This document shows, one piece after another, positions 1 through 64,000 of a stretch of 64,000 nt of DNA. The notes under the pieces were generated by a model. It ran no database searches and was not told where the DNA came from. It saw nothing but the letters and a program-made list of their open reading frames with translations. Origin of the DNA: an uncultured Clostridium sp. (GTDB taxonomy: Bacteria > Bacillota > Clostridia > Lachnospirales > Lachnospiraceae); NCBI GenBank assembly GCA_945915475.1, contig CAMEFI010000011.1, positions 1 to 64,000 on the forward strand, read 5' to 3'. Each line of letters opens with the position of its first letter. Position 1 is the first letter of the stretch. The position numbers and the translations under genes were made by a program.

Positions 1-694
1 GTGGATGGTCGTTAGGGTTCATAACAGAACCACGAACTGTAGGTCTGATACCCATATGACGTTTCCGTCCAGCCTTACCAATATTTACAAGGCCGTGCTC
101 AATATTTCCAACCTGACCAATCGTTGCACGTGCAATGATCGGAACCATTCTCATTTCACCTGATGGCAAACGAAGGGTTGCATATTTACCTTCCTTAGCC
201 ATAAGCTGTGCAGAATTACCAGCAGAACGAACTAACTGTCCACCCTTACCCGGATATAACTCAACGTTGTGTACCTCAGTACCAACCGGAATTGCTTCTA
301 ATGGTAAGCAGTTACCTACTTTGATATCTGCGTTGGCACCATTCATAACTTTGTCTCCAACCTTTAATCCAACAGGAGCTAAGATATATGCTTTCTCACC
401 ATCAACATAGCTAATCAAAGCAATATTAGCTGTTCTGTTTGGATCGTATTCAATTGAAACAACTGTTGCAGGAATATCGTCTTTTCTTCTCTTAAAGTCG
501 ATAATTCTGTATTTTCTTCTAGAACCACCACCGTGGTGTCTTACTGTAATCTTTCCCTGATTATTACGACCGGCATTCTTCTTTAATGAAGTTGTAAGGG
601 ATTTCTCCGGAGTACTCTTCGTGATTACATCGAAATCCAAACCAGTCATATTTCTTCTGGAAGGTGTATATGGGTTATATGTTTTAATTCCCAT
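1..694 (-). CDS. rplB: 50S ribosomal protein L2, partial (C-terminus outside window)
   Basis: Encodes the 23S rRNA-binding protein L2, needed for subunit joining and the peptidyl-transferase centre. The first 231 codons are present, starting [20 protein letters not shown] behind a good Shine-Dalgarno. The RNA-binding core is recognisable ([17 protein letters not shown], then [20 protein letters not shown]). The protein is normally about 275-280 residues, so some 45 C-terminal residues lie left of the window. Fifth gene of the S10 operon, downstream of rplW. Identification is by sequence and gene order. Confidence 0.98.
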
Positions 695-771
695 TTTCTT
701 TCTCCTTTCAAACTGCATTTATTATCACGCTTGCATGCGTATGAATTATGTGTTCATTAAGTTCTCAGCGC

Positions 772-1071
772 CTACAGGCCTTCAAAGATCTCAATGTCTT
801 TGCTGTCAGCAGTAAGCTGAACAATCGCTTTCTTAGACTTAGCTGTCTTACCGTAAACCATTCCACGTCTCTTGGTCTTTCCATCAAGATTCATTGTGTT
901 TACCTTTGCTACCTTTGTTCCCTCGAACATCTTCTCAACAGCTTCCTTAATCATAGTCTTGTTTGCTTCCGGATGAACCTGAAATGTGTATTTCTTCTCA
1001 GCCATAGCATCCATAGACTTCTCAGTAATGATAGGCTTCTGAATTACGTCATAATACTGAATGTTTGCCAT
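772..1071 (-). CDS. rplW: 50S ribosomal protein L23
   Basis: L23 lies at the exit of the ribosomal tunnel and docks trigger factor and SRP. The product is 99 aa, the usual bacterial length. It begins [20 protein letters not shown], the family's conserved IIxPxITEKS segment, and carries the basic loop [19 protein letters not shown]. Its ATG overlaps the rplD stop by one base (TAATG), so translation is very probably coupled to rplD. Fourth gene of the S10 operon. Confidence 0.98.
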
Positions 1072-1691
1072 TATGCGTACACCTCCTCGATTGCTGCTAC
1101 AGCATCCTTAGTAATCACAACAGTGTCATACTTAAGAATGTCATATACATTAATTGTGTTTGTAAGAGCTGTCTTAACATTAGGAACATTCTTAGCGGAT
1201 AATACGATATTCTGGTCATTATCCTTTGTTACAACCAATGCCTTTGCAACTTCAAGGTTATTCATAACCTCCACAAACTTCTTAGTTTTAATCTCATCTA
1301 ATTTGAACTCATCTAATACGATGAATTTCTCTTCATTTACCTTAGAAGTTAATACAGACTTCATTGCGCCTGCCTTTTCTTTCTTATTCAACTTCATAGA
1401 GTAATCTCTTGGCTTCGGAGCAAATACCACTCCACCACCTGTCCACTGAGGAGATCTTGTAGAACCCTGTCTTGCATGACCAGTTCCTTTTTGTCTCCAA
1501 GGCTTTCTTCCGCCTCCACGTACTTCTGCACGTGTCTTAGCACTCTGTGTTCCCTGACGTTTGTTTGCTAACTGTGCTACTACTGCCATGTGAACTAAAT
1601 GCTCATTTATTTCTACACCGAATACAGCATCGTTAAGTTCCAACTTATCTACTTCTTTACCTTCGGTATTGTAAACAGCTACTGTTGCCAT
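1071..1691 (-). CDS. rplD: 50S ribosomal protein L4
   Basis: L4 binds 23S rRNA and lines the exit tunnel; in several bacteria it also represses its own S10 operon by binding the leader. At 206 aa it has normal length, with the tunnel-loop signature [20 protein letters not shown] at about residues 60-80. The gene is between rplC and rplW and overlaps the rplW start by one base. Because L4 is the known autoregulator in E. coli, it is the first candidate ligand for the folded leader upstream of rpsJ here, although that is inference. Confidence 0.98.
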
Positions 1692-1714
1692 TCTAAGTTC
1701 CTCCTTCCTACAGA

Positions 1715-2401
1715 TTACTTACCGTTCTTTACGGTTTCTTTAATCATAACCAATGACTTCTTAGGACCAGGTACAGAACCCTTAACTAAGATAACGTCAT
1801 TCTCTGCATCTATTTTAACAATCTCTAAGTTCTGAACAGTTACTCTGACAGCTCCCATATGTCCAGCCATCTTCTTTCCCTTGAAGACCTTACCCGGGTC
1901 TGTTGCACAACCATTAGAACCTGCATGACGATGGTATTTAGAACCATGTGTCTTAGGACCTATGTGAAGACCATGTCTCTTGATTGCTCCTGCATATCCT
2001 TTACCCTTTGACTTAGCAGTTACATCAATCTTATCTCCTTCAGCGAAGATATCTGCCTTAATCACACTCTCACCAGCAACATAATCAGCAACATTCTCTA
2101 CTCTAAACTCTCTAACAAACTGTTTAGGAGTTGTGTTTGCCTTCTTGAAATGTCCTACCTCTGCCTTACCAGCACCATGTGGATTTCTGATTACTTTCTT
2201 GCCTGATACATCTTTTGTTGTTACTTTTTCTTTCTTCTCACCGTAACCAACCTGGATTGCTTCATATCCATCGTTGTCTAATGTCTTAACCTGTGTTACT
2301 ACACAAGGTCCTGCCTGTAATACGGTAACCGGTGTCAATACACCATCTTCATTGAAGATTTGAGTCATTCCGACTTTCGTAGCTAAAATCGCTTTCTTCA
2401 T
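1715..2401 (-). CDS. rplC: 50S ribosomal protein L3
   Basis: L3 is an early 23S-binding assembly protein reaching the peptidyl-transferase centre. The product is 228 aa, somewhat longer than the usual 205-215 because of a C-terminal tail ending [11 protein letters not shown]. It starts [20 protein letters not shown] and has the conserved [14 protein letters not shown] and [12 protein letters not shown] segments, the latter containing the Gln/Asn-adjacent loop near the active centre. Strong ribosome binding site (AGGAGGAAAA). The 143-nt gap from rpsJ contains two perfect small hairpins (2433-2448 and 2513-2530). Confidence 0.98.
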
Positions 2402-2432
2402 TTTAAATTTTCCTCCTAATTAATCTACAGCG

Positions 2433-2448
2433 GATTGCCGTGGCAATC
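2433..2448 (-). other. Intercistronic hairpin rpsJ-rplC (first)
   Basis: Perfect 7-bp inverted repeat GATTGCC/GGCAATC with a 2-nt loop in the mRNA between rpsJ and rplC. It lacks a T-run, so it is unlikely to terminate; it may slow RNase or affect rplC translation. A second perfect 7-bp hairpin, TTGTGAA/TTCACAA, sits at 2513-2530 just after the rpsJ stop. Confidence 0.5.
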
Positions 2449-2544
2449 ATTCTAAATTTGGCTTAATGCCCATTAGGTTTTACTGTACTTACATAATAAA
2501 AAATAAATGTTGTTGTGAACCTTTTCACAAAATCTTATGCAAAA

Positions 2545-2862
2545 TTATTTTGCTTTCATCTTAACGTCGATGTAAACGCCAGCAGACATATCTAACTTCT
2601 GTAATGCATCGATTGTCTTCTGAGTAGGCGCAATCACGTCGATCAATCTCTTATGAGTTCTCTGCTCAAACTGTTCTCTGGAATCTTTGTCCTTGTGTAC
2701 TGCTCTAAGAATTGTAACTCTCTCAACCTTAGTAGGCATTGGTACAGGACCAGAAACCTTTGCACCTGTCTTCTTAACAGTATCAATAATGTTTGCTGCA
2801 GCCTGATCGATCAATTTGTGATCATAAGCCTTAAGTGTAATTCTCATTACCTGGTTTGCCAT
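2545..2862 (-). CDS. rpsJ: 30S ribosomal protein S10
   Basis: S10 is a 30S head protein and, as NusE, part of antitermination complexes. The chosen start gives [20 protein letters not shown], 105 aa, the family's length. A longer reading frame extends 40 codons upstream to 2982, but that extension lies in the folded leader, has no ribosome binding site and does not resemble S10. The chosen ATG has AAGGAGG at 2874-2880. The S10 signature ([16 protein letters not shown]) is present. First gene of the operon. Confidence 0.98.
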
Positions 2863-2900
2863 AAAAAAAGCCGCCTCCTTTTCGCACTTATTTAATAGGT

Positions 2901-3014
2901 ACGACAAGTGGTGACTGTACACTCTCCCGTGTGTGTCATGTTTTGAAGCATTTGAAACATGTCTTTCACACGTCATCTCCATAAAGGATCGTTATTCGTA
3001 CAGTGACTTGTCGT
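2901..3014 (-). promoter_or_regulatory. Structured 5' leader of the S10 operon mRNA
   Basis: In the RNA sense, ACGACAAGT (3014-3006) pairs with ACTTGTCGT (2909-2901), CTGTAC (3003-2998) pairs with GTACAG (2920-2915), and enclosed within are CGTGTG/CACACG (2972-2967 with 2933-2928) and CATGTTT/AAACATG (2961-2955 with 2943-2937). This is a long, branched stem about 40 nt upstream of the rpsJ ribosome binding site. S10 leaders in other bacteria bind L4 for feedback control; that this one does so is inference. Confidence 0.7.
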
Positions 3015-3106
3015 CAGTTTCTTAACTTGACATTCGCTCCACGGAAAACCTGCCTCGCCGGGCAGCAACCTCACGCTTCTACGCTATCAATGTCACAGCA
3101 AGTGCT

Positions 3107-3135
3107 AGTATACCCTATGTTTTCCGTGAATGCAA
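3107..3135 (-). promoter_or_regulatory. Sigma-A promoter of the S10 operon
   Basis: The minus strand shows TTGCAT (3135-3130), a 17-nt spacer, then TATACT (3112-3107). The start would be near 3098-3101, giving a leader of about 237 nt before rpsJ. The -35 box lies about 50 nt past the stop of the upstream gene on the same strand, so the operon has its own promoter. Confidence 0.8.
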
Positions 3136-3187
3136 GTCTTTTTTATATAAATTCCAAAAAAAATTGTATTTTTATGTGTACAATCCT

Positions 3188-5464
3188 TTACATTTGATAA
3201 AATAACAGGTTTTCCTTCAATTCCGGTGTGATTACACCACCTTCTTTTTCATATTTTGCATAAACCACCTGACATTTCTGCATTTTCTGGTTATTCTCTG
3301 CCTCAAACCGTTTTATGGAAGCCTGATAGATTGGATTGGTCTTAAGTTCCATCCGAATTGCTTTTGCAAATGGACAATATCTTACCAAAATGTCACGGGA
3401 TACCTTATTAAGACGAAAACTTCCCTTTGACTCAAACAAGATCCAGTTTACATAATCTCTCACAAAGACTTCACGGTAATTATTCTTTGTCCGGATCAAC
3501 ATGTTCTTCACCTTCTCTTTCGCCTCGGCTGACAAGTCACGGTTCTTCTTATAAAACTGCAGGTAAGAACAGTATTCCGCCGTCAGGGATTTATCCCGGA
3601 CATCATTCCAATGCACCCCCTGTACCTTTCTGCATATCTCCCAACGGAATGCTCCCACCACTTCAAGCATCAAATCCCTTAAATCTACTGTTGTAAACAG
3701 CGGAAACATAAATCTTGCCGGTGTATTGCTCCTCTTACTGGATGTTTCCTGCCACATAATTCCACGCGCCCCTGCATTGGGCATCAGAATAATATCCGGC
3801 AGCACCTCTTGCATAATTCTGTCACACTGAATTCCCCTATCAGAACCGGCATATATCACCTCGCGGTAAAAAACCGAATAATCAGTCTTACGGATTTCAT
3901 TTAACTGCATTTCAATCTTCTCTGCCGTCACTAACATTTTTTCCAGTGAACCGATCAGGTCTTTCTCACATAACACCGGACAAAATGATGTTATCCTTCC
4001 ATATGTGATCTTATTCACCGTCATAAACATATTATGAATCTCAAAGTCTACACGTTTTTCCGGATTCTGTAATTCTCTCTTCACCTGGTCTTCCGTTAAT
4101 TTTCCATTCTTTTTCATATCTGCAAGATATTCTGCATAATCCATATCCAATTCATTTTTTGATGTTGGCTTCGTCCCATCATATACACATTTCAGCCATC
4201 GGTATATCGTAAAAACATGCTCGGATGCACATACATCCAAATGCGTTGCTAATTCATATAAAGATGCCGCATTCTCTTCACCGGTAAACATCGTATCCAC
4301 AAAGCCAAAATTCAAAAACATAAGAATCACCGGATTCAACGTGTCATTTCCCCGCACAGAACGCATAAACACCCGGTAATATATATCATAAAACACAGAG
4401 CTTACTTTTCTTCTCAACTTGTAGGCATGATCTTCCTTTGAGGTCATATCCGGGAGATCATGATACTCCTGCAACATAATCCGGATTGCATCAATATCTT
4501 CTTCCTCATAACCGGCATATTCCAAAATCATATTCAAGCAATCTTCCGTGCATACATCCACTTCTGCCACCGTGTCCTGGGAAAGGACCGCAAATGCTTC
4601 TTCGCCTATATTCATCCGGTGTTCCAATCCTTCACAGACTTCCTGATAATAAGAAAGCAATTGCGCATCATATAATTTGATTTTTGCCGCTACCTTAAGC
4701 ATAAGATTCATATCCTTTATAATAGAAGAAATGTCCTTCCCCTCCCCAAGTGCTTTCCCTGCCAGTTCATAGAATAATTTAAACAAACAATTCTGTCCCC
4801 GCGCCAGCATAATATCTTTGTGATAGGAAAGATATGCCTCCATCTCTCCGATTCCCTGTGCAAAACGTCTCATCTGCGCCGAAGCTTCCATAATAACACC
4901 GATGGTCATTCCATCATCCTGACTCATCAGCTGAAGATACTCTGCCATATATCGTTTAACAATACTGACACTGTTACTTACCTCCCACGCTTCCGCTTTA
5001 TGTTGCAACTCCAGTGCATTAAAATGTTCCATCTTCGGAAATGGCATTCCTGCCACGCGGTAATTGCTGCAAAATGTAAGATAATCATTATATAAAGTCT
5101 CCACAAACATATGAAAGTTCTTTGTCCGGCTCTCCAGTTCTGTATATAAACAAAGCAATTGATATCTCTGTTCTACCGCCGCCTTCAAAAAGAGACTTCG
5201 CAGTTTTTCTTTTCCGTTGAGAACAGTTTTAATGTCTTTTGCCCCTGTGCATATAAATTCCGCCAATGTACAATCCGTCTGCGCTATATAATCACACTGA
5301 TAAATGTCTCTTTCAAATATGCCAACAATAGCATTTGTTGGAAGTTTAATCTGTTCCTCGCCAAATTTCTGAAGTACTGTTCCTTCCTGAAGAATATACC
5401 AGCATCTCACGGTATCATTTTTTCTTGCAATCCATTCCCCTTGTTTTAATCGTATTAGTTCCAT
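3188..5464 (-). CDS. Large protein with N-terminal cyclic-nucleotide-binding-like domain
   Basis: 758 aa, cytoplasmic (no signal peptide or membrane segment). The first ~95 residues (MELIRLKQGEWIARKNDTVR, then WYILQEGTVLQKFGEEQIKL) look like a Crp/CAP-type beta-roll cNMP-binding fold, but the phosphate-binding GExA...R cassette is not evident, so nucleotide binding is doubtful. The remaining ~650 residues are largely helical and match no family I recognise; no helix-turn-helix is visible. Comparable long proteins occur in Lachnospiraceae as unnamed CNB-domain proteins. It lies directly upstream of the S10 promoter but is not part of that operon. Function unknown. Confidence 0.75.
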   Translation of the reverse strand: MELIRLKQGEWIARKNDTVRCWYILQEGTVLQKFGEEQIKLPTNAIVGIFERDIYQCDYIAQTDCTLAEFICTGAKDIKTVLNGKEKLRSLFLKAAVEQRYQLLCLYTELESRTKNFHMFVETLYNDYLTFCSNYRVAGMPFPKMEHFNALELQHKAEAWEVSNSVSIVKRYMAEYLQLMSQDDGMTIGVIMEASAQMRRFAQGIGEMEAYLSYHKDIMLARGQNCLFKLFYELAGKALGEGKDISSIIKDMNLMLKVAAKIKLYDAQLLSYYQEVCEGLEHRMNIGEEAFAVLSQDTVAEVDVCTEDCLNMILEYAGYEEEDIDAIRIMLQEYHDLPDMTSKEDHAYKLRRKVSSVFYDIYYRVFMRSVRGNDTLNPVILMFLNFGFVDTMFTGEENAASLYELATHLDVCASEHVFTIYRWLKCVYDGTKPTSKNELDMDYAEYLADMKKNGKLTEDQVKRELQNPEKRVDFEIHNMFMTVNKITYGRITSFCPVLCEKDLIGSLEKMLVTAEKIEMQLNEIRKTDYSVFYREVIYAGSDRGIQCDRIMQEVLPDIILMPNAGARGIMWQETSSKRSNTPARFMFPLFTTVDLRDLMLEVVGAFRWEICRKVQGVHWNDVRDKSLTAEYCSYLQFYKKNRDLSAEAKEKVKNMLIRTKNNYREVFVRDYVNWILFESKGSFRLNKVSRDILVRYCPFAKAIRMELKTNPIYQASIKRFEAENNQKMQKCQVVYAKYEKEGGVITPELKENLLFYQM

Positions 5465-5527
5465 ATGAATCCCCTTTTTCCCATCGATAACCTTCTAATT
5501 GATTTCCTTGTCTTTTCACAACATCAT

Positions 5528-6772
5528 TCACCCGTTATTCCGTTCACCCTCTAACAGCTGATATAGAGTGGGCTGAAAGGAAAACTCCTTCATAATATCT
5601 ACTGCCTCCTGCAAAGAACGTTTTCTTTTCTCCCCAGAGATATGTCCTCTCACGGCACGAATCAGAATATTCTTCGGTGAATGCGCGATATCAATAAATT
5701 CCAACAACTGTGTCCTATATCCACTAGCCTCCAACAAACAGCCACGGATAGAATCCGTCATCAATGCTGCCACCCGCTCTTTCACAATTCCATACTTGGT
5801 AAGTGCCGTGAAATGATCCGTCTTCATCTGACTATTCAATTCATGCTGGCAACACGGCACAGAGAGAATCATTCCTGCCTTCCACCGGATTGCATTATAC
5901 AATGCATAATCTGTTGCCGTATCGCTGGCATGCAGCGTCACCACCATATCAACCGGTTCCGTTGTCTGATATCCATTGATATCTCCTAATTCAAAATGCA
6001 GATTCTCATAATGATATTTCTTCGCAGTCTCATTACATTTCCGTATCACATCTTCTTTCAGATCCAGGCCCGTCATATGCACATCATATCCTTTGCATTC
6101 TACGAAATAGTAGTACAGAATAAATGTCAGATAGGACTTTCCACAACCAAAATCAATAATATGCATATGCTCCCGATTGGGATAATCCTTCACAACATCT
6201 TCTACCAGTTCCAAAAAACGGTTAATCTGTTTGTACTTATCATACATGCTTCGGACAACTTTTCCCTCTTTTGTAAATATTCCAAAATCCACCAGCGGAG
6301 GGATCACCATTCCTTCTTCTAATAAATACTTCTTCTTCCGGTTGTGTCCCGGCAGGCATTCTCCTTCCAGGGCAATCCTTCGCTGTTCCGATTCCTGCTG
6401 TCTGTCTAACTTCCGGCTTTCTTTCGCAATCTGTTGCCGATGAAATAATAATTTTCCTTTTTTCGTTATCTTGAAATCTGACTGTGTGCATTCATCAAAT
6501 ATATTCATCTGTCCATATACCACCGGAAAAAGTTCTGCCACTGCCTCCCCTAACTCTTCCGGTCTGATATTCTCATGAAATACCTGTTTTTCTGTAAAAC
6601 GTTCTATCTGATATACCGAATCATTGCGTACTATTATCTTGTGAATCACTGTCTTCTTATATGGATACGTCTTATCCCGGAGATTACTAAGAACCACTTT
6701 AAGGGGCTTATCCCGTAATACCTGTTCCACCCGTTCCCGGTCAGACGCATCTAATATATCTTTTCTCTCCAT
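5528..6772 (-). CDS. Class I SAM-dependent methyltransferase (Methyltransf_32 type)
   Basis: 414 aa. The C-terminal half has a Rossmann methyltransferase core: motif I is HIIDFGCGKSYLTF at about residue 205, the acidic strand-2 motif is HMTGLDLK, and further on VVTLHASDTATDYAL and VPCCQHEL occur. The PCCQHEL motif is typical of the METTL25/Methyltransf_32 group, whose substrates in bacteria are mostly unknown. The N-terminal ~190 residues are family-specific and include basic stretches (RQQIAKESRKLDRQQESEQRR) that could bind RNA. Starts at an ATG with a divergent promoter upstream. Substrate not assignable from sequence. Confidence 0.85.
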   Translation of the reverse strand: MERKDILDASDRERVEQVLRDKPLKVVLSNLRDKTYPYKKTVIHKIIVRNDSVYQIERFTEKQVFHENIRPEELGEAVAELFPVVYGQMNIFDECTQSDFKITKKGKLLFHRQQIAKESRKLDRQQESEQRRIALEGECLPGHNRKKKYLLEEGMVIPPLVDFGIFTKEGKVVRSMYDKYKQINRFLELVEDVVKDYPNREHMHIIDFGCGKSYLTFILYYYFVECKGYDVHMTGLDLKEDVIRKCNETAKKYHYENLHFELGDINGYQTTEPVDMVVTLHASDTATDYALYNAIRWKAGMILSVPCCQHELNSQMKTDHFTALTKYGIVKERVAALMTDSIRGCLLEASGYRTQLLEFIDIAHSPKNILIRAVRGHISGEKRKRSLQEAVDIMKEFSFQPTLYQLLEGERNNG

Positions 6773-6816
6773 ACTTCACTTCCTCTGTTACAACATTCTC
6801 ATCACAGCCTGTTAAA

Positions 6817-6846
6817 ATTATAACATAGATTCCCATGGAAAAACAA
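6817..6846 (-). promoter_or_regulatory. Promoter for the methyltransferase gene
   Basis: On the minus strand TTGTTT (6846-6841), an 18-nt spacer with TG two bases before the -10 hexamer, then TATAAT (6822-6817). It lies 45 nt upstream of the ATG at 6772 and is back-to-back with the promoter of the thioesterase gene. Confidence 0.65.
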
Positions 6847-6865
6847 CGCAAACTACACTCGCCTC

Positions 6866-6894
6866 TTGAAATATGCAGCCATTCCATCTATAAT
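6866..6894 (+). promoter_or_regulatory. Promoter for the acyl-CoA thioesterase gene
   Basis: TTGAAA (6866-6871), 17-nt spacer, TATAAT (6889-6894): near-consensus sigma-A. About 60 nt before the ATG at 6955, which has AGAAAGGA upstream. Confidence 0.8.
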
Positions 6895-6954
6895 TCTAAC
6901 AGGAATACAAATAATACATCATAATGTTAAATATAGAAAGGACAGCTTATAGTT

Positions 6955-7434
6955 ATGGATAGAGCAAAGAGAAAAGTAAGTGATTCCATGGTGGAACAGG
7001 TCTTTCAGGTTCGTCCGGGACATTTAAACGGTGCGAACCGGTTATTCGGTGGTCAGCTCATGGCCTGGATTGACGAAGTGGCCGGCTTAGTTGCTGTTCG
7101 TCACTCCAAAGGAAATGTTGTAACCGCAAGTGTTGACAACCTTAAGTTCATCCGCGGTGCGAAGCAATGTGATCTGATCGTGCTGATTGGCCGGATCACT
7201 TATGTGGGAAATTCCTCTATGGAAGTTCGGGTTGACGCTTACGTGGAAGACCCGGAAGGTATTCGCCGTCCCATCAATCGTGCATATCTGACATTAGTCG
7301 CTCTCAATGACGAAGGAACCGCTCCCCGAACCGTTCCGGGTCTGGAGATAGAAACAGAAAGCGAACGTGCAGAATGGTTAGCCGGAGAACGTCGTAAGCA
7401 GCTTCGACTGGAACGACGCAAAGAAGGATTTTAA
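6955..7434 (+). CDS. Acyl-CoA thioesterase, hot-dog fold
   Basis: 159 aa, typical size of single-domain YciA/YkhA-type thioesterases, which hydrolyse acyl-CoA to free acid and CoA in the cytoplasm. The hallmark helix and following strand are clear: HLNGANRLFGGQLMAWIDEV (residues ~23-42) with the catalytic Asp in WIDE, then ASVDNLKFIRGA. The C-terminal tail is basic (RRKQLRLERRKEGF). It precedes a methyltransferase gene by 33 nt and probably shares its transcript. Chain-length specificity cannot be read from the sequence. Confidence 0.9.
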   Translation: MDRAKRKVSDSMVEQVFQVRPGHLNGANRLFGGQLMAWIDEVAGLVAVRHSKGNVVTASVDNLKFIRGAKQCDLIVLIGRITYVGNSSMEVRVDAYVEDPEGIRRPINRAYLTLVALNDEGTAPRTVPGLEIETESERAEWLAGERRKQLRLERRKEGF

Positions 7435-7467
7435 TATAGAAAGGAAATACAAATAAGGAGAATTCAC

Positions 7468-8331
7468 ATGTGGGTAGCAGATCACTGGAAAGATTACGAA
7501 GTTATTGATACATCAAAGGGAGAGAAATTAGAACGCTGGGGAAAATACATTTTACTGCGGCCAGATCCACAGGTATTATGGGATACCCCTAAGAAAAACC
7601 CTGCCTGGAAACATTTAAATGCACATTATCACAGAAGCAAAAAAGGCGGCGGTGAATGGGAATTTTTTGATCTGCCGGAGCAATGGTCCATCCATTACAA
7701 AGATCTGACTTTCCATTTAAAGCCATTTAGTTTCAAACACACCGGATTATTTCCGGAACAGGCTGCAAACTGGGACTGGTTCTCCGATTTGATCAAAAAC
7801 GCAGGCAGACCTGTCAAAGTTCTGAATCTATTTGCATATACCGGCGGAGCAACCTGTGCAGCAGCCAAAGCCGGTGCAAGCGTAACCCACGTAGACGCTT
7901 CAAAGGGTATGGTTACCTGGGCGAAAGAAAATGCACAGGCATCCGGTCTCGGCGATGCCCCTATCCGCTGGATCGTAGATGATTGTGTCAAATTTGTAGA
8001 GCGGGAGATCCGCCGAGGTAATCATTATGATGCCATTATTATGGATCCCCCATCTTACGGAAGAGGACCAAAGGGCGAAATATGGAAGATCGAAGAAAAA
8101 ATCCATCCATTTATCGCCCTGTGCGAAAAACTGTTAAGTGACAAACCGCTATTTTTCCTGGTCAATTCCTATACCACAGGACTGGCACCTGCCGTACTTA
8201 CTTATCTCATTTCAACCGAGGTAGTATCAAAGCATGGTGGAAAAGTTGTTTCGGACGAAATCGGACTTCCTGTATCTTCTAATGGATTAATCCTCCCATG
8301 CGGAGCTGCAGGTCGCTGGCAGCAAGAGTAG
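7468..8331 (+). CDS. Class I SAM-dependent methyltransferase, RlmI/RlmK-like
   Basis: 287 aa. Shows the SAM-binding core of the Methyltrans_SAM family: KVLNLFAYTGGATCAAAKAG (motif I, ~residues 113-132), VTHVDASKG, and the catalytic-loop motif MDPPSYGRGP (~residue 193). Members of this family act on 23S rRNA cytosines, and the DPPSYG motif fits base methylation. Unlike full RlmI (~390 aa), no N-terminal PUA domain is present, so this is the compact form common in Firmicutes; the exact RNA target is unproven. Good RBS (AAGGAGAATTCAC) and co-oriented with the thioesterase. Confidence 0.85.
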   Translation: MWVADHWKDYEVIDTSKGEKLERWGKYILLRPDPQVLWDTPKKNPAWKHLNAHYHRSKKGGGEWEFFDLPEQWSIHYKDLTFHLKPFSFKHTGLFPEQAANWDWFSDLIKNAGRPVKVLNLFAYTGGATCAAAKAGASVTHVDASKGMVTWAKENAQASGLGDAPIRWIVDDCVKFVEREIRRGNHYDAIIMDPPSYGRGPKGEIWKIEEKIHPFIALCEKLLSDKPLFFLVNSYTTGLAPAVLTYLISTEVVSKHGGKVVSDEIGLPVSSNGLILPCGAAGRWQQE

Positions 8332-8357
8332 CAATGATATGAATCTAGGAGAATATT

Positions 8358-9938
8358 ATGAGTAAACAGAATGTAATTGACAACGAACGAAAGCGCGGAG
8401 ACTATACCATGTTCATCGACAAACTGGTATGGGTCGGCGTACTATGCCTTTTGCAGGTTGCCCTTTTTGTGTTTATGTATATAAAGCTCCGGGAACAATA
8501 TTTCAACATACAAATTGTTCTGTCCATAATCAGCATTCTTGTTGTGCTGTACATTATCAACCGCCCCATCAACCCTTCCTACAAGTTGGCATGGTGTATT
8601 ACCATCCTGATCATTCCGGTCTTCGGAGGATTCTTTTATCTGTTACTCTCTGTCAACAGTACCCGACGAAGTTTCCGTAAAAGTATCCGGGAAGCGGTTG
8701 CAGAATCTAAAAAGCATTTATCCCAGGATTACAGCGTTCTGGAAGAAATTGAGAAACACAGCAAACACGCATTACCCCAGGCAAGTTATATTAATAATCT
8801 TGCCAAATATCCGGTATACCAGAATACAAGTGTCAAATATTTTGCCTCCGGGGAAGAAATGTTTATTGCATTGCTGGAAGAATTAGAAAAAGCAAAACAT
8901 TTTATTTTTATGGAGTACTTCATTATCCATAATGGAATCTTCTGGAATAGTGTTTTGGATGTGTTAAAACGAAAAGCACAGGAAGGTGTAGAAGTCAAGA
9001 TAATATACGACGATATGGGAAGTGTTCGCACGCTTCCTCCCATGTATTATGAAGAATTGCGGCAATACGGTCTGGAATGTTATTGTTTTAATCCTTTCAG
9101 TCCGACTTTGTCGCTACGTCTTAACAACCGGGATCACCGGAAAATAACTGTAATTGACGGCCATACATCCTTTACCGGCGGTATCAACTTAGCAGATGAA
9201 TATATTAACAAACGTCAGAAGCTTGCCGGATATTGGAAAGATTCCGGCGTTATGTTAAAAGGCGAAGCAACCTGGAACTTTACCGTTATGTTCCTTCAAT
9301 TATGGCAGCACGTTTCCAATACTTTTGTGGATTACGAAAAATATCATGTAAAGCCTTCTGATTTTCCGGAAGAATGCAGAAACTGCGGTGACGGATTCAT
9401 TCAGCCATATGCTGATAATCCATTATTCTCTGAAGTCGTTGCTGAAAACGTCTATCTTAACATGATTCATCGCGCAACCAAATATGTATATATCACCACT
9501 CCATATCTGATTGTGGACAACGAAATGATCACAGCCCTTACACTGGCTGCACAAAGTGGCGTAGATGTCCGGATTATCACCCCTCACGTGCCTGATAAGA
9601 AAACTGTTTTTATGATAACCCGTTCTTTCTACGAACCTCTTACGAAAGCCGGCGTAAAAATATATGAATATACCCCCGGTTTCATCCACTCCAAAATGAT
9701 GGTGGCAGACGATAACTACTGTGTCGTGGGCTCCATCAATCTGGATTTCCGCAGTCTGTATCTGCATTTTGAATGTGCTACTTTTCTGTATCATTGCAAA
9801 GAGATCAATGCTGTAAAAGAAGACATTTTAGACTGTATTGCAGCCTCCGAAGAGATTACTTATAACCACTGTTTACAGATGAATAAACCATATCGTTTTC
9901 TGCTAAGTCTTCTTCGTCTGTATGCGCCTCTTCTATAG
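8358..9938 (+). CDS. cls: Cardiolipin synthase
   Basis: 526 aa membrane enzyme that joins two phosphatidylglycerols into cardiolipin. The N-terminus has hydrophobic spans (about residues 22-40, 50-66 and 76-96) followed by two phospholipase-D repeats. HKD motif 1 is HRKITVIDG at His260; HKD motif 2 is HSKMMVADD at His444. Both retain His, Lys and Asp, so it should be active. Start chosen at 8358 with TAGGAGAATATT upstream. The 3' end overlaps the convergent deacylase gene by 6 bp. Confidence 0.93.
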   Translation: MSKQNVIDNERKRGDYTMFIDKLVWVGVLCLLQVALFVFMYIKLREQYFNIQIVLSIISILVVLYIINRPINPSYKLAWCITILIIPVFGGFFYLLLSVNSTRRSFRKSIREAVAESKKHLSQDYSVLEEIEKHSKHALPQASYINNLAKYPVYQNTSVKYFASGEEMFIALLEELEKAKHFIFMEYFIIHNGIFWNSVLDVLKRKAQEGVEVKIIYDDMGSVRTLPPMYYEELRQYGLECYCFNPFSPTLSLRLNNRDHRKITVIDGHTSFTGGINLADEYINKRQKLAGYWKDSGVMLKGEATWNFTVMFLQLWQHVSNTFVDYEKYHVKPSDFPEECRNCGDGFIQPYADNPLFSEVVAENVYLNMIHRATKYVYITTPYLIVDNEMITALTLAAQSGVDVRIITPHVPDKKTVFMITRSFYEPLTKAGVKIYEYTPGFIHSKMMVADDNYCVVGSINLDFRSLYLHFECATFLYHCKEINAVKEDILDCIAASEEITYNHCLQMNKPYRFLLSLLRLYAPLL

Positions 9939-10424
9939 GCATTGTGATACAATGATATCTCCAAACTTTGCATTGACAACCTTTGCCAGATCCAGAGGAT
10001 TTAACAGAATCTGCATGCCAATCCTGCCACCACTTATAATAATTTCATCAAAATCCTTCGCACTTTCCTGAATCACCGTGGGAAACAATTTCTTCATTCC
10101 AACAGGGGTACATCCACCCCGGATATAACCGGTAAGTGCATTGATTTCTTTCACATGGATCATCTCAATGGATTTCTCACCAACAAACTTTGCCGCCTTC
10201 TTAAAATCTATCTCTTTATCAATGGGAATTACAAACACATAGTGTTCACCACTCTTTCCCACCGTCACCAATGTCTTAAAGGACTGATCATAGGGATCTC
10301 CATTTAAGTCTGCCACGTGGATGCCGTCAATGAATTCATCACATTCATAGGTCCTGGTACGATAAGGAATCTTATTCTTATCCAGAATGCGCATGGCATT
10401 GGTCTTATTCTCCTTCTTTGCCAT
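9933..10424 (-). CDS. ybaK: Cys-tRNA(Pro) deacylase, YbaK/EbsC family
   Basis: 163 aa single-domain trans-editing enzyme; the family hydrolyses Cys-tRNA(Pro) and some other mischarged tRNAs. Recognisable from TNAMRILDKNKIPYRTRTYE at the N-terminus, VFVIPIDKEIDFKKAAKFVG with the conserved lysine, and the signature LTGYIRGGCTPVGMKK followed by IIISGGRIGMQILLNP. Full length, own RBS. Convergent with cls, overlapping its last 6 bp. Confidence 0.92.
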   Translation of the reverse strand: MAKKENKTNAMRILDKNKIPYRTRTYECDEFIDGIHVADLNGDPYDQSFKTLVTVGKSGEHYVFVIPIDKEIDFKKAAKFVGEKSIEMIHVKEINALTGYIRGGCTPVGMKKLFPTVIQESAKDFDEIIISGGRIGMQILLNPLDLAKVVNAKFGDIIVSQCL

Positions 10425-10472
10425 CTAGTACCTCCGTCCGGTAATTGTGAAATGAATAGTTTGATTCTGTCA

Positions 10473-11759
10473 TTACATTGTCTCTAATATCTTATCAATA
10501 CTTACCAGTTTTACACAAAGAGCAAACAATTTTGCAGCCTCTTTCATCTCTTCCGGCGTCGGGAAAGATGGGGCAATACGAATATTACTGTCTAACGGAT
10601 CTTTGCCATACGGGTAGGTTGCTCCTGCACCGGTCATAACCACACCGGCATCTTTACATTTTGCAACAATCGCCTTTGCACAGCCTTCCATAGCATTAAA
10701 GGATATGAAATATCCTCCTCTTGGTTCAATCCAGCTTCCAATGCCGAGACCGTTCAGTTCTTCATTTAATACATCCAGTACTGCTTCAAACTTTGGACGC
10801 ATTAACTCGGCATGTTTCTTCATATGTGCCTTCAATCCATCCAAATCCTTAAAGAATCTCACATGACGCAACTGATTGATCTTATCATGTCCGATTGTCT
10901 GAACCGTCATCTGCTTCTTAATAAAATCAATATTCTCTAAAGAAGTGGCAATGGCAGATACACCAGAGCCAGGGAAACTAATCTTGGATGTCGAAGCGAA
11001 TATATAAACCATATTCGGATTACCAGCCTTCTCACATTCCTCTAAAATGTTCAAAATCTCATCCTGCTTATCCTCATATAAATGATGGATGCAATATGCA
11101 TTATCCCAGAAAATACGGAAATCTTCTGCTGCCGGTTTCAAATTTGCAAACCTTCTTACCACCTCATCTGAATAAGAAATACCGGTAGGATTGGAATACT
11201 TCGGAACGCACCAGATTCCCTTTACCGCTGCATCTTCATTCACATACATTTCTACCATATCCATATCCGGACCATCCTCATATAAAGGAATATTGATCAT
11301 CTCAATACCAAAGAACTCTGTAATCTTAAAATGTCTGTCATATCCAGGAACCGGGCAAAGGAATTTCACTTTATCCAACTTACACCATGGTGTAGAACCA
11401 TTGACACCATGGGTCATAGAACGGGACACGGTATCATACATAATATTCAGGCTGGAATTCCCACATACAACTACATTATCCTTCTGTACCGACATCATAT
11501 CTGCCATGAGTTTGCGGCACTCGCCAATACCATCTAAATCCCCATAATTTCTGGTATCATTTCCCAGAACGGTTTTCATATCCGATGTGCTGTTAATAAC
11601 ATCTAACATCGGTAACGAAAGCTCTAACTGGGATGCACCCGGCTTACCTCTGCTCATATTCAGGCTAAGCCCCTTCGCCTGGGCCTCCTTATACTCTTCA
11701 TCCAGTGCCTCTTTCAAAGCAAGTAATTCTGATTTTGTCAAATCCTTATATGCTTCCAT
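10473..11759 (-). CDS. Aminotransferase class I/II, aspartate aminotransferase (Ic) type
   Basis: 428 aa PLP enzyme. The N-terminus (GLSLNMSRGKPGASQLELSL) and NYGDLDGIGECRKLMADMM are typical of the Asp_aminotransf family (PF12897), structurally described for Corynebacterium AspT. PLP-binding features: NPTGISYSDE, FWDNAYCIHHL, and the Schiff-base lysine in STSKISFPGSG. The substrate-binding arginine region RIAPSFPTPEEM is near the C-terminus. Predicted to convert aspartate and 2-oxoglutarate to oxaloacetate and glutamate; substrate preference is inferred from family. Single gene, strong RBS. Confidence 0.85.
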   Translation of the reverse strand: MEAYKDLTKSELLALKEALDEEYKEAQAKGLSLNMSRGKPGASQLELSLPMLDVINSTSDMKTVLGNDTRNYGDLDGIGECRKLMADMMSVQKDNVVVCGNSSLNIMYDTVSRSMTHGVNGSTPWCKLDKVKFLCPVPGYDRHFKITEFFGIEMINIPLYEDGPDMDMVEMYVNEDAAVKGIWCVPKYSNPTGISYSDEVVRRFANLKPAAEDFRIFWDNAYCIHHLYEDKQDEILNILEECEKAGNPNMVYIFASTSKISFPGSGVSAIATSLENIDFIKKQMTVQTIGHDKINQLRHVRFFKDLDGLKAHMKKHAELMRPKFEAVLDVLNEELNGLGIGSWIEPRGGYFISFNAMEGCAKAIVAKCKDAGVVMTGAGATYPYGKDPLDSNIRIAPSFPTPEEMKEAAKLFALCVKLVSIDKILETM

Positions 11760-12231
11760 AACAACCTCCTGTATGATAAATAAAACATAATTAATAATCT
11801 AAAGCATTCTCTATTCTGTCGAAAATTCTTGCAATAATCTTATGTATCATATCATAAAACCCATGCTATTGGAAGACAAAATATGAGAATTTGCATCTCA
11901 GGGTAAATATAATAACATTTCCGCATATCATTTCTTAATATTATAAATTATTATCTTTATATTCTTAATATAGTAAGCCGTATCATGCTCTATATTTAAT
12001 AAAAATAAACAAAGATATCAATTCGTGGATTTTCTCTTTATTTACTATTAGCTTTTCCATAAACCTAGTGCTTCTTTAATTATTCTATTGGTCTGTTCAT
12101 CAAAATACGCTGATATTAGATACATGATAAAGTTTCTATTCCTCCGAAAGAATCTTTACCTCATCCCCCAAATATTTTGCAATTAATGGTATTGGAATCA
12201 ATTTTCAATTGCTTTCATTTCAATAAAATGC
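11760..12231. other. AT-rich intergenic stretch with a gene relic
   Basis: No intact gene. The right end of the aminotransferase promoter region may contain TTGCAA-17-GAGAAT on the minus strand (about 11817-11846), which is weak evidence. The middle contains a short relic (12048-12125). The rest, including 12126-12231, is AT-rich without a clear terminator or promoter. Confidence 0.5.
12048..12125 (-). pseudogene. Short relic resembling the start of a 2'-5' RNA ligase-family gene
   Basis: A 25-codon frame reads MYLISAYFDEQTNRIIKEAL and then stops at TAA. The first 17 residues resemble the N-terminus of small LigT/2'-5' RNA ligase-like proteins, in which a structured phosphoesterase domain with HxT motifs should follow; none does. 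Just upstream on the same strand is another open fragment ending IAKYLGDEVKILSEE then TAG. I read both as debris of a former operon; the family call is tentative. Confidence 0.3.
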
Positions 12232-14055
12232 CTATTTTACCCTTTTAACCTTTGTCCACGGAGAATATATTCTATTATATCTTTCACGTCCCATATAAAA
12301 TCTTACACGAACATAATACTGCTTTTTATTTGGTAAATGAATCACCTTAATATTATTTTTACATTTCACCATTTTTTTCTTCTTAAAAGTCTTATCTGTG
12401 GAATATTCAACCTGATATCCTATAGCTTCTTTTACTTTTTCAAAGGATACTGTAAGATTCCTTCCCTTACGCTTTGCTTTCAATCCAGTTATCTTTTTCA
12501 TACGAACTAATCCATCAAATTCGCAAAACGGACCTTTTTTTCCATCTACAATAGCCCTTACTTTATAACCATACCATACTCCATTTTTCACAGACTTATC
12601 AATCAAAGTAGTTTTATTTTTTGAAACTTTTTTAAACCGTTTACATGGATATCCATCACTACTTTTATAGATTTCATACGCCGTTGCATTATATACAGGT
12701 TCCCAAGAAATCGATATTCCTTTATCCACATTCTTTAATTCAGTAATGAGTGGAATATAGAATTTTTTATTTATGCTGAGATTTCCATTCATATCAACAG
12801 AATAAAACACAATACAATCATTATTGTATACATACCAAATAACTTGATTACCTACAACAACCGGCTTACAATCAGACAACTCACCCACAACCGAATATAC
12901 TGTAGAAAGCTTGTTTCCATTCTCGTCTACAAATACATATTCAACATAATTTTTATTACCTTTATAACGACGCCAAAGAACCAGAAACTTATTATCATTT
13001 ATTTTTACAAGATGTGGCGTAGAAATCTCTTCCTCAGTTGTCTCCCCAGTTGTTAACCACACTGTTGTCGTTGTACCAAACTGCCTTTTTGTATATCGAG
13101 TCCCTGCCTCTTCAATCAATGCTCGTGGTGTAATAAGAAGCATAATATTACGATGATCTATATTATTACCATCCTGCACCGCAGAATTAGCCGCCACAAT
13201 ATAGTTATTCGACGAATATTCTAACCCTCCTACTGATGCATATGTTTCATTATCACCGGTCTCTCCTGCAAAAGAATAAATTTCAGAAGAAACGTTACTT
13301 TTATTATATTGATTTGTACTATTCGGTTCATTTTCAAATAAACTTAACCGGAACGCCCTTGGATATGCATCACCATGATTTAAGCTTACAATATTTTTTT
13401 GGTCATCTGCAATAATAAACTGATTAAAAGAATGACTTACATAAGCGACTTTTCCTACATCAAGAAGCGACATAGAATTAATATCAATAACAAATGACAA
13501 ATTCGACTGATGATTCAGTCCATCACTTGACTTATACATAAGTTTCGAAGTAAGAACATATAATTTTCCATCACACTCAGTCATTCTTAATGACCCAAAA
13601 TCAAAAGGTGTATTTGTATTACAATTCATACATGATGTAGCTGCAATACGATTCCAATTCTTGTCATATCGAATAACCCGAACAACCTCCTGATCATCAC
13701 TCTCCTTTGGATTCTTCTGCCCAACTACAATATAATAGGAATCACTCCCTTCATAAAATCCACCAAACAAAGGCAATTCACAACTCATTGATTTTGACGA
13801 AAGCAACTCATAACCATAGTCATAGTAATAGATATCAATATTCCCATTTTCATATTGTACTCTCATAAATCCATTTGAAGTATTTACCAAATATGATGTA
13901 ATTACCGAGCCATATGTAGAATAATTCTGATAATCTTGATTTCCAACATAACCTTCAGAGTAATCCTCATCATATCGTTCCGCATAAACCTTAACCGGAA
14001 TTAGTAAAATCGCAATAATAAGGATACCCATTTTTATAATCTTATTTCTTTCCAT
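12232..14055 (-). CDS. Secreted protein with C-terminal fibronectin III-like repeats
   Basis: 607 aa from the ATG at 14055, which has a purine-rich GGGAAAGAAG upstream and gives a clean signal peptide (MERNKIIKMGILIIAILLIP, cleavage after VYA). A longer frame begins at 14094 but adds only 13 non-signal residues. The mature N-terminal ~400 residues look like a beta-rich repeat fold (possibly propeller-like; recurrent YxVxxxxxxx strands) with many Asn/Tyr. Two fibronectin type III-like modules follow (ISISWEPVYNATAYEIYKS and LTVSFEKVKEAIGYQVEYS). The tail is very basic. No anchoring motif is visible. Probably an extracellular or envelope protein; function unknown. Confidence 0.75.
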   Translation of the reverse strand: MERNKIIKMGILIIAILLIPVKVYAERYDEDYSEGYVGNQDYQNYSTYGSVITSYLVNTSNGFMRVQYENGNIDIYYYDYGYELLSSKSMSCELPLFGGFYEGSDSYYIVVGQKNPKESDDQEVVRVIRYDKNWNRIAATSCMNCNTNTPFDFGSLRMTECDGKLYVLTSKLMYKSSDGLNHQSNLSFVIDINSMSLLDVGKVAYVSHSFNQFIIADDQKNIVSLNHGDAYPRAFRLSLFENEPNSTNQYNKSNVSSEIYSFAGETGDNETYASVGGLEYSSNNYIVAANSAVQDGNNIDHRNIMLLITPRALIEEAGTRYTKRQFGTTTTVWLTTGETTEEEISTPHLVKINDNKFLVLWRRYKGNKNYVEYVFVDENGNKLSTVYSVVGELSDCKPVVVGNQVIWYVYNNDCIVFYSVDMNGNLSINKKFYIPLITELKNVDKGISISWEPVYNATAYEIYKSSDGYPCKRFKKVSKNKTTLIDKSVKNGVWYGYKVRAIVDGKKGPFCEFDGLVRMKKITGLKAKRKGRNLTVSFEKVKEAIGYQVEYSTDKTFKKKKMVKCKNNIKVIHLPNKKQYYVRVRFYMGRERYNRIYSPWTKVKRVK

Positions 14056-14121
14056 CTTCTTTCCCTTGTATAATGAACTCATAGGGAAATTCACTACACA
14101 TTTTCCTTTCTTGATTATTTT

Positions 14122-14290
14122 CTATATAATCAGTTGTAGACGCTGTGGATTAGTTCTATTTCCTACGGCAGCTAGCAACTCAAAACTCACTTTTGGTGGA
14201 GTGGTTAATTCCTTTGCAGAGAGGATTTCCACCTGTACTATTTCAAGCCCTTGCAGGGCGCACTGTCTGACACCAATGTCCTGATAAGTG
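14122..14290 (-). other. Unassigned short open stretch upstream of the secreted protein gene
   Basis: Between 14056 and 14313 the minus strand has an open frame reading ...GLEIVQVEILSAKELTTPPK... and ending NRTNPQRLQLII then TAG at 14124-14122. It has no start codon with an RBS. It contains the small palindrome GCCCTTGCAGGGC at about 14250-14262. It may be a relic of a larger gene or a conserved non-coding element; I do not recognise it. Confidence 0.25.
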
Positions 14291-14313
14291 ACCAGAAAGC
14301 AATATATATGCCC

Positions 14314-16305
14314 TTATCTCATTTCATAAATATATCTGTGTATCACTTCGTCCAATTTTTTGAGAATAATCGGTTTTTCCAGATAATCTGTAAATCCAAG
14401 ACTGATATACTCCTCTCTTGCCGTTGGGGAATAATGTCCTGTCAGAGCAATCACCGGAACAGATTTGTAATATGTATCAATCTGACGCAGTTGTGCTAAG
14501 GTTTCAACACCATCCATTCCCGGCATCATATGATCTAAGAAGACAATGTTATATTTATTTGCATGCATCATTTTCAATGCTTTTTCTCCACTTTTGGCAC
14601 AATGCACTTCCATCTTATAGGGTGCTATTAATGCCTCAAATAAATGAAGGTTCACTGCTGTATCATCTACCACAAGCACCAGCTTATCCTGTGCACCGGC
14701 TATCGCTGTTTCTAGCTTAACGTCCTCACCATGCGTGTCCGACAAGTCCACCGCACATTCATCTACAACCTTTTGTAGTAATGTAAAGGAAAAAACAGAG
14801 CCTTTTCCATAAACGCTCTCTACTATCATACGACTATTCATCTGCATCAAAAGGCCTTCTACAATACTCATGCCAAGTCCGGTACCTTCCATGTTACGGT
14901 TTCTTAGCAGATCCAGTCTGCCAAATTCAGCAAAAAGGGTATCCATGTCCTCCTTCTTAATCCCGATACCGGTGTCTTTCACGGTAAACTTTATGGAAGC
15001 CTGTCCCTCCACATCCTCCTGCCGTTCTATCCAAAAGGAAACCTTTCCCTGATCCGTATACTTCACTGCATTGGTAAGAAGATTTATCAAAATCTGTGCA
15101 ATTCTTATTTCATCACCAAACAGCCGGGATGGTACATCTTCCCCCACCTTTAATTCAAACTCCAGGTTTTTCTCCACAAGTTTGGGTCTGATTATATTAT
15201 ATACTCTATGAATCAATTCTGTCATGTCATATTCTACAGGGACGATTTCCATTTTGCCTGCTTCAATTTTAGAATAATCCAGAATATCATTCACAAGGCT
15301 CAGCAAATACTGGCTTGCTGCCTTCACATCCCGGGCATAGCCCCTAATCTCTTCATCCTTACAATCCCGCAATATGACCTCATTCATCCCCATAATGGAA
15401 TTAATCGGTGTCCGGATCTCATGTGACATATTGGAAAAAAACTTGGTTTTATTCTTGTCTGCTTCCTGCAGTCTTTCATTTTGTTCTTCAATTGCCTTGA
15501 CCAGACCCTCCTGGCGAAGTAATTGCAACATATCCTCCGAAATATCGCTAACCGTATAAACAAATCTTGGGTTTTCTCTCGAAAAACTCTTCATTCTGAC
15601 AAAATTTAAACGGCACCATACAAATTCCCCCTGCATATTCTTCATCTGCAAGTCAATATGAAAACTGTTTTTCATTTCCAGTGTATTCATCACATTTTCC
15701 GGAGAAGATGCACGAAGAAATAATACTTTATCTTCCTCTTTGAACATATTAGAGATCATAACTCTCCAATCAGAATATTTGATATCCATATAATCCTGTC
15801 TGGTGGCATTAATCTCTGTAGTATTCGGATTCACACAGGAGTCTTCGGCAAGGTCTACAATCATAGAAAACAGATACGATTCCTGCAAAGTATCAATTTT
15901 CTCCATTTCCCGCATATTGCTCAGTTCCCGCTCTGCTTCTGAAAAGAAAAGCAGCATGGATTCCTCCGAACTCACATTGAGAAGCAAAAAATGCAGCCCT
16001 ATCTCCTCACCATTAACCTGGAACCGTATATCCCCTTGATATTTATCCTTTTGGAATACAGTTTCATCAACAAATCGGTCATAATCATCCGATTTTTTCC
16101 CTTCTGACGCTCCACCTTTTTGAAACAAAAAACGATACAAGGTTCTCAACGTTCCTGTTTCAGGAAAGAGATTCTTAACATATTGGTTACCCTCGCTCAC
16201 ATGATAACTTTTCTCAATGTGATTAATCTCTATAATAGCAACAATGTCCTCCAAAATTACAGAAAACAGTTTGTCATAAAATTGTTTTATTTTTTCTTCC
16301 AGCAT
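14314..16305 (-). CDS. Hybrid sensor histidine kinase with C-terminal receiver domain
   Basis: 663 aa from the ATG at 16305, which has AAGGAGG eight bases upstream; the longer frame to 16437 lacks an RBS. No transmembrane helices, so a cytosolic sensor. Layout: N-terminal PAS-like sensory region (~1-250), a PAS segment around ENPRFVYTVSDISED, a dimerisation helix with phospho-acceptor His295 (NMSHEIRTPINSIMG), an ATPase domain (RIAQILINLLTNAVKYT; DTGIGIKKEDM; GTGLGMSIVEGL) and a receiver domain with phospho-acceptor Asp591 (FLDHMMPGMDG) and the conserved Lys in YLEKPI. No separate output protein is adjacent, so its target is unknown. Confidence 0.9.
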   Translation of the reverse strand: MLEEKIKQFYDKLFSVILEDIVAIIEINHIEKSYHVSEGNQYVKNLFPETGTLRTLYRFLFQKGGASEGKKSDDYDRFVDETVFQKDKYQGDIRFQVNGEEIGLHFLLLNVSSEESMLLFFSEAERELSNMREMEKIDTLQESYLFSMIVDLAEDSCVNPNTTEINATRQDYMDIKYSDWRVMISNMFKEEDKVLFLRASSPENVMNTLEMKNSFHIDLQMKNMQGEFVWCRLNFVRMKSFSRENPRFVYTVSDISEDMLQLLRQEGLVKAIEEQNERLQEADKNKTKFFSNMSHEIRTPINSIMGMNEVILRDCKDEEIRGYARDVKAASQYLLSLVNDILDYSKIEAGKMEIVPVEYDMTELIHRVYNIIRPKLVEKNLEFELKVGEDVPSRLFGDEIRIAQILINLLTNAVKYTDQGKVSFWIERQEDVEGQASIKFTVKDTGIGIKKEDMDTLFAEFGRLDLLRNRNMEGTGLGMSIVEGLLMQMNSRMIVESVYGKGSVFSFTLLQKVVDECAVDLSDTHGEDVKLETAIAGAQDKLVLVVDDTAVNLHLFEALIAPYKMEVHCAKSGEKALKMMHANKYNIVFLDHMMPGMDGVETLAQLRQIDTYYKSVPVIALTGHYSPTAREEYISLGFTDYLEKPIILKKLDEVIHRYIYEMR

Positions 16306-16482
16306 CTTACATGCCTCCTTATCACATATAACCGAGTAATTAAAATTCCAATTACATAGTATTTTATCACTTTTTGTCAAAAATGAAAAGGCTAGCGCAT
16401 CTCCGATACATTTTTTACATTTTAGCCTTCTCCGCAAGAGTAATAGCTTGCGTTTACATAGAAATCCGATTCCCGAAATCTT

Positions 16483-16605
16483 ATGAGGATGTTTGTGCTT
16501 ATGCTTACAGCGGAGCTTTTTATAGCCATCATCAGCTTATGTATCACTTGCTTTGCTCTTGGTTATGCCGTTGGTTCTAAGAGCAATGATAAGACACAAA
16601 AATAA
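16483..16605 (+). CDS. Small hydrophobic protein, probable type I (holin-like) toxin
   Basis: 40 codons: MRMFVLMLTAELFIAIISLC, then ITCFALGYAVGSKSNDKTQK. One transmembrane helix with a short charged tail, the architecture of Hol_Tox/Fst-TxpA-type toxins. The stop codon is embedded in a strong terminator hairpin, as in those loci. The RBS is poor for the first ATG; GAGG at 16485-16488 would instead suit the GTG at 16495 six bases on, giving a 36-aa product. A TATAAT on the opposite strand at 16688-16683 could drive a convergent antitoxin RNA. Unannotated small genes of this kind are easily missed; toxicity is inference. Confidence 0.55.
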   Translation: MRMFVLMLTAELFIAIISLCITCFALGYAVGSKSNDKTQK

Positions 16606-16640
16606 CCGCCCTGGTCTGGTAAACTTTGGCGGTTATTTTT
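16601..16640. terminator. Bidirectional terminator shared by toxin candidate and antisense RNA
   Basis: AATAACCGCC (16601-16610) and GGCGGTTATT (16628-16637) form a perfect 10-bp stem, followed by T5 on the plus strand and by T5 on the minus strand. The stem includes the toxin candidate's stop codon. Confidence 0.85.
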
Positions 16641-16688
16641 ATAACTAGCATATATTAGGCTACCTTTCTTATTAAGCTTGGCATTATA
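16606..16688 (-). ncRNA. Candidate antisense antitoxin RNA
   Basis: A TATAAT box on the minus strand at 16688-16683 would start a transcript near 16676 that runs into the shared terminator and overlaps the 3' end of the small hydrophobic ORF. This is the convergent arrangement seen in Fst/TxpA-type systems. The -35 region is weak, so this is a prediction from layout. Confidence 0.3.
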
Positions 16689-16708
16689 ATAGTCTTCTTT
16701 TATCGCAA

Positions 16709-17710
16709 CTATTTTTTCTTAATCTTAAATTTAACTACTCTTACATTTCCTGCTTTATCCCAAACCTTCAAAGTGTAACTCTTTTTCTTCTTAACCGTAT
16801 AACCTTTCTTAGCTTTAGTCACACTAATTTTCTTCCCATTCAAAGTAACTTTCTTAATACCAGACTTATCTGAAACCTTAAACTTTGCTTTAGTTTTATA
16901 AGTCTTGTTGTTTTTTACACCTTTTACAGTGGGCTTTTGGGAATCTTTATTTGTTGTTGTTTTTGTTACCTTAGGGTCTTTTCCATTAGAAATATTAATG
17001 GCAGAATCATTTAAATAATTGATACTTGAATTTTTGTTTTTACAATAAATAGGAGTGTCAATTTTAATTTTTCCATCTTTTATATGTTCATAATAAAAAA
17101 TTATATGACAATAATATTTATCATTATAATGGAGTTTACAAAATCCATCTTTTGTTTGTGATGGTTTCGCTGATCCACAAAATGCCTCAAAATGATATTC
17201 ATAAGTAGTTCCATTTACATCATAAGGTTGATAAATAAAATATTTATCTTTCTTAATAAAAATACCATTAAAAATTTCAGATAATTTATATCTATAAATT
17301 GCAAAAGAATTGCCACTAATTATGTCTTTATATTCTCCATTTTGGTCTATTTTTGATGATTTTCCCATAACTTCACCTTCTGATACCTTAATAAAGTAAC
17401 TCCCTTTATCAAAACAGTATCCTACGGGACCACAATCGATATTCTTCAATTCATTAAAATTTGAATCATATATTGTGCAGCTTCCATCAAAAACTAAAAA
17501 ATCATTTTCTTCAATATCAAATTTAAAAATCACTGGTTCAAGAGTTTTATTGTAATATTCAAAAGAATAATTATGATCTTCTGAATTTTTTGGATTTTTA
17601 TACTCCATTGAACCTTCGATAAAATTCTGTTCTGCAAAAACAGTATTTGAAAAACATAATACTGTAGACAAAATAGCAATAGATAAAATAATTCTTGTTA
17701 ATCTTTTCAT
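16709..17710 (-). CDS. Secreted protein with C-terminal Ig-like module
   Basis: 333 aa with a signal peptide (MKRLTRIILSIAILSTVLCF, cleavage near VFA|EQ). The mature central part is Lys/Asn/Tyr-rich and unrecognised. The last ~75 residues (about 260-333) form a bacterial Ig-like module with the pattern FKVSDKSGIKKVTLNGKKIS then YTLKVWDKAGNVRVVKF, as found on surface proteins of gut clostridia. Very AT-rich compared with neighbouring housekeeping genes, suggesting an accessory origin. It follows the relic at 17722-17970 by 11 bp, with GTGAGG as RBS. Confidence 0.75.
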   Translation of the reverse strand: MKRLTRIILSIAILSTVLCFSNTVFAEQNFIEGSMEYKNPKNSEDHNYSFEYYNKTLEPVIFKFDIEENDFLVFDGSCTIYDSNFNELKNIDCGPVGYCFDKGSYFIKVSEGEVMGKSSKIDQNGEYKDIISGNSFAIYRYKLSEIFNGIFIKKDKYFIYQPYDVNGTTYEYHFEAFCGSAKPSQTKDGFCKLHYNDKYYCHIIFYYEHIKDGKIKIDTPIYCKNKNSSINYLNDSAINISNGKDPKVTKTTTNKDSQKPTVKGVKNNKTYKTKAKFKVSDKSGIKKVTLNGKKISVTKAKKGYTVKKKKSYTLKVWDKAGNVRVVKFKIKKK

Positions 17711-17721
17711 AATTCATTACC

Positions 17722-17970
17722 TCACTTTTCTATCTTTTTATTCTTCACCTTAACCTTAACAACAGTACTTATTTTTTTGGTTGCTTTCACAGTTGGCTTT
17801 ACCGTCACCTTCTTTCCAACTGCTACTAATACAGACTTTTTAACACTTAAAGATTTTACATATTTTTGGGTTGCCGCCTACGTATCTATAGATAATACCG
17901 GATTGGCCACTGTTACTGATAAAATCATTGCCATTGTTAAAATCCATGTTAAAATATGTTTTTTCATCAT
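17722..17970 (-). pseudogene. Secreted Ig-like protein gene with in-frame amber stop
   Basis: From the ATG at 17970 (AGGAGGAG upstream) the frame reads MMKKHILTWILTMAMILSVT, a complete signal peptide, continues VANPVLSIDT, then hits TAG at codon 31 (17880-17878). The same frame continues AATQKYVKSLSVKKSVLVAV and GKKVTVKPTVKATKK to a TGA at 17724-17722. The second part is the start of a Big_2-type Ig-like module that is then cut off. The gene is therefore doubly broken: nonsense codon and C-terminal truncation. Confidence 0.65.
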
Positions 17971-18025
17971 GTTTTTTCTCCTCCTATTGTTTGTTTTTTC
18001 ATCATTATCCTTAGTAAAATTTTCA

Positions 18026-18031
18026 TTATAA
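18026..18031 (-). promoter_or_regulatory. -10 box for the secreted-protein pair
   Basis: TATAAT on the minus strand (18031-18026), 55 nt upstream of the ATG at 17970. The matching -35 (TTATGT, 18054-18049) is weak and overlaps the first of three direct repeats, so activation or repression there is plausible. Confidence 0.4.
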
Positions 18032-18052
18032 TTCTTTTGAAGTATATCACAT

Positions 18053-18110
18053 AACTCCCATTTTGGATATAAAAACTTCTATTTTGGACAATAGAAACTT
18101 CCATTTTAGA
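18053..18110 (+). repeat. Three 15-bp direct repeats, probable regulator binding sites
   Basis: Copies at 18053-18067, 18074-18088 and 18096-18110 follow AACTYCYATTTTRGA and are spaced 21 and 22 bp, i.e. on one face of the helix. They fill the space between the minus-strand promoter of the secreted-protein genes and the start of the truncated XRE regulator gene, which is the usual place for an XRE operator. Confidence 0.55.
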
Positions 18111-18138
18111 AAAATATTACAAAAGGGAGGCAATATTC

Positions 18139-18336
18139 ATGTCCGAACGACTTACCCAAACCAATCATCCCATCATTGGAACTAATATCAAGCGTTCGCG
18201 TACCGAATGCAATCTACGGGCTGTCGATGTTATTGCAAAGCTTCAATTAAAAGGTATTAAAGTCACTACCGGTATCTTCAGCAAAGTAGAACACGGTCTT
18301 AATAATCTGTCCATCCAGATAAAAGACTGGTTTTAA
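18139..18336 (+). pseudogene. Truncated XRE-family regulator
   Basis: 65 codons with a good RBS (AAAGGGAGG). The frame reads IIGTNIKRSRTECNLRAVDV then IAKLQLKGIKVTTGIFSKVE, an XRE helix-turn-helix. Homologous proteins continue after GLNN with a PSVDMLIALT-like helix and an acidic tail; here the sequence switches at about 18305 to unrelated bases read antisense from another relic and stops. The DNA-binding domain is incomplete, so probably non-functional. Confidence 0.55.
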
Positions 18337-18581
18337 GATTATTCGTATAACACCTACATCCTCTTCCTGAATGGAATGAAATCCGCTCTCATTCTGTTTG
18401 ATGCAGATTAAATTCCCGGTATAGATTTCCACAATATTTCCATCTTTGACCAAAGCGCGATTAAGTGGAGCATTTTCAAATAATCCTGAAACGCATCAAA
18501 TGTATTCTGAATCCAGCCCAGCCTGCCAGCAAACACCACTCCATTCTCATTTACTTCCATAAAATATGCCTTTATATCCAT
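18300..18581 (-). pseudogene. Frameshifted relic of an unnamed accessory gene
   Basis: From an ATG at 18581 the minus strand reads MDIKAYFMEVNENGVVFAGR and LGWIQNTFDAFQDYLK; a frame change near 18474 is needed to continue as APLNRALVKDGNIVEIYTGN and LICIKQNESGFHSIQEEDVG. The pieces look like one ~95-residue protein broken by a one-base indel. The PLNRAL...IYTGN part recalls DUF3846-type proteins of mobile elements, but I am not sure. It is fused tail-to-tail with the XRE relic. Confidence 0.45.
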
Positions 18582-18715
18582 TCTGCATTGTCCACTGTCC
18601 TTTCCCCGTATTCACATGTTTTGTACAGCAATTATCCTTACTATATCACATATTTTTCCATAAAAAAGGGACTTGTAATTTTCTATCGAGTTACTGTTGA
18701 ATTCTACTATTTATT

Positions 18716-18747
18716 GTCCCTTCCCGCCACTAGGGCGGATTAGGGAC
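18716..18747. other. Nested hairpin in intergenic stretch
   Basis: GTCCC (18716-18720) pairs with GGGAC (18743-18747) and CCGCC (18724-18728) with GGCGG (18734-18738). No T-run follows. Lies in the gene-free stretch 18582-18920 between the relics and the tRNA-Leu element; the remainder of that stretch holds only the terminator at 18777-18815. Confidence 0.45.
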
Positions 18748-18776
18748 TTTCCCCATTAGAGACGTGCGCCGAAAAA

Positions 18777-18815
18777 ACACTCCATACAAATCAATGTATA
18801 GAGTGTCTTTTCTTT
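18777..18815. terminator. Terminator, probably downstream of tRNA-Leu
   Basis: ACACTC/GAGTGT (18777-18782 with 18801-18806) enclosing ATACA/TGTAT; T-rich tail on the plus strand and a run of six T on the minus strand. On the minus strand it would end the tRNA-Leu transcript after the hairpin block. Confidence 0.65.
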
Positions 18816-18921
18816 TGTCACATACAGTAACTTACCATCTGTTAAATATTTGTTAGATGTTTACTCAATTTTGTTTTTGATGTTCTTATTGAAAATCCCT
18901 AGAACCCTTGATTTTACTTAA

Positions 18922-19083
18922 TGCAGAAGATGGGGCGAGTGTGGTCCTGCGGACCACATGTTACGAGCCGACCGAGCCGGAGGCGAGACCTTGAACCTTG
19001 GGTTCAAGGGGGTGCTTCGGCTCGGTATAAGAAAACAGCAGATACTTTCGTATCTGCTACTTTCTTATACTGCAGAAGATGGG
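18922..19083 (-). repeat. Hairpin block bounded by two copies of the tRNA-Leu 3' end
   Basis: TGCAGAAGATGGG occurs at 18922-18934 and again at 19071-19083, where it is the tRNA 3' end. Between them are four clean inverted repeats: GTGGTCC/GGACCAC (18941-18957), ACCGAGCCG/CGGCTCGGT (18971-18979 with 19018-19026) enclosing CCTTGAACC/GGTTCAAGG (18989-19009), and a 9+9-bp hairpin with a 2x2 internal loop (19026-19069). The tRNA 3'-end duplication is the classic scar of integration at a tRNA; the block would also be transcribed as the tRNA trailer. Confidence 0.6.
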
Positions 19084-19153
19084 ACTTGAACCCACACGGG
19101 TGTTACCCCACTAGAACCTGAATCTAGCGCGTCTGCCATTCCGCCACTTCTGC
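19071..19153 (-). tRNA. tRNA-Leu, anticodon CAG
   Basis: 83 nt without encoded CCA. Acceptor GCAGAAG/CTTCTGC, D-arm GGCGGAATGGCAGACGC, anticodon stem CTAGA/TCTAG with loop TTCAGGT (anticodon CAG), a long variable arm typical of class II tRNAs, and T-arm with GGTTCAAGTCC. Reads CUG codons. Confidence 0.95.
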
Positions 19154-19182
19154 ATTTGCTCACCTATGCAAGCAACTATTAC

Positions 19183-19211
19183 ATTCTATACGATTTTAGA
19201 AAGAAAATCAA
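19183..19211 (-). promoter_or_regulatory. Promoter of tRNA-Leu
   Basis: Minus strand TTGATT (19211-19206), 17-nt spacer, TAGAAT (19188-19183), about 30 nt before the tRNA 5' end. Confidence 0.65.
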
Positions 19212-19221
19212 GAGCTATTTT

Positions 19222-20250
19222 CTATTTTTCTTCTGCAAAAGGAAACTTATTAGCAAGATCCATATTCACATCTTCCTCCATATTAAAATGGGAATCATAA
19301 TCTTTGAACCAGTCCTCATATACTCCACTAAAATATTCCTTTTGCTTACGGGCGATGATCTCTTCCTTATTCTTTTTTGTCAGTTCTTCATCATTGGATT
19401 TCATCATCTTAAATATATGATATCCATACTGACTCTGAATTACTGTGCTCACCTCACCATCTTCCATTGCCAGAATCTTATCCGCAACAGATTCTCCATA
19501 TTCTTCCACCATTTCTGCCTTTGCCATGGTGTAGGAATTGGAATACTTAAGCTTATATTTATCCACAATATCCTGATAGGTGACATTCTCATCCTGTGCC
19601 AGAGAGGATAATGCCTCATTTGCCTTTTCCAGCTGTGTGGCTTTCTTCTCATCGGTATATTCCTTCACACTTCCATCTTTGTCAACACTATAGCATTCAA
19701 ACACCATATCATAGAAAGTTGTCATCCTGGCTTCCTCTTCCGAGATTTCAAAATCATATTCCGCAATCTTCTGGTTATAGACTTTCTTCGCGATGGCATT
19801 TTCCTCCATCACCTGTTTTACCAGTTCCTTTGTAATCTCAGATTCCTTCAGATCTGCTTGTGTTAATCCATTATAAAAGGTCTCTGCTGCATTCTCAATA
19901 TCTGCCCTTTCACTATCACTTAACGAGATATTCATATCCTCTGCCTGATGCACCAAAACCCTGACCCGGTTGATGTTTTCAATAATATCCTCGATGGTAA
20001 TCTCCCTTAATGTGCGATTACCATTCTCCGTATCCATCTCTAAATCCCAGACACCATTTCCATAGGTCTTCTGATAGTCTTCCTCTATCGTCTTTCCATA
20101 AATGTAATATTCCCCATACGTAATCTGGGAATCTCCAAATTCGTATACAATATTCTTTGTTTCCTCTGTATTTTTCTTGCCACAGGCAGTCGAACTCATC
20201 ACACAGATGAGACTCATACAGATGACCCAAAATCGTTTTGCATATCTCAT
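19222..20250 (-). CDS. Lipoprotein foldase, PrsA/SurA-like peptidyl-prolyl isomerase
   Basis: 342 aa lipoprotein: signal peptide with lipobox MSSTAC, lipidated Cys23. The body follows the SurA/PrsA plan, with an N-terminal chaperone part (QITYGEYYIYGKTIEEDYQK; helical SurA_N-like) and a parvulin-like domain around residues 180-300 (LSSLAQDENVTYQDIVDKYK; VADKILAMEDGEVSTVIQSQ; YGYHIFKMMK). Such proteins assist folding of exported proteins on the outer face of the membrane. Start codon lies 4 bases after the stop of a related gene, so the two are co-transcribed. Confidence 0.85.
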   Translation of the reverse strand: MRYAKRFWVICMSLICVMSSTACGKKNTEETKNIVYEFGDSQITYGEYYIYGKTIEEDYQKTYGNGVWDLEMDTENGNRTLREITIEDIIENINRVRVLVHQAEDMNISLSDSERADIENAAETFYNGLTQADLKESEITKELVKQVMEENAIAKKVYNQKIAEYDFEISEEEARMTTFYDMVFECYSVDKDGSVKEYTDEKKATQLEKANEALSSLAQDENVTYQDIVDKYKLKYSNSYTMAKAEMVEEYGESVADKILAMEDGEVSTVIQSQYGYHIFKMMKSNDEELTKKNKEEIIARKQKEYFSGVYEDWFKDYDSHFNMEEDVNMDLANKFPFAEEK

Positions 20251-20253
20251 ACA

Positions 20254-21357
20254 TTATTCCTCCACATATTTTGCAAAATCATATAAGGATAATTTGTCCC
20301 AGCTATTTCCAACAAATGTTGCTTCTTCTACTCCCAATTCGTTATACCATTCTTCCTTTTTCTCTTTCAAAGCATCTTCTGCCATATCCAAACGGTAATG
20401 TTCCATTACCTGCTCCGAAAGTTCCTTATTATCCTCTTCTATCATCTCAACAATAGCATAGCAGCTTGCTATATCGATCACCGGGCTATATTCTCCCTTT
20501 TTCAATGTCTTTGCATACTGAGTAAAATCATCTCCAAAGCTTTCTGCCATATTGCTCTGCTTACCGGAGACATTCTCAATTCCATATTCTTTGGCAAGCT
20601 CTTCAATATCAGCACCATCCTTTAGTTTCTGATGGGCTTCTTCTGCCTGTTGTTTTCTCTGCGTAATCTCCTCATCCGAAAGCAACAGCGGCGTCTGTCC
20701 ATCCTCTTCCGTCAGATAATTGCCATCTTCATCCACCTGAACCTTCGGAAATAACAGCATATACATCGTGCAGTATCTCTGATCTTCCACCTCAACAGTA
20801 TCCGTTACAGATTCTTCTAGCTTATATGCCAGGTATCGCTCCCGATACACTTCCATTACCCTGTCTCTTTCAATTCCAAGGTCATTCAGGATTCTCCCAC
20901 TGATCTGTCCTAAGTATTTAACGACATCCTCTGAAATCGCCTCTTCTTCCTCTTTGGACAATTGAATCCCCTGTTTCTCAGCGATCATCGCTTCCACTTT
21001 ATAATCCATAATCAGTTGAAGAACTTCTTTCTTATAATACTCATCTGCACTACTTCCATCCTCTGCAGTGGTATCCAATGCATTCTCACCAATTCCTAAA
21101 TCCACAACATTTTGAAGCATGCACAAATTCACTTCATCCAGATAGACATTTTCATCTCCAACCTTGAACACGACCGTATCGGAAGGGGAGCGCCCTTCTC
21201 CTGACAGGAACCACAAAATAACTGCAAACACAGCAATCAGAAGAAGAATACCAGCCCCAAAAAGAATACCTTCCTTTCTCTTTTTTCCCTTGTCCGACTT
21301 TTGTTCCTTATCCAATTGTTTCTTTGTTTTCTGGTCACTCTTTCGTTTTGTCCCCAT
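20254..21357 (-). CDS. Membrane-anchored PpiC/SurA-like foldase
   Basis: 367 aa from the ATG at 21357 (AAAGGA seven bases upstream); an upstream in-frame ATG at 21417 lacks an RBS. Very basic cytosolic N-terminus (GTKRKSDQKTKKQLDKEQKS), one transmembrane helix (GILFGAGILLLIAVFAVILW) and an extracellular region with SurA_N-like helices and a parvulin-like segment (KLKDGADIEELAKEYGIENV; YAKTLKKGEYSPVIDIASCY). It pairs with the downstream lipoprotein foldase. The position next to mfd matches the Firmicute mfd-prsA neighbourhood. Confidence 0.82.
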   Translation of the reverse strand: MGTKRKSDQKTKKQLDKEQKSDKGKKRKEGILFGAGILLLIAVFAVILWFLSGEGRSPSDTVVFKVGDENVYLDEVNLCMLQNVVDLGIGENALDTTAEDGSSADEYYKKEVLQLIMDYKVEAMIAEKQGIQLSKEEEEAISEDVVKYLGQISGRILNDLGIERDRVMEVYRERYLAYKLEESVTDTVEVEDQRYCTMYMLLFPKVQVDEDGNYLTEEDGQTPLLLSDEEITQRKQQAEEAHQKLKDGADIEELAKEYGIENVSGKQSNMAESFGDDFTQYAKTLKKGEYSPVIDIASCYAIVEMIEEDNKELSEQVMEHYRLDMAEDALKEKKEEWYNELGVEEATFVGNSWDKLSLYDFAKYVEE

Positions 21358-21452
21358 ATTCCATTCCTTTGTCTTTCTCTTATACCAGATGAACAATCCT
21401 TCATTCATTCTTTTCATTATAGTATATTTTCATATATGCGTCAAAAAATTAT

Positions 21453-24400
21453 TCATCCTTCGATCAATTCATTGATATCTGCGATAATGCCATCTAACTG
21501 CAGAATAAACTTCTTAAGACTTTTCTTTTCCAAATCAATGATAAATCCAGGGTTTGCCCCCGCCACAATCCGTATGTTATTCAGATACTTTGCCAGAAAA
21601 TCATCTAAAAGTTCTGTCTTTACCTTGACTCCCGCTGCCATTGCTACATGCACCTTGCCATCTTTATAAGTAATCTCCGTTATATATGCTTCGTGAGCCT
21701 GTGCTTTCAGTTTCGCAATGGTCATCAGATTCGTCACTGCTGTCGGCGGTTCTCCAAACCGGTCTGTCAGTTCATCCAGCATATCCTCATAATCTTCCTG
21801 TGTCCAAATGCCGGAAATCCGTTTGTACAACTCTAATTTTGTCATCTCATTTTTCACATAGGTTGCCGGAATATAAGCATCGATTGGAATCTCAATGGAC
21901 GTCGCAAAGGTTTCTTCACTAAGCTCACCCTTTTGCTGCAAAATGGCATCATTAAGCATTTTGCAATATAAGTCATATCCAACTGCCGCCATATGACCGG
22001 ACTGATCTTCTCCTAACAGGTTACCCGCTCCACGAATCTCCAGATCCCGCATGGCAATCTTAAATCCGGACCCCAGATCCGTAAATTCCCGAATGGCTTT
22101 CAACCGTTTCTCTGCTGTTTCCTTCAGCATCTTATCTCTGCGATACATTAGAAATGCATATGCTGTTTTACTGGAACGTCCCACTCTTCCCCGAAGCTGG
22201 TACAACTGTGATAACCCGTAATTTTCCGCATCATGGATAATCATGGTATTGGCATTACTGATATCCAGTCCCGTCTCAATGATCGTTGTTGTCACCAGAA
22301 CATCAATTTCCTTATTGATAAATGCCATCATCACATCCTCGAGTTCCTTTTCATTCATCTGACCGTGAGCATAGGAAATCCGTACATTAGGCATCATTTT
22401 TGCAAGATCTGCTGCCACATCCGCAATGGTATTGACCCGGTTATATACATAATACACCTGACCACCCCGGGCTAACTCCCTTGTTACTGCCTCTTTAATC
22501 AACTCCGGATTATATTCCAACACATATGTCTGAATTGCCTTGCGGTCCACGGGAGGCTCCTCCAACAAACTCATATCCCGTATTCCAACCAGACTCATAT
22601 GAAGAGTTCTGGGAATCGGTGTTGCCGTAAGAGTCAGCACATCAACATCTTTCTTAATCTGCTTAATCTTCTCCTTATGGGATACACCAAATCTCTGCTC
22701 TTCATCAATAATGAGTAATCCAAGATTACTGTAATCCAAATCCTTAGAAAGCAACCGATGTGTTCCAATAATAATATCAATCTGTCCCTTTTTGAGTTTC
22801 TGAATGGTTTCCCGCTGCTCTTTTGCGCTTAAGAAACGGGACAGCATCCCTATCTCCACCGGATAATCCTGCATACGTTCCTTAAATGTATTATAGTGCT
22901 GCTGTGCCAGGATTGTCGTAGGCACCAGATAAGCAACCTGTTTACCATCCTGCACCGCCTTAAATGCCGCACGAATAGCCACCTCTGTTTTGCCGTATCC
23001 AACATCTCCGCAAATCAAACGGTCCATGATCTTGGTGCTTTCCATATCTGCTTTTGTCTCCTGAATGGCACGAAGCTGGTCATTGGTTTCCTCATAAGGA
23101 AACATTTCCTCAAATTCCTTCTGCCAGACAGTGTCCGGAGAAAATGCATAGCCGGATTTCGACTGTCGGATAGCATACAGTTCCACCAGTTCCTTCGCCA
23201 CTACATTTACCTGCCGGCGAACCTTTGACTTTGTTTTCTCCCACTCATTACCGCCTAACTTGTTAAGCTTCGGTCTCCTGCTATCCTTCGATGCATATTT
23301 CTGAATCATATCCAGTTGGGAAGCAAGAATGAATAATTTCGACCCTCCACTATACTCGATAGCAATATAATCCTTTGTAACCTGGTCTACTTCTATCTTC
23401 TCAATTCCCAGGTAAATACCCAGACCGTGCCGCTCATGCACCACATAATCTCCAATATTCAGGTCATCAAAGCTGTTAATTTTCTCTCCGGAATACAGCG
23501 GTTTACGCTTCAGCCGTTTCTTAGTCTTTTGCTGTCCAAAAATGTCGCCTTCCGTAAGCACCACTAAATGAATATCCGGAACGCAGAATCCGCTCTTTAA
23601 TCTCCCATTGGTAACCATCATTTCCGACTGCTCTAACACACGATCCTTGTTCTCTGTAAAAAAGCAATTCACATCCTGATCCCGTAAATTCTCCGCAAAA
23701 CGTTCTCCACGGGTCGCAGATGGACAAAACAGCACAATACGATATCCTTCCTGCTTCCATCTTTTTATATCCTTCAATAACATTTCAAAATTATGACGGT
23801 AAGTAGGAACCATCTTCGTCTCAAATGCCAGTCTGGTCTGTGGCTCAAACAAAGATTCCTCTTTTGCCAAAATGCTGAACAGCACCGTATCTTTTATGGC
23901 TATCTTTCCTGCAATCTCCTTGTAATCAAACAGAATATCAGCCTGACTTGGCAGCATATAACCACCTTCTAACCGGCTGATCATACTCTCCCGGAATTCC
24001 AGCTGGCAGGCTTTTGCTCTCTCTAACACCCGGTCCGGCTCATCTACAAAAATGAGGGTATCTTCCGGCATATAAGACAAAAAACTATAAAGCTCCTCAT
24101 AGAAAGCACCAATATAACTATCTATTCCCATGGCACTATGAAAGCATGTAAGTTCTTCCTTCAACGCCTCCATCTCCCGGTTGATCCTTGCATATTCTTC
24201 TGTCTTAAAACTTTCTTTCAACTGCTTCGCATATGCTTTATGCTCCTTTTGCAGTTTTTTCAGTCCGTTTTGCACTCTGCCCTCATCTAAAATCATCTCT
24301 GCCGCAGGATATACACGCAGTTCTTCTACATTTTCAATGCTACGCTGACTTTCTACATCAAAACTGCGAATACTGTCAATTTCTTCTCCCCAGAGTTCCA

Positions 24401-24968
24401 CACGATATGGGCACTCACTACTCATGGGGAAGATATCCAGGATACCTCCCCTTACTGCAAATTGTCCAACTCCATCTACCCAATCATTTCTCTCATATCC
24501 AAGAGCCACTAGTGTCTTCTTCATCTTTTCAAGATCCAGGGGCTCTCCAAGCCGGAACGATACAATGTTCTTTTCTATTTCCTCAAGGGGTACCAGCTTA
24601 TTGAGCAGCGCATCAATAGATACCACAACTGTCGTAGCAGTATGTTCAATAATCCCCTTAACCACTTCCATTCTCTGTCGCAAAATCGTATGCCCATGAA
24701 TATCCGCATTGTAAAACAACACATCCTTTGCCGGATAATACAGAACATTTCGATCAAAAAATGCATAGGCGTCTACAATCTCCTTTGCCCGGTCTTCATT
24801 ATATGTCACGATCAGTTTCATCCGGTCGCTTCCCAAACAGTCCATTACATAATACCGGGCAAATCCATCTGTCCCTGTAATCTCCACAGGCATTTTCTTA
24901 TGTTTTTTTGCCTGTATATACTGCTCCCCTACCTCCGATAATCGAAAGGGTGCTTTCAAACATTCCAT
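21453..24968 (-). CDS. mfd: Transcription-repair coupling factor
   Basis: 1171 aa DNA translocase that removes RNA polymerase stalled at lesions and recruits UvrA. All regions are present: N-terminal UvrB-like module (~30-350), RNA-polymerase-interacting domain (GDYVVHERHGLGIYLGIEKI), helicase motif I GDVGYGKTE with Lys660, motif II IDEEQRF, TRG-type translocation region, motif VI QLRGRVGRS, and a C-terminal domain rich in YKRISG...EDYEDMLDELTDRFG. Complete with RBS. Followed (downstream) by the two foldase genes and preceded by yhaM. Confidence 0.97.
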   Translation of the reverse strand: MECLKAPFRLSEVGEQYIQAKKHKKMPVEITGTDGFARYYVMDCLGSDRMKLIVTYNEDRAKEIVDAYAFFDRNVLYYPAKDVLFYNADIHGHTILRQRMEVVKGIIEHTATTVVVSIDALLNKLVPLEEIEKNIVSFRLGEPLDLEKMKKTLVALGYERNDWVDGVGQFAVRGGILDIFPMSSECPYRVELWGEEIDSIRSFDVESQRSIENVEELRVYPAAEMILDEGRVQNGLKKLQKEHKAYAKQLKESFKTEEYARINREMEALKEELTCFHSAMGIDSYIGAFYEELYSFLSYMPEDTLIFVDEPDRVLERAKACQLEFRESMISRLEGGYMLPSQADILFDYKEIAGKIAIKDTVLFSILAKEESLFEPQTRLAFETKMVPTYRHNFEMLLKDIKRWKQEGYRIVLFCPSATRGERFAENLRDQDVNCFFTENKDRVLEQSEMMVTNGRLKSGFCVPDIHLVVLTEGDIFGQQKTKKRLKRKPLYSGEKINSFDDLNIGDYVVHERHGLGIYLGIEKIEVDQVTKDYIAIEYSGGSKLFILASQLDMIQKYASKDSRRPKLNKLGGNEWEKTKSKVRRQVNVVAKELVELYAIRQSKSGYAFSPDTVWQKEFEEMFPYEETNDQLRAIQETKADMESTKIMDRLICGDVGYGKTEVAIRAAFKAVQDGKQVAYLVPTTILAQQHYNTFKERMQDYPVEIGMLSRFLSAKEQRETIQKLKKGQIDIIIGTHRLLSKDLDYSNLGLLIIDEEQRFGVSHKEKIKQIKKDVDVLTLTATPIPRTLHMSLVGIRDMSLLEEPPVDRKAIQTYVLEYNPELIKEAVTRELARGGQVYYVYNRVNTIADVAADLAKMMPNVRISYAHGQMNEKELEDVMMAFINKEIDVLVTTTIIETGLDISNANTMIIHDAENYGLSQLYQLRGRVGRSSKTAYAFLMYRRDKMLKETAEKRLKAIREFTDLGSGFKIAMRDLEIRGAGNLLGEDQSGHMAAVGYDLYCKMLNDAILQQKGELSEETFATSIEIPIDAYIPATYVKNEMTKLELYKRISGIWTQEDYEDMLDELTDRFGEPPTAVTNLMTIAKLKAQAHEAYITEITYKDGKVHVAMAAGVKVKTELLDDFLAKYLNNIRIVAGANPGFIIDLEKKSLKKFILQLDGIIADINELIEG

Positions 24969-24984
24969 ATCAATCTTTCCTCTA

Positions 24985-25932
24985 CTATTTTGATGTCGGT
25001 CTCACATTGGTTTCAAACATGCGACTATAACCAAGCCATTCCCCGTTACCATTACTATTTCCACTATCTAATAGTTCAATAAAGCCTTCTAATTTTGCGT
25101 CTGTATTATCTGCAAATGCAAGGGCTACCGCCTCCATTAAAGCAGGCTTCTTTGGTGAACCGAACTCCAGCTCACCGTGATGTGATAAAATACAATGTTT
25201 CAATTCGTTGGCAAGCTTTACCGGGAAACCATTAATCTGTTTCATTTTCTCATCTAACATAATGGTGCCGGTTACAATATGTCCAACCAACTGTCCCTCA
25301 TCCGTGTAATCATTTTCCGGGAAAGAAGAAATCTCACTCATCTTACCAATATCATGACAAAGTGCTGCCGTGATCAACAGATCATGGTTGAGTACCGGAT
25401 ATCTCTCTACATAAAACTCACACAAACGTGCCACCGATAAACTATGTTCCAAAAGTCCTCCCGCAAAATTATGATGCATTGTCTTTGCCGCAGAATGAAT
25501 CTTGAATGCTTTCATAAAATCCGGATCCTTTGTAAATACCATTTCTAATAACTGGTGCAAATACTCGTTTTTCACTGTGTCAATCATTTCTAATAATTCA
25601 TTATACATTTCATCCACATTCCGTTTGGAACACGGCATGTAGTCAATGGGATCGTATTCGCCTTCTTCTGCTTTCCGGACTCTGCGGATATTAAGCTGCA
25701 ATGCCCCCTGGAAGCTTACCACCTGTGCATCCACCTGAATATAATCCATCGATTCGAAATGTCCGATTCCATTTGACAGATCCCATACTTTACCGTCTAC
25801 AGAACCCGTCTTATCATGCAACTGCATGGAATAATAATTCTTTCCTGCTTTCGTCTGTAATGTCTTCTTGTCCTTACATAAATAAATGGATGAGATCATA
25901 TCTCCTTCTCTTAATTCTTTGATAAATCGCAT
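24985..25932 (-). CDS. yhaM: 3'-5' exoribonuclease, YhaM family
   Basis: 315 aa. N-terminal OB-fold (MRFIKELREGDMISSIYLCK; YYSMQLHDKTGSVDGKVWDL) and a C-terminal HD phosphohydrolase domain with metal ligands His163 (LLEHSLSVARL), His193-Asp194 (ALCHDIGKM) and the ILSHHGELE motif. YhaM trims RNA from the 3' end and can also act on single-stranded DNA. Ends 16 bp before mfd on the same strand, so the two may share a transcript. Confidence 0.92.
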   Translation of the reverse strand: MRFIKELREGDMISSIYLCKDKKTLQTKAGKNYYSMQLHDKTGSVDGKVWDLSNGIGHFESMDYIQVDAQVVSFQGALQLNIRRVRKAEEGEYDPIDYMPCSKRNVDEMYNELLEMIDTVKNEYLHQLLEMVFTKDPDFMKAFKIHSAAKTMHHNFAGGLLEHSLSVARLCEFYVERYPVLNHDLLITAALCHDIGKMSEISSFPENDYTDEGQLVGHIVTGTIMLDEKMKQINGFPVKLANELKHCILSHHGELEFGSPKKPALMEAVALAFADNTDAKLEGFIELLDSGNSNGNGEWLGYSRMFETNVRPTSK

Positions 25933-25961
25933 CTGACTATCCTCCTGCTTTCCTATTCTTT

Positions 25962-27380
25962 CTATTGCACATCTACCTTAGGTAACGAAAAAACAAATTC
26001 GCTGCCGGCGCCTGCCGTGCTGATCAGATCTATATGTTCCCCATGAGCCTTAATAATCTCTTTTGTGATGGCTAATCCCAGTCCTGTTCCCTGCTTATCC
26101 TTTCCTCTTGACGGATCTGTCTTATAGAAACGATCCCACACTTTGTTCTGTTTATCCTTCTCAATTCCCGGCCCTTCATCCTTTACCGAAACAAAGACCT
26201 TGTCATTTTTATCATATACGGTAATCTGTATTTGTCCACCCCTGGGACTGAATTTGATTGCGTTATCCACAAGATTGTAGATAACCTGGCCTATTTTCAT
26301 CTTATCTGCATACACAGATGTGTGTTCCGCCGGGCACTTCAACCGCAGATCAATCTGTTTATTTTCACAGACACCCTCCACAGTATTACGTACCTCCCGG
26401 ATAATGTCCACCACGTCAAATTTCTGTTTCTTCAAAATCGGACCATATGTATCAAAATCATTTAACTCGAGAAGGCCTTCCGTAAGCTTGGAAAGCCGCT
26501 TGGATTCTGTAAGAACAATATTCAAATACTTATCATATTTGTCTGCAGGTATCGTGCCGTCTAGCATTGCCTCTAAATACCCCTTGATGGAGGTTAATGG
26601 AGACCGGAAATCATGTGAAATATTGGCAATAAAATTCTTCCTATATTCATCTAATTTACTCAACTCACTTGCCATATATTCCAGGGAATCCGAAAGCTCC
26701 CCAATTTCGTCCTTTCTCTTCACACCCGTTTTGGCTTCAAAATTCCCCTTTGCATATTCCCGTGCGGTATTGTTCAGTTTTGCAATGGGTCGGATGACCG
26801 TTCCTGACAGATAAGCCAGAACGACACCCACCACCAGAATCATCACAAGGAACGGCATATACATAATATTCAGCATGTCATCCTGCAGATTATCCAGCTC
26901 TGTCATTGAAGTATGCATTACCAGGTATCCACTCTGTTCCGTCCCGGAATAGACCGGAATTCCAATACTTATGACGGTACCTTCAAAAATATGATAAAAA
27001 TCACCTGTCATGGTAAATGCATTCTTTGGATTCAGACTTTCATCAATGGCATCCAGACTGTTTGGCAGTTTTCTATAGTTATCCGGATTGGACGCTACAA
27101 TCAAATTGCCATCCGAATCAAAATACCAGACATTTGTTTTTAGGGCATCCTCAAACTCATTGAAGCGCACCTGTAAATATTCCAGGGAAGTAATTCCCTG
27201 AATATAGGATGTAATTGCCTGCTCTGACAACAGATTGGCCTCATTGACCAGATTATTCTGTTTTTCAGATACCAGTGCTTTCTGCGTTGCATAAGTAGTG
27301 TAACTGCCCAATGCAATAAAAACACCAATCAGCAGCAACACAATCATCACGATTACTTTATCAAAAAATGTACGTTTCAC
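25962..27380 (-). CDS. Membrane sensor histidine kinase of an OmpR-type two-component system
   Basis: 472 aa. Two membrane helices (about residues 9-30 and 172-195) flank an extracellular sensor of ~140 residues. Then come HAMP (GTVIRPIAKLNNTAREYAKG), the phosphotransfer helix with His256 (NISHDFRSPLTSIKG), and the ATPase domain (IGQVIYNLVDNAIKFS; DEGPGIEKDK; GTGLGLAITKEI). Encoded 15 bp downstream of its response regulator. Similar in plan to ResE/PhoR-type kinases; the stimulus is unknown. Confidence 0.93.
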   Translation of the reverse strand: MKRTFFDKVIVMIVLLLIGVFIALGSYTTYATQKALVSEKQNNLVNEANLLSEQAITSYIQGITSLEYLQVRFNEFEDALKTNVWYFDSDGNLIVASNPDNYRKLPNSLDAIDESLNPKNAFTMTGDFYHIFEGTVISIGIPVYSGTEQSGYLVMHTSMTELDNLQDDMLNIMYMPFLVMILVVGVVLAYLSGTVIRPIAKLNNTAREYAKGNFEAKTGVKRKDEIGELSDSLEYMASELSKLDEYRKNFIANISHDFRSPLTSIKGYLEAMLDGTIPADKYDKYLNIVLTESKRLSKLTEGLLELNDFDTYGPILKKQKFDVVDIIREVRNTVEGVCENKQIDLRLKCPAEHTSVYADKMKIGQVIYNLVDNAIKFSPRGGQIQITVYDKNDKVFVSVKDEGPGIEKDKQNKVWDRFYKTDPSRGKDKQGTGLGLAITKEIIKAHGEHIDLISTAGAGSEFVFSLPKVDVQ

Positions 27381-27395
27381 TCTATATCTCCCCGG

Positions 27396-28100
27396 CTATT
27401 TCACTTCAAATTTGTAGCCAATGCCCCATACAGTGGCTATAGACCAGTTACTGCCATCCTTAATCTTCTCCCGGATACGTTTTACATGTACATCAACGGT
27501 TCTGGTATCTCCAATGTAATCATACCCCCATATCTGATCCAGCAATTGTTCTCGTGTAAATACCTGGTTGGGATTGCTGGCCAGGAAATACAAAAGTTCC
27601 ATTTCCTTGGGAGGCATATCGATCATGTCCCCATTGTATATAACAGAATAACTATTCATGTTAACCGTCAGGCCATCATACTTCACCCAATCACCATTTT
27701 CTTCCACCTGCTGTTCCATCGCTTCCTCGTTCTGATGAACTCTCCGAAGAACCGCCTGCACTCTGGCTACTAATTCATTGGAATCAAATGGTTTGATAAT
27801 ATAATCATCGGCACCAATCTTTAATCCAAGGACCTTATCAAATACTTCTCCCTTGGCAGACAGCATAATAATGGGTACATTGCTACTTTTCCGAATCTCC
27901 CGACACACATCATAGCCATCCATTCCCGGCAGCATGATATCCAGCAAAATTAACTGTGGTTGATATTCTTTGAATTTTGCCAATGCCGCTTCCCCATCTC
28001 CGGCAATCTCTGTATCAAAACATTCCTTTACCAGATATAGAGAAATAAGCTCTGCAATATTCTCATCATCATCTACGATTAAAATTCGTTTCTTTTCCAT
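27396..28100 (-). CDS. Response regulator, OmpR/PhoB family
   Basis: 234 aa. Receiver domain with the acidic pocket DDD at residues 10-12, phospho-acceptor Asp54 (LLDIMLPGMDG) and Lys in YIIKPF; winged-helix DNA-binding domain from about residue 135 (MPPKEMELLYFLASNPNQVF; WGYDYIGDTRTVDVHVKRIR). Partner kinase is immediately downstream. Starts 28 nt after the mutS2 stop on the same strand. Confidence 0.95.
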   Translation of the reverse strand: MEKKRILIVDDDENIAELISLYLVKECFDTEIAGDGEAALAKFKEYQPQLILLDIMLPGMDGYDVCREIRKSSNVPIIMLSAKGEVFDKVLGLKIGADDYIIKPFDSNELVARVQAVLRRVHQNEEAMEQQVEENGDWVKYDGLTVNMNSYSVIYNGDMIDMPPKEMELLYFLASNPNQVFTREQLLDQIWGYDYIGDTRTVDVHVKRIREKIKDGSNWSIATVWGIGYKFEVK

Positions 28101-28128
28101 TCCCGTCTCCTTTTTTCCGATTCGTTCA

Positions 28129-30522
28129 TCACAACTCCACTATGGTTACACCTGCGTCTCCTTCTCCGAATTCACCCAGGCGGAATGATTTGACATAGGA
28201 TTGCCGTTTCAGATATTCATGCACACCTTTACGAAGTGCACCGGTTCCTTTTCCATGTACGATACGCACCTGATTAAGATGTGACAGGCATGCATCATCT
28301 AAATATTTGTCAAGTTCCATAATAGCTTCATCTACTGTAAGTCCTAACAGATTGATCTCCGGTTTGATATTCTTTGCCTTGTTGACAGATGCCCGGTATT
28401 GCGCCGTTTTCTGCTGCCTGCTCTGTTTCTCTTCCTTGATGATCTCCACATCACTGATCTTAACTGTACTTTGCAAAATGCCCATCTGTACCGTAAGTTC
28501 CCCCTTCTGATTCGGCAAAGAACGAACCGTTCCATCTAAGTTCAGACTAATCACATGAACCGAATCTCCAAGATGAAAATCACTTGCTTTTGCCTTGGAT
28601 TTTCGGTTAGAAGCCTTATATTCTAACTGACTATTTACGGATTTCAGCTTATCGCGAATTTCCCCACGAGCCTTTTCCATATCCTTGTTACTGGCAGTCT
28701 GCGGTTTCTTTTCCCAGTTATTATATTTTCGGATTGACTCATCTGCGAATGCTTTTGCTTCCTCTAATATCTCTCTTGCCTCTTCCCTTGCATTTCGCAA
28801 GATATCCTGCTTTCTCTGCTCAATATGCTCATTCTTTGAGGCAAGCCTGTCTTTTAATTTCCTGATTTCTTCTTTGTTCGCTGCAATCTCTGCCTGTTCC
28901 TGTTCAATTGTCCGTTTGGATTTTTCAAGATCTGCCAGTAATGCTTCCATGTCTATCGTACTGCTGTCAATCTGATTTCTGGCACTATCTATTACATGCT
29001 CTGCCATTCCTAACTTCTTAGCAATGGCAAAAGCATTGGATTTACCCGGAATCCCGATGAGCAAATGATAAGTTGGACTTAATGTCTCCACATCAAACTC
29101 ACAGCAGGCATTTTCAATTCCTGCCGTGGTCATGGCAAAGGTCTTTAATTCACTATAATGTGTAGTTGCCATACATCGGATCTGTCTGCTGTGAAGGTCG
29201 CTTAAAATGGAGATTGCCAGGGCAGAGCCTTCTACCGGATCCGTTCCTCCTCCCAACTCATCAAACAGCACAAGTGCCTTGGAAGTTGCATGCTTCATAA
29301 TGTATACCACATTGGTCATATGGGAAGAAAAGGTACTCAAATTCTGTTCGATACTCTGCTCATCTCCGATATCTGCAAATACATCCTCATACACCGCAAG
29401 GGTGGAACCCTGAAATGCCGGAATGTGTAAGCCGGACTGCCCCATCAAAGTAAGCAGCCCTAATGTTTTCAAAGATACCGTCTTACCTCCCGTATTCGGT
29501 CCGGTAATAATAAGCATCGTATACTCATCTCCTAACCGGATATCCACCGGAACAACGGAGTGCTTCTCAAGCAACGGATGTCTTGCCTGCTTGAGATTGG
29601 TTCTGCCCTCTTCATTCAGCTCTGGCCGGGTTCCATCATAAGACTTTGCATAAGAAGCCTTTGCAAAAATGAAATCCAGCTTTGTAAGTATCTCCACATC
29701 ACTCTCAATGGCATCCGCAGACATAGCAACCTGTTCGCTTAATCTTGCTAAAATCTTCTCAATCTCCATAGCTTCTTTGGCCGCTAATTCCTTCAATTCA
29801 TTATTAAGATTCACCACTGCCATCGGCTCAATGAAGAAAGTAGACCCCGTCGAAGACTGGTCATGTACCATACCCGGAAATTGTCCCTTATATTCTGACT
29901 TAACCGGAATACAATATCTCCCATTTCTCATTGTAACAATGGCATCCTGGAGCATACTCTGGTTCGTCTGCTTCGTCACAATTCCATTTAACACATCATG
30001 CACTTTTCCATTGGCTGCTTTCATGCTTCTACGGATATCTTTTAACGCTGCAGATGCATCATCCGCGATCTCGTCTTCCGATAAAATGCAACGGTTAATC
30101 TCTCTTGCTAAATGTTCTAATGGCATCAGGCTTTCAAAATATCCCGTCAGGGAATCCTGTCTGGTGTTAACGCCAGCTTCATCCTTATCCTGCGACTGTT
30201 CCCCATATTGTCTTGCGTGTTCTGCCACCTTCAATAATTTTGCAATATCCAGTAATTCCGTAATGGACAGACTTGCCCCTACAGCAACCCTTTTCATTGC
30301 CTCCCCGATGGGATATACCCCGGAAAAGGAAAGACTTCCCTGTTGATACACTCTTGCCAGTGCATCCGCTGTCTCCTCCTGATTCTTTGTAATCTCTACA
30401 AGGTCTGTCGATGGTTTCAAACGCTCACACATCCGTTTTCCTGCCGGACAGGTTGCAAAGGATGTTAATCTCTCTATAATCTTGTAATACTCTAATACGC
30501 GTAATGTTCGTTTATTCATCAT
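28129..30522 (-). CDS. mutS2: Endonuclease MutS2
   Basis: 797 aa. ATPase domain with Walker A GPNTGGKT (Lys347) and Walker B region VLFDELGGGTDPVEGSAL, then a long coiled coil (ATHYSELK is the H-loop; ELADLEKSKRTIEQEQAEI follows) and a C-terminal Smr nuclease domain (LDLRG equivalent LLGLTVDEAIMELDKYLDD; VRIVHGKGTGALRKGVHEYL). In Firmicutes MutS2 resolves recombination intermediates and also splits collided ribosomes. Complete. In the DLR-type catalytic motif of Smr, this copy has LGL rather than LDL. Confidence 0.95.
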   Translation of the reverse strand: MMNKRTLRVLEYYKIIERLTSFATCPAGKRMCERLKPSTDLVEITKNQEETADALARVYQQGSLSFSGVYPIGEAMKRVAVGASLSITELLDIAKLLKVAEHARQYGEQSQDKDEAGVNTRQDSLTGYFESLMPLEHLAREINRCILSEDEIADDASAALKDIRRSMKAANGKVHDVLNGIVTKQTNQSMLQDAIVTMRNGRYCIPVKSEYKGQFPGMVHDQSSTGSTFFIEPMAVVNLNNELKELAAKEAMEIEKILARLSEQVAMSADAIESDVEILTKLDFIFAKASYAKSYDGTRPELNEEGRTNLKQARHPLLEKHSVVPVDIRLGDEYTMLIITGPNTGGKTVSLKTLGLLTLMGQSGLHIPAFQGSTLAVYEDVFADIGDEQSIEQNLSTFSSHMTNVVYIMKHATSKALVLFDELGGGTDPVEGSALAISILSDLHSRQIRCMATTHYSELKTFAMTTAGIENACCEFDVETLSPTYHLLIGIPGKSNAFAIAKKLGMAEHVIDSARNQIDSSTIDMEALLADLEKSKRTIEQEQAEIAANKEEIRKLKDRLASKNEHIEQRKQDILRNAREEAREILEEAKAFADESIRKYNNWEKKPQTASNKDMEKARGEIRDKLKSVNSQLEYKASNRKSKAKASDFHLGDSVHVISLNLDGTVRSLPNQKGELTVQMGILQSTVKISDVEIIKEEKQSRQQKTAQYRASVNKAKNIKPEINLLGLTVDEAIMELDKYLDDACLSHLNQVRIVHGKGTGALRKGVHEYLKRQSYVKSFRLGEFGEGDAGVTIVEL

Positions 30523-30571
30523 TCATTTCCTTATATTGCTGTCTTTGTATATATAATCATGAAACACGTTA

Positions 30572-30605
30572 AGACCACATACCATGCTTTCATGCTATGT
30601 GGTCT
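30572..30605. other. Strong inverted repeat between trmL and mutS2
   Basis: AGACCACATA (30572-30581) and TATGTGGTCT (30596-30605) form a perfect 10-bp stem with an inner CATG/CATG pairing. A T-rich tail (TCTATCTTCTTTT) follows on the plus strand, not on the minus strand where the genes run, so it is at best a weak terminator for trmL or an RNA-processing hairpin. Confidence 0.5.
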
Positions 30606-30697
30606 ATCTTCTTTTGTACACAAATGTCATCGAATCCATGTGTCCATAATTATTTATATTTTACAACAGTTGCTACATTCGCGCAAGGTAAGATTTT

Positions 30698-31189
30698 CTA
30701 CCACTCATAATGATGAAGCTGTCCTTCCATCTGGAAATGGGAAAATCCATTCTGGCGTAATGCCTCATATAACACAATCGCAACAGAATTAGACAGATTC
30801 AAGGACCGAATCTCACTTAACATGGGAATTCTCACACAGTTTTCTTTGTTCTCTAACAGAATTTCTTCCGGAATTCCTGCACTTTCCTTTCCAAACATAA
30901 TATAGCAATCATCTTCGTAATGAACATCTGTATAAGTCTGCTTGGACTTGGTGGTTGCCATATAAATCTTGGCTCCCGGATTCTTCTCTAAAAAATCTTC
31001 ATAGCTTACATAGGTTGTCACATCAAGTTTATCCCAGTAATCCATTCCTGCACGCTTAATCATCTTGTCATTGATCCGGAATCCAAGTGGCTCAATGAGA
31101 TGCAGTCTCGCACCTGTTGCCACACAGGTTCTTCCAATATTTCCCGTATTCGCCGGCATCTCCGGTTCATGTAACACAATATTAATCAT
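30698..31189 (-). CDS. trmL: tRNA (cytidine/uridine-34 2'-O)-methyltransferase, SpoU class
   Basis: 163 aa, minimal SPOUT methyltransferase. Starts MINIVLHEPEMPANTGNIGR, the TrmL signature, followed by HLIEPLGF, then motif 2 IMFGKESAGIPEEIL and motif 3 IPMLSEIRSLNLSNSVAIVL that forms the SAM-binding knot. The family methylates the wobble ribose of tRNA-Leu isoacceptors. Single gene with its own RBS. Confidence 0.93.
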   Translation of the reverse strand: MINIVLHEPEMPANTGNIGRTCVATGARLHLIEPLGFRINDKMIKRAGMDYWDKLDVTTYVSYEDFLEKNPGAKIYMATTKSKQTYTDVHYEDDCYIMFGKESAGIPEEILLENKENCVRIPMLSEIRSLNLSNSVAIVLYEALRQNGFSHFQMEGQLHHYEW

Positions 31190-31234
31190 ATTTTTCCTTT
31201 CCGAACTTCTTATCTATTCCTAAACCAGGGAGAA

Positions 31235-32395
31235 TCATCTAAGTTCCTGTATGAACTCCTGAAGCCGTCCCACTGCCGTCTTCAGTTCTTCTAACGAATA
31301 TGCATAAGAGATTCTAAGGAATCCCTCTCCACATTCTCCAAACGCATCCCCGGGTACCACGGCAAGCTTCTTCGACTGTAACAATCTGGTCGCAAATTCT
31401 TCTGATGTCATTCCAAATTCACGAATATCCGGGAACAGATAAAATGCTCCCTTTGGTTCAAAGCAGGGAAGTCCCATCTCCTTAAATGCATTTAACATAT
31501 ATCTTCTTCTCTGGTCATAAGCTTCCCGCATATGTGCCACATCTTTATCACAATCCCGCATGGCAACCACTGCCGCATACTGGCTTGTGGTAGGTGCACA
31601 CATAATGGCAAACTGATGAATCTTCGTCATCTGTTCAATGATCATGGATGGTCCCATTGCATAGCCAAGTCTCCAACCGGTCATGGCAAACGCCTTGGAA
31701 AAACCACCAATGACAATCGTGCGTTCCCGCATTCCCGGTAAAGAAGCAATACTCACATGATTACCACTGTAGGTAAGTTCTGCATAGATTTCATCAGAAA
31801 TTACATAGAGATCATGCCGGATAATAACTTCGGCAATCTCTTCTAAATCTTCTTTGCTCATCACGGCACCTGTGGGATTATTGGGAAACGCCATAACTAA
31901 TATTTTTGTTTTGTCCGTAATCGCCGCCTCTAATTCTTTCTTCGTCAGCCGGAACTGATTCTCATTTTTGAGGTTAATAGTGACCGGTACACCATCTGCC
32001 AGCTGTACGCAAGGCAAATATGACACATAACACGGTTCCGGAATAATAACCTCATCCCCAGGATTCAACATGGCACGAAGAGCCACATCTATTCCCTCAC
32101 TACCGCCAACCGTAAGCAATACTTCTTTCTTAGGATCATATGTAAGCTGAAAACGTCTCTCATTATATTCACAGATTGCCTGTCGAAGTTCTAACAAACC
32201 TGCATTGGAAGTATAAAATGTGAGTCCTTTTTCCAGGGAATAAATGCCTTCCTCCCGGATACTCCAGGGGGTATCAAAGTCCGGTTCTCCAACACCTAAC
32301 GATATTGCATCCGGCATTTCGCTGACGATATCAAAAAACTTCCGGATTCCTGAAGGTTTCATCTTAATTACTTTGTCAGATAATGGATTTCTCAT
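31235..32395 (-). CDS. PLP-dependent aminotransferase, class I/II
   Basis: 386 aa, fold type I. Family marks: LGVGEPDFDTP at the N-terminus, YTSNAGLLELRQAICEY, PLP contacts in AFPNNPTGAVMSKEDL and VISDEIYAELTYSG, the Schiff-base lysine in GGFSKAFAMTGWRLGYAMG, and the C-terminal substrate-binding FLRISYA. Closest in style to PatA/aromatic- or N-acetyl-diaminopimelate-type aminotransferases; substrate not resolvable. The start overlaps the Lrp gene stop by 4 bp (ATGA), so the two are translationally coupled and the regulator probably controls this pathway. Confidence 0.88.
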   Translation of the reverse strand: MRNPLSDKVIKMKPSGIRKFFDIVSEMPDAISLGVGEPDFDTPWSIREEGIYSLEKGLTFYTSNAGLLELRQAICEYNERRFQLTYDPKKEVLLTVGGSEGIDVALRAMLNPGDEVIIPEPCYVSYLPCVQLADGVPVTINLKNENQFRLTKKELEAAITDKTKILVMAFPNNPTGAVMSKEDLEEIAEVIIRHDLYVISDEIYAELTYSGNHVSIASLPGMRERTIVIGGFSKAFAMTGWRLGYAMGPSMIIEQMTKIHQFAIMCAPTTSQYAAVVAMRDCDKDVAHMREAYDQRRRYMLNAFKEMGLPCFEPKGAFYLFPDIREFGMTSEEFATRLLQSKKLAVVPGDAFGECGEGFLRISYAYSLEELKTAVGRLQEFIQELR

Positions 32396-32883
32396 GCTGT
32401 CACCACCAGCCTCTCATCCTTCTTATTCTGTTCTAATTTGATTCCATTCTCCTTATACTTTTTCAACACAAAATGTGTAGAGGTACTAAGCACTCCCTCC
32501 ATGGGTGCTAATTTTCTGGCAACAAACTGCGCCACTTCCTTCATGGTCTTCCCCTCAATAAACACCGTCATATCAAAACCTCCTGACATCAGATAAAGGG
32601 AAGTCACCTCCTCATAATTATAGATTCTCTCTGCCACACGGTCAAAACCTTCCCCCCGTTGTGGAGCAACCTTCACTTCAATTAAAGCCGTTACCCTCTC
32701 GTCATCCGTTTTATCCCAGTTAATAACCGTATTATAGCCACAGATAATCTGTTCCTGCTCCATATCGGAAATTGTGTTAATCACAACTGATTCATCCATT
32801 CCAAGCATAACAGCCAGATCTTTTGTATCCATCTTGGAATTATTTTCTAACAACTTTAGTATTTGCGTTCTTATATTTTGCAT
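32392..32883 (-). CDS. Lrp/AsnC family transcriptional regulator
   Basis: 163 aa. N-terminal helix-turn-helix (LLENNSKMDTKDLAVMLGMD then ESVVINTISDMEQEQIICGY) and C-terminal RAM ligand-binding domain (VTALIEVKVAPQRGEGFDRV; SLYLMSGGFDMTVFIEGKTM). Lrp-type proteins sense amino acids. It is coupled by a 4-bp overlap to the aminotransferase downstream. Confidence 0.93.
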   Translation of the reverse strand: MQNIRTQILKLLENNSKMDTKDLAVMLGMDESVVINTISDMEQEQIICGYNTVINWDKTDDERVTALIEVKVAPQRGEGFDRVAERIYNYEEVTSLYLMSGGFDMTVFIEGKTMKEVAQFVARKLAPMEGVLSTSTHFVLKKYKENGIKLEQNKKDERLVVTA

Positions 32884-32909
32884 AAGTACAATCCTTTCTT
32901 ATTCATCAT

Positions 32910-33911
32910 TCAGACAGGAATCGGTTGTCCATAAAAAACTGCATTCAGTGCATCCCCCTTAGGCGGCACAAGATAACGTTCTTCGTCGCCAACCATAACT
33001 ACCCTGTCTTTATTCCTCATTGTTGTCCCGATTACATTTGCCATAACACCTGCATTACAAAATGCATCCACTAACTCCTCACCTCTGTCTGTCACAAGTA
33101 ACAGGCTACCTTGTCCATTCATCATATAGGGATTGATATCAAAGAATTCGCTCACTTCAATAATCTCCTGTTTGACCGGCATTTTGTCTACAAACATTCT
33201 CGCCCCACAGTTACACGCGGATAACAGTTGCCATAACGCTCCAAATACACCTCCATTGGAAACATCATGGGCTGCCATAATGTAACCAGGATGTTCCGCG
33301 ACTGCAGCCTCCATTACAGATAACTCCGGCATAAGGGATGTATGCTCCATATATCCCGCTGCCTTTTGGATATAACTTTGGGGATAACGGGTGATAAGCT
33401 CCTCTTCTTTCAAGGTCGCAAGAATAGCACCCCCATACAGGCCCACCCATTTCGTCATCACAATATCCATATCCGGCTGCACTTTTGTATGCTGATTCTC
33501 CCATAAAACCGTTCCATACGCTGTTATGGTTATCGTAGGTTCCACCACTGAGGGGACCAGTTCCGTATGTCCGGCCAGAATGTCCACCTGATAATCCTCC
33601 GCACGCACTGTCAGATTCCCCATAATACGGCGAAGGGTTGCTTCCTCGCTATGCTCCGGCAGCAAAATGGCAATGGATATGCCATATGGTTTTCCTCCGG
33701 CTGCTATTATGTTATTGATTGCATTGTCCATTGCATACATTTCATTTCCCGTATAACAAAAGGCAGTGGTGGCCATGGATGTCACCATGTTACCAAACAC
33801 TGCCCCATCATGTCCAACTGCGGCCCGAAATGTGGTATCCTCATTGCGATAACGTATCGGGTTGATTATGGAACGTTTGAATGTATGCTCTGGTAATTTA
33901 CCAGTCCGCAT
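32910..33911 (-). CDS. AIR synthase-related protein (HypE/ThiL/SelD superfamily)
   Basis: 333 aa. The frame has the two-domain layout of PurM-like ATP-binding enzymes: an N-terminal domain with GHDGAVFGNMVTSMATTAFC and VRAEDYQVDILAGHTELVPS (metal/ATP-binding-like), and a C-terminal domain with ILATLKEEELITRYPQ, MAAHDVSNGGVFGALWQLLS and GQGSLLLVTD. The HDVSNGG motif is typical of HypE-like proteins. The C-terminal Cys of HypE is absent, so it is unlikely to mature NiFe hydrogenase cyanide ligands. Its exact reaction is unknown. Upstream of the Lrp/aminotransferase pair by 26 bp, same strand. Confidence 0.75.
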   Translation of the reverse strand: MRTGKLPEHTFKRSIINPIRYRNEDTTFRAAVGHDGAVFGNMVTSMATTAFCYTGNEMYAMDNAINNIIAAGGKPYGISIAILLPEHSEEATLRRIMGNLTVRAEDYQVDILAGHTELVPSVVEPTITITAYGTVLWENQHTKVQPDMDIVMTKWVGLYGGAILATLKEEELITRYPQSYIQKAAGYMEHTSLMPELSVMEAAVAEHPGYIMAAHDVSNGGVFGALWQLLSACNCGARMFVDKMPVKQEIIEVSEFFDINPYMMNGQGSLLLVTDRGEELVDAFCNAGVMANVIGTTMRNKDRVVMVGDEERYLVPPKGDALNAVFYGQPIPV

Positions 33912-33931
33912 ATGTTATCTCCTATTCACAA

Positions 33932-35482
33932 TTATTGCATTGTATCTGCCGTCTCTCCCACCGGAGCATCTGTTACAGGTGCCTCTGTGGCTGGTGCTTC
34001 TGTGGCTGGTGCCTCTGTCGTAGTCGCTTCCTCAGAACTTGAAGAAGTATCTTCTGTATCTTCGTCTGACTCCTCATCCGACTCTTCCTTCTCCTTTTTC
34101 TTAACCTTTTTTGTTCCAATTTTAATCAAGGCTTTCTGCGACTGATAATTACTTCTTCCACAATCAACGATGTACTTCTCTGTTTCCTCTCCATCCACAT
34201 ATACATGTTTCCAGAGTTCCACATAATATCCGGTATGTGCTGCACGTTCCGTGACACGCTTGCCTTCTTCTAACGTATCATCCTTTTCTTCTTCCGGCTC
34301 TCCCGGATCTTTTGTCTCCACGTCAATGGATTCAAATTCAATGGTCCGGTTAGATGGTCTTGTCTCATGACCATAGATTGCAAAAGAAATCGTTCCTCCA
34401 CCTGCATATCCATCAATGTAGATTGGATACTCGGTGTTATTCGTAAATTTAAAGTCCATGCCCGCATTTTCAGAAATGGCGGCATCCATTCCGTGTTTTA
34501 CATAACTGGCAGGAAATGTATGTGGATATCTCTCATTAACATCCAATTCTGCCCTTAACACTGCCAGATACAAAGTCGTAGACACCTGACAAATTCCTCC
34601 ACCAAGTCCGTCCACTAATGTAATGGAACCTTTGTCGTCTTTCTCATACTGACCGGCATTGGCATAGCCATTATCCTCCGTAAACGGTAAAACGGTTTCC
34701 AGCATGGAAAACTGTTCCCCCGGCATTAGCACCATGCCGCTGATCTTGCCAGCCCCGGTAGCGAGGTTCTGACATCTTTCTGAATTTCCCTGACTATAAT
34801 CGGTAGAGCCCTGTCCTAAAACACTATCAATGTTGTAGAAATCCTCTGATGTATATTGCGGTTCCTGCTCATCTGTTACAGCATCCACCTTAATATCTTT
34901 CTGTTCCCATTCTGAGCCAAATATATCTTCTACTTTTCCAATTGTTTTCTCTACATCAATAGAAGTTCCCATTTCGCCCTTATATACCACAAACTCGCCA
35001 TCCACTCTTTCAATGGAGGCGTTCTTTGCCTGCTTGGTAATATCTTCCGTATTATTCTCTAAATACTCTTTTAATGCATCCTCATCAAATTTTTTCTCCG
35101 GTACCAGAACAACATTATCCGCCTCTAACGCTTTAATCTCTTTATAACGGCTTAAAATGTTACCCTGTCTTCCATAATTATACGCTTTATCCACCGCATC
35201 TTCCACGGACACTGACACATTCAACTGATCTAAAGTCGTGTAGCAAGTGCCAACATCTGTAGCAAAAGTAAGCTTCAGATCTCCGATTCCATCTATATAC
35301 TTATCGTATTCTTCCATTGCCTCATCTTTCGTAAGGCCCCCAACATAGACCCCATCCAGATACACACCTGCATAAATGGTATCGCTCTTTGAATCCTTTG
35401 CTCTCGCAGAACAAGCCACAATTGCGACAACCCCTGCAATTACAAATAATGTTAACGCTCGCATTCTTCTTGTCTTCTTCAT
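33932..35482 (-). CDS. VanW family protein, membrane-anchored cell-wall associated
   Basis: 516 aa from ATG 35482 (AAGGA nine bases before it); a frame start three codons earlier overlaps the RBS. N-terminal hydrophobic segment (ALTLFVIAGVVAIVACSARA), two putative peptidoglycan-binding (PG_binding_4-like) repeats up to ~residue 230, then the VanW domain (residues ~230-375: GKISGMVLMPGEQFSMLETV; DGLGGGICQVSTTLYLAVLR; YVKHGMDAAISENAGMDFKF). A Lys/Glu linker and a Thr/Ala/Pro tail with repeated ATEAP units end the protein. VanW proteins are linked with cell-wall processes; molecular activity is unsettled. The tail repeat is an 18-bp DNA repeat around 33963-34020. Confidence 0.85.
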   Translation of the reverse strand: MKKTRRMRALTLFVIAGVVAIVACSARAKDSKSDTIYAGVYLDGVYVGGLTKDEAMEEYDKYIDGIGDLKLTFATDVGTCYTTLDQLNVSVSVEDAVDKAYNYGRQGNILSRYKEIKALEADNVVLVPEKKFDEDALKEYLENNTEDITKQAKNASIERVDGEFVVYKGEMGTSIDVEKTIGKVEDIFGSEWEQKDIKVDAVTDEQEPQYTSEDFYNIDSVLGQGSTDYSQGNSERCQNLATGAGKISGMVLMPGEQFSMLETVLPFTEDNGYANAGQYEKDDKGSITLVDGLGGGICQVSTTLYLAVLRAELDVNERYPHTFPASYVKHGMDAAISENAGMDFKFTNNTEYPIYIDGYAGGGTISFAIYGHETRPSNRTIEFESIDVETKDPGEPEEEKDDTLEEGKRVTERAAHTGYYVELWKHVYVDGEETEKYIVDCGRSNYQSQKALIKIGTKKVKKKEKEESDEESDEDTEDTSSSSEEATTTEAPATEAPATEAPVTDAPVGETADTMQ

Positions 35483-35657
35483 ACTAACCATTCCTTAATC
35501 TATATTGATATCATTATTATCTTACCAGCACTCATTTTAACACAAACAATCATCTTTTCAACCCTTTCCGGAAATACTGTCAGAATTTACTAAGAATTTG
35601 ACTTTGTTATTTGAATTTTGTATAGTTTAATAAGATTATTTAATTTATTATCACAAA

Positions 35658-35705
35658 AAAAGATGTATGTAAATACTTTTCAAAAATATTTCACATACAT
35701 CTTTT
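35658..35705 (-). terminator. Terminator of the 35-aa membrane protein gene
   Basis: AAAAGATGTATGT (35658-35670) pairs with ACATACATCTTTT (35693-35705) over 13 bp; on the minus strand the stem ends in seven T. Also separates it from the VanW gene downstream. Confidence 0.85.
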
Positions 35706-35735
35706 ATCGGTTTATCCTATGAGAATCTTAACCGA

Positions 35736-35843
35736 CTAAAAAATAGCAGTTGTGATTACGCTGATCACCATTACCAACGCTAACACGATAGCAATGGCAG
35801 ATGAGATTACACGCTGTTTCTTCTTATTACTGAAATTAAACAT
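35736..35843 (-). CDS. 35-aa single-span membrane protein (Prli42-like)
   Basis: MFNFSNKKKQRVISSAIAIV, then LALVMVISVITTAIF and stop. A basic N-terminus followed by one transmembrane helix, as in the stressosome-anchoring miniproteins Prli42 of Firmicutes. RBS AGAGGTG is well placed and a terminator follows directly, so it is a genuine monocistronic gene even though it is too short for most ORF callers. The Prli42 likeness is structural; homology is not proven, and no stressosome genes are in the window. Confidence 0.7.
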   Translation of the reverse strand: MFNFSNKKKQRVISSAIAIVLALVMVISVITTAIF

Positions 35844-35877
35844 ACTGACACCTCTTTTCTGAAAGGATTAGATTATT

Positions 35878-36504
35878 ATGAGATTATTATTACTTCCTCT
35901 TATCATTACAATTTGGGCATGGATCGTGAAACACAATGCATCCAGAGATCGCAGTAAAGACAAACCATCCGTCCGTTCTTATATGGACAGAGAATCCGCT
36001 GCAAACAGTGTTCGTCGTCAGGACATCTCTCATTTGCCCTATATTCATGCACCAATTGAATCATTTCCTCTTGATATTACCCTAAAAGATGAAAAAAAGC
36101 AATTACAGATTGAAAATTATAGGAAAGAAATTCTAGAAGTTGCCCAAAAGCCAATGCTAAACCTCATCGGCGTATCCAACACAGAATTAAAGGAGCTGTA
36201 TGGCCCTGCCAATTTGGAGCTGCTTTCCTACTATGATCAGAATTATACCCGGTACATGCGCTCCCTCTTTCTATATGCCCAATGCATATATGACGAACAT
36301 CCTGATAAAGGGGCATCCATTCTTTCCTATTGTATTCAGACCGGAACCGATATTTCCGGTATTTATGAATTACTCGGTCAACATTATATATCTCACGGGA
36401 ACACAGATGCATTTGAACAATTATACGATGCCATCCCCGATCCTGCTTCCATCAGCGGCAAAATGATAACCAACAAATTAAACCGGTTACAAACCAGAAG
36501 TTAG
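35878..36504 (+). CDS. Conserved-type protein with N-terminal membrane helix, unknown function
   Basis: 208 aa. Starts MRLLLLPLIITIWAWIVKHN, a short signal-anchor, then a basic linker and a mostly helical ~120-residue part (ENYRKEILEVAQKPMLNLIG; ASILSYCIQTGTDISGIYEL) that has a TPR-like rhythm: GIYELLGQHYISHGNTDAFEQLYDAI. I do not recognise the family. Divergent from the 35-aa gene (34 bp apart) and upstream of the ECF sigma gene by ~130 bp. Confidence 0.65.
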   Translation: MRLLLLPLIITIWAWIVKHNASRDRSKDKPSVRSYMDRESAANSVRRQDISHLPYIHAPIESFPLDITLKDEKKQLQIENYRKEILEVAQKPMLNLIGVSNTELKELYGPANLELLSYYDQNYTRYMRSLFLYAQCIYDEHPDKGASILSYCIQTGTDISGIYELLGQHYISHGNTDAFEQLYDAIPDPASISGKMITNKLNRLQTRS

Positions 36505-36636
36505 TTTTGCAATCAACCCCAGAAAAATAATTTACAAATGTCTGCAACACTTTTTACATTTTCTGACACTATATATACGAGTGTGCTCAAATAAGGTCTG
36601 TCACAGGACAGGCCAACAGACGGAGGTGACAATTCA

Positions 36637-37170
36637 TTGAACAAAGAGGAGATGAAAGCTCATGTTCTGCTTGCAAAAAATGGGGATACCAGTTCCTTTT
36701 GTAAGCTGTACGAACTATATTACAAAGATATGTATCGGTTCGCCTATTACATGCTCGGCAATACCCAAGATGCCGAAGATGTCATTAGCGAGACTGTCTT
36801 AGATGCGTTTACCGGAATTAAAAAGTTAAAGCATCCTTCCAAATTTAAAGCCTGGATTTTTCAGATTCTGACAACAAAATGCAAACGCCAGATGGCAGTA
36901 TACGCAACCAACCGGGACCATATCAAACAGGATATCGAGGAAGCTTCCCTTGCCAGAGAGGATCATCCTTATGCAACTATTTTAGATGTACAACAGGCTT
37001 TTTCTACATTAAATGATACAGAAAAAAGCATTATTTCCCTTATGGTCTTTGCCGGCTATAACAGTCGTGAGACAGCAAAGATCATGAATAGCACAGAGGG
37101 CACTGTACGCTCGGCGAAAAGCCGCGCCTTTCAAAAAATGGCTCAATATATAAAGGAGGATTTCGCATGA
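36637..37170 (+). CDS. RNA polymerase ECF sigma factor
   Basis: 177 aa starting at TTG (36637) with GGAGGTGA ten bases upstream; the first ATG (codon 6) has its SD too close. Region 2: FCKLYELYYKDMYRFAYYML, then GNTQDAEDVISETVLDAF; region 4: LNDTEKSIISLMVFAGYNSR and TEGTVRSAKSRAFQKM. It overlaps the next gene by 4 bp (ATGA). The downstream membrane protein is the expected anti-sigma partner. The stretch before it (TGCAACA at about 36542 and a TATATATA near 36571) may hold an autoregulated promoter. Confidence 0.92.
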   Translation: MNKEEMKAHVLLAKNGDTSSFCKLYELYYKDMYRFAYYMLGNTQDAEDVISETVLDAFTGIKKLKHPSKFKAWIFQILTTKCKRQMAVYATNRDHIKQDIEEASLAREDHPYATILDVQQAFSTLNDTEKSIISLMVFAGYNSRETAKIMNSTEGTVRSAKSRAFQKMAQYIKEDFA

Positions 37171-39299
37171 AGGATCAGGATTTTATCAATCACATTCATG
37201 AACAAACTGAAAATTTACCAATCCCTGACAGCATTTCTCCTTCAAGCATGAAGAAAATGCTAGAGGATCATCAAAATACACAACCTACCCACACTGCACC
37301 AAAGAAGCACCATTTTATCAAAGGTAGTGCCATAGCTGCCTGCCTTACTCTTTGTGTGGTCGGCGGAATTTATTCCACCCATTTATTCAACAGGAAAGCT
37401 GATACAGCTTCAGATCAGGCAAAAATTGTCAAAGATTCCAAGCCGGATACTTCCCTCGTTGCACAATCCGGTTTACAGACTCCGGAAAGCTATGATGAGT
37501 ATTATAATACTCTCAAAAAGGCATATGACGACTACTACAATTCCATCGCTTCTGTAGACACATACGGTTATGACGATTATTCCGAAACCGATACCGTTAC
37601 TCAAAAAGCCAGTTCCGACGAATCGGAAATCATGGATTTTGAAGACAACTTTGCCACCAACGATCGTGCTACCAATGCCATATCTGAGTCCGCAGCTTCA
37701 AAGGAATCCGGCAACAGTTATTCCAAGACCAACACCCAGGAGGAAAATGTGGACGAAGGCGATTTCATCAAAACAGATGGCACTTACATTTACCGTATGA
37801 CGACCACTTATGATGAGGAAAGTTACAACTCCATTTACACACTTACTATCACAAAAACTGACAACGGCAACATGGAACTTGTATATTGCATGGATCTGTC
37901 CAAAATTCTTTCTGTCAAGGATACAAAGAATACGTATATTGATTTTCAGGAATTTTATCTGCAAAATGACCAGTTATATATTCTTTACAACAAAGGAAAA
38001 ACAACCTATGATGACAGAACTACCATGACATATATTGCCGTCTGTAGCTTAAAGGACAAGGAACAGCCAAAGATTATCCAGAACCTGTCACAATCCGGTT
38101 ATTATGTAAGTTCCCGGATCAGCAACGGATATCTGTACACAATAAGCAATTTCTGTGAAACCTCTCTTGATAACAAGGAAAAATACGAGGATTATATTCC
38201 TTCTGTCAATGGCGAGATTATCGATTGCTCCAACCTGTACTATCCGGATGATATACTGATGGAAACCACCTATGTGATCACAAGCTTAAGTCTGACCCAG
38301 CCTTCTGAATTCAAGGATACAAAAGCATTTCCAAATTCCGGCGGAAACACCTACGTAAGTGACTCCGCAATATATCTGTATAGCACACGATATAACGATA
38401 TTACTCAGACAGAAATCAGCCGGATTGCTTATAAGGATGGTTACCTTACCGTGGGCAACAGTGCAACCATAACGGGATATTTCTACGATAGCTTTGCATT
38501 AAGTGAAAAAGATGGATATTTACGAATGGTGGCAACGATTCCTGCCAACAATATTATGCTGCTTCGAAAAGCATCTATAGATGATGTTGCCTATAACGAC
38601 CAGAACATCGTAACGGAAGATGTCAACGCCCTGTACATTCTGGATAAGAACATGAAGTTAACCGGAAAGCTTACAGGAATTGCACCTGGGGAACAGATCT
38701 ATTCTGCAAGATTTATAGGAGACATGGGCTACTTTGTAACCTACGAGAATACCGACCCGCTCTTTTCTGTTGACTTGTCCGACCCTCACAATCCTTCGAT
38801 TGTCGGCAAGTTAAAGATTCCTGGTTTTTCCAATTACCTGCATCCTTATGGAGATGACATTTTATTAGGAATCGGAGAAGAAACCGATCCGGTTACCGGG
38901 ATATCAGAAGGCGTCAAACTATCCATGTTTGATATCAGCGATCCCGAAAATGTAACAGAAAAGGATAAGTATATTATTGAGAACTCCGAATACAGTCCTG
39001 CATTATATGACCACAAAGCAATCATGATCAATGTAACAGACAATATTTTCGGCTTTGTATATACCACCTATGACGATAAGACCTGTCAATACGGATATTA
39101 TTTTGCAACATACTCCTATGACAGGAAGACAGGATTCAGCGAGACCGCCCGATATAAACTAGGCCAGAAAAATGAATATAACTATTCCGAAGTTCGCGGC
39201 ATCTACATCGGAGATTATCTGTATCTATCCAACAGCGACCAGATTACAAGCTATAAGCTAGAGAATACAGACCCGATTGAGACCATATATTTCAATTAA
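37167..39299 (+). CDS. Membrane-anchored beta-propeller protein, probable anti-sigma partner
   Basis: 710 aa. Cytosolic N-terminus (~50 residues, ENLPIPDSISPSSMKKMLED), one transmembrane helix (FIKGSAIAACLTLCVVGGIY, ~residues 50-73), a low-complexity Asp/Ser/Tyr linker, then a large extracellular beta-propeller domain of the PF09826 type starting at NVDEGDFIKTDGTYIYRMTT, the family's diagnostic NVDEgDivKtDG motif. The 4-bp overlap with the ECF sigma gene and the topology suggest it senses an envelope signal and holds the sigma factor; that is inference. Terminated by the hairpin at 39304-39353. Confidence 0.85.
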   Translation: MKDQDFINHIHEQTENLPIPDSISPSSMKKMLEDHQNTQPTHTAPKKHHFIKGSAIAACLTLCVVGGIYSTHLFNRKADTASDQAKIVKDSKPDTSLVAQSGLQTPESYDEYYNTLKKAYDDYYNSIASVDTYGYDDYSETDTVTQKASSDESEIMDFEDNFATNDRATNAISESAASKESGNSYSKTNTQEENVDEGDFIKTDGTYIYRMTTTYDEESYNSIYTLTITKTDNGNMELVYCMDLSKILSVKDTKNTYIDFQEFYLQNDQLYILYNKGKTTYDDRTTMTYIAVCSLKDKEQPKIIQNLSQSGYYVSSRISNGYLYTISNFCETSLDNKEKYEDYIPSVNGEIIDCSNLYYPDDILMETTYVITSLSLTQPSEFKDTKAFPNSGGNTYVSDSAIYLYSTRYNDITQTEISRIAYKDGYLTVGNSATITGYFYDSFALSEKDGYLRMVATIPANNIMLLRKASIDDVAYNDQNIVTEDVNALYILDKNMKLTGKLTGIAPGEQIYSARFIGDMGYFVTYENTDPLFSVDLSDPHNPSIVGKLKIPGFSNYLHPYGDDILLGIGEETDPVTGISEGVKLSMFDISDPENVTEKDKYIIENSEYSPALYDHKAIMINVTDNIFGFVYTTYDDKTCQYGYYFATYSYDRKTGFSETARYKLGQKNEYNYSEVRGIYIGDYLYLSNSDQITSYKLENTDPIETIYFN

Positions 39300-39303
39300 A
39301 GAA

Positions 39304-39353
39304 GACCGTCACATTAAGAAAACATATCCTTACAGAATCTTAGTGTGACGGTC
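39304..39353. terminator. Bidirectional terminator between propeller gene and pth
   Basis: GACCGTCACA-TTAAG pairs with CTTA-TGTGACGGTC; followed by CTTTTT on the plus strand, with AAAG before it for the minus strand. It separates two convergent genes. Confidence 0.85.
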
Positions 39354-39358
39354 CTTTT

Positions 39359-39922
39359 TCACTTTCCATTATACTGGTTCATTGCCTGTCCGATCTCATC
39401 CTGCACCATGAGGGCAGCTGCTTTGCAGGCCTTTTCATAACCCAACTCCATGATTTCTTCCTCATCCCTGGCGAAATGGGATAATACATAATCAGCAAGA
39501 TCCATTTTAGGTGGTTTCATGCCAACCCCCACCCGGATTCTTGGAAATTCTTCTGTTCCAAGCATCGCGATAATATTCTTAATTCCATTATGTCCTCCGG
39601 CACTTCCTTTTTCCCGGATACGAAGTCTTCCAACATCCAAATTGATATCATCATATATCACAATAATATCTTCCGGCAAAATCTTGAAATAATTAGCAAC
39701 CTGTACTACGCTCTCTCCACTTAGATTCATATACGTCATGGGTTTTAGCAAAATCACCTGCTGCCCTTCCATTCGCCCTTTTCCATAAAACCCTTTATGT
39801 TTTGCAGTATCTAGCGCAATTCCATATTCATCTACCAAATGGTCAATCACTTCAAATCCAACATTATGCCTTGTCTTTTCATATTGCGGAGTGGGATTGC
39901 CTAATCCAACAATCAGTTTCAT
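39359..39922 (-). CDS. pth: Peptidyl-tRNA hydrolase
   Basis: 187 aa. Recycles peptidyl-tRNA by hydrolysing the ester bond. MKLIVGLGNPTPQYEKTRHN gives catalytic His19 with Asn20; the tRNA/peptide-binding motifs MTYMNLSGESV and VIYDDINLDVGRLRIREKGS then GGHNGIKNI (catalytic Asp in YDD) are intact. 33 bp downstream of the glmU-like gene, as in the common Firmicute glmU-...-pth order. Confidence 0.97.
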   Translation of the reverse strand: MKLIVGLGNPTPQYEKTRHNVGFEVIDHLVDEYGIALDTAKHKGFYGKGRMEGQQVILLKPMTYMNLSGESVVQVANYFKILPEDIIVIYDDINLDVGRLRIREKGSAGGHNGIKNIIAMLGTEEFPRIRVGVGMKPPKMDLADYVLSHFARDEEEIMELGYEKACKAAALMVQDEIGQAMNQYNGK

Positions 39923-39955
39923 CTATCTTTAAGCCTTTCCTTCTATACAATTTAT

Positions 39956-40699
39956 CTATTTCTGTCTTGCTTTCAGAATCTCTTCTGCCTCCTGAAGCTG
40001 TTTCGGAGAATTCACACCCTTAATTTCATTCTCATCTGAAACCACCATCGTAGCCACTTCTCCCCAGCCTTGCGATTTTACAATCTCAATCGTATCCGTC
40101 AGATAGTATTCCCCTTGAACATTATCATTGGTAAGCATGTCTAATACCTTACTTAGAATTGCCGAATCAAAAATATACATACCGGAATTAATCTCATCTA
40201 CCCGCTGTTCTTCCAGTGTGGCATCCTTTTGTTCCACAATTTTAACAAACTTCCCCCAGTTATCCTTAATAATTCTTCCATAACCGACAGGATCATCCAC
40301 AACTGCAGTTAAGACTGTAATGGCATTGCCTTCTGTCACATGTGTGTCTACCAGTTTCTTAAGCGTTTCTCCGGTAATAAGAGGGGTATCTCCACACAAC
40401 ACCATGGTGATTCCTTCCTTACCAATGAAATCACTTGCACATCGAACTGCATGTCCTGTACCAAGCTGTTCCTCCTGCAATACATACTGTACATCATCTC
40501 CAACCGTCCTCTTGACCATATCTGCCTTATGTCCAACAACCAGACAGATATCCTCTTTGTGTGCACCCGCACCAAGTGCTGCCTCTATCACATACTCCAC
40601 CATCGGTTTACCAAGTGCTGTATGAATCACCTTTGGCAACTCAGATTTCATCCGTGTTCCTTTTCCCGCCGCCAAAATAACTGCTTTTATTCTCTCCAT
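39956..40699 (-). CDS. GlmU-type UDP-GlcNAc pyrophosphorylase domain, stand-alone
   Basis: 247 aa. Matches only the N-terminal half of GlmU: VILAAGKGTRMKSELPKVIH (nucleotide loop), QLGTGHAVRCA, MVLCGDTPLIT (metal Asp), VGYGRIIKD, NSGMYIFDS and GEYYLTDTIEI. The C-terminal left-handed beta-helix acetyltransferase of full GlmU (~450 aa) is missing, and no remnant of it follows before pth. The uridyltransferase step (GlcNAc-1-P to UDP-GlcNAc) is thus expected, but acetylation of GlcN-1-P must be done elsewhere. Confidence 0.88.
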   Translation of the reverse strand: MERIKAVILAAGKGTRMKSELPKVIHTALGKPMVEYVIEAALGAGAHKEDICLVVGHKADMVKRTVGDDVQYVLQEEQLGTGHAVRCASDFIGKEGITMVLCGDTPLITGETLKKLVDTHVTEGNAITVLTAVVDDPVGYGRIIKDNWGKFVKIVEQKDATLEEQRVDEINSGMYIFDSAILSKVLDMLTNDNVQGEYYLTDTIEIVKSQGWGEVATMVVSDENEIKGVNSPKQLQEAEEILKARQK

Positions 40700-40860
40700 T
40701 GATCCATCCTCCTATTTATAATATAATCTATACTCTGATTTATCTTTCCTTTACCAGTACGGCAATTTGTAATGAGCCCGTCTTTGTAAAATCCTAGGTA
40801 TTCTATCATACTTTTTGTTCTTTTGCTACCCCTCACCTCCCTAATCTTTTATGGACAAAA

Positions 40861-40899
40861 GCTGCCGGTTACAAATAACATAACCGACAGCTTTTTACG
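40861..40899 (-). terminator. Terminator downstream of the LRR_5 protein gene
   Basis: AAAAGCTG-CGGTTA (40861-40875) pairs with TAACCG-CAGCTTTT (40885-40899), giving a U-rich end on either strand. Lies in the 206-bp gap before the glmU-like gene. Confidence 0.75.
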
Positions 40900-40905
40900 A
40901 TGCAT

Positions 40906-42024
40906 CTATTTTGATAATTCAATCAGTGATTTTGACTTTGCAAATAATTTTTTATATTTTGCAAGCTTTTTAGAAGGAACCTTTATCTTATACTTTCCAG
41001 AAGTACCTTTAAAGGCATATTGTCCAACTTTCTTAAGCAGTTTGGAATCCACCTTAACCGCAGATAACTTCTTACATTTATAAAACGCTCTCTTACCTAT
41101 CACCTGCACATTTTTACCGATTGTAACAGATGTAATCTTCTTATTACCAGAAAATGCATTATCCCCTATCTCATATACAGGGTACGCTTTACCACAGATT
41201 GTAATGGTATCCGGTATCTTAACACGTTTCTTTGCTTTGTTGCCACTAATAACTTTCAATACCGGCTGTCCCTTTACATATTTGACTGCGTAAGTAACTT
41301 TATCCTTCTCTAAACTATAACCAGGAGCAATAGTGGCTTTTGCCATAACCTCCGCTGGAATTGTAAGACTGTCCGGATAATAAAAATTCATCTGGCAAGT
41401 CATATTACTATTGATCGTAACGGATTGTCCACCCATGGTCATATCTGCAGCAATCACCCGGTAGTCCTTTGTACTGACATAATACTCACAAGTAGAAGTA
41501 TTGCCCTGTTGCGTCAGAGTTGCATGAATCTGATAACACTCTGTGGCTTGATCTTTCACTGTCTTTGTTACCTTACCCACATATGCATAGGCCAACGTTG
41601 AATCTGTTTTCACCGTCTGTATAGTAGAATCTGTTTCTTGTTGCAGTTCTGAAAAATCTACTTCATCCGGAGTAAAATAGTATTTTCCATCTTCAGAATC
41701 ATACATATATGCCATCTTGGTATTACCATCTCCCCAAACAGTCATATACTGTTCATCCATCTGTATATTGCCATACAGTACCTGTGTATTCATGTCCAGT
41801 GCAACATCCATTATCATTTTACCATTCAGCCACATCTCAATGCCGTACACCTTTAATGATTTCATTGCCTCTTCAGACTTTTTCATCACGTCATTGGGAT
41901 CAATCTGTTCTGCGGTCTGTTCTGTGGTCTGTTGTGATGTATCTGTACCTGATATCTGCGTAGCCTGGGCTTTTGCTCCGATGAGCATCACTGCCACCAG
42001 ACCGAATAATAATCTCTTCTTCAT
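40906..42024 (-). CDS. Secreted protein with lipoprotein-like N-domain and LRR_5 module
   Basis: 372 aa with signal peptide (MKKRLLFGLVAVMLIGAKAQ|A). The N-domain (residues ~45-220: NDVMKKSEEAMKSLKVYGIE; YMTVWGDGNTKMAYMYDSED; ECYQIHATLTQQGNTSTCEY) has the layout of LolA/LppX-like outer-surface carriers. The C-terminal ~100 residues are a BspA-type leucine-rich repeat (DNAFSGNKKITSVTIGKNVQ then VIGKRAFYKCKKLSAVKVDS) ending in a basic tail, the same pattern as the 919-aa protein at the right of the window. Surface-localised; role unknown. Confidence 0.78.
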   Translation of the reverse strand: MKKRLLFGLVAVMLIGAKAQATQISGTDTSQQTTEQTAEQIDPNDVMKKSEEAMKSLKVYGIEMWLNGKMIMDVALDMNTQVLYGNIQMDEQYMTVWGDGNTKMAYMYDSEDGKYYFTPDEVDFSELQQETDSTIQTVKTDSTLAYAYVGKVTKTVKDQATECYQIHATLTQQGNTSTCEYYVSTKDYRVIAADMTMGGQSVTINSNMTCQMNFYYPDSLTIPAEVMAKATIAPGYSLEKDKVTYAVKYVKGQPVLKVISGNKAKKRVKIPDTITICGKAYPVYEIGDNAFSGNKKITSVTIGKNVQVIGKRAFYKCKKLSAVKVDSKLLKKVGQYAFKGTSGKYKIKVPSKKLAKYKKLFAKSKSLIELSK

Positions 42025-42086
42025 ATCCTGTCTCCTCTCATATATTCTAACAATAGGCGTTTGCGAAACTTTTTATCTTATAATAA

Positions 42087-42143
42087 GAAAAAGCCATCCT
42101 GTAAAGAGTGCGAATCAACTCTATTCGTTTTCCATACAGGATG
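42087..42143 (-). terminator. Terminator of spoVG
   Basis: CATCCTGTA (42095-42103) pairs with TACAGGATG (42135-42143), with inner AGAGT/ACTCT; five T follow on the minus strand. Confidence 0.85.
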
Positions 42144-42164
42144 ACCACTTCTTCCCCTTATGCA

Positions 42165-42440
42165 TTATGCTTCTTCATCTTCCTCTAATAATGCCTTCTC
42201 ATATTCCGCTAAGATCAACGACTGAATCCGTTCCCTTGTCGTCTGATTAATCGGATGCGCGATGTCTCTGTAATCCCCATCTGCTGCTTTTCTACTTGGC
42301 ATTGCGATGAACAACCCCTTTTCACCCTCAATTACCTTAATGTCATGAACAGCAAATTCATTATCCAACGTAATCGACACAATCGCCTTCATCTTTCCCT
42401 CTTTTGCAACCTTTTTCAATCTGATATCTGTAATCTCCAT
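42165..42440 (-). CDS. spoVG: SpoVG, RNA/DNA-binding regulator
   Basis: 91 aa. [20 protein letters not shown] then [20 protein letters not shown], and [24 protein letters not shown] identify SpoVG. In Bacillus it affects septation; in many Firmicutes it is a site-specific nucleic-acid-binding global regulator. Tail is acidic (EEDEEA). Together with the glmU-like and pth genes downstream it marks a conserved Firmicute neighbourhood. Confidence 0.97.
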
Positions 42441-42490
42441 AAAGTATTACACCCCTTTGTATATTTGTCATGTTTTCTCCAGAAAAGGAC

Positions 42491-43615
42491 TTATAATGCG
42501 TAGCGGAAATTCTTTTCTACTACAATCTTAATCTGTCCCGGTTCAGCCGTATGTATTGTGTTGGCACGTAAAGTATCCCGACTCTCTACGATGCAGTTCT
42601 CAATCACTGAATTATCCCCAATATGTACATCATTCAAAATGATTGAATTACGAATCACACAATTGTTACCCACATATACCTTCTTAAATAATACGGAATT
42701 CTCCACCGTACCATTGATGATACAACCACTTGCAATCAAGCTGTTATTCACAACCGCATCCTTGTTATATTTTGCCGGTGGCAGATCTTCCACCTTCGAA
42801 TATACATCCGGATACTCACGGAAGAAATAATCTCTGATATCCTTCTTTAAGAAATCCATATTTGTCTTATAGTAAGACTCGATGGTTCCGATATTTCTCC
42901 AATAGGAATCCATCTTATATGCATATATCTTTTTCACATTCTTATAGCGAATGAGAATATCTTTAACAAAATCGGTTCTTCCCTCTTTTGCACAAGCTTC
43001 CAACAACTCAATCAACTGTCTTCTCCGAATGACATAAACCCCAATAGAAGCTGTCTGCGTCTGTGCTACCAATGGCTTCTCCTCAAAGTCGGTTACCTGC
43101 ATATCATCATTATACTTTACAACACCGAAACGACTTACATCATCTTCCTCCGGGTCAATATCTTTACATACAATCGTGATATCGGCACCTTTACGGATAT
43201 GCTCTTCCAATACCTTGTTATAGTCTAACTTATACACACCATCTCCACTTGCGATGACAACATATGGTTCATGGCTGTCTTTTAAGAAGCTGATATTCTG
43301 ATAAAGCGCGTCTGCAGTTCCCTGATACCAATAACTGTTCGTAGAGGTAATCGTTGGGGTAAATACATACAATCCGCCTTGTTTTCTTCCGAAATCCCAC
43401 CATTTGGAAGAATTCAAATGCTCATTCAATGAACGGGAATTGTACTGAGTAAATACGGCAACCTTCTGAATATGGGAATTCGTCATATTACTCAACGAAA
43501 AATCAATTGCACGGTAACTGCCCGTTACAGGCATTGCAGCAACTGCACGTTTTGCAGATAACTCTCCCATTCTGCTACTGTTACCACCTGCTAAAATTAC
43601 TCCGATTGCTCTCAT
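42491..43615 (-). CDS. glgD: Glucose-1-phosphate adenylyltransferase subunit GlgD
   Basis: 374 aa. Nucleotidyltransferase-like fold: [50 protein letters not shown], and a left-handed beta-helix C-terminus ([20 protein letters not shown]). GlgD forms a hetero-oligomer with GlgC for ADP-glucose synthesis. The nucleotide loop here (GNSSRMGE) differs from the catalytic GGQGSRL of GlgC, consistent with the regulatory role described for GlgD. ATGA overlap with glgC. Confidence 0.93.
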
Positions 43616-44886
43616 GCTAAGTCACCTACCTTTATCAAACTAGAACCACTCTTTAACAATCCATCTGGATACTCGGAAGCCTCGGTAGGACCATAAATCG
43701 CGGTATTCTTACCAATCTTAACATTATCCGGAATGGTAGAATTCTCACCAATGGTAACAAGACCAAAGGAATAAATCTGCGGCTTATATTCATTCACTGC
43801 CTCTTCTCCAACACCTAATTCCGTATTCTTACCTACACTGACATTCTCAGCAATAATTGCCTTATTAACGATGGCTCCTTCGCCAATTACCGTATTATTC
43901 ATGATGATAGAATCTTTTACGACAGCACCCTTACCGATGGTTACACCGGAACCGATTACGCAATGGGAAACCTCACCAAATACTTCTGTTCCTTCACCAA
44001 CAATACTCTCTGTCACTTTTCCGGTCTCGTCTATATACTGAGGCGGCAGAATGTCACTCTTCGTATAAATTCTCCAGAACTCCTCATATAAATTAAATTC
44101 CGGAATGATATCAACCAATTCCATATTGGCTTCCCAATACGAACCAAGTGTTCCAACATCTTTCCAGTATCCCTTGAAATCATAAGCAACAACCTTGGCA
44201 CCATTCTCATGACAATGTGGAATTACGTGTTTACCAAAATCACAGGATGGCACATCCTTAAGTGCCTGCAATGCAGCCTTAAGAACACTCCACTTGAATA
44301 TGTAAATACCCATAGATGCCTTATTACTTCTTGGCTTCTCTGGTTTCTCCTCAAACTCCTGGATTACACCATTGCCATCTGTAATAACAACACCAAAACG
44401 GCTTGCCTCTTCCATCGGCACTTCATAAGTTGCAAGGGTAATGTCTGCCTCCATTGACTTGTGATAATCTAACATCACTTCATAATCCATCTTATAGATA
44501 TGGTCTCCCGAAAGAATTAACACATAATCCGGATTATAATAATCAATGTATTCAAGATTCTGGTAAATTGCATTCGCTGTACCCGTATACCATTGGCTGT
44601 TCTCACTCTTCTCATATGGCGGTAAAACCGTTACACCACCAATACTACGATCCAGATCCCACGGAATACCTATTCCAATATGCTGATTCAACCGTAATGG
44701 TCTATACTGCGTTAACACACCCACTGTATCAATTCCGGAATTGATACAGTTACTAAGTGGAAAGTCAATAATCTTATACTTACCACCAAAGGCAACTGCA
44801 GGCTTTGCCAGATTGGAAGTCAGAACGCCTAATCTACTTCCCTGCCCACCGGCTAACAGCATAGCTATCATTTCTTTCTTAATCAT
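43612..44886 (-). CDS. glgC: Glucose-1-phosphate adenylyltransferase, catalytic subunit
   Basis: 424 aa. Makes ADP-glucose from ATP and glucose-1-P, the committed step of glycogen synthesis. Catalytic loop [34 protein letters not shown], metal site [27 protein letters not shown], and beta-helix repeats at the C-terminus ([20 protein letters not shown]). Followed with 4-bp overlap by glgD. The promoter appears to be the TATAAT at 44924-44919. Confidence 0.96.
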
Positions 44887-45271
44887 AGTGTCACCCCTTT
44901 ATGCTAAATATGTAGTACATTATAACATTAAAATCAAAAAAATGGAATAATTTTTATGCAATTTTACATATTTTTTATTAAATTTGTTAATTTCTTCATG
45001 AAAAGTCTCTGTTTTGGCATGTTTATTTAATTTTTTTGTCGCTTTTTTGCTTTTATTTTATATATTTTGCACAAAACTGGTTAATTCTTCCAATTGCAAT
45101 CATACCTCAAATTGAATATTCTACATCCTTTTTTTAATACATTTTATCCAAAAGCACCGGGAAGAATGGAAGATTTTCTAAAAATGCGGTATAGTAATAC
45201 AGAAAAGTTCAATAACACTATGTGAAGGAGCATACAATTCCAATTATATTTTTTAGAAAGGATCAACTTAT
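44887..45271. other. Divergent intergenic region between glgC and asnS
   Basis: Very AT-rich. On the minus strand a TG-extended -10 (TGTTATAAT, TATAAT at 44924-44919) precedes glgC by ~35 nt. On the plus strand a TATAGT at 45190-45195 with a poor -35 may serve asnS. I see no T-box, riboswitch or small gene here. Confidence 0.5.
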
Positions 45272-46663
45272 ATGAACATAATGCAGATCAAAGAGATATA
45301 CCAAAAAAAAGAGCAGTTAAGCCATCAGGAAATCACCCTTTGCGGCTGGGTAAAAAGCAACCGTGATTCCAAAACTTTTGGTTTTCTGTCCATAAATGAT
45401 GGCACATATTTTCAACCAGTTCAGGTCGTATACGATGACACTCTTCAAAATTATGATATCGTAAGGAAAATCAATGTTGGCACAGCGCTCATCATTACCG
45501 GTCAGTTCCTTCTTACACCGGATGCAAAACAGCCTTTTGAAGTTCATGCATCCTCTGTTTCCATTGAAGGCAATTGTCCTGGTGATTACCCGCTTCAAAA
45601 AAAGCGCCATAGTTTTGAATATCTACGGACCATTTCCCACCTGCGTCCCAGAACGAATACCTTTCAGGCAGTATTTCGTGTACGTTCTCTTGCTGCCTTT
45701 GCGATTCACCAGTTTTTTCAGGAACGTGGATTTATCTATGTACACACCCCATTGATTACCGGAAGTGATTGCGAGGGTGCCGGCGAAATGTTCCGTGTCA
45801 CCACCATGGATCCGGCCAATCCACCCCTTACCGAAGAGGGGGAAGTGAACTACAAAGAAGACTTCTTTGGCAAGATGACATCCCTTACCGTAAGTGGACA
45901 GCTGAACGGCGAAACATATGCTCAGGCATTCCGCAATATTTACACCTTTGGTCCCACCTTCCGTGCTGAGAATTCAAACACGACAAGGCACGCCGCTGAG
46001 TTCTGGATGATTGAGCCGGAAATTGCATTTGCCGACCTTGAAGACGACATGTTATTAGCCGAGCAGATGTTAAAATATGTAATCTCTTACGTTATGGAAC
46101 AGGCACCCGAAGAAATGCAGTTTTTCAATCAATTTGTGGACAAGGGGCTGATAGCACGTTTGCAGCATGTATTAACTTCTGATTTTGGTCATGTTACCTA
46201 TACCGATGCCATTCGCTTATTAGAGCCTCACAACGACCAGTTTGAATACAAAGTATCCTGGGGCTGCGATCTACAGACAGAACACGAACGTTTCCTTACG
46301 GAACAGCACTTCAAGCGTCCTGTGTTCGTAACAGACTATCCAAAAGAGATCAAAGCTTTCTATATGAAGTTAAATGAGGACAACAAAACCGTCGCTGCAA
46401 TGGATTGTCTTGTTCCGGGAATTGGCGAGATTATCGGTGGAAGCCAGAGAGAAGACGATTACGATACCTTACTTGCCCGTATGGACGAATGTGGATTAAA
46501 ACAGGAAGATTATCAGTTCTATCTGGATTTACGGAAATATGGTTCTACCCGGCATGCCGGATTTGGATTAGGCTTTGAACGACTCATCATGTATATCACC
46601 GGAATGAGCAATATCCGGGATGTGATTCCATTCCCACGAACCGTGAAGAATTGTGAATTATAA
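45272..46663 (+). CDS. asnS: Asparaginyl-tRNA synthetase
   Basis: 463 aa class II synthetase. N-terminal OB anticodon-binding domain ([40 protein letters not shown] is the core entry). Motif 2 is [21 protein letters not shown] and motif 3 [20 protein letters not shown], then DVIPFPRT. The ...VSGQL(N)... and [17 protein letters not shown] segments are typical of AsnRS rather than AspRS. RBS AAAGGA. Ends at the 44-bp palindrome. Confidence 0.96.
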
Positions 46664-46666
46664 GTT

Positions 46667-46710
46667 GCATTACAAAAGGACCGGTACATGTACCGGTCCT
46701 TTTGTAATGC
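46667..46710. terminator. Perfect 44-bp palindrome, bidirectional terminator
   Basis: Each 22-nt arm is the exact complement of the other (46667-46688 and 46689-46710), containing GGACCGGTACATGTACCGGTCC at its centre flanked by AAAA and TTTT. It lies just after asnS and before the convergent chemoreceptor gene, so transcripts from either side would form the same terminator. Confidence 0.8.
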
Positions 46711-46774
46711 GTATCTATTCAGCATGATTTCTTTTGTATTCTAATGAATGATTTGCCTCAGACACCTGTCAGAC

Positions 46775-48472
46775 TTAGTCATCCAAATGGAATGTGCCCA
46801 TTGTCTCCGCAATTCCATAAGCAACCTTCTTAAGTTCCTCTGCAGATGCAGTAACATCATTGAAGCTTTCTGCTACTTCCGTGGTCGCTGCAGAAGTCTC
46901 TTCTGTATTTGCCGCGTTCTCTTCCGCAATAGCAGATAAATTCTCCACTACATCAATAATCTCTTCTTTTGCCGAATTCAAACGTGCACTCTTCTGTTCG
47001 ATTGCCGTAATCGACTCAATGGAAATTTCGATTCCACGAATCACATCCTGTACAATGTGCTCCGTCTCCTCAACATGCCTGCTCTGTTCTATGATAATTT
47101 CATGAACTTTCTCCATCGTCTCTACCGCCATATCTGAATCATTGATCAATTCACTTACCATGCCTGCGATAGAATCTGTAGATTCTCCGGTCTGTTCAGC
47201 CAAATGCTGAATCTCATTGGCTACAACAGCAAAACCTCTACCCTGTTCACCCGCTCTAGCCGCCTCAATAGACGCATTCAGAGAAAGCAAACTGGTCTCT
47301 TCCGAAATATTACTAATTATATTAGTCGCTTCTCTGATTCTTTGAGAAGATTCATTGGTCCGATGTGTCTGTTCATTAATCTGTTTCACAGATGCCATAA
47401 CCTGATCGTTGATCTGCTTCAATTTTATAAGAGAAGATGTTGCCTGAGCACTGGCTTCCTTCATAGCCTCCGCATTCTCATTCAAATGTTGAATCTCTTC
47501 ATTCGTAGATGCTAACATCTCTCCCATGAGTGCCACATTCTCCGTTGCCCGCATGGCATCTTTCGCCTGAGAGTTAGCACCCTCTGCAATATCATTTACT
47601 GCGCGGTCAACACCTCCTACCGTATTCAAAGTACTTTGTGCATTGTGATCCAGACTCTCCGCTGAACCGATTAATGTCTGGGTATGATTATTCACATCCT
47701 CAATAATAAAGCGAAGCTCATTCTTCATACTCTCAACGGCACGGCACAGGTCGCCAATCACGTCCTTCTTATGCAAATACTTTGCCGGTACCTCTACAGT
47801 CAGCCTGCCAGCAGCAACTTCCTTGACAGCCTTTGTTCCTGCTTCGATTCCCACACTCATGGAATAAGCCGACAAAATACTGGTGATTGTAAAGACAATA
47901 ATTAAAGCTACCACGATCAGTAAAACAACCCGTACAATAGAATCATAGGTTGTATTCGCCATCTTCTCTGACTCACCGGCAAACACAATACCAACAACTT
48001 CATCACTGTTATTCTGGAACACCGGCATATAGTATCCATAATAATCCTTTCCTTCTACGGATACATTCTTTGAAAAAACAGGTTTGCCTTCCTTTAATAC
48101 CTTTTCTGCAATGGCATCTCCAACCTCCGAACCCGTTACCCGGTCTCCATTGTCATCCACAATGGAAGTGATAATTCTCTTCGTTCCATAACAGAACATA
48201 ACATCCACACCGGATTCTTCACGAATCAGATCTACCAGATCATCGGATTGGGAAATATTATACGCTCCCTTCCAGATCTGACCATCATCGGCTTCCAAAT
48301 AATCTCCGGAATTCTGCTCATAAGCAGCCTTATAGGCTGTGGCAACCCCCTTCAGATTATTCTCCACATCTTCCGTCATCTGTGTGTGAATCGTTGTCCC
48401 TGTAAATAATAAAATCAGAATTCCCATAGTCACAAGTGGAAACAAGGCCAATGCCAATAATTTCTTCTTCAT
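46775..48472 (-). CDS. Methyl-accepting chemotaxis protein
   Basis: 565 aa from ATG 48472 (GGAGG eight bases upstream); the frame extends to 48496 without an RBS. Membrane helix 1 ([18 protein letters not shown]), extracellular single-Cache-like sensor (residues ~35-185), helix 2 ([20 protein letters not shown]), HAMP, then a long cytosolic signalling coil with the hairpin tip [30 protein letters not shown]. Methylation-type sequences ([19 protein letters not shown]) are near the C-terminus. No che genes are nearby. Ligand unknown. Confidence 0.93.
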
Positions 48473-48582
48473 AAACGCGTCCTCCATCTGTCTCATTTAT
48501 CCATTATGTCTTATTCCGTCGACACCTTCTCCTATTATAACACGCTTTTCTACAAAATGCCATGGAAAGAAAGCGAATTATT

Positions 48583-48611
48583 TTGACAAAATACACAAAA
48601 AATGATAAAGT
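48583..48611 (+). promoter_or_regulatory. Promoter of the BMP-type lipoprotein gene
   Basis: TTGACA (48583-48588), 17-nt spacer, TAAAGT (48606-48611): a perfect -35 with a good -10, 54 nt upstream of the ATG. Confidence 0.8.
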
Positions 48612-48664
48612 ATTTGGTAACAATGTGGATTTAAATTGTATTTCTATTTTAGGAGGATTTCGAT

Positions 48665-49912
48665 ATGCAAAAACCCTTGCTTCGTAAAATTATAGCAACA
48701 TCCATATGTTTGATTATGGGAATATCCTGTCTGACCGGCTGCGGCAACAACGTTACGGCCTATGATGACGTCATTACCAATGAAGGATACGATATTCACG
48801 CAGATGAGGAAAGTGATAAATCATATGTCGGAACTGCAGTGGCAAAAGAAGATTTGAAGGTTGGAGTTATTCACCTGACAGATCCTGCAGACGGAAGCGG
48901 ATACACATATACTCATGATCTTGGTATTCAGGGGATGCAGGATAATCTTGGATTATCCTCTGACCAGATAGTCCGCAAAATTAATGTAGACGATAGCAAC
49001 GAAGAAGAAACAAGAAAAGCCATTCAGGAGTGTATTGACGAAGGTTGCCAGATCATATTTACAACCAGCTGGGGATATATGGAGACAACTGCTGAAATGG
49101 CTGAAGAAAATCCTGATATTTTCTTTGCTCACGGTACCGGATATATGTCGAATGGCAAGAACTTTACCAATTATTTCGGTCGTATTTATCAGGCACGTTA
49201 CCTGTCCGGAATTGCTGCCGGACGCAAGACACAATCAAACAAGATCGGTTATGTTGCCGCACAGGATATTAACAATTCCGAGGTGACCGGTGGTATTGAT
49301 GCCTTTGCCCTTGGGGTGTACTCCGTGAATCCCAATGCAAAAATATATGTCCGCATTACCAATAGCTGGTTCGACATGGAAAAAGAAGAACAATATGCCA
49401 AAGATCTGATCGAAGCCGGCTGTGATGTATTAGCGCAGCACTGTGACACAGCATTTCCGCAGCAGGTAGCTTCTGACAATGATGTATGGGGTATTGGATA
49501 TAATTCGGATATGAGTAAAGAAACTCCGGATGCCACTCTTTGTAGTGTAATCTGGAACTGGTCTGCCTATTATACACAAGCTGTACAGAGCGTAATCGAT
49601 GGCAAATGGACCGGGGAGAATTATTATGGTGGAATGAAAGAAGGTCTAGTCGATGTTACAGGACTTTCCGATGATTTAAATGACCAGGAAACCCTTTCAT
49701 TGATCGACGAGGCCCGTGCCGAGATCCTGAGTGGTAACTTTAATGTATTTGATGGGGAAATCGAGACAAGCACCGGCGACACGATCGGCAAGAAGAATTC
49801 CACATTAGACGATGCCACGATCACCGGTGGTATTAACTGGTATTACAAAACCGTTTCGGTTCTAAATGATGACGGCTCCTTAACGGACGGCAGCGAGCTC
49901 CTTGCCGACTAA
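48665..49912 (+). CDS. BMP-family ABC transporter substrate-binding lipoprotein
   Basis: 415 aa. Signal peptide with lipobox LTGC (Cys26). The mature part is a type I periplasmic-binding fold of the Bmp/PnrA/Med family: KVGVIHLTDPADGSGYTYTH, IIFTTSWGYMETTAEMAEEN, YFGRIYQARYLSGIAAGRKT, KIGYVAAQDINNSEVTGGID and WNWSAYYTQAVQSVIDGKWT. Family members bind nucleosides or related compounds for an ABC importer. The importer's ATPase and permeases are not adjacent; the next gene is convergent and overlaps the last 33 bp. Confidence 0.88.
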   Translation: MQKPLLRKIIATSICLIMGISCLTGCGNNVTAYDDVITNEGYDIHADEESDKSYVGTAVAKEDLKVGVIHLTDPADGSGYTYTHDLGIQGMQDNLGLSSDQIVRKINVDDSNEEETRKAIQECIDEGCQIIFTTSWGYMETTAEMAEENPDIFFAHGTGYMSNGKNFTNYFGRIYQARYLSGIAAGRKTQSNKIGYVAAQDINNSEVTGGIDAFALGVYSVNPNAKIYVRITNSWFDMEKEEQYAKDLIEAGCDVLAQHCDTAFPQQVASDNDVWGIGYNSDMSKETPDATLCSVIWNWSAYYTQAVQSVIDGKWTGENYYGGMKEGLVDVTGLSDDLNDQETLSLIDEARAEILSGNFNVFDGEIETSTGDTIGKKNSTLDDATITGGINWYYKTVSVLNDDGSLTDGSELLAD

Positions 49913-50317
49913 TTCCTGCATTGTGTTGTAGATTTGCGGATAATCCCGCTTCAGACGTACCGGTTTGAATCCCAGATCTACAAAACAATGTGAACTTGCA
50001 GCTTCATTGTGGAGCACGGAAAAATCCTCTGAGTAAATGCGATAGCTCATTTCGAACTTGACGCCATGCATCTTCTCTAGCTTCGGCACAATGCAAATTG
50101 TCTCACCGAAGCGTGCCGGATTCTTATAATTACAACTGACACTCAATACAGGAATCATAATTCCCTGTTCTTCCATTTGCCTATAATCCAGACCAATCTG
50201 TTTCATGAAATCCATTCTGCATTCTTCTAAATAACGAATGTAATTTGAATGATGTACAACCTGCATCTTGTCAGTTTCATAATAATTAATCTCTCGTTTA
50301 AATACCTGATATTCCAT
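49880..50317 (-). CDS. 4-hydroxybenzoyl-CoA-thioesterase-like protein (YbgC/FadM type)
   Basis: 145 aa hot-dog fold. Active-site helix: YYETDKMQVVHHSNYIRYLE (Asp in ETDxMxVVHH), then SCNYKNPARFGETICI. Hydrolyses acyl-CoA or acyl-ACP thioesters; physiological substrate unknown. One base separates it from the upstream acidic coiled-coil gene, and its 3' end overlaps the convergent lipoprotein gene by 33 bp. Confidence 0.88.
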   Translation of the reverse strand: MEYQVFKREINYYETDKMQVVHHSNYIRYLEECRMDFMKQIGLDYRQMEEQGIMIPVLSVSCNYKNPARFGETICIVPKLEKMHGVKFEMSYRIYSEDFSVLHNEAASSHCFVDLGFKPVRLKRDYPQIYNTMQELVGKELAAVR

Positions 50318-50318
50318 A

Positions 50319-51734
50319 TTAGAACTCCATTATCTCAAAATCATCATCAAATTTCATGGTGGCCTGCACATATTCCTGACCCTTGTCATCTATCTTGATA
50401 TCCTTGTCTTTCTGTGCTTCCACATCTAAAGCTGGTTTTTCATCCTCTATCTTACTTTGTTTCTCTTCCACTGCCCGGCTGATCAAACCTCTGTATTTAG
50501 GCTCTGTTGTCACACTTTCGGCCATCTTGGCAATCCGTTCAGAAGGAACACTGGTAATCCTCTCTGACTTTTTAAAATGAGGGATGAGTGGAAGAACATC
50601 CTCAACCGCTTGTTCGGTTGTTGCAGCAGCTTCCTGTGCCGCAACGAGATGGGATTGTTCTTCCGCTGGCTCTTCCTCATCTACATACTCGATCTCGTAT
50701 TCTTCGCCTTCCTCAAGTTCATCCTCATCTACATACTCAATCTCGTATTCCTCGCCTTCTTCAAGCTCATCTTCCGTCACATATACGATCTCATATTCTT
50801 CATCCTCTTCTTCTGTGACCTCAGTTACCCCACTATCATCCTGTAAAGCAGCGGTCTGCGCTTTGGCTGCAGCATTCGCTAAGGCATCTCTCTCTTTCTG
50901 AATTTGTGTAACTTTCAGTGCTAAGGCATCTCTTTCCGCTATCATATTGGCAAGTGCTGCCTCTGCCTGTGCTGACTTCGTCTCTGCTGCAAGTGCTGCT
51001 TCTGCCGCCTGTTCTGCCCTCTCTTCTGCTGCACGGGCACGTTCTTCCTGCAACTGTTGAAAATCCATGCTAAGCTGTACGCTTCCATCATCATATTGGT
51101 CTGTTCCTACATGATTCCGCATTCTTGCATTATATAACTCATCCGATAACAGATGTCCAATCTCTATAATCTGCTGACTTCTGTCTGCCACATCCATCTC
51201 CTGCAATCCATCCATCAGTTCTGCACGATTCGCCGCAATCACATCCATTTTCTGCTCCATACTCTGCAGAATCATCTGATAATCACTTTGAATATTCTGA
51301 TACGCTGTCTCAATCAGCTGATTCACTTCCATCAGCATTTCATCTGTATAAATGAGAGATGCCCCGTATATTTCATTAGCATTGGTAAGAGCGTCCCTTT
51401 CTTCCTCCGTCAACTCATCATAATGGATTGGAGCCACATTCGTTGTCCTTTTATTCACGCGCATTCGGCTGGCTGAATGCTCTGCTTCATAGATAATCTT
51501 TTCTGCTTCCTTCTTCGCCTCGTTAATAATCTTGCCTTTTCGGTCATTAACTTCATGGTATGTTTTTAACTCGATCTCAATCTGCGATGCCAGTTCCGTC
51601 AAAAGAGACTGCACTTCATCCTTATAAATTGTCACTTTTCCGGATGCTAACGGAACCGGGGATGCTGTATTCAAGATTCCCTGTAACCGGTCAATAATAT
51701 CTTTCGTTCTACTCTTCTCCGCTATTGTTGCCAT
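50319..51734 (-). CDS. Coiled-coil protein with acidic tandem repeats
   Basis: 471 aa, no signal or membrane segment. N-terminal ~110 residues include ASQIEIELKTYHEVNDRKGK followed by an EAKKEAEKIIYEAE coil, the look of DivIVA/V-ATPase-E-like helices; then helical parts, a coiled coil of RARAAEERAEQAAEAALAAE (about residues 230-300), and an acidic block with 2.5 near-identical repeats of DELEEGEEYEIEYVDE. The tail has KSERITSVPSERIAKM. I do not recognise a catalytic motif. Translated just before the thioesterase. Confidence 0.7.
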   Translation of the reverse strand: MATIAEKSRTKDIIDRLQGILNTASPVPLASGKVTIYKDEVQSLLTELASQIEIELKTYHEVNDRKGKIINEAKKEAEKIIYEAEHSASRMRVNKRTTNVAPIHYDELTEEERDALTNANEIYGASLIYTDEMLMEVNQLIETAYQNIQSDYQMILQSMEQKMDVIAANRAELMDGLQEMDVADRSQQIIEIGHLLSDELYNARMRNHVGTDQYDDGSVQLSMDFQQLQEERARAAEERAEQAAEAALAAETKSAQAEAALANMIAERDALALKVTQIQKERDALANAAAKAQTAALQDDSGVTEVTEEEDEEYEIVYVTEDELEEGEEYEIEYVDEDELEEGEEYEIEYVDEEEPAEEQSHLVAAQEAAATTEQAVEDVLPLIPHFKKSERITSVPSERIAKMAESVTTEPKYRGLISRAVEEKQSKIEDEKPALDVEAQKDKDIKIDDKGQEYVQATMKFDDDFEIMEF

Positions 51735-51879
51735 TGTACACTCCTCCTACTCCTCTTCCGTACAAGGTCTTCCTCATTCACATATAAGTATGATTATAAC
51801 AAAAGTATTACATTTTCGCAATTTTTTTGTAATATTTTGATTTTTTTATAATTCATGCATACTTTACGTTCTAACACAT

Positions 51880-51891
51880 ATTCTAAAGAAT
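51880..51891. promoter_or_regulatory. Inverted repeat upstream of the superoxide dismutase gene
   Basis: ATTCTAAAGAAT is a perfect 5-bp dyad with a 2-nt centre, 36 bp before the ATG. It is loosely like PerR/Fur-type half sites, but does not match the consensus closely; regulator unassigned. Confidence 0.3.
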
Positions 51892-51927
51892 GAAAGTTGA
51901 ACTATATATTGTCCGAAAGGAGTCCTT

Positions 51928-52554
51928 ATGCATTATCCATTTGAAATCGAAAAATTACCATATGATTACACCGCTTTAGAACCCTATTTGTCCTGTGAAA
52001 CACTACATTTTCACCATGACAAGCACTATGCAGCCTATATAAATAAGCTGAATGAAATCCTTAAGAACTACCCTAATCTACAGAATATGTCTCTAGAAGA
52101 TCTGTTGATCAAGACGGATGAACTTCCCAACGAGGCTAAGACATCTATCCGTAACAATGCCGGCGGCGTATATAACCACGAATTATATTTTGCCTGTATG
52201 AACTCCGCGGACAGCGAGCTTCCAACAGACCATTTAGCCGCCGCCATCAATGTTACCTTCGGTTCCATCGACCAGTTCAAAGCAGAATTATCCGGTGCAG
52301 CAATCAACCAGTTTGGTTCCGGATACGGGTGGCTTATCCTGTCAAACAAAAAGCTGGAAATCATCGCAACGCCAAATCAGGACACTCCCATCTCACCAAC
52401 GGTTACACCACTTCTGTGTATTGATGTATGGGAACATGCCTACTATCTGCAATATCAAAATCGCCGTGCTGACTATGTCGATAACTGGTTTAACCTGATC
52501 AATTGGGATTTTGTAGGCGCACGCTATATGTCACTTATGAAAGAGCCGGTATAA
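51928..52554 (+). CDS. sod: Superoxide dismutase, Mn/Fe family
   Basis: 208 aa. Metal ligands are in place: His29 (LHFHHDKHY), His84 (GGVYNHELYF), Asp166 and His170 (IDVWEHAYYLQYQNRR). Outer-sphere Gln is in the Mn-type position (PNQDTPISP, Gln151) and the Fe-type Gln after NNA is a Gly here, so a Mn-dependent or cambialistic enzyme is more likely than strict Fe. Cytosolic (no signal). AAAGGAG RBS. Overlaps the convergent hydF gene by 20 bp. An oxygen-defence gene beside a hydrogenase-maturation gene is notable but perhaps incidental. Confidence 0.93.
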   Translation: MHYPFEIEKLPYDYTALEPYLSCETLHFHHDKHYAAYINKLNEILKNYPNLQNMSLEDLLIKTDELPNEAKTSIRNNAGGVYNHELYFACMNSADSELPTDHLAAAINVTFGSIDQFKAELSGAAINQFGSGYGWLILSNKKLEIIATPNQDTPISPTVTPLLCIDVWEHAYYLQYQNRRADYVDNWFNLINWDFVGARYMSLMKEPV

Positions 52555-53725
52555 CCTCAATACTTCTTTGCAAAATTCCATTCATGTGGGCAATCAATAT
52601 TCCATAATTCGTAAATGGTACCTTCTGCGCTACCGCTGTCTGCATCCGGTAGCGCATTTCTTTTTCATTCAGCATGCACCCCCCACAATGTACAACTAAC
52701 CGAAATCTGCTCAGATCTTCCGGGAATTCCGATCCAGAGCAGAAAACAAATTCCGTCTCCTTTCCCGTATACCTGCGAATCCAGTCAGGCAGCTTTACCG
52801 TTCCAATATCTTCACACTGGCGATGATGTGTACATCCTTCCGCAATCAGGATTCTGTCTCCATCCTGCATATCTTCTAATATGCCCACAGATTTCACTGC
52901 CGTTTCAAGAAAACCTTTCCATCTGGCCATCAAAATGGAGAAAGAAGTAAGATATACATCTTCGGGTGTATCTTGCGACACCTTCTTAAAAGCCTGGCTG
53001 TCAGTAATTACCATATAAGGCCTGGTTCCCAATCTTGCAAGGGTTTCTTTCAGTTCCGTATCTCTCGTCACAACCGGAATCGCTCCTGCCTCTAATACAT
53101 CCCGAATCACCTGCTGCTGCGGCAAGATCAATCTTCCCTTGGGAGCTGCCGAATCAATGGGAATCACCAACACAACAAAATCATGCGGATGCAGTAAATC
53201 TCCTACAATCCGAAAGCGAGAATCATCCACTTTTACAAGATGCGCTATCCTTTCTTTGAGTTCATCAATTCCTTTCTTTGTAAGAGTGCTTACATAAATA
53301 CTGTTCTCATCCGCTATTGAGTCTCTTTTGCAAATATCTGCCTTATTATAAACGATAAGATATGGCAGATTTCTTTCTTTGAACAGCGTTGTTAATTCCT
53401 GTTCCAATTTCGTAACGCCAATCGTTCCATCCACCACCAGTATTGCTATATCAATCCTGCGTAATACCTGTTTCGTCTTCTCTACTCTTAACGTTCCCAG
53501 TTCTCCCTGATCATCTATTCCCGGTGTATCAATTATCATAACCGGCCCTAACGGTAATAATTCCATAGCCTTGCAGACGGGATCTGTCGTGGTTCCCTTT
53601 TGGTCTGACACTACCGATAGCATCTGTCCCGTTACTGCATTTACCAAACTGGATTTGCCGGCATTTCTTCTTCCAAAAAAGCCAATTTGTATCCGGTTAC
53701 CTGCCGGTGTATCATTTAAACCCAT
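52535..53725 (-). CDS. hydF: [FeFe]-hydrogenase maturation GTPase HydF
   Basis: 396 aa. N-terminal GTPase: P-loop GFFGRRNAGKSS, MIIDTPGIDDQGELGTLRVE, and NKAD base-recognition motif. C-terminal cluster-binding domain retains the [4Fe-4S] ligands Cys298-x-His300 (GCTHHRQ) and His346-Cys347-x-x-Cys350 (HCGGC). HydF is the scaffold that receives the precursor of the H-cluster's two-iron unit from HydE and HydG. Those and the hydrogenase are not in this window. Implies H2 metabolism in the host. Confidence 0.95.
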   Translation of the reverse strand: MGLNDTPAGNRIQIGFFGRRNAGKSSLVNAVTGQMLSVVSDQKGTTTDPVCKAMELLPLGPVMIIDTPGIDDQGELGTLRVEKTKQVLRRIDIAILVVDGTIGVTKLEQELTTLFKERNLPYLIVYNKADICKRDSIADENSIYVSTLTKKGIDELKERIAHLVKVDDSRFRIVGDLLHPHDFVVLVIPIDSAAPKGRLILPQQQVIRDVLEAGAIPVVTRDTELKETLARLGTRPYMVITDSQAFKKVSQDTPEDVYLTSFSILMARWKGFLETAVKSVGILEDMQDGDRILIAEGCTHHRQCEDIGTVKLPDWIRRYTGKETEFVFCSGSEFPEDLSRFRLVVHCGGCMLNEKEMRYRMQTAVAQKVPFTNYGILIAHMNGILQRSIEVIPALS

Positions 53726-53877
53726 ATTCTTTCCTCCTATCGAGATTTGGTAGCTTTCAACACTGTTGAAATATAATATTTTCTATTGTCTACATCATAT
53801 ACCCCTATACAGAAACTACGCAACAGGAAAACTTTGTAATTTTTTAGAAAATTTTATGTTTTTTCTTAACAAATTCA

Positions 53878-53886
53878 TGATATAAT
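53878..53886 (+). promoter_or_regulatory. Extended -10 promoter in front of the folded stretch
   Basis: TGATATAAT (53878-53886) is an extended -10 embedded in the first dyad repeat; the -35 is poor. The predicted start (about 53893-53898) is at the foot of the outer stem of the folded RNA. Confidence 0.5.
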
Positions 53887-53897
53887 GAACGCATAAA

Positions 53898-54012
53898 CAC
53901 GAATGCAACTTTCGTTGGAAACCATTAACTGCTTGCAGGCAAATGGTTTCTTCGAAAGTTATATGAGTGCAACGAACACTGAGAAACCGAAGGTTTCGAA
54001 GTGGCATTCGTG
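53898..54012 (+). ncRNA. Candidate structured RNA or 5' leader, unassigned
   Basis: Outer stem CACGAATGC (53898-53906) with GCATTCGTG (54004-54012). Inside, AACTTTCG (53907-53914) pairs with CGAAAGTT (53953-53960) and AAACCATT (53919-53926) with AATGGTTT (53942-53949), making one long arm; GTG/CAC (53967-53979) may form a small arm and GAAACC/GGTTTC (53983-53997) another. Promoter-like sequence precedes it directly. Not a T-box, SAM, TPP or other riboswitch type I know. Confidence 0.5.
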
Positions 54013-54115
54013 CTAAGGGAGTTCACGATATAATAAGCACGAAGTGCGAGTTCACGATATCATGAACGCATAAGTATTGCCATATACTATTTAAAACACA
54101 CAAGGTGGGATGAAC

Positions 54116-55276
54116 ATGGATGGATACGATAATGAAGAACAATTAACAGAAGCAGAATTAGAAGACATCAAGCGTGAACGTGCTGCCGCCCGCAGAAGGA
54201 AGCTGGCTGCCCGGGAGCGCCGTAGAAAAAAACGTCGCAGACAGGCTATTATCCGCTGCAGTATTTTATTAGTTGCAGTTATTTTAATCCTATTTATTAT
54301 TGTAAAAATAATTACCGGCATTGTCGGTTTGTTTACGAACAATAAGAAATCCAAAGCAACCACAGAGGAGATATCTACCACACAGCAAATAACTACAGAA
54401 GCTCCGGTTGCAGAAATTGACGAAGCCATTCTTGCAAAAGATTTACCTGCAGACCGTGATGCAGCTCTTGCTCTATTGCAGACACAGGCCCAGACAGATA
54501 CTGATATCCAGGGAATTATAGATAACGAAGCCGTTTATCCGGATATTTTATTACGGAATCTGGCAGCGAATTCTGAATTAAAACAATATACAATTGATTA
54601 TATTGCTAAAATCAACATTGTATTTGATGGTAATTTCAATATGGATGTCAGTATGAGCGAAGTACCGTTATTTCTCCAATATGATGAACAATGGGGATAT
54701 GCAGATTATGCCAATGATCTTGTTGCCTTTAGCGGAAGTGCTCCGACCTGTCTATCTATGGCATATACTTATCTAAAGCAGGATGGGAGCATGAATCCTA
54801 TCAAAGTTGCTGATTATTCCACAGAAAAAGGATATGTGGACGAGCAGGGCGAAACCAACTGGGCTCTTATGACTGAAGGCGCTACTGCCCTTGGTCTGCA
54901 ATCCGATACTCTTACCATTACAGAAGATGATATGAAGACTGCTTTAGAAGAGGGAAAAGTTATTATTTGCTCCGTTGCTCCCGGAGACTTTACAAGAACC
55001 GGAAGTTTCCTTGTCATTAAAGCTTATAAAGATGGTCTATTCTATATCAACGATCCAACAAGCCAGGCACGCAGTAATGTCGGTTGGGATTTCAAGCGAT
55101 TAAGCGATCAGATTACCAATATGTGGGCATTAAGCAACGGAACCGGAGAAGAAACAGACAATGCTGCAAATGCTAATTCAGACAGTACCGACGTGAAGGA
55201 CACCAGCAACACAGATGCAACAAGTACCACCCAGGCAACCACTGCAGAGGATGATGCCTCACAGACTGCAAACTAG
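54116..55276 (+). CDS. Membrane-anchored C39-like protein lacking catalytic residues
   Basis: 386 aa from the ATG at 54116 (AAGGTGG seven bases upstream); the ATG at 54110 is too close to the SD. Very basic cytosolic N-terminus (RAAARRRKLAARERRRKKRR), one transmembrane helix (CSILLVAVILILFIIVKIIT), a Thr-rich linker, and an extracellular C39-type cysteine-peptidase fold (VPLFLQYDEQWGYADYANDL). The expected GCGPT is GSAPT, so catalytic Cys is Ser208; the expected GHF/Y is GSF, so His is Ser297; the Asp/Asn site INDPTS is kept. Hence probably a non-catalytic binding protein. Ser/Thr/Asp tail. Confidence 0.82.
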   Translation: MDGYDNEEQLTEAELEDIKRERAAARRRKLAARERRRKKRRRQAIIRCSILLVAVILILFIIVKIITGIVGLFTNNKKSKATTEEISTTQQITTEAPVAEIDEAILAKDLPADRDAALALLQTQAQTDTDIQGIIDNEAVYPDILLRNLAANSELKQYTIDYIAKINIVFDGNFNMDVSMSEVPLFLQYDEQWGYADYANDLVAFSGSAPTCLSMAYTYLKQDGSMNPIKVADYSTEKGYVDEQGETNWALMTEGATALGLQSDTLTITEDDMKTALEEGKVIICSVAPGDFTRTGSFLVIKAYKDGLFYINDPTSQARSNVGWDFKRLSDQITNMWALSNGTGEETDNAANANSDSTDVKDTSNTDATSTTQATTAEDDASQTAN

Positions 55277-55304
55277 ATGATACACAACTTTCTTTAACGA
55301 AAAC

Positions 55305-55353
55305 ATGCGGTCTGTTCTCCCGTGCCAATACTTGCAGGGAGGACAGGCCGCAT
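55305..55353. terminator. Hairpin between the pseudo-C39 gene and the DUF1294 gene
   Basis: ATGCGG-CTGT-CTCCC pairs with GGGAG-ACAG-CCGCAT over 15 bp with two mismatches. Tails are only moderately T-rich. Sits between convergent genes, so it probably terminates both. Confidence 0.6.
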
Positions 55354-55354
55354 A

Positions 55355-55606
55355 TTATATTTTATGAAACCATATGATAATTATTGTCTGCAAGATACAG
55401 ATAACAGGTATACCGATCACAAAATACCAGTGTTTCGTCTTATGCCGAAATATGTACATACCTGCAAAAGCGCCAACCGATCCACCCATTGCAGCAAGTC
55501 CCAAAAGGGCAGCTTCCCGTATTCTCCATTTGTTATGTTTTGCTTTCCATTTATCTATCCCATAGACAAAAAACGTAATGATATTAATTCCCAATAGATA
55601 TATCAT
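55355..55606 (-). CDS. DUF1294 family small membrane protein
   Basis: 83 aa with two or three membrane helices. The family pattern [20 protein letters not shown] followed by [20 protein letters not shown] and [15 protein letters not shown] is characteristic of DUF1294. Function unknown. The start overlaps the aldolase stop by 4 bp (ATGA), so it is translated with it. Confidence 0.88.
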
Positions 55607-56256
55607 TTTTCAAAAACCGCTTCATAATCTGCTTTGAATTTTTCAATTCCCTGATCCGTCAAAGGATGCTTTGCCATCCGTTCCAGCACCTTGTATGGAA
55701 CTGTGGCAATATCTGCTCCCACCAACGCACAATCAATGACATGAATCGGATTGCGAACAGAAGCACAGATAATTTCTGTTTCCAGATCGTAATTATCGAA
55801 TATCTGTACAATCTTCTCAACGAGCTCTATTCCCACGGTACTAATGTCATCTAATCTGCCTAAGAATGGAGATACATAGGTTGCACCTGCCTTAGCTGCA
55901 AGAAGAGCCTGCGCCGGAGTAAAGATTAATGTAACATTTGTCTTAATTCCCTCTGAAGTAAGTACTTTTACCGCCTTTAATCCTTCCATTGTCATCGGAA
56001 TCTTCACAACCATATTGGGATGGATTGCTGCAATCTCTCTGGCTTCTTTGACCATGCTTTCCGCATCTGTTGTGGTGGGTTTTATCTCTCCACTGATGGG
56101 ACCATCTACAATGCCGGTGATCTCTCGAATCACCTCTTTAAAATCTCTCCCTTCCTTAGCGATAAGGGATGGATTTGTGGTCACACCACAAATCACACCC
56201 ATATCATTTGCTTTTTTAATCTCTTCTACATTGGCTGTGTCAATAAAGAATTTCAT
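55603..56256 (-). CDS. fsa: Fructose-6-phosphate aldolase / transaldolase-like (FSA family)
   Basis: 217 aa from the ATG at 56256 (AAGGAGG seven bases upstream); an ATG two codons earlier is too close to the SD. Short transaldolase subfamily: [33 protein letters not shown], the Schiff-base Lys in [33 protein letters not shown] and [11 protein letters not shown]. Acts on fructose-6-P or sedoheptulose-7-P; the sequence does not decide which. Followed by DUF1294. Confidence 0.92.
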
Positions 56257-56295
56257 ACCCATACCTCCTTGTATAATATATCATCTCACATTTTC

Positions 56296-57270
56296 TTAAT
56301 TCTCCCAACGAATCTGTTCTTCCTTCACCAACGGATATCTTGTAAGTACCGCTCCGTCTAATTCTTCATGATGCATATCGATTCCGGAAATCTGATGATT
56401 ATCATATGCCGTATAATAGTAGATTCCCTTTGTGACATTACAACATGACGTGTAAATGGTAATCTCATAGTTTCCGTCTGATACTTCACAGCAGCCTCGT
56501 TGCTGGTCTACCGATCCCAGAATATGAAAGAACTGGCTTACACTTGCCATTTCACTATCATCAGAAACAGCATGTAATCTTGTAAAAGCTACCTTGGCAA
56601 ACCGTGAGGCAGAGGATAAATCTCCTGGAAGTCCTATGGCTCCCATTCCCCTGCTGTACTGCATCAAGGAAACATCCTTTGCAAAAGTATTCTCCGGTTG
56701 TCTTTCCGATAATCCCATATATTGATTTAACAGAAACATCTGCATATCAAAGGGTGGATTATTTGTCATGACACCAACCGGATTGTCATGGATATGCATA
56801 CCATCCTTCATACTCTCAACCACAATACATTCCTTTTCATCTGCAATCATCCAATGCAACTGTGCTGCCGGCAACTGCTCATTATATTGTGTTCCAACCA
56901 GATTCATCTTTGCAAGCAATGTTCTTACCTCATTAACGCTGGCACACCGGGATAGCACCCATGGGATGAATTCAAATTGAGCAACATTCTCTCTACCCTG
57001 CTCAACATCCCCATAGACTGCATTTCCAACAAAATTAAGCCCTGCCATACCAACACCTTTTTCATTCATGGCGTCATAATAGAGGGGATAATCATCCACC
57101 ACATAAGCCATACCGATCATGGCATAATGTGATTTGCAAGACCCCATGTACCGAAATGGAATCTCATAGTTTCTTGGCATCACTGTCACTTCATCCCCAT
57201 AGGAAAATTCATAATCCAACGTTCTTCCAAAATAGAAATCTTTTGTTTTATATGTTGCTGCTGTACACAT
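56296..57270 (-). CDS. bsh: Bile salt hydrolase (choloylglycine hydrolase family)
   Basis: 324 aa N-terminal nucleophile hydrolase. Met is expected to be removed to expose Cys2 (MCTAATYKTKDFYFGRTLDY). Arg16 and Asp19, Asn79 (MAGLNF), Asn170/171 (MTNNPPFD) and Arg223 (SSASRFAKVAF) match the bile salt hydrolase active-site set; the Asn79 position, Tyr in penicillin V acylases, favours bile salts. No signal peptide, so cytosolic. Cleaves glycine/taurine from conjugated bile acids. Indicates a vertebrate gut habitat. Single gene, with RBS AAGGCG-like at the ATG. Confidence 0.9.
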   Translation of the reverse strand: MCTAATYKTKDFYFGRTLDYEFSYGDEVTVMPRNYEIPFRYMGSCKSHYAMIGMAYVVDDYPLYYDAMNEKGVGMAGLNFVGNAVYGDVEQGRENVAQFEFIPWVLSRCASVNEVRTLLAKMNLVGTQYNEQLPAAQLHWMIADEKECIVVESMKDGMHIHDNPVGVMTNNPPFDMQMFLLNQYMGLSERQPENTFAKDVSLMQYSRGMGAIGLPGDLSSASRFAKVAFTRLHAVSDDSEMASVSQFFHILGSVDQQRGCCEVSDGNYEITIYTSCCNVTKGIYYYTAYDNHQISGIDMHHEELDGAVLTRYPLVKEEQIRWEN

Positions 57271-57418
57271 TTTTGCGCCTTTCTTTTACTCCTATTATAT
57301 GCAACTGCAATCCGCAGGAGACGTTACCTTATGCTTTATATAATAGTATAAACCACCCCAAAAATCAACTTGTCCGAGCCTGTATCCACAAAACGATACA
57401 CTCTTTCATCCGGGCAGA

Positions 57419-58783
57419 TTATTCTACAAGATTGGTAATCCAAACTTCCTTTTTTACAAGAACATAACCCACCAATACCTTAATAAAATCTGCCGCCTGA
57501 ATAATGGCATAAATTACAAGTATCGGCAATCCCGTAAACTTACACAATAAAAATGCAACACTGACAGAAACCACCCATGTAAACACACTGTCAAACAGGA
57601 ATGTAATAATCGTCTTACCACCGGAACGCAAAGTAAAATACAATACATTAAGGAATCCCTGCACTGGAAAAAACAACGCAGTGATCACAATAAACCACTG
57701 TCCAAGCCGTCTGACTTCATCTGTGGTGTCATAAGCCATAGGGAACACTTTTGAAAGTGCCACCAATATCACGGTCAGAAAAACACAGATTCCCGCTGTA
57801 AACCACATAAGCTTGTTGGAAGCTTTTTTTGCTTCCTCAAACCGTGAAGCACCAAGATACTGTCCGATCAGTATCCCAACCGCATTGCCCATTGCAACAA
57901 AGACAACATTTAATAAATTGCAGATTGCATTGGATATATTCAGACCTGCCACAATCTGAAGTCCCTTCATGGAATAGCACTGGGTAAGAGCTGCCAGACC
58001 ACCCGACCACAAAAATTCATTGAAAAAGATCGGTAGTCCTTTTCTTATAACAATCCACATTTCTTTCATTGGAAAGACTATTGTCCGATACACATTTTGA
58101 AGAAATGGGTACTTCTCAATACGAATATGGGTCCAGGATAATACCACCATCATCTCCACAATTCTAGCCAGTACTGTCGCAATCGCCGCGCCCTTTACTT
58201 CTAATCTTGGGAAGCCGAATTTGCCATAAATGAGAAGGTAATTGAATACTACATCCACAATAACTGAACAGATTCCACCAATCATGGGCTTTACACTTTC
58301 TCCAAGTTCCCTTAAACTTCCTGCATATACTTGTGTAATCGCAAATGGAACCAATCCCCACAGCATAATATGGAGATAATCCAATCCATGCTGCATCGTC
58401 TCCTCTGCATTGATAGTATTGCCATTTCCATGCAAATATAGTCCGATCATCCATTTACCGCCCACAACAAATACCACCAGACCCACAACGGCAAGTATAA
58501 CGGCTATCCACAATTTCAATCGGAATATATTCTGATATCCTTCTTTATTTCCTCTTCCAAAATACTGGGCGCCATATATTCCAGGCCCTGACAATCCGCC
58601 AAATATTGCCAGGAAGAACACAAATAACAACTGCCCCACAATGGAAACTCCCGTCATACTTTCTGTCCCAAGGCTTCCCACCATTAAATTATCCACCAGG
58701 CCCACTGCATTTGTAATCCCATTTTGAATCATCATGGGAACAGCTAACATTAACACCTTTTTGTAAATTGAATTTTCCTTCAT
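57419..58783 (-). CDS. MATE family efflux transporter
   Basis: 454 aa from ATG 58783 (GAGG six bases upstream; four extra upstream codons without RBS are excluded). Twelve hydrophobic segments in two halves. MATE marks: LAVPMMIQNGITNAVGLVDN in helix 1-2, SIVGQLLFVFFLAIFGGLSG, and the second-half counterparts. Exports drugs or metabolites using H+ or Na+; substrate unknown. Confidence 0.92.
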   Translation of the reverse strand: MKENSIYKKVLMLAVPMMIQNGITNAVGLVDNLMVGSLGTESMTGVSIVGQLLFVFFLAIFGGLSGPGIYGAQYFGRGNKEGYQNIFRLKLWIAVILAVVGLVVFVVGGKWMIGLYLHGNGNTINAEETMQHGLDYLHIMLWGLVPFAITQVYAGSLRELGESVKPMIGGICSVIVDVVFNYLLIYGKFGFPRLEVKGAAIATVLARIVEMMVVLSWTHIRIEKYPFLQNVYRTIVFPMKEMWIVIRKGLPIFFNEFLWSGGLAALTQCYSMKGLQIVAGLNISNAICNLLNVVFVAMGNAVGILIGQYLGASRFEEAKKASNKLMWFTAGICVFLTVILVALSKVFPMAYDTTDEVRRLGQWFIVITALFFPVQGFLNVLYFTLRSGGKTIITFLFDSVFTWVVSVSVAFLLCKFTGLPILVIYAIIQAADFIKVLVGYVLVKKEVWITNLVE

Positions 58784-58931
58784 AACAAACCTCATTCAAT
58801 CATACTTAATCCTATTTGATATCTTCAGTATATCTTAAACACCCTGCCCCAAAATATCAATACCCAAATGAGAATCAGGAGGATTATTCTCTGAAATAAT
58901 CAACAAAATTTTACAAAAACAATTACAAAAT

Positions 58932-58961
58932 TTGTGTAAAATAAAGCTTGTTTTTTATAAT
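58932..58961 (+). promoter_or_regulatory. Promoter of the T-box/cstA transcript
   Basis: TTGTGT (58932-58937), 18-nt spacer, TATAAT (58956-58961). A start near 58968 puts the whole T-box leader in the transcript. Confidence 0.65.
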
Positions 58962-58967
58962 ATAAAG

Positions 58968-59245
58968 TAGTAAAACATAAATAGCACAGAGAAATGCGAA
59001 GAATGGGACACATTATAACGTACATTTTTTTCAGAGAGCCGTTGTTTGGTGTGAAACGGTAAGAATCAGTTATAACATCACCCTGGAGCATCCTGCTGAA
59101 TGATTTAGTAGGTTAGGACGGATTCCCCACGTTACCGGGGAGCATTGTTGTTGGACAATGCATGAGAGGTCATGGCTCATGGCAAGCAGAGTGGTACCAC
59201 GGATTATTTCGTCCCTGCAGTTTTTTGAAACTGCAGGTTTTTTTA
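58968..59245 (+). promoter_or_regulatory. T-box leader, specifier apparently AUC (isoleucine)
   Basis: Stem I apical region (AGAGAGCCG...GGTGTGAAACGG), then the specifier: ATC at 59077-59079 followed by A-C-CCTGGAGC, the same register as GGC-A-U-UCUUGAGC in glyQS. A Stem II-like CCCC/GGGG hairpin, Stem III GCATTGT/ACAATGC (59143-59162), T-box AGAGTGGTACCACG (59188-59201) with the TGG that pairs with the tRNA CCA end, and the terminator at 59214-59244. Uncharged tRNA-Ile should favour antitermination. Confidence 0.85.
59214..59244 (+). terminator. T-box regulated terminator
   Basis: CCTGCAGTTT pairs with AAACTGCAGG (4-nt loop) followed by seven T. The 5' arm overlaps sequence that would pair with the T-box motif in the antiterminator. 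Confidence 0.88.
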
Positions 59246-59347
59246 TGTGACAATCTACATAGCGAGAAATATCTGATAAAATCTGTTGCCGGATTCTCTC
59301 TCAGAGCATGGATTTGTGAAATACAATTTATGAAAAGAGGAAACAAA

Positions 59348-61048
59348 ATGAACGGAATTTTGATGATGGTAATTGCCATTGCAGTATTAGGCGGCGCCTA
59401 TCTGATCTATGGTCGTTATCTGGCAAAGAAATGGGGCATTGATGAAAATGCAAAAACCCCGGCATATGAATTAGAGGATGGTGTGGACTATGTTCCTGCG
59501 GATACCAATGTGGTATTCGGTCATCAGTTTGCATCCATCGCTGGTGCCGGACCAATCAACGGTCCAATTCAGGCAGCAATCTTTGGATGGGTGCCTGTAC
59601 TGTTATGGATCTTAGTCGGTGGCGTATTCTTCGGTGCCGTACAGGATTTTGCATCTATGTATGCATCTGTTAAAAACAAAGGACGTACAATCGGTTATAT
59701 CATTGAAGAGTACATTGGAAAGTTAGGAAAGAAATTATTCTTAGCATTCTGTTGGTTATTCTGTATTTTAGTAATTGCTGCTTTTGCAGACGTTGTAGCA
59801 GGTACCTTCAACGGTTTTCAATTAGATGAAGCAGGTGCAGTAGTTGATAAGATTGCAGCAAACGGTTCTGTTGCAACCACCTCTGTATTATTCATTGTAG
59901 AAGCTGTTATTCTTGGGTGCATCTTAAAATATGCCAAACTTCCAAAATGGCTCAACACTGCTATTGCCATCTTAATGTTAGTCGGTGCCGTTGCCCTTGG
60001 ATTGGCATTTCCGATGTATTTAAGCCGTGGTGTATGGCATCTCATCATTTTTGCTTATGTTTTGATTGCCTGTGTTGTTCCGGTATGGGCATTGTTACAG
60101 CCGCGTGATTATCTTAACAGTTACTTGTTAATTTTCATGATCGTTGCAGCCGTGGTAGGAATCTTTATCGCAAATCCATCATGTAACCTGAATGCGTTTA
60201 ACGGATTTGTTGTAGACGGACAGTACCTGTTCCCTATTTTATTTGTAACCATTGCATGTGGTGCCGTATCCGGTTTCCACTCACTGGTTTCTTCCGGTAC
60301 TGCTTCAAAGCAGATTAAAAATGAAAAGAATATGCTTCCGGTTTCCTTTGGTGCCATGTTAATGGAAAGTATGTTAGCAGTAATTGCTTTGATTGCCGTT
60401 GCATCCTTTGCACAAGGGGAAGCTGCTGCCCAGGGTCTGACCACACAGCCACAGATTTTTGCCGGTGCGATTGCAAACTTCTTAACAGCTGCCGGTCTTC
60501 CATACAGTCTGGTATTTACATTAATTAACCTTGCAGTTTCTGCCTTTGCATTAACCTCTCTGGATTCTGTTGCCAGAATCGGAAGACTTTCCTTCCAGGA
60601 ATTTTTCGTGGATGAGGATACAGACGAAAAGAACATGAGCCCGGTACTGAAATTTGTTACCAACAAATACTTTGCAACCATCATCACTTTGGTACTTGCT
60701 TATCTGTTAGCCAAAGTGGGATATGCAGAAATCTGGCCATTGTTCGGTTCTGCAAATCAGTTGCTCTCCGTACTTGCCCTGGTTGCATGTGCTGTATTCT
60801 TAAAAAAGACAAACCGTCAGGGCATTATGCTCTGGATTCCAATGTTTTTCATGATGGCAGTTACCTTCAGTGCATTGGGACTTACCATCTTCAAATTATC
60901 CAAAGCATTCCTTGCAACCGGATTGAGTCTTGGTAACACATTGCAGTTAATCTTCGCTATCTTATTGCTGGTTCTCGGTGTCATTGTGGCTATCCAGGGT
61001 ATCCACAAACTGACAGAGAAGAACACTGCAGAAGCTAAACCATTATAA
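59348..61048 (+). CDS. cstA: CstA-family transporter (carbon starvation protein)
   Basis: 566 aa from ATG 59348 (GAGG seven bases upstream). A longer frame to 59162 lies inside the T-box and is not used. About 15 hydrophobic helices; CstA marks YVPADTNVVFGHQFASIAGA then GPINGPIQAAIFGWVPVLLW, VKNKGRTIGYIIEEYIGK, VSGFHSLVSSGTASKQIKNE and SLDSVARIGRLSFQEFF. CstA proteins import peptides or pyruvate. Control by an Ile-type T-box suggests a role in branched-chain amino acid or peptide supply. Followed by a strong terminator. Confidence 0.93.
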   Translation: MNGILMMVIAIAVLGGAYLIYGRYLAKKWGIDENAKTPAYELEDGVDYVPADTNVVFGHQFASIAGAGPINGPIQAAIFGWVPVLLWILVGGVFFGAVQDFASMYASVKNKGRTIGYIIEEYIGKLGKKLFLAFCWLFCILVIAAFADVVAGTFNGFQLDEAGAVVDKIAANGSVATTSVLFIVEAVILGCILKYAKLPKWLNTAIAILMLVGAVALGLAFPMYLSRGVWHLIIFAYVLIACVVPVWALLQPRDYLNSYLLIFMIVAAVVGIFIANPSCNLNAFNGFVVDGQYLFPILFVTIACGAVSGFHSLVSSGTASKQIKNEKNMLPVSFGAMLMESMLAVIALIAVASFAQGEAAAQGLTTQPQIFAGAIANFLTAAGLPYSLVFTLINLAVSAFALTSLDSVARIGRLSFQEFFVDEDTDEKNMSPVLKFVTNKYFATIITLVLAYLLAKVGYAEIWPLFGSANQLLSVLALVACAVFLKKTNRQGIMLWIPMFFMMAVTFSALGLTIFKLSKAFLATGLSLGNTLQLIFAILLLVLGVIVAIQGIHKLTEKNTAEAKPL

Positions 61049-61072
61049 GAAATGTAAGCACAAAATCACAGC

Positions 61073-61115
61073 ACCCCCTAACCTCTCAAGATTGAGAAGT
61101 TAGGGGGTATTTTTT
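61073..61115 (+). terminator. Terminator of cstA
   Basis: ACCCCCTAAC-TCTCAA pairs with TTGAGA-GTTAGGGGGT (61073-61108) followed by TATTTTTT. Very stable. Confidence 0.9.
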
Positions 61116-61147
61116 GAATCGTTACTGCTTTTTTTCACAGACAATTT

Positions 61148-61169
61148 CAAGTACGCCAAGGCGTACTTG
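61148..61169. other. Perfect hairpin downstream of the CAP protein gene
   Basis: CAAGTACGCC / GGCGTACTTG, 10 bp with a 2-nt loop, 54 bp past the CAP-protein stop. No T-run on the minus strand, so its role is unclear; transcript protection is possible. Confidence 0.5.
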
Positions 61170-61223
61170 CTGGCAAGATGCACGTCGCACAATATTTTGT
61201 CTATTCTGTATCAAGCCATAAAC

Positions 61224-63983
61224 CTAATGCACTGTCTGATTCTTTCCGTTAAGACCTTTCTTTTTCAACCACTTCTTATATACAGATTTCTTCTTAGCAG
61301 GCACTTTCACGACTGCTTTTTTGTTAATCCCGCTAAATACCTGTTTCCCTACATTTTTTTCTGTCAGTAAACTGCTCTTAATGTTCACAAGAGAAAGCTG
61401 TTTACATTTTGCAAATGCCTGCGCCCCAATCTGTTTCGTCTTAGCTGGAATCGTAATCTTCTTTAATGAGGTACATCCGTAAAATGCCTGGTCGCTAATG
61501 GTGGTGACAAAATCACTGAGAGACACGGTTTTCAACTTCTTACAGCCTGAAAAGGCTTTCTTGCCAACACTTGCAACCTCATAGTCAAAATCATCATCGG
61601 ACACATAATTCGGCACATTTAGCTTCGTTATATTTTTAGAAGTAGTTCCTATGCAGGATACTTCATATTCATCATCCTCCGGATTGGAGCTTACCACTTT
61701 ATATTTTAATCCTTTTATGGTAAATGTATCTCCTACTTTCGGATAATTTACATTGTCTACATTGTCATCCTCATCATCTTCATCAGAATCATCTGTTGCA
61801 TCACCGTTCTGTGTCCCGCTACCATCATCCTTATTCTCATCCCCTGGCACAGATAATCCGTCATCCGCTCCTTGTTTCTTTCCTGTAGCAGGAATCTCCC
61901 TTTGATCCTTTGTTGCATTACAATTTCTACAATGAATGGATTGTGCCCCGGTGGTAGTTTCCGTTGCCGGAACATCTATCGTGTAGTTAGTATCCCAGTT
62001 GTGTCCCGTTGGTTTTACTATATTCTGCGCCACCAACCCAATACCACATACCGAACAATGGGAACCTGCAGTAAGCCCGGATTCCGTACAGGTCGCCGGA
62101 ACTTCCGGATCCGTAGCCGGTGTGTGGGGCAATTCATCAATAACTGCGGTTTCATACGCATTACATACTGTACAGTATCTTCTCTTCTCTCCCTTTTTGT
62201 TACAACTAGCAGCAGTTACCACTTTCCAAGCGCCATATGCATGCTCTGTATGTTCTTCTGCTACAATGGTGAAATCCTTCCGTATGGTTCCTGTAAAGAT
62301 ACCATTACCTGTAATGACAACCGTAGCAGTCCCTGCTTCTGTGTTATTTTCATAAGTTACCTTATAATCCGTTCCTTTTGTCAATTTCGTATCATGATAA
62401 GAAATAGTTACCAAAGGCGTACATGCAGTACCACTGTATTCATAATATGTCTGGGAAAGTGTGACATCTGCAGAGGTAATATCCACACTTCCCGAATCTC
62501 CAATACGGACTACCACCTGCTTTTTCAGGCTTGCATTATATTTTGGATAAATTGTAAGTGTTGAAATTCCCGGTGCAAGAATATCTAATTTATTGTTGGA
62601 TGAGTTGGCAATTACAGTTTCCGGAACCGATATAACCGATTCGTCTGTAGATTCGATTACCATATCCCGATATTTACTGTCACCATCCACACCATCAATC
62701 CAACAATAAACAGAAGATCCCACTGCTCTCGAACTTGGAAATACGGAAGAGAAATTACCATAAGCTGCAGTTCCCCACCATAACGTATATGTGGTCGGCG
62801 GAATAATCTCTATGGTATCTCCGCAAACGGAACAAACACCGGTCCGATTTCCGGCAGAATCTGCCTCCCCATAAACATAAACGTGTGCCACTTTCGGAAC
62901 CACCTGTTCTATGGATTCTCCGCAGATTTCACAACTATATACCTTAATGCCCGTTGCTGTACAAGTCGGTTGTGTCTCAGACACCAGTTCTTTGACATGA
63001 CCGCATTTTACTGCAATAACAGTAGACGCAAGCGTGGATCCATCTATCTTAGCCGTAATGGTTGTGGTTCCATTTTTCACCCCTGTTACAACGCCCTCAT
63101 CTGTCACCGTCGCAACCGATGTATCAGAGGAATAATATTTCAGATTGCCAATCACCCACAACTTGTGTGCATTTGATCCATTTAACAAACAGGCCTTTGC
63201 TGTAAGCGTAGTTGTCTTATCTGTGTAAATGGTATCCAGACCCTCTAAAATATATCCCGTAATATAGGAATCCTTCACTTCTATTTTCTGCATAACATCG
63301 GTCTGAGCAGTCTGCATGGTCTGATCCAGATTCTGGGAGCTTGAACAAAATTCCCCTGCCAATGTATTCGGATAAGCAGCCTCCTCCGTATAAAAATCTC
63401 CCAGACCAACATATGTAAATTGGGGATTGATCATACTGGTATAATGACCTGTCACTTTCCCCGAAACCTGATTTACCCAGTCGCTTTTTTCTGCATACCA
63501 TTGATTGATGCCACTGACCATACTGGTTCCCCAATTATAGGCCAGATCTTCTCCTCTAGAGGATACGCCGTTATAACTTACATCAAAAATGCTCCTGCCA
63601 TTCAAACGGTTATGTCCGGACCCCATAAAGCTATACGCCAGCCCGGCTTCCATGGCTCGGATCCTGGCAACACTTTCCAAATCTCTTGACCATTTCACCG
63701 GAACATAATCATCAGAAGTTAACATCCGGGATTTATTTCTTGGATCCGGTACATTGCCGGCATCACACGCTTCTTTTCTGATTTCATTGATTCGATTCAA
63801 TGCATCCTGTGCCTGACTATAGTAGGATCCGTAAACCCCTAACATGGTGCATCCATCAGAAGCGACCGTCACATCCGTATCTAAAATCGTCATGGCACTG
63901 ACTTTCTTACAGGCAAATGGCGCCATTAACGACAGACACATAATGACCATTGTAACCCACGATTGATAGATTTTTCTTCTCAT
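61224..63983 (-). CDS. Secreted CAP-domain protein with Ig-like, Cys-pair and LRR_5 modules
   Basis: 919 aa with RBS GGAGG seven bases before the ATG and a signal peptide (MRRKIYQSWVTMVIMCLSLM...). Domain order: CAP/SCP domain (~residues 50-220: ALNRINEIRKEACDAGNVPD; YNWGTSMVSGINQWYAEKSD; TGHYTSMINPQFTYVGLGDF), a Big_2 Ig-like module (KYYSSDTSVATVTDEGVVTG), several Cys-pair units (CEICGES, CSVCGD, CTVCN, CSVCG, CRNCN), a Ser/Asp-rich linker, then BspA-like LRR_5 repeats (VGKKAFSGCKKLKTVSLSDF; TISDQAFYGCTSLKKITIPA) and a basic tail. A surface or wall-associated protein; ligand unknown. Confidence 0.88.
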   Translation of the reverse strand: MRRKIYQSWVTMVIMCLSLMAPFACKKVSAMTILDTDVTVASDGCTMLGVYGSYYSQAQDALNRINEIRKEACDAGNVPDPRNKSRMLTSDDYVPVKWSRDLESVARIRAMEAGLAYSFMGSGHNRLNGRSIFDVSYNGVSSRGEDLAYNWGTSMVSGINQWYAEKSDWVNQVSGKVTGHYTSMINPQFTYVGLGDFYTEEAAYPNTLAGEFCSSSQNLDQTMQTAQTDVMQKIEVKDSYITGYILEGLDTIYTDKTTTLTAKACLLNGSNAHKLWVIGNLKYYSSDTSVATVTDEGVVTGVKNGTTTITAKIDGSTLASTVIAVKCGHVKELVSETQPTCTATGIKVYSCEICGESIEQVVPKVAHVYVYGEADSAGNRTGVCSVCGDTIEIIPPTTYTLWWGTAAYGNFSSVFPSSRAVGSSVYCWIDGVDGDSKYRDMVIESTDESVISVPETVIANSSNNKLDILAPGISTLTIYPKYNASLKKQVVVRIGDSGSVDITSADVTLSQTYYEYSGTACTPLVTISYHDTKLTKGTDYKVTYENNTEAGTATVVITGNGIFTGTIRKDFTIVAEEHTEHAYGAWKVVTAASCNKKGEKRRYCTVCNAYETAVIDELPHTPATDPEVPATCTESGLTAGSHCSVCGIGLVAQNIVKPTGHNWDTNYTIDVPATETTTGAQSIHCRNCNATKDQREIPATGKKQGADDGLSVPGDENKDDGSGTQNGDATDDSDEDDEDDNVDNVNYPKVGDTFTIKGLKYKVVSSNPEDDEYEVSCIGTTSKNITKLNVPNYVSDDDFDYEVASVGKKAFSGCKKLKTVSLSDFVTTISDQAFYGCTSLKKITIPAKTKQIGAQAFAKCKQLSLVNIKSSLLTEKNVGKQVFSGINKKAVVKVPAKKKSVYKKWLKKKGLNGKNQTVH

Positions 63984-64000
63984 CTTCTTTCCTCCTCCGT

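Follow-up and report, generated by a model that had tools for sequence, protein, structure and literature searches.

Small palindromic repeats in bacterial genomes

Small palindromic repeats are usually regarded as intergenic debris that has no fixed place. The ERIC or IRU elements are palindromic, ~127 bp long, dispersed and co-transcribed with their neighbours, and their effect on an upstream message depends on orientation (PMC2229807). The same source portrays the Correia or NEMIS elements of Neisseria as small, dispersed, able to fold as RNA and linked to promoters (PMC2229807). REP and GTAG sequences are palindromic as well, and some of them supply a stop codon to the upstream gene (PMC3733652). 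Moreover, a screen for structured RNAs takes inconsistent orientation as a mark of "mobile/repeat sequence candidates" (PMC11109978).

Here, an element is described from an uncultured Clostridium sp. of the Lachnospiraceae, in a stretch of 64,000 nucleotides (contig CAMEFI010000011.1, positions 1 to 64,000), which is called the window. The element is dispersed, keeps a three-stem fold and, in its main subfamily, stands in one orientation and in a fixed register behind a -10 box, which is the host's own at 7 of 10 loci compared. It is probably a non-autonomous, MITE-like palindromic element of ~120-140 bp that is dispersed in Lachnospiraceae, with the steps of entry and retention that are proposed below. 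In the literature searched, the element is not described; an unnamed entry in the supplements of ncRNA screens is possible. In the following, relative genomes carry G-numbers and loci carry L-numbers.

Structure and surroundings of the window copy

The stretch 53890-54020 folds with -48.6 kcal/mol, compared with -28.0 (sd 3.7) for shuffled sequences (z -5.5; none of 200 shuffles equal), which bears out the folded stretch with a closed outer stem and two arms that the initial annotation had drawn at this place. The single-stranded DNA version likewise folds stably (z -6.7). All features of the copy lie on the plus strand. The outer stem P1 consists of a 5' arm (CACGAATGC, 53898..53906) and a 3' arm (GCATTCGTG, 54004..54012), and it encloses the long variable hairpin P2, with CTGCTTGCAG at its apex (53907..53960), and the short hairpin P3, CACTGAGAAACC-GAA-GGTTTCGAAGTG (53977..54003); all three stems are delimited by fold and covariation. 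P2 and P3 are separated by an unpaired joining strand (53961..53976) that is near-invariant in the alignment of copies and whose TATRTGAGTGYAACGAACA runs from 53960 on into P3. Directly behind P1, repeat searches delimited a second, separate repeat module with GTTCACGATATMAT dyads flanking a GCACGAAGTGC hairpin (54013..54073), which few copies of the element carry. When both strands of the window were searched against Rfam, nothing resembling the element passed the gathering cut-off, and at E values of up to 1 four relative loci gave no family. Thus, at the thresholds used, the structure belongs to no known riboswitch or RNA family, as had been supposed.

A host -10 box, TATAAT preceded by TGA, lies at 53881..53886 of the plus strand and is also present in the element-free orthologous promoter of G015. 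If the usual -10 spacing is assumed, the predicted start is at ~53893, about 5 nt ahead of P1, which agrees with the earlier proposal of an extended -10 and a start at the foot of the stem. A scan of the window region for consensus -35/-10 pairs found 0, with 1.4 expected in shuffles, and the window's own -35 is a poor match; the promoter is therefore supported by its extended -10 and by conservation in relatives. Transcription from a promoter of this kind would begin ~4-5 nt ahead of P1, so that the RNA would have the three-way junction at its 5' terminus.

The 23-nt dyad repeat TTCATGATATAATGAACGCATAA at 53874..53896 (plus strand) recurs at 54022 (70%) and 54051 (91%), as the initial annotation had noticed; its description of these repeats as operator-like did not hold. 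According to the repeat search and to the border seen in other copies, the left repeat is composed of the native -10 region and the 5' border of the element, GAACGCATAA, and the -10 region persists in element-free relatives (TTTCATGcTATAcT in G019 and G023, TTCATGCTATAAT in G015). The right-hand repeats belong to the second module. A search for the dyad elsewhere in the genome, also suggested at the outset, located this module at two further loci (C13 and C7), and two G015 loci (L059 and L073) possess it too. The own genome contains another hairpin cassette, AAGAAAAACAAGCG..GCGAAGCAGGCATTTGTTTTTCTT (L021:1355-1531, L023:1735-1970), which begins directly behind a TGATATAAT and is joined to the GTTCACGATAT module.

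The gene downstream, sense to the element, encodes a Peptidase_C39_2-like protein (PF13529 by Pfam; 54110..55276, plus strand). This C39-like gene is present in 24 of 26 genomes of the genus, and among the model matches listed (E <=0.01, 124 candidates scored per genome) no element stands beside any of its orthologues except in the window. At the closest orthologue, which is found in G015 with 76% identity, the promoter is present without the element and the site is empty; G015 has TTCATGCTATAATGG and a short leader there. A riboswitch or leader specific to the C39-like gene was therefore rejected. Of the original claim of a new structured RNA leader of a pseudo-C39 gene, the structure with paired changes and the lack of an Rfam family stood, while the element is not private to this gene. 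Two other features of the window deserve mention. A T-box leader (RF00230, 110.6 bits) at 58990-59219 overlaps the start of the ORF 59162-61048. The divergent neighbour (52535-53725, minus strand) encodes a GTPase that is HydF-like by eye; at L129 a copy of the element adjoins what is apparently the same HydF-like gene, yet a different gene follows downstream.

Distribution of the element

Besides the full copy, the own genome contains clear pieces of the element at C13, C22 and C7. The piece on C22 (L022) is a decayed copy, and the gene that follows it is apparently the one that an intact copy precedes in G016 (L060). Matches were found in 9 of 60 genomes, the own genome included, all from one genus. 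With a model built from 14 copies (A2; 124 candidates scored per genome), 18 of the 26 genomes of the genus had a match at E <=0.01, so that homologous stretches in relatives, whose absence would have refuted the claim of the initial annotation, do exist. An exact pattern taken from the near-invariant strand hit 30 stretches in the genome collection, whose record titles name Lachnospiraceae (22), Eubacteriales (5) and Coprococcus comes, Clostridiales and Clostridium sp. (1 each). In Coprococcus comes, the copy at L116 stands ahead of an apparently Asp23-like gene. Finally, a second model without the promoter (A5, set R2) detected the element in at least 26 of 250 family genomes from 25 genera, a lower bound with 14 candidates scored per genome. 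Searches of plasmids with one copy, of phages with the window copy and of viral contigs with one exact pattern returned no match.

G015 is the genome of the genus with the most matches. Among its 11 full copies, the median identity is 77% and the best pair reaches 95.8%. No pair of upstream flanks scores above 27, and some downstream flanks have parts of repeats in common. The copies thus stem from recent copying and not from segmental duplication. As expected of a MITE-like element, the copies are shorter than 200 bp, non-coding and present at several unrelated loci, and P1 forms a terminal inverted repeat of 9-10 pairs in the main subfamily, which by eye is longer in some copies such as L227.

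Further repeats were seen along the way. At L130:6405-6892, most of the element is tandemly multiplied in units of ~118 nt, and at L136:5993-6250 and L140 its 3' part is multiplied in short units. Other families of repeated hairpins occur in the genus at L188 (upstream of adk in G017), L185 and L145; in G017, the hairpin units before adk are in tandem, and another example is the motif GCATTAGGAACGTTAGCC in G001 and G015. Moreover, one subfamily of the element has TGTTCAGAGCC ends, and a copy of it (L101:1501-1650) lies inside an apparent coding frame that by eye resembles the tail of a PD-(D/E)XK nuclease-like protein.

Position relative to promoters and genes

The position of the element was determined on sets that had been found by models or a pattern without the promoter part, which avoids bias. 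A -10 hexamer (at least 5 of 6 positions) occurs within 24 nt before the element at 27 of the 30 pattern loci, compared with 3.2 expected by chance, as estimated from random windows in these loci. The 30 are not independent, as G015 contributes 10, two other genomes contribute 5 and 4, and some sites are common; L081 stands for L138, which is the same copy. In all 27 promoter-linked copies, the hexamer (5 or 6 of 6) lies exactly 9 nt before the aligned element. The three remaining loci (L114, L125 and L133) represent one site behind purF. In 33 promoters, which comprise the 27 pattern loci and 6 of the R2 set and of which two of the 27 were placed at a second hexamer 17 nt off, the match to TTGACA peaks at a spacer of 17 (3.18 of 6; all other values between 8 and 39 give 1.1-2.0), and TGn directly precedes the -10 in 25. 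In the more diverged R2 set, a -10 was present at 6 of 25 loci (2.6 expected) and at varying distances; the promoter rule is therefore limited to the main subfamily and does not extend to all relatives.

The orientation is consistent in the pattern set. When the ORFs were read by eye, the element was sense to the gene that follows it at 29 of the 30 pattern loci, and the remaining one (L127) lies at a contig end; at L115, a masked N run covers 65-165 nt past the element and the next frame, from +288, is sense. In the R2 set, 17 of 25 copies are sense to the downstream gene, which is more than 300 nt away in L215, L226 and L231. Another 4 lie behind a sense gene and face a convergent one (L216, L217, L219 and L227), 2 are antisense (L218 and L236) and 2 were not assigned (L212 and L224).

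Such a distribution could in principle arise if the element inserted at random and survived only where it is harmless or helpful, namely in sense orientation and immediately after a -10 or a stop codon. We consider this unlikely. It would agree with the few matches per genome in most genomes and with the existence of some antisense or convergent copies (L218, L236, L216 and L217). However, the 27 of 27 promoter-linked copies of the promoter-blind set are equidistant from the -10, and since an insertion elsewhere in the 5' leader should do no more harm, selection for a single register would need to be strong.

The element was also found at the 3' ends of genes. Copies start at the stop codon in fliE-fliF (L089 and L091), purF-purB (L114, L125 and L133) and obg-yhbY (L090), and seven lie at the prfA stop codon (L212, L215, L216, L219, L222, L223 and L226), where prfA is confirmed by Pfam for L215 only and the remaining gene names were assigned by eye. 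The prfA gene is present in 98 of 100 family genomes; among 30 fetched prfA loci, which were the best matches to the query, only L243 has a copy, and it is degenerate. Before what is apparently the same next gene, the prfA site lacks the element in L238 and carries it in L223. A tree built from 37 prfA proteins, weakly resolved (4 of 34 inner branches starred), requires 5 changes in carriage, of which at least 2 are forced; an ancient single insertion behind prfA was rejected on these grounds. The site thus seems to have been gained or lost several times. The end of prfA, which often reads ATGAACGAATAG or nearly so, resembles the left border of the element, GAACGYATAAG, and this likeness may be the reason why prfA is targeted. 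In L212, L216, L217 and L223, P2 ends in a run of T and by eye looks like a nested intrinsic terminator; such terminator-like versions of P2 appear to be frequent where the element follows prfA or another 3' end. Of 21 regions upstream of adk, 2 contain the element, and G025 seems to retain a remnant.

Occupied and empty sites

To whom the -10 belongs can be read from relatives in which the site is empty. Ten loci were compared, namely the window and nine of the 11 full copies of G015; L123, with too little sequence behind it, and L128, for which only genes of low identity were found, were omitted. At seven loci (window, L121, L124, L135, L122a, L137 and L081), a relative has the same promoter with its -10 in place and no element. 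A locus was counted when the alignment of the 75 nt leading to the -10 beat the best score among 234 non-orthologous pairs (36). Where the local alignment ends within or just ahead of the hexamer, as it does for L121, L122a, two of the three orthologues of the window and, in the case of L081, the orthologue in G000, the -10 itself was read by eye. The flanks of the other three loci (L134, L122b and L140) are not alignable, with scores of <=25. At L124, all three relatives retain TTTGATATAAT, each with a different leader. The presence of the same promoter in relatives without the element indicates that the -10 is the host's own at 7 of the 10 loci, with the element 0-3 nt behind it. Precise deletion rather than insertion may have occurred at any single site; several of the G015 copies are young. 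Filled and empty sites, here and behind prfA, are a further property of MITE-like elements. A clear target-site duplication was not seen by eye in the filled and empty pairs, the flanks of which have diverged.

An element that brings its own -10 and makes promoters on landing, as has been proposed for Correia elements, is suggested by the left border GAACGYATAA, which directly follows TATAAT in most copies. This is very improbable, as the promoter of the relatives, including the -10, exists without the element at 7 of the 10 loci compared; moreover, the purF copies have no in-register hexamer and the -35 lies outside the element. A carried promoter is therefore contradicted at these 7 loci.

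Paired changes in the stems

The stems vary among copies while pairing is kept. Changes on both sides were found in 24 of 42 pairs of the A2 alignment, and in 41 of 42 pairs of 67 model-fitted matches, where the fitting biases the result toward the model. When 40 copies were aligned with MAFFT, blind to structure, both sides had changed in 32 of 40 pairs, and the covariation score was 0.486, compared with 0.183 in shuffled alignments and <=0.115 when the structure was slid. The comparison with relatives for covariance, which the initial annotation had recommended, thus showed stems that are kept by paired changes. The case that it had put forward against itself, a scattered repeat without covariation, applies as far as the scattering is concerned and fails on covariation, orientation and the fixed promoter register of the main subfamily. 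Across copies, the joining strand hardly varies.

Selection acting on RNA is expected to favour G-U pairs. In the unfitted alignment, in which part of P3 is misaligned between two subclasses, 40 G-T and 52 A-C mismatches were counted in 1582 cells, and the fitted alignment contains 85 and 60, respectively, in 2555 cells. As G-T and A-C mismatches are about equally frequent, although selection on RNA should favour G-U, the pairing may partly be maintained at the level of DNA. The balance of mismatches argues against selection on RNA only, and part of the covariation may reflect repair of the palindrome at the DNA level. In 38 of 40 copies, RNA of the sense strand folds more stably than that of the antisense strand, by a mean of 6.5 kcal/mol and not via G-U pairs, a count from copies that are not independent and whose loops are common by descent. 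The P1 5' arm could instead pair with the joining strand, and 98% of cells are compatible with this; only 2 of 7 of these pairs show a double change, and 241 of 500 shuffles matched this.

Several copies look as if template switching had occurred in them. The outer stem of L092, in G006, now has a 5' arm that is complementary to the joining strand, and at the corresponding place G009 (L088) has retained the usual 5' arm. At an apparently common site in G002 and G005 (L094 and L095), P2 is identical and the P3 hairpins are quite different, and at the site behind purF, P2 of L133 differs from that of L114 and L125. Moreover, P1 extends into the host DNA by a mean of 0.51 pairs in 78 copies, compared with 0.24 when the right flanks are re-dealt, and 2000 deals gave a maximum of 0.45; in L227, the extension by eye includes the stop codon of the upstream gene. 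It could thus be argued that the paired changes arise solely from the correction of imperfect palindromes by template switching during replication, with no selected function. The nearly equal numbers of G-T (40) and A-C (52) mismatches in 1582 cells, the 5' arm of L092 as a complement of the middle strand, the outward extension of P1 (0.51 compared with 0.24 pairs) and the exchange of whole hairpins for different ones, likewise well paired, at one site (L094/L095, L114/L133) all fit this explanation. We regard it as somewhat unlikely in this exclusive form, since the near-invariant unpaired strand, the register and the orientation would be left unexplained and the sense fold is the more stable one in 38 of 40 copies.

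The same features could also describe a cis-regulatory RNA, riboswitch-like or protein-binding, that serves a regulon and has the near-invariant joining strand as its recognition site. Strong paired changes, a near-invariant unpaired strand, the sense orientation of 29 of 30 promoter-blind loci and the predicted location at the start of messages speak for such a leader. However, the downstream genes (adk, purB, fliF, pyrF, truA, mnmG and others) have by eye no common theme, the element is missing at most orthologous genes examined, it has recently been copied inside one genome, and G-T and A-C mismatches are balanced. The conserved association with related genes that would mark a riboswitch or regulon leader was not found, and this explanation appears improbable. 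Strong covariation alone need not indicate a riboswitch; the balanced mismatches suggest that palindrome repair contributes to it.

Mobilisation and a proposed route of insertion

REPs are mobilised by RAYT Y1 transposases. A search for Y1_Tnp detected none in G015, and the loci of the three Y1 transposases found in G000, G016 and G017 gave no match to the model at E up to 1. Hence, no Y1 transposase beside the repeats was found, and mobilisation of the RAYT/IS200 type found no support. The left end of the main subfamily (<=2 mismatches) occurs 14 times in the 26 genomes, in 5 of them, and no longer element with the same left end is among the matches examined, all of which are short copies.

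For the MITE-like element, the following route may be envisaged. An enzyme acting in trans would move the element, perhaps as a hairpin-forming single strand, and this strand would enter melted promoter DNA or a matching site. 5' stem-loops hide the end of a message from 5'-dependent decay. Once inserted, the 5'-terminal hairpins could accordingly protect the message from decay that needs a free 5' end, or would at least be neutral, and copies in the wrong orientation or register would be lost. The arms would stay complementary partly by template switching between the DNA arms and partly by selection on the folded strand. One step of this route is put forward tentatively, as it seems to us a little more doubtful than not: the transcription bubble may be the target of insertion, the element entering 0-3 nt downstream of the -10 and oriented with transcription, so that it becomes the 5' end of host messages. 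If this is true, the element would be a bacterial counterpart of retroelements that target start sites, with hairpins that are freely rewritten yet stay paired. The constant orientation and promoter distance at many unrelated genes make the site choice of non-autonomous bacterial repeats testable, as well as the idea that a mobile element can come to stabilise or regulate housekeeping messages from their 5' end.

Comparison with described repeat families

Among the described families, ERIC or IRU resembles the element in size, palindromic structure and dispersal, a likeness by description and not by sequence with the account in PMC2229807. In contrast to what is described there, the main subfamily stands in a fixed register behind -10 boxes, its stems vary freely with pairing kept, and it belongs to another bacterial group. 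Correia or NEMIS elements are said to bring putative promoters (PMC2229807), whereas here the -10 is the host's at 7 of 10 loci compared. Compared with the REP or GTAG sequences, the element is longer and has three stems, and G015 lacks a Y1 gene; moreover, REPs are placed mostly downstream of coding regions (PMC3733652), while this element lies mainly upstream of genes. The mobile or repeat candidates of the structured-RNA screen, likened by description only, are multi-copy covarying motifs as well (PMC11109978), and the element differs from them, as they are characterised in that screen, by its consistent orientation in the main subfamily. Taken together, the element appears by analogy to work like ERIC and Correia and to differ from both in its register, in the host-owned -10 and in its freely rewritten stems.
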